A DNA stretch of 8,441 nt from Beijerinckiaceae bacterium (lineage in GTDB: Bacteria > Pseudomonadota > Alphaproteobacteria > Rhizobiales > Beijerinckiaceae), in contig CANCSY010000131.1 of assembly GCA_947380915.1 (NCBI GenBank), forward strand, positions 1 to 8,441. The letters are read 5' to 3'. The first letter of the stretch is position 1. Each line of letters starts with the position of its first letter. Both the position numbers and the translations under genes were made by a program. This document shows, in pieces, positions 1-8,441 of this stretch. The notes beneath the pieces are model-generated. The model searched no databases. It was not told where the DNA came from and saw only the letters and a list, made by a program, of their open reading frames with translations.

Positions 1-690
1 ATGGACCGCATCGGCAAGGTGCTGGAGACGGTCGGCCTTGTGCGCGCGGCGTTGCCTTCGGAGACCGCGCTGATCGGCTTCTGCGGCGCCCCTTGGACGG
101 TCGCGACCTACATGATCGCGGGACGCGGCACGCCCGATCAGGCGCCGACGCGGCGCTTCGCCTATGAGCAGCCCGAACTCTTCCAGGCCATCATCAACCG
201 TCTCGTGGACGTCTCCTCCGACTATCTCGTGCGCCAGTTGCGCGCGGGCGCGCAGGCCGTGCAGATCTTCGACAGCTGGTCGGGTGTCTTGCCCGTGGCG
301 GAGTTCGAGCGCTGGTGCCTCGCCCCCGTGCGCGCCATGGTCGAGAAGGTGCGCGCCGCCGAACCCAACGCGCGGATCATCGCCTTCCCGCGCGGCGGCA
401 CCTCCCATCTGCACCAATTCGCCGCCATGCCCGGCCTGCGCGGCATCGGCCTCGACACCAATGTGGATCCCGATTGGGCGGCGGCAAGCCTGCCCGCCAG
501 CATCACCCTGCAAGGCAATCTCGACCCCATCGCCATATTGACCGGCGGGCGCGGGCTCGATGAGGCGGCGGACCGCATTCTCGGCGCGTTTCAGGGGCGG
601 TCGCATATCTTTAATCTAGGTCATGGAATCCTGCCCGAAACCCCCATAGCCCATGTCGAGCAATTGTTGCGGCGGGTGCGCGGCGCCTGA
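1..690 (+). CDS. hemE: Uroporphyrinogen decarboxylase HemE, 5'-truncated by window edge
   Basis: Cytosolic heme-pathway enzyme that removes four carboxyl groups from uroporphyrinogen III to give coproporphyrinogen III. Only 229 residues are present, against roughly 340-350 for the family, so about the first third lies outside the window. The ATG at base 1 is almost certainly an internal methionine, because the sequence begins inside a conserved stretch. Visible family landmarks in fragment numbering are [10 protein letters not shown] at 29-38, with the conserved active-site-type Tyr37; QIFDSWSG at 88-95; FPRGG; QGNLDP at 171-176; and FNLGHGI at 204-210, with the conserved His of the GHG motif. 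The reading frame is intact to the TGA at 688-690. The next gene, hemF, starts 29 nt downstream on the same strand and uses this enzyme's product, so the two are probably co-transcribed. Identification is by recognised conserved motifs. Confidence 0.96.
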
Positions 691-719
691 CGCGGCGCGG
701 CGGAGCATGTGAGGGACAT

Positions 720-1625
720 ATGAAAGATTTTGCGGAAGAAAAACAGCGCGCGCGGGACTGGTTCGAATCCCTGCAACTGAAGCTCATCGCGGCGATGGAG
801 GCCATCGAGCAGGAGTCCACCGGGCCGTTCGACGCCAGCGCGCGCGAGCCCGGTCGTTTTGAGCTCTCGCCCTGGTCGCGCACCGATCACACCGGCGAGC
901 CCGGCGGCGGCGGGCGGATGGGCATCCTGCATGGCCGCGTCTTCGAGAAGATGGGCGTGCATACCTCCACGGTCTTTGGAACCTTCGCGCCCGAGTTCGC
1001 CAAGCAGATTCCCGGCGCCGATGTGGATCCGCGTTTCTGGGCCTCGGGCATTTCCGTCATCGCCCATCCCTGGAACCCCCATGCGCCGACCGTTCACATG
1101 AACACGCGCTTTGTGGTGACCTCGAAGGCGTGGTTTGGCGGCGGCGCCGATCTCACGCCGGTGCTGGTGCGCCGCCGCACGCAGGAGGATGCGGACTCCG
1201 TGGCCTTCCACGGCGCCATGCGCGGCGCCTGCGAGCGCCATGCCGCCATCGCGCCCTATGACAAATACAGGGATTGGTGCGACGAATATTTCTTCCTGAA
1301 GCACCGCAACGAGCCGCGCGGCATTGGCGGCATCTTCTATGATTATCTCAACAGCGGCGGCGATCCTGCGAATTCCGGCTGGGAGGCGGACTTCGCCTTC
1401 ACCCGCGATGTCGGCGACAGCTTCGTGGGCCTCTATGCAGACATCATGCGCGCCAATATGGCGACCCCTTGGACGCAGGCGGATCGCGAGGAACAACAGA
1501 TGCGGCGTGGCCGCTATGTGGAGTTCAACCTGCTCTATGACCGCGGCACGATCTTCGGCCTGAAGACCGGCGGCAATGTGGATTCGATCCTCTCCTCCAT
1601 GCCCCCGACGGTGCGCTGGCCCTGA
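720..1625 (+). CDS. hemF: Oxygen-dependent coproporphyrinogen III oxidase HemF
   Basis: Catalyses the O2-dependent oxidative decarboxylation of coproporphyrinogen III to protoporphyrinogen IX in the cytosol. The protein has 301 residues, the normal bacterial HemF length. Landmarks in order are the glycine-rich [19 protein letters not shown] region from about residue 62, [13 protein letters not shown] at 116-128, FGGGADLTP at 139-147, [12 protein letters not shown] at 200-211, and the C-terminal signature [20 protein letters not shown] beginning near 262. All are typical of the family; the Trp in HPWNP sits where many relatives have a basic residue. The start is supported by GAGGG at 711-715 just upstream of the ATG. 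It follows hemE by 29 nt and does the next pathway step. Using HemF rather than the radical enzyme HemN here points to aerobic heme synthesis. Long open frames on the opposite strand are a high-GC artefact. Confidence 0.97.
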
Positions 1626-1682
1626 GGCTCGCCAATTGCGGCGGGCTTTGGGCGGGCCGGACCCCATTGCCGCCGGATTAAC

Positions 1683-1696
1683 CGTCTAGCTAGACG
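1683..1696. repeat. Perfect 14-bp palindrome CGTCTAGCTAGACG
   Basis: A perfect dyad with two adjacent CTAG tetramers lies in the 102-bp gap between hemF and the following gene, ending 31 nt before that gene's TTG start. CTAG is generally uncommon in bacterial DNA, so a double copy inside a perfect palindrome is noticeable. It could be an operator for the downstream gene, or in RNA a short hairpin with a 5-bp stem and 4-nt loop. No T-run follows it, so it is not a normal intrinsic terminator. Confidence 0.5.
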
Positions 1697-1716
1697 CCCG
1701 GGGGGCCACATGGCCT

Positions 1717-1722
1717 GAGAGG
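1717..1722 (+). promoter_or_regulatory. Ribosome binding site GAGAGG deciding a TTG start
   Basis: GAGAGG ends 5 nt before the TTG at 1728, which makes this TTG a better start than the in-frame ATG 14 codons later. Confidence 0.55.
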
Positions 1723-1727
1723 CGATC

Positions 1728-2342
1728 TTGTCGAACATATTGAAACTGCGTCCCCATGGCGCCGAGCACATGCAGCTCGATCTTGCGCTTTTCCATCAGC
1801 GGATCCGCGCCGCCGATACGGCAGAGGATCCGCCGGTGGCGCAGGCCTTCGATTATGACCAGTGGCGCGAGGCTCTGGCGCGTGATCTGGCGCAGAGGTC
1901 CGTGCTGATCTCCATGGCGCTGGACCAGGCGGGCGTGAAGGCTCAAGGCCCCTCGGCTCGCCGGGTGGCGGCGGGCGCGCTGGTTGGCGTGACCCTCTTT
2001 GGCGCGGGCGCGGTGGGCGCGTTGCGCAGCGTCGTGAAGCCGGCGCCGCCCGTCACTCGTCTGGCCATGATCGAGATCGTTCCACCAGCCGCCGTTTCTG
2101 AGCTCGTGGCCGCCACGCCCAATCTGGCGCGGGCGGCCTCCCTCGATCCCATGCCCACCTCGACCATTCCCGCGCCAAAGCCGACAAGCCTGACGGCGGG
2201 CCCACAGGCCCGGAAGGCGGGGGCTCAGAAGGCTGACCCGGCGCCGAAAAGCATAGTCATGCCGGTCCCTCGCCCGCAGGCGCGCGTGGCGACGCCCGAC
2301 CTCACCTCCTCGGTCGAAGCCTTGCTGGCGAGCGCGCGCTAG
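1728..2342 (+). CDS. Single-pass membrane protein of unknown function
   Basis: I do not recognise the family. The protein has 204 residues. The N-terminal part, about 1-79, is soluble-looking and helical, with a charged acidic/basic mix that includes FDYDQWREALARDL near 41-54. A single hydrophobic segment spans about 80-99, flanked by Arg78-Arg79 and Arg100/Lys104. The C-terminal half is low-complexity and rich in Ala, Pro and Lys (about 104-190), ending in a short helical stretch. Two basic residues before the segment favour an N-in, C-out orientation with a disordered extracytoplasmic tail. The chosen start is TTG, supported by GAGAGG at 1717-1722 with a 5-nt gap; the first in-frame ATG is residue 15 and has a poorer upstream site. 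The stop overlaps the convergent oxidoreductase gene by 4 nt in a shared CTAG. GC-rich codon use resembles the neighbours, so it looks native. Confidence 0.75.
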   Translation: MSNILKLRPHGAEHMQLDLALFHQRIRAADTAEDPPVAQAFDYDQWREALARDLAQRSVLISMALDQAGVKAQGPSARRVAAGALVGVTLFGAGAVGALRSVVKPAPPVTRLAMIEIVPPAAVSELVAATPNLARAASLDPMPTSTIPAPKPTSLTAGPQARKAGAQKADPAPKSIVMPVPRPQARVATPDLTSSVEALLASAR

Positions 2343-3337
2343 AGCGGCAGGAGACGCCGCACCCGCCGCAGGAAACCCGCCGGGGCCTCCGGGCGTGCGG
2401 GTTCGAAGGCGTCCGCGAAACAGGCCGCGCCCTGTTCGCGGGCCAGATCCTTCACGGCGCCCACCAGTCCCGGCGCGCCGCAGACATAGACGAGATCACG
2501 GTTGGAGAGCGGCGGCAGGAAGGCCAGCGGACTGCCGACCGCAAAAGGCCCCTCGGCTGGGCCTTTCGACACCACCGGAAGCGCCTGCACCCCCGGAAAA
2601 GCGATCACCCGCAGCAGGCTCTCGCCCATGTAGATCGATTCGCGGGCGCGCGAGCCCGCGATCATCACGATCTCCCGGTCTGGCGCTTCGGCGAGCGCCG
2701 CATGGGCGATGGCCCAGATGGGCGCAAAGCCGGTGCCGCTGGACACGAGCACGAGCCGTTCGGTCTTGCCCGGCCGCAGCCAGGCGGCGCCGAAGGGGCC
2801 GGTGAGCCGCAGCTTGTGACCAGGGCGGATCGCCTTGCCAAGGGCGCCGGAGACCCGCCCGCCAGGCACCTGGCGAATATGAAACCGCAGGGTCTCGCGC
2901 TCCGCCGGGCCTTCAAGGGGCACGGTCGGGCTGAACGCGCGCTCCGGCAGGCCCTGAAAGCGCAGGCGCACATATTGGCCGGGCATATAGGCGAAGGGAC
3001 GCGCGGGGACGATGGTCGCCTCGACCACATCCTCGCCGCGAAACACCAGCGCGCTCACATGGGCGGCCATGGTCTCCACCGCCGGGACCCTTTCGACGGC
3101 AATGGCGATGTCGGAGGTGATCTTGCTTTGGCAGGCCAGCACATAGCCCGGCTCGCCGCTCCAGCCGCCCTCCACCTCGCCCTCAACCAGCCGCACGCGG
3201 CAGGCGCCGCAGCTGCCCGCGCGGCAATCGTGCGGCAGATCCACATGGCGCGCGAGCGCCGCATCAAGCAGCACCTCGCCGACGCTGACGGCGAAGGCTC
3301 CCTGATCAAGAATCCTGACCTTTACGGACCCGCTCAT
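2339..3337 (-). CDS. [2Fe-2S] ferredoxin / FAD / NAD(P)H oxidoreductase
   Basis: A 332-residue soluble electron-transfer flavoprotein with no signal peptide or membrane helix, therefore probably cytosolic. The order is plant-type ferredoxin domain (about 1-85), flavin-binding barrel (about 90-190) and pyridine-nucleotide-binding domain (about 195-315). The cluster ligands are Cys38, Cys43, Cys46 and Cys69 (C-X4-C-X2-C-X22-C). The flavin region has YMPGQYVRLRF and RAFSPTVP, a Phe version of the usual RxYS motif. The nucleotide domain has SSGTGFAPIWA and YVCGAPGL. This architecture matches reductases of multicomponent oxygenases and CDP-glucoseen reductase-like proteins. The ATG overlaps the upstream cytochrome gene's stop as ATGA and has a strong GGAGGT site, so the two are translationally coupled. 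No oxygenase component is nearby, so the likely partner is the membrane cytochrome. It ends in an unusual basic tail, FLRRVRRLLPL. Preference for NADH or NADPH cannot be read. Confidence 0.9.
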   Translation of the reverse strand: MSGSVKVRILDQGAFAVSVGEVLLDAALARHVDLPHDCRAGSCGACRVRLVEGEVEGGWSGEPGYVLACQSKITSDIAIAVERVPAVETMAAHVSALVFRGEDVVEATIVPARPFAYMPGQYVRLRFQGLPERAFSPTVPLEGPAERETLRFHIRQVPGGRVSGALGKAIRPGHKLRLTGPFGAAWLRPGKTERLVLVSSGTGFAPIWAIAHAALAEAPDREIVMIAGSRARESIYMGESLLRVIAFPGVQALPVVSKGPAEGPFAVGSPLAFLPPLSNRDLVYVCGAPGLVGAVKDLAREQGAACFADAFEPARPEAPAGFLRRVRRLLPL

Positions 3338-5061
3338 GGCGCCACCTCCAGTTTGATGGGGCGTATATGCCGGGTATGGCGCGCCGCCGTATGGTCGAAG
3401 ACGGCGACGAACATATGCGCGCCCTTGGCGAGCGCGATGTCGTCCGGGTCGCCCGTGTCGAGCTTGCGTTTGGCGATGAGGGTCCAGCGGTTGGCGGCCC
3501 AGTGGGCGGCGCAGGCCACATCGTTCGCTTCGAAGGGGCGGGCCTGGGGGACCAAAAGTCCGGGAATGATGGCGCCAGCGGGGATCAAGGCGTCCAGCAT
3601 CGGGGAATAGGGGACAGAGTCCGCCTCGCTCATCGCCCAGCGCGCGTCCGCCCCCTCGCTTTGATCGGAATCGAGGATCAGCGGCCCGGTGGCGGCTTGC
3701 GAGGCGGCGAGATCGGCCGGCAGGCGCAGGGGGATGACCGGCGCATCGACCTTGGCCGTCGCGCGGCGAAAATTGTCGGGGACGCTGGCCTTGTTCCCCG
3801 CGCCATGGACGCCGCCCCGGTAGGGCGCGAGACCCGCAGTCTGCGCCGGGGAGGCGGGCTGCGGTCCGCCGATGTGACCGGTCTCGCATCTGCCAGCCGC
3901 CGGGCCCGCCGCCGCATGCCAGAGCCAGACATCAACGTGGTCGCCATCGGTCGTGTAGTGCAGCCCGCGCCCTGACGCCGAGGCTGGCTTGTCAGGCAGG
4001 GGCCGGGCGCCGGGATGGAAGGCCCCGGGGCCGAAGGGCCTGGCCGTGGGCGTCAGCATGACCGAGAATTTGTCCTCGGCGTAGGCGCCCTCGAAAATGG
4101 CGCTGTCGCGACGCCCGGGGTTCATCAGCTCGGCCGCGCTCTGCGCCGCCTGGCTTTCATGCATGAGCAGGCGCCAGCCATCGGCGCCCTTCACCAGCGG
4201 AAAATGTTTCGTGGAACGGGTGGAGTCCTCCCAGGTGAAGGCGAACCACGCGTCAACGCCATCATGCACCGCCCTGATTTCAACGGAGGCCTCCCCGGTG
4301 TCCTCGAGATTGGCGCCCTGCTGGGTGCGCACCCGCAGCGGCCTTGCGGCGCGCCAGGCACCCTGCGTCAGATCGCCGGACAGCGAGGGCGCCGAGGCCA
4401 CGCGCGCGATGATGAGCGTGTCGCGCGACAGACGATCATATTCGAACCAGCCGACGCCCACAGCCGCAGCCGCAGCCAGGGTTGCGCCCGCGATCCGGAA
4501 GCTGCGCGGAACCAGCGCGTCCGTCTTGCCTGCCTGCCGCGACGCAGGGCGCAGCACGCGCAGCAACTGCACCAGTCCCCCGTGGGCCGCATGGGCCAGG
4601 ACATGGGCGAGCGTGTAGAGCAGGATCATCCAGGTGACGAAGAGATGCAGGGCCACGGTGGCGCCGCCAAAGCCACGATGCAGCATGAGCCCGGTGACGA
4701 CCTGGGTGGCGAGCAGCGCGAACAGCAGCCAGTAGAGCATGACATTGAGGGCCGCCCATGGCTCGGAGGCGATCCGCGCCAGACGCGCGCCGTCAAGCCT
4801 GAGCCGTCCGGTCAGGCCGCTGCCATGGATATAGATCGGATAGGCCGCCGCCAGAGCCATCACCCCCACGCCCGCGACGATATGCAGAAACCAGACATTG
4901 CTGGCGGGCAGGAAGGCGGCGATCATTCCCAGCAGGCCCGCGTCCGGCCCGTCGGCGGCGATCTTCAGGCCGGTCGTCAGACAAACCGAGAGGGTCGCGA
5001 CCAGCGACCAATGCAGCGCAATGGTTCCGGGATCTGTTTTTCGCTTGGGTTTCGGCGCCAA
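3334..5061 (-). CDS. Di-heme cytochrome b fused to ethylbenzene-dehydrogenase-type heme domain
   Basis: A 575-residue membrane protein from the TTG at 5061. Five hydrophobic helices lie at about 13-33, 55-74, 103-127, 134-158 and 188-206. His17, His60, His139 and His153 sit in helices 1, 2 and 4, and the 14-residue spacing of the last pair matches di-heme cytochrome b subunits such as FdnI. Basic loops (RLRLDGARLAR; LLRVLRPASR) put the N-terminus and both inter-helix loops inside, so the region after helix 5, about 210-575, is extracytoplasmic. That part resembles the ethylbenzene dehydrogenase heme-b domain family, with AWFAFTWEDSTRSTKHFPL, EDKFSVMLTP, HVDVWLWHA and YRGGVHGAGNK. AGGAG seven nt upstream supports this start; a TTG at 5151 and an ATG at 5088 are in-frame alternatives without comparable sites. 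It overlaps the oxidoreductase gene by ATGA. Probable role: passing electrons from the cytosol across the membrane to an unknown periplasmic acceptor. Confidence 0.85.
   Translation of the reverse strand: MAPKPKRKTDPGTIALHWSLVATLSVCLTTGLKIAADGPDAGLLGMIAAFLPASNVWFLHIVAGVGVMALAAAYPIYIHGSGLTGRLRLDGARLARIASEPWAALNVMLYWLLFALLATQVVTGLMLHRGFGGATVALHLFVTWMILLYTLAHVLAHAAHGGLVQLLRVLRPASRQAGKTDALVPRSFRIAGATLAAAAAVGVGWFEYDRLSRDTLIIARVASAPSLSGDLTQGAWRAARPLRVRTQQGANLEDTGEASVEIRAVHDGVDAWFAFTWEDSTRSTKHFPLVKGADGWRLLMHESQAAQSAAELMNPGRRDSAIFEGAYAEDKFSVMLTPTARPFGPGAFHPGARPLPDKPASASGRGLHYTTDGDHVDVWLWHAAAGPAAGRCETGHIGGPQPASPAQTAGLAPYRGGVHGAGNKASVPDNFRRATAKVDAPVIPLRLPADLAASQAATGPLILDSDQSEGADARWAMSEADSVPYSPMLDALIPAGAIIPGLLVPQARPFEANDVACAAHWAANRWTLIAKRKLDTGDPDDIALAKGAHMFVAVFDHTAARHTRHIRPIKLEVAP
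3344..3349 (-). promoter_or_regulatory. Ribosome binding site GGAGGT for the oxidoreductase
   Basis: On the minus strand GGAGGT lies 6 nt before the ATG at 3337, inside the last codons of the cytochrome gene. It fixes the start at 3337; the open frame continues upstream to about 3889 but only as an overlap shadow of the cytochrome gene. Confidence 0.8.
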
Positions 5062-5068
5062 TGATTCA

Positions 5069-5073
5069 CTCCT
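5069..5073 (-). promoter_or_regulatory. Ribosome binding site AGGAG deciding the cytochrome TTG start
   Basis: AGGAG on the minus strand lies 7 nt before the TTG at 5061. From that codon the protein begins with a short basic peptide (MAPKPKRKTD) followed directly by the first heme-binding helix, as expected for a cytochrome b N-terminus. Confidence 0.65.
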
Positions 5074-5105
5074 GGCCTCCGCGCGCATGGCATGCGCAAA
5101 ACGGA

Positions 5106-5127
5106 GGCAGGGCGATTGAACCCTGCC
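5106..5127 (-). promoter_or_regulatory. Hairpin GGCAGGG/CCCTGCC upstream of the cytochrome gene
   Basis: A perfect 7-bp inverted repeat with an 8-nt loop lies about 45 nt upstream of the TTG start. Read on the minus strand it is followed by TCCGTTTTGCG, a weak T-rich tail. It may act as a leader hairpin or attenuator for the cytochrome/oxidoreductase unit; this is inferred from position only. Confidence 0.4.
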
Positions 5128-5181
5128 GCAGCGTTCATTTTGGGGCGCCAATGGGGCAGCGGGAGCGAAGCGGCAATTGCG

Positions 5182-5220
5182 AAAAAAGCCGCCCCCATGG
5201 GCGTGGCCCGGGGCGGCTTT
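5182..5220 (-). terminator. Rho-independent terminator, minus strand
   Basis: A perfect 11-bp stem (AAAGCCGCCCC at 5185-5195 with GGGGCGGCTTT at 5210-5220) encloses a 14-nt loop. On the minus strand the stem runs into six consecutive T residues (5187-5182), which is the classic form. On the plus strand only TTT follows before mixed sequence, so it would be weaker that way. No minus-strand gene ends immediately upstream; the nearest is modC, whose stop is at 6082. Confidence 0.75.
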
Positions 5221-5348
5221 CCTGTGTTCTCACCCCATGGCCTCAGCGCCAGTACATCCGTGGTCGCGTGGCGGATGGGGTGGAATCGCGCCCCGTTTCC
5301 AAGGCCTTATGGAGATATGGGACGGCTTGCGGGAAAAGCAAGCTGGGC

Positions 5349-5371
5349 CGCCAAAAGCGCGGGCTTTGGCG
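5349..5371. repeat. Inverted repeat CGCCAAA / TTTGGCG
   Basis: A perfect 7-bp inverted repeat with a 9-nt spacer (AGCGCGGGC). No T-run follows on either strand, so it is not an obvious terminator. It lies about 180 nt upstream of the small plus-strand gene at 5553 and close to another dyad at 5382-5398. Confidence 0.4.
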
Positions 5372-5381
5372 AAAGTCCTTG

Positions 5382-5398
5382 TATTTTCGGCAAAAATA
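5382..5398. promoter_or_regulatory. AT-rich dyad TATTTT-N5-AAAATA, possible operator
   Basis: A perfect 6-bp inverted repeat with a 5-nt spacer (CGGCA) stands out in otherwise GC-rich DNA. Its size and symmetry fit a dimeric regulator binding site, but I recognise no specific regulator motif. It could serve either flanking transcription unit. Confidence 0.35.
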
Positions 5399-5409
5399 GC
5401 CACATGAAG

Positions 5410-5433
5410 AGGATCGGTATTTGGCCAGATCCT
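5410..5433. repeat. Inverted repeat AGGATC / GATCCT
   Basis: A perfect 6-bp inverted repeat with a 12-nt spacer. The outer bases partly extend the pairing (GAAG before it, CTTC after it) with a 2-nt bulge. Its function is unknown. Confidence 0.3.
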
Positions 5434-5484
5434 TCGTCTCCGCCCCCGCTTGAGCAAGCCGGCGCCTTCAGAGTTTCCCCAGAT

Positions 5485-5505
5485 GCGACCATCTGATCCG
5501 GTCGC
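5485..5505. repeat. Inverted repeat GCGACC / GGTCGC upstream of small gene
   Basis: A perfect 6-bp inverted repeat with a 9-nt spacer lies about 48 nt upstream of the ATG at 5553, in the probable leader or promoter region of the two small genes. No T-run follows. Confidence 0.3.
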
Positions 5506-5552
5506 GCCGCCGTCGGGGGGCCTTCGAAACCCCGTTGCGAGGAGAACGACAC

Positions 5553-5798
5553 ATGCGCCTTTACATCTTCAAGTCCGAGAGCAAGCCCGACATCGGCGCC
5601 TTCGCGGGCGACGGGGCGGGCACGAAGCTGCCCAAGAACTTCGCGCCTTGGCGCGTGGTCGGGCTCGTCTCCGCCAAGCGGGCGCCGCCCCATGGCCTGC
5701 CGCGCGCCAAGATCGAGGCTGGCATCGAGTCAGCCGGCTACCAACTCTGGCGCGTCAAGAAGCCCGCGCCCGTCGCCGTGGCTGAAGAAACAGCCTGA
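5553..5798 (+). CDS. Small conserved-looking hypothetical protein, 81 aa
   Basis: Function unknown. The protein is soluble, with no signal peptide or membrane helix. It starts with a beta-strand-like MRLYIFKS, continues through GAFAGD (15-20) and LPKNFAPWRVVGLVS (26-40), then has a PPHGLPRAKIEAGIESAGYQ segment with a predicted helix (about 50-61) and ends with YQLWRVKK and a disordered acidic tail. The well-formed strand/helix pattern, the aromatic residues and the high-GC codon use argue for a real gene. It resembles small hypothetical proteins I associate with Rhizobiales, from memory only. The ATG at 5553 has GAGGAG at 5539-5544 with an 8-nt gap; a TTG at 5535 would overlap that site and is unlikely. 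The next small gene starts 29 nt after its stop, suggesting one transcript. Confidence 0.8.
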   Translation: MRLYIFKSESKPDIGAFAGDGAGTKLPKNFAPWRVVGLVSAKRAPPHGLPRAKIEAGIESAGYQLWRVKKPAPVAVAEETA

Positions 5799-5827
5799 GG
5801 CGACCCGGCCCCAACAGGAATCCATGA

Positions 5828-6085
5828 ATGTCCGATATTGATCACTCGAAAGCCGCTGTCGATCGTCGGCCCGTCAAGCGTGGGCAATATGCCCGGTTTG
5901 TCGTGTCCGTCGACCGCCAGATCAAGAGCAGCTTCGACACGCGCGCCGAGGCGCAGGTCGAGGCTGACCGTCTCAGCGCCAAATTCGCCAATCTGACCAT
6001 TGCGGTGAACGATTCGCAGGAGCCGCTCATCCGCGAATCCGCCAGCGAGCCCGAAAGCCTCGAGACCGCCAGCGCTCAGGATTAA
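5828..6085 (+). CDS. Small hypothetical protein, 85 aa
   Basis: Function unknown and family not recognised. After a charged, probably flexible N-terminus (1-19), residues 20-62 read as a compact strand-strand-helix-strand unit: [14 protein letters not shown], helix [15 protein letters not shown], then LTIAVND. The C-terminal tail from about 63 is acidic and Ser-rich ([16 protein letters not shown]) and likely disordered. There are no cysteines, signal peptide or membrane segment. AGGA at 5816-5819 with an 8-nt gap supports the ATG at 5828; an ATG four bases upstream is closed by a stop after five codons. It follows the 81-aa gene by 29 nt, probably in the same transcript, and its TAA overlaps the convergent modC TAA within a TTAA. 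Confidence 0.75.
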
Positions 6086-7179
6086 CCGGTGTGGCGTGGC
6101 GTGAGCGCCGCGCCCTTCACCTGCGCATGGACAACAAGGCCCGGCGCCAGAGCCAGCTGGTCCCATGACCTGCGCGTGACGCGCGCCAGAAGATGGGCGC
6201 CCGCGCCATCCTCCCCCAGGCCCAGCACGGCGGTCATCTGATGCTCGCCGCTTTGGCGCGCGTCGAGAACCCGCGCGGGCAAGATGTTCACGATGGTGCT
6301 GCCGCTGGGCGCCGCCAGCGCCAGACTCACATCCCCCGCCAGAACCCGTAGCCGCCTGCGCTCGCCCACCTGCGCCTTGAGCGCGGGGACGAGAAAGACG
6401 CCCCCCGCCACCTTCAGGGTCGCCAGCCCATAGGCGATGTCGCAGGCGATCACTTCGCCCTCGAGGCTCACAGCGGCGTCCCGCGCGCCCATGAGCGGGA
6501 GGGCGGGATCGCTCTGCATCTGCGCCAGAGGTCCTGCGCCGATGACGCGCCCCTTCTCCATCAGGATGATCTGGTCAGCGAGGCGCTCCACCTCGGCCAT
6601 GTCATGAGTCACATAGAGGACCGGCAGGGACAGGCGCTCGTGGAGCTGCTCCAGAAAGGGCAGGATCTCCTCGCGCGCCGCCCGGTCGAGGGCCGAGAGG
6701 GGCTCGTCCATCAGCAGCAGGCGGGGCCGCGACAGCAGCGCCCGGCCGATGGCGACCCGCTGGCGCTCGCCCCCTGACAAGGTGAGGGGCGCGCGGTCCA
6801 GAAGCGGCGCCAGCCCCAGCAGGGCCACCGCCTCGTCAAAGCCGAGCAGCGGCTCGCCGGTGGCGGCGCGGGCGCCAAAGAGCAGATTGCCGCGAACGCT
6901 CAGATGGGAAAAGAGGCTCGCCTCCTGAAACACATAGCCGATGGGCCGCTGGTGAACGGGGCGGAAGCTGGCGCCGTCTTGCCAGACCTCCCCCTTGATC
7001 GCCACATGGCCGCTGGCCGCCCGGTGCAGGCCCGCGATGCAGCGCAGCACCGTCGTCTTGCCGCTGCCGGAGGGGCCGAAGATGGCGGTCACGCCCCGAC
7101 CCGGCGCCTCGAAAGAGGCGTCGAGGGCGAAGGCGCCGCGCTGGTCGCGCAGGCGCACCGTGATCGCGGCGTCGGTCAT
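6082..7179 (-). CDS. modC: Molybdate ABC transporter ATP-binding protein ModC
   Basis: The ATPase that powers molybdate import through ModB at the inner face of the membrane. It has 365 residues, close to the usual ModC length. Visible motifs are Walker A GPSGSGKT (35-42), Q-loop Gln85, ABC signature LSGGERQ (134-140), Walker B LLLMDEP (154-160) with Glu159, D-loop SALD (162-165) and switch His192 in YVTHDM. The region after about 290 has the pattern of the ModC C-terminal TOBE/Mop domain, including [10 protein letters not shown], a segment that binds oxyanion and can regulate transport. The ATG overlaps the modB stop as ATGA and has GGAGGT seven nt upstream (7187-7192 on the forward strand). 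The open frame continues upstream of this start only as an overlap shadow of modB. Its TAA overlaps the convergent 85-aa gene. Confidence 0.96.
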
Positions 7180-7862
7180 GGGGCGAACCTCCCCATGCGT
7201 TTCTCCACAAAGCCCATGGTGAGGATCACGACAAAGGAGAAGACCACCATGCCCGCCGCCAGCGCATGGGCTTCGGGCCATCGCGAAGTCTCCACGAAAT
7301 CGAAGATCGCCACCGACAGGACCTTGGTGACGCCGGGAATGTTCCCGCCGATCATCAGCACAACGCCAAATTCCCCCACCGTATGGGCGAAGCCCAGAAT
7401 GGCTCCGGTGAGGAATCCGGGCCGGGCCAGGGGAACCGCCACGCGCCAGAAGGCCCGCCAGGGCGAGGCCCGCAGGGTCGCCGCCGCCTCCATGGGCCGA
7501 TCCCCCATGGCCGCGAAGGCGTTGCGGATGGGCTGCACCACGAAGGGCAGGGAATAGAGCACCGAACCAATCACGAGGCCCGCGAAGGAAAAGGCCAGAG
7601 TGCGCGCCCCCCAGAGGGAGGCGATGGCGCCGCCGGGACCATCGGGGCCCAGCATCACCAGAAGATAAAAACCCAGAACTGTGGGCGGCAGCACCAGCGG
7701 CAGGGCCACCACGGCGGCGACGATCTGCGCCCACCAGCTTCGCGAGCGCGCCAGCCACCAGGCGATGGGCGTGGCCACGACCAGCAGGATCGCGGTGGTG
7801 AGGCTCGCCAGCTCCAGGGTGAGGAAGATGGGCCGCCAGATGTCAGGGGAGAGGCCGAACAT
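7176..7862 (-). CDS. modB: Molybdate ABC transporter permease ModB
   Basis: Membrane channel subunit of the molybdate importer. From the ATG at 7862 it has 228 residues, the normal ModB length, with about five hydrophobic helices (near 13-37, 46-71, 88-107, 150-170 and 197-219). The cytoplasmic EAA loop that docks with ModC reads [20 protein letters not shown] from about 125. [14 protein letters not shown] (55-68) and [20 protein letters not shown] are characteristic of ModB. GGAG seven nt upstream supports this start; an in-frame start eight codons earlier (7886) would lie inside modA. The gene begins just after the modA stop, with a single base between them, and overlaps modC by ATGA, giving the tight order modA-modB-modC. 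Confidence 0.95.
7187..7192 (-). promoter_or_regulatory. Ribosome binding site GGAGGT for modC
   Basis: On the minus strand GGAGGT lies 7 nt before the modC ATG at 7179, inside the end of modB. It fixes the modC start and indicates coupled translation. Confidence 0.75.
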
Positions 7863-7863
7863 G

Positions 7864-8441
7864 TCAGTTCTCCGCCCCCGCTTCATAGCCGTAAAGCTCG
7901 ATGATGGCGCGGGCCTGCGAGCCCCTCAGAAAGGCGAGGAAGGCAAGGGCGGGTTCCTTCCCCGCGCCGGTCTTGAGCAGCACTGCGTCCTGCAGGATGG
8001 GCTTGTGCAGGGACTGCGGAACCAGCCAGCGGCTTCCATCGCTCCGACCGATCACCTGCGCCAGCGCCACGAAGGCCAGCTCCGCATTGCCGGTTTCGGC
8101 GAACTGGAAAGTCTGGGCGATGCTGGCGCCCTGCACGAGGCGAGGCGAGAGCTCGTCGTAAAGCCTGAGGGCTTTCAGGGTCTCGATGGCCGCGCCGCCA
8201 TAGGGGGCTGAGGCCGGATTGGCGATGGCGATCTTGCCGGGCCCCCCCGCCCGCAGCGCAGCCTCCCCCTGCGCGGCGCGCGTATCCCGGCTCCACAGGG
8301 CTAGCCTGCCGATGGCGTAGGTGAAGCGCGTCTCCCCCAGCGCAAGACCCGCCGCCACGGCCTGCCGGGGCCGCTCCTCATCCGCCGAGAGCAGGACCTC
8401 ATAGGGGGCGCCTTGGGTGATCTGCGCATAAAGCGCCCCCG
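7864..8441 (-). CDS. modA: Molybdate-binding periplasmic protein ModA, 5'-truncated by window edge
   Basis: Periplasmic substrate-binding protein that captures molybdate (and usually tungstate) and delivers it to ModBC. About 191 C-terminal residues are present; the signal peptide and first ligand-binding segment lie outside the window. The frame is open to the window edge and starts with [19 protein letters not shown], the typical ModA region where the ligand pocket begins. Further landmarks are [25 protein letters not shown] (ending about fragment residue 81), and [15 protein letters not shown], all in ModA order. The start codons inside this fragment, such as a GTG at 8358, are internal. 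It ends with YGYEAGAEN one base before modB. Promoter and any ModE-type operator would be upstream, beyond the window. Confidence 0.95.

Follow-up and report, generated by a model that had tools for sequence, protein, structure and literature searches.

The eukaryotic CYBDOM proteins, among them the Arabidopsis ferric reductase CRR, combine a cytochrome b561 with a DOMON domain and thus hold two membrane hemes and an outside heme domain in one chain, from which the electrons leave the cell (PMC10784552). The DOMON domain shares one fold with CDH and with 2IVF (PMC4846438). In bacteria, the Fre-MsrQ(-MsrP) system and the bacterial NOX enzymes also lead from a cytosolic NAD(P)H flavoprotein via a heme-containing membrane protein to the periplasm (PMC11031084). 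Finally, EB_dh domains have a known role as subunits for electron transfer, and the Met/Lys-ligated heme of ethylbenzene dehydrogenase has a high potential that suits high-potential acceptors (PMC8840923). Here, we describe a gene pair in a window (the whole stretch of DNA that was analysed, 8,441 nucleotides) that encodes a membrane cytochrome fused to an EB_dh domain, CYBEB, and an NAD(P)H reductase, RED. We propose, with a probability of roughly 60%, that the two proteins form a dedicated transmembrane electron-export module that leads from NAD(P)H to the periplasm. The genes are arranged as follows:

3334..5061, minus strand: CYBEB fusion protein, 575 aa, PF01292 cytochrome b561/Ni-hydrogenase-type membrane domain plus EB_dh; TTG start at 5061
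2339..3337, minus strand: RED reductase, 332 aa, [2Fe-2S] - FAD - NAD(P)H (open reading frame and domain matches)
3334..3337, minus strand: ATGA, the 4-base overlap of CYBEB and RED, read from the sequence
5069..5073, minus strand: AGGAG, Shine-Dalgarno-like, 7 bases 5' of the CYBEB TTG (5061), read directly

The first-pass annotation had described two open reading frames coupled by an ATGA overlap, and both frames and the overlap are indeed present; moreover, the sequence GGAGGT sits 6 bases ahead of the RED ATG at 3337. It had named conserved adjacency as a check, and this was borne out by a survey of relatives: in 43 of 44 fusion loci, the RED gene directly follows that of CYBEB in the same orientation, even where CYBEB identity to P0002 falls to about 36%. 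In the one exception, G704 (L059/L125), RED is found beside the sensor and binding-protein genes that elsewhere flank the pair. The pairwise distances of CYBEB and RED are correlated (r 0.88, 43 rows), as vertical descent alone could also yield. In the order around G242, about 5% of the sampled genomes carry the fusion (15 of 297, the centre included), and, judged by database names, its relatives include proteins of Bradyrhizobium, Methylobacterium, Rhodomicrobium and Rhodoblastus. Among the 33 best CYBEB homologs, 12 lie on a contig equal in length to that of a listed RED homolog; since the RED table shows 120 of 431 homologs, we regard this as a first hint only. A single-sequence scan of genome contigs gave one match that proved spurious, and EB_dh was present in none of 41 relatives of the genome concerned.

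The N-terminal part of CYBEB matches PF01292 both by profile score (33.8 bits against a cut-off of 30.1, residues 10-163) and by fold. In the AlphaFold2 model (pLDDT 87.0, pTM 0.86), which is free of cofactors, five long helices as originally described (residues 11-36, 56-80, 101-128, 134-170 and 186-211) are followed by a beta domain. The loops assigned to the inside are rich in lysine and arginine (means of 2.5, 5.6 and 4.6) and those assigned to the outside are poor in them (1.2 and 0.1; 44 rows in both cases), and this distribution places the large domain outside, in agreement with the earlier topology. The parts of CYBEB on which the proposed electron path depends are:

4423..5061, minus strand: CYBEB membrane domain, residues 1-213, five helices (predicted structure)
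5011..5013, minus strand: His17 codon, predicted cytoplasm-side heme ligand with His153 (conservation; pairing suggested by helix positions)
4882..4884, minus strand: His60 codon, predicted periplasm-side membrane heme ligand with His139 (conservation; pairing suggested in the same way)
4645..4647, minus strand: His139 codon, predicted ligand with His60 (conservation and model)
4603..4605, minus strand: His153 codon, predicted ligand with His17 (conservation and model)
3337..4422, minus strand: periplasmic EB_dh beta domain, CYBEB residues 214-575 (predicted structure)
3958..3960, minus strand: His368 codon, at the heme-ligand Met site of EB_dh-type gamma subunits (44/44; motif comparison with 2ivf_C/7b04_C)
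3376..3378, minus strand: His562 codon, placed by hhalign on the heme-ligand Lys of EB_dh-type gamma subunits (44/44)

The four histidines that had been recognized as a di-heme pattern, and that PF01292 calls for as heme ligands, are all present: His17 in each of the 43 rows that have the residue, His60, His139 and His153 in all 44. Indeed, exactly six sites of the 44-row alignment are always histidine among the rows with the residue, namely 17, 60, 139, 153, 368 and 562. Other histidines are less constant (557 in 41 rows, 565 in 43), and His157 (40 of 44) and His349 (37 of 44) were rejected as heme ligands.

The assignment of the C-terminal domain to the EB_dh family in the first-pass annotation holds by sequence (PF09459, 96.5 bits against a cut-off of 33.3, residues 235-565) and by fold, since the domain also matches the gamma subunit of ethylbenzene dehydrogenase in the fold test. 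It thus shares fold and sequence with this subunit, with the other type II DMSO reductase heme b subunits and with NxrC. CYBEB differs from them in being fused to a membrane cytochrome, in the lack of a visible type II molybdenum partner in the loci and genomes searched, and apparently in its heme ligands: the Met/Lys pair seems to be replaced by histidine at both sites in all 44 rows. His562 falls on the Lys of 2ivf_C in hhalign, and the Met of 'MG..RPVNAWYW' corresponds to His368 of 'LHYTTDG..VDVWLW', a motif-based match that is shifted by one residue in the protein of the window and lies in a loop of variable length where hhalign opens a gap. CYBEB scores 16.4 bits against the cut-off of 169.85 for TIGR03477, the type II DMSO reductase gamma family. 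We infer that His368 and His562 may ligate a third heme. Such a bis-His heme would have the lower potential that is required when the electrons come from NAD(P)H. The EB_dh fold is common to CBM9 sugar-binding modules, and the domain might be free of heme and serve binding or sensing, with the wire ending at the second membrane heme; we consider this distinctly improbable.

RED has the ferredoxin-FAD-NAD(P)H architecture that had been assigned to it, with all three domains above the Pfam gathering scores (Fer2 52.9, FAD_binding_6 32.9 and NAD_binding_1 35.3 bits):

3083..3337, minus strand: RED ferredoxin domain, cluster cysteines 38, 43, 46 and 69 (Pfam; cysteines in 43/43 rows)
2405..3082, minus strand: RED FAD and NAD(P)H domains (Pfam and predicted structure)
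2342..2404, minus strand: RED C-terminal tail with predicted helix 322-329, amphipathic and basic, a possible membrane-docking element (composition and model)

The tail is modelled with a pLDDT of about 56-66, and it is net positive in 39 of 43 proteins, a count that stands without a control set. RED shares the domain order of the BenC-type oxygenase reductases, and its closest curated and PDB matches are oxygenase or P450 reductases, as would be expected if it served an oxygenase encoded elsewhere and lay next to CYBEB by chance. However, RED is far below the family cut-offs (116.9 against 430 bits for BenC, NF040810), and in 43 of 44 loci it is paired with a membrane cytochrome. In addition, the 10 genomes searched, out of 40 with the fusion, contain 12 RED matches at E<=1e-20 for 11 fusion copies, the surplus being a partial second match in G787. 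This near single-copy occurrence is unlike that of a general oxygenase reductase. Moreover, in line with the initial statement that no oxygenase accompanies the pair, none was present among the 25 annotated of 30 recurrent neighbour clusters. We thus regard an oxygenase partner as highly improbable, although an oxygenase might be encoded elsewhere in the window's own genome.

With these components, the following path can be envisaged. RED, which probably sits on the inner side of the membrane, would take a hydride from NAD(P)H onto FAD and, via its [2Fe-2S] cluster, deliver the electrons one at a time to a cytoplasm-side heme b of CYBEB (His17/His153). From there, the electrons would pass to a periplasm-side heme b (His60/His139) and on to the putative third heme b in the EB_dh domain (His368/His562), which would serve as an exposed outlet for the reduction of a periplasmic acceptor. 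The self-contained route from NAD(P)H through two membrane hemes to a periplasmic heme that was suggested at the outset is supported by our analysis, and none of the refuting observations named with it turned up in the sequences that we surveyed. FdnI, HyaC and CybB, the fold relatives of the membrane part, exchange electrons with quinones, and therefore a quinone could be involved in CYBEB as well. They differ from CYBEB, which has a fused EB_dh domain and a soluble NAD(P)H reductase as partner. CybB takes electrons from superoxide. By analogy, CYBEB might draw electrons from a periplasmic donor such as superoxide and pass them to quinone, to RED or to both; this reversed flow seems improbable, as RED is built like NAD(P)H-oxidising reductases and the EB_dh domain has lost the Met/Lys pair linked to a high-potential heme.

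In the proposed export module, two membrane hemes and an outside heme are predicted in one chain as in CYBDOM, and the same direction of flow is proposed. The differences are that the membrane part belongs to PF01292, that an EB_dh domain at the C-terminus forms the outside part, that the predicted ligands of the outside heme are His/His rather than Met/His, and that electrons would be supplied by a coupled NAD(P)H reductase rather than by ascorbate. The eukaryotic-type CYB561 and DOMON profiles did not match; at E<=0.01, Pfam finds only PF01292 and PF09459 in CYBEB, and thus no FRD membrane domain as in NOX and ferric reductases. Fre-MsrQ and NOX have this FRD family in the membrane and lack a third heme domain, and Fre, unlike RED, has no [2Fe-2S] domain.

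That no molybdenum subunit lies near the pair had also been claimed, and the claim has to be limited to type II enzymes because components of the xanthine dehydrogenase type do occur: in L077 a molybdenum protein at a distance of about 10 kb, and at the edges of L058 and L071 the [2Fe-2S] subunit. These, together with the known role of EB_dh proteins and the presence of modABC, for molybdate transport, in another part of the window, might suggest that CYBEB belongs as gamma subunit to a molybdenum enzyme with its genes elsewhere. However, the xanthine dehydrogenase type is not the one served by EB_dh subunits, and it is confined to three loci, at least 7 kb from the pair. No type II alpha subunit was found among the 25 annotated of 30 recurrent neighbour clusters, none of the 31 genomes searched, of the 40 that bear the fusion, has a TIGR03479 match above the cut-off (the near miss, G538, has 872 against 984.75 bits), and CYBEB is without the Met/Lys ligands. 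ModA/ModB matches next to the pair recur only in L081, weakly and distantly; we thus take modABC, for which no sign of belonging to the module was found, as incidental and dropped a molybdenum link via these genes. A role as molybdenum subunit has, in our view, next to no likelihood.

For the acceptor we prefer, tentatively, at well below even odds and by analogy with the plant CYBDOM reductases, ferric iron or another small metal or oxyanion oxidant; a specific protein partner would be the next choice. In the latter case the same wire would end at one dedicated periplasmic protein; candidates would be a repair enzyme like MsrP, a copper protein or a cytochrome c. E. coli offers a precedent, as Fre feeds MsrQ and MsrQ feeds the periplasmic MsrP (PMC11031084), and EB_dh domains are electron-transfer subunits elsewhere. 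The pair occurs in two alternative gene contexts; in clade A, the neighbouring genes encode, among others, type I secretion components and a protein that looks secreted and has one end rich in histidine. Nevertheless, a dedicated protein is rather unlikely, since the 25 annotated of 30 recurrent clusters include no periplasmic redox enzyme that constantly accompanies the pair. The redox proteins found there are an SDR (6 loci) and the [2Fe-2S] subunit of the xanthine dehydrogenase type (3 loci). The clusters were computed without L099-L108, and the annotation covers, as a set, the recurrent genes and leaves out clusters 13, 19, 28, 30 and 31, three of which come from dropped loci.

It is possible, though we lean against it, that the export module is a prokaryotic equivalent of CYBDOM, assembled independently from PF01292, an EB_dh domain in which bis-His ligation arose anew and a reductase with a plant-type ferredoxin. 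In the larger clade it would then form a redox-linked sensing system with a PstS-like binding protein and with a sensor for chemotaxis or c-di-GMP, and in the clade of the window it would act with the secreted protein. The recurrent binding protein is indeed PstS-like, but a link to phosphate was set aside: the three proteins tested score 82.0, 72.5 and 58.3 against the curated cut-off of 206.6, and the motif 'REDADSTL' of the binding protein differs from 'REDGSGTR' of 4gd5.

To our knowledge, there are few quinone-free routes by which electrons from NAD(P)H cross the bacterial inner membrane, and CYBEB-RED, if our reading is true, would be one more, made of parts known from other systems. It also raises the testable question whether the swap from Met/Lys to His/His makes an EB_dh heme deliver electrons where it would otherwise accept them, and it gives partners and neighbours to proteins that are now named just 'ethylbenzene dehydrogenase-related'. 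No description of a b561-EB_dh fusion or of the CYBEB-RED gene pair was found in the open-access literature; in PMC12542776 the term denotes an NxrC-like Nitrospira protein, and in PMC7789669 PF09459 appears in tables only. The database version of CYBEB, P0003, has 584 aa and thus a longer N-terminus than the 575-aa reading frame; judged by this length, its start would be the in-frame ATG at 5088.

Our analysis supports the idea that CYBEB, a membrane cytochrome b (PF01292) and an EB_dh domain (PF09459) in one chain, and RED, the reductase encoded directly downstream, form a real and conserved pair with a predicted role in electron transfer. The first-pass annotation had described a ferredoxin-FAD-NAD(P)H protein coupled by ATGA to a cytochrome b with an EB_dh-type domain: coordinates and Pfam domains bear out both the overlap and the reductase, and the profile check of the C-terminal part of CYBEB indeed found EB_dh. 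The observation is confirmed, and its interpretation is supported. The genes of the window are:

1-1625, plus strand: hemE (partial), then aerobic hemF
1728-2342, plus strand: 204-residue gene, convergent with RED; no Pfam family
2339-3337, minus strand: RED, 332 residues, [2Fe-2S]-FAD-NAD(P)H reductase (Pfam domains)
3334-5061, minus strand: CYBEB, 575 residues, PF01292 fused to EB_dh (Pfam domains)
5535-5798 and 5828-6085, plus strand: two small genes lacking a Pfam family, in the gap between CYBEB and modC
6082-8441, minus strand: genes for a molybdate transporter (modCBA), close to CYBEB-RED

The heme synthesis genes hemE and hemF lie near a gene for a heme protein; among the 43 fetched related stretches, neither had a match above 60 bits. 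The proximity of modCBA to the pair is not conserved across loci.

A protein search with CYBEB gave 181 relatives; 120 matches were listed, counting that of the window itself, and of these 119 have both domains in a single chain and one EB_dh alone. Querying genomes with the fusion protein, we found matches in 5 of 398 in the phylum-level survey centred on E. coli, all five of which were recovered again by the order search; in 20 of 297 genomes of the order of G242 (15 with the fusion and five weak, EB_dh only); and in 18 of 149 and 29 of 397 genomes in two overlapping surveys of one family. Both family counts include a weak match to EB_dh alone (G716), and the larger survey also a fusion fragment (G919). 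Our alignment has 44 rows: 42 fusion loci from 40 surveyed genomes, one Bradyrhizobium plasmid locus and the window. Weak EB_dh-only matches without a neighbouring reductase match above 50 bits (L082-L087) and a fusion fragment (L109), whose stretch also contains a reductase match, were left out of the counts. RED lies directly downstream of CYBEB on the same strand in 43 of the 44 rows, with 3 to 216 bases between the matches in rows other than the window. The sole exception is G704, where RED lies apart from CYBEB on a separate contig (L125) and adjoins the PstS-like binding protein and MCP/GGDEF-EAL sensor genes that elsewhere flank the pair. Service of RED to an oxygenase is argued against by the nearly 1:1 ratio of RED matches to fusion copies (12 versus 11 in 10 genomes) and by the lack of any oxygenase among the 25 annotated of 30 recurrent neighbour clusters.

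CYBEB is unlikely to be a subunit of a type II molybdenum enzyme: the corresponding alpha family, TIGR03479, exceeded its cut-off in none of the 31 fusion-bearing genomes searched (of 40). All 31 matched below the cut-off, with a near miss of 872 bits in G538, and 11 of 14 control genomes matched as well, one of them above it. In L077, [2Fe-2S] and molybdopterin subunits of another type of molybdenum enzyme, xanthine dehydrogenase (3888-6620, plus strand), are encoded some 10 kb away from CYBEB-RED; this [2Fe-2S] subunit type also turns up at the ends of the L058 and L071 stretches.

The candidate ligands fit a prediction of three hemes in CYBEB. Exactly six sites of CYBEB are histidine in all rows having a residue: 17, 60, 139 and 153, the di-heme pattern noted earlier, and 368 and 562; the RED cluster cysteines 38, 43, 46 and 69 are kept in 43 of 43. 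In ethylbenzene dehydrogenase, the heme b ligands are methionine and lysine (PMC8840923). When the EB_dh domain was aligned with four gamma-type sequences (profile-profile alignment, probability 99.3), His562 fell on the lysine of 'GRKSYS', and His368, directly before 'VDVWLW', was the counterpart of the methionine directly before 'PVNAWYW', with the register off by one residue because the loop length varies. For 2ivf_C, we take the ligands to be Met112 and Lys222, assigned by motif. Methionine reaches at least 70% at one CYBEB site alone (477, 35/44), and lysine at least 90% at two alone (291 and 331). With histidine at 368 and 562 and methionine and lysine conserved only at other sites, the EB_dh heme of CYBEB is predicted to be bis-His ligated. 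We propose that electrons would pass from NAD(P)H via FAD to the [2Fe-2S] cluster of RED, then to a His17/His153 heme on the cytoplasmic side, a His60/His139 heme on the periplasmic side (pairings based on helix positions), the His368/His562 heme of the EB_dh domain, and finally an acceptor.

The basic principle is already known; the novelty of CYBEB-RED is the combination and the predicted heme ligation, and we found no published description of the pair in the open-access literature searched. The proposed mechanism of CYBEB-RED resembles that of Fre-MsrQ (PMC11031084), extended by a third, predicted heme, and that of the CYBDOM ferric reductases (PMC10784552); CYBEB-RED falls outside both groups because the Pfam families differ. 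A further EB_dh-like architecture, read by eye, is a 525-residue protein in L110 (1381-2958, minus strand), in which a heme b gamma-type domain is joined to two stretches bearing CxxCH and, at the C-terminus, to a hydrophobic one.

In a tree of all 44 fusion proteins, 10 rows separate from the other 34 (support 99/95). The 10-row clade includes the window; seven of its fetched stretches have type I secretion genes, six of them with a related uncharacterised protein (L050, L051, L067, L078, L079, L080) that in five of the six has a His-rich tail ending in 'WG'; these five tails are of the 'HHLHHMWG' type. The 34-row clade has a PstS-like periplasmic binding protein (PF12849) in 29 fetched stretches and, in 31, a match to a sensor of the MCP or GGDEF-EAL kind; both occur near the pair in L052-L055, L057, L058, L060-L066, L068, L071-L075, L100-L108 and L002, and near RED alone in L125. 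In the one PstS-like copy compared, the phosphate-site motif is changed. The window itself contains neither set. In L099, its nearest relative (62%), an HlyD gene ends upstream, and a relative of the window's 204-residue gene occupies the equivalent downstream position (3749-4423, minus strand).
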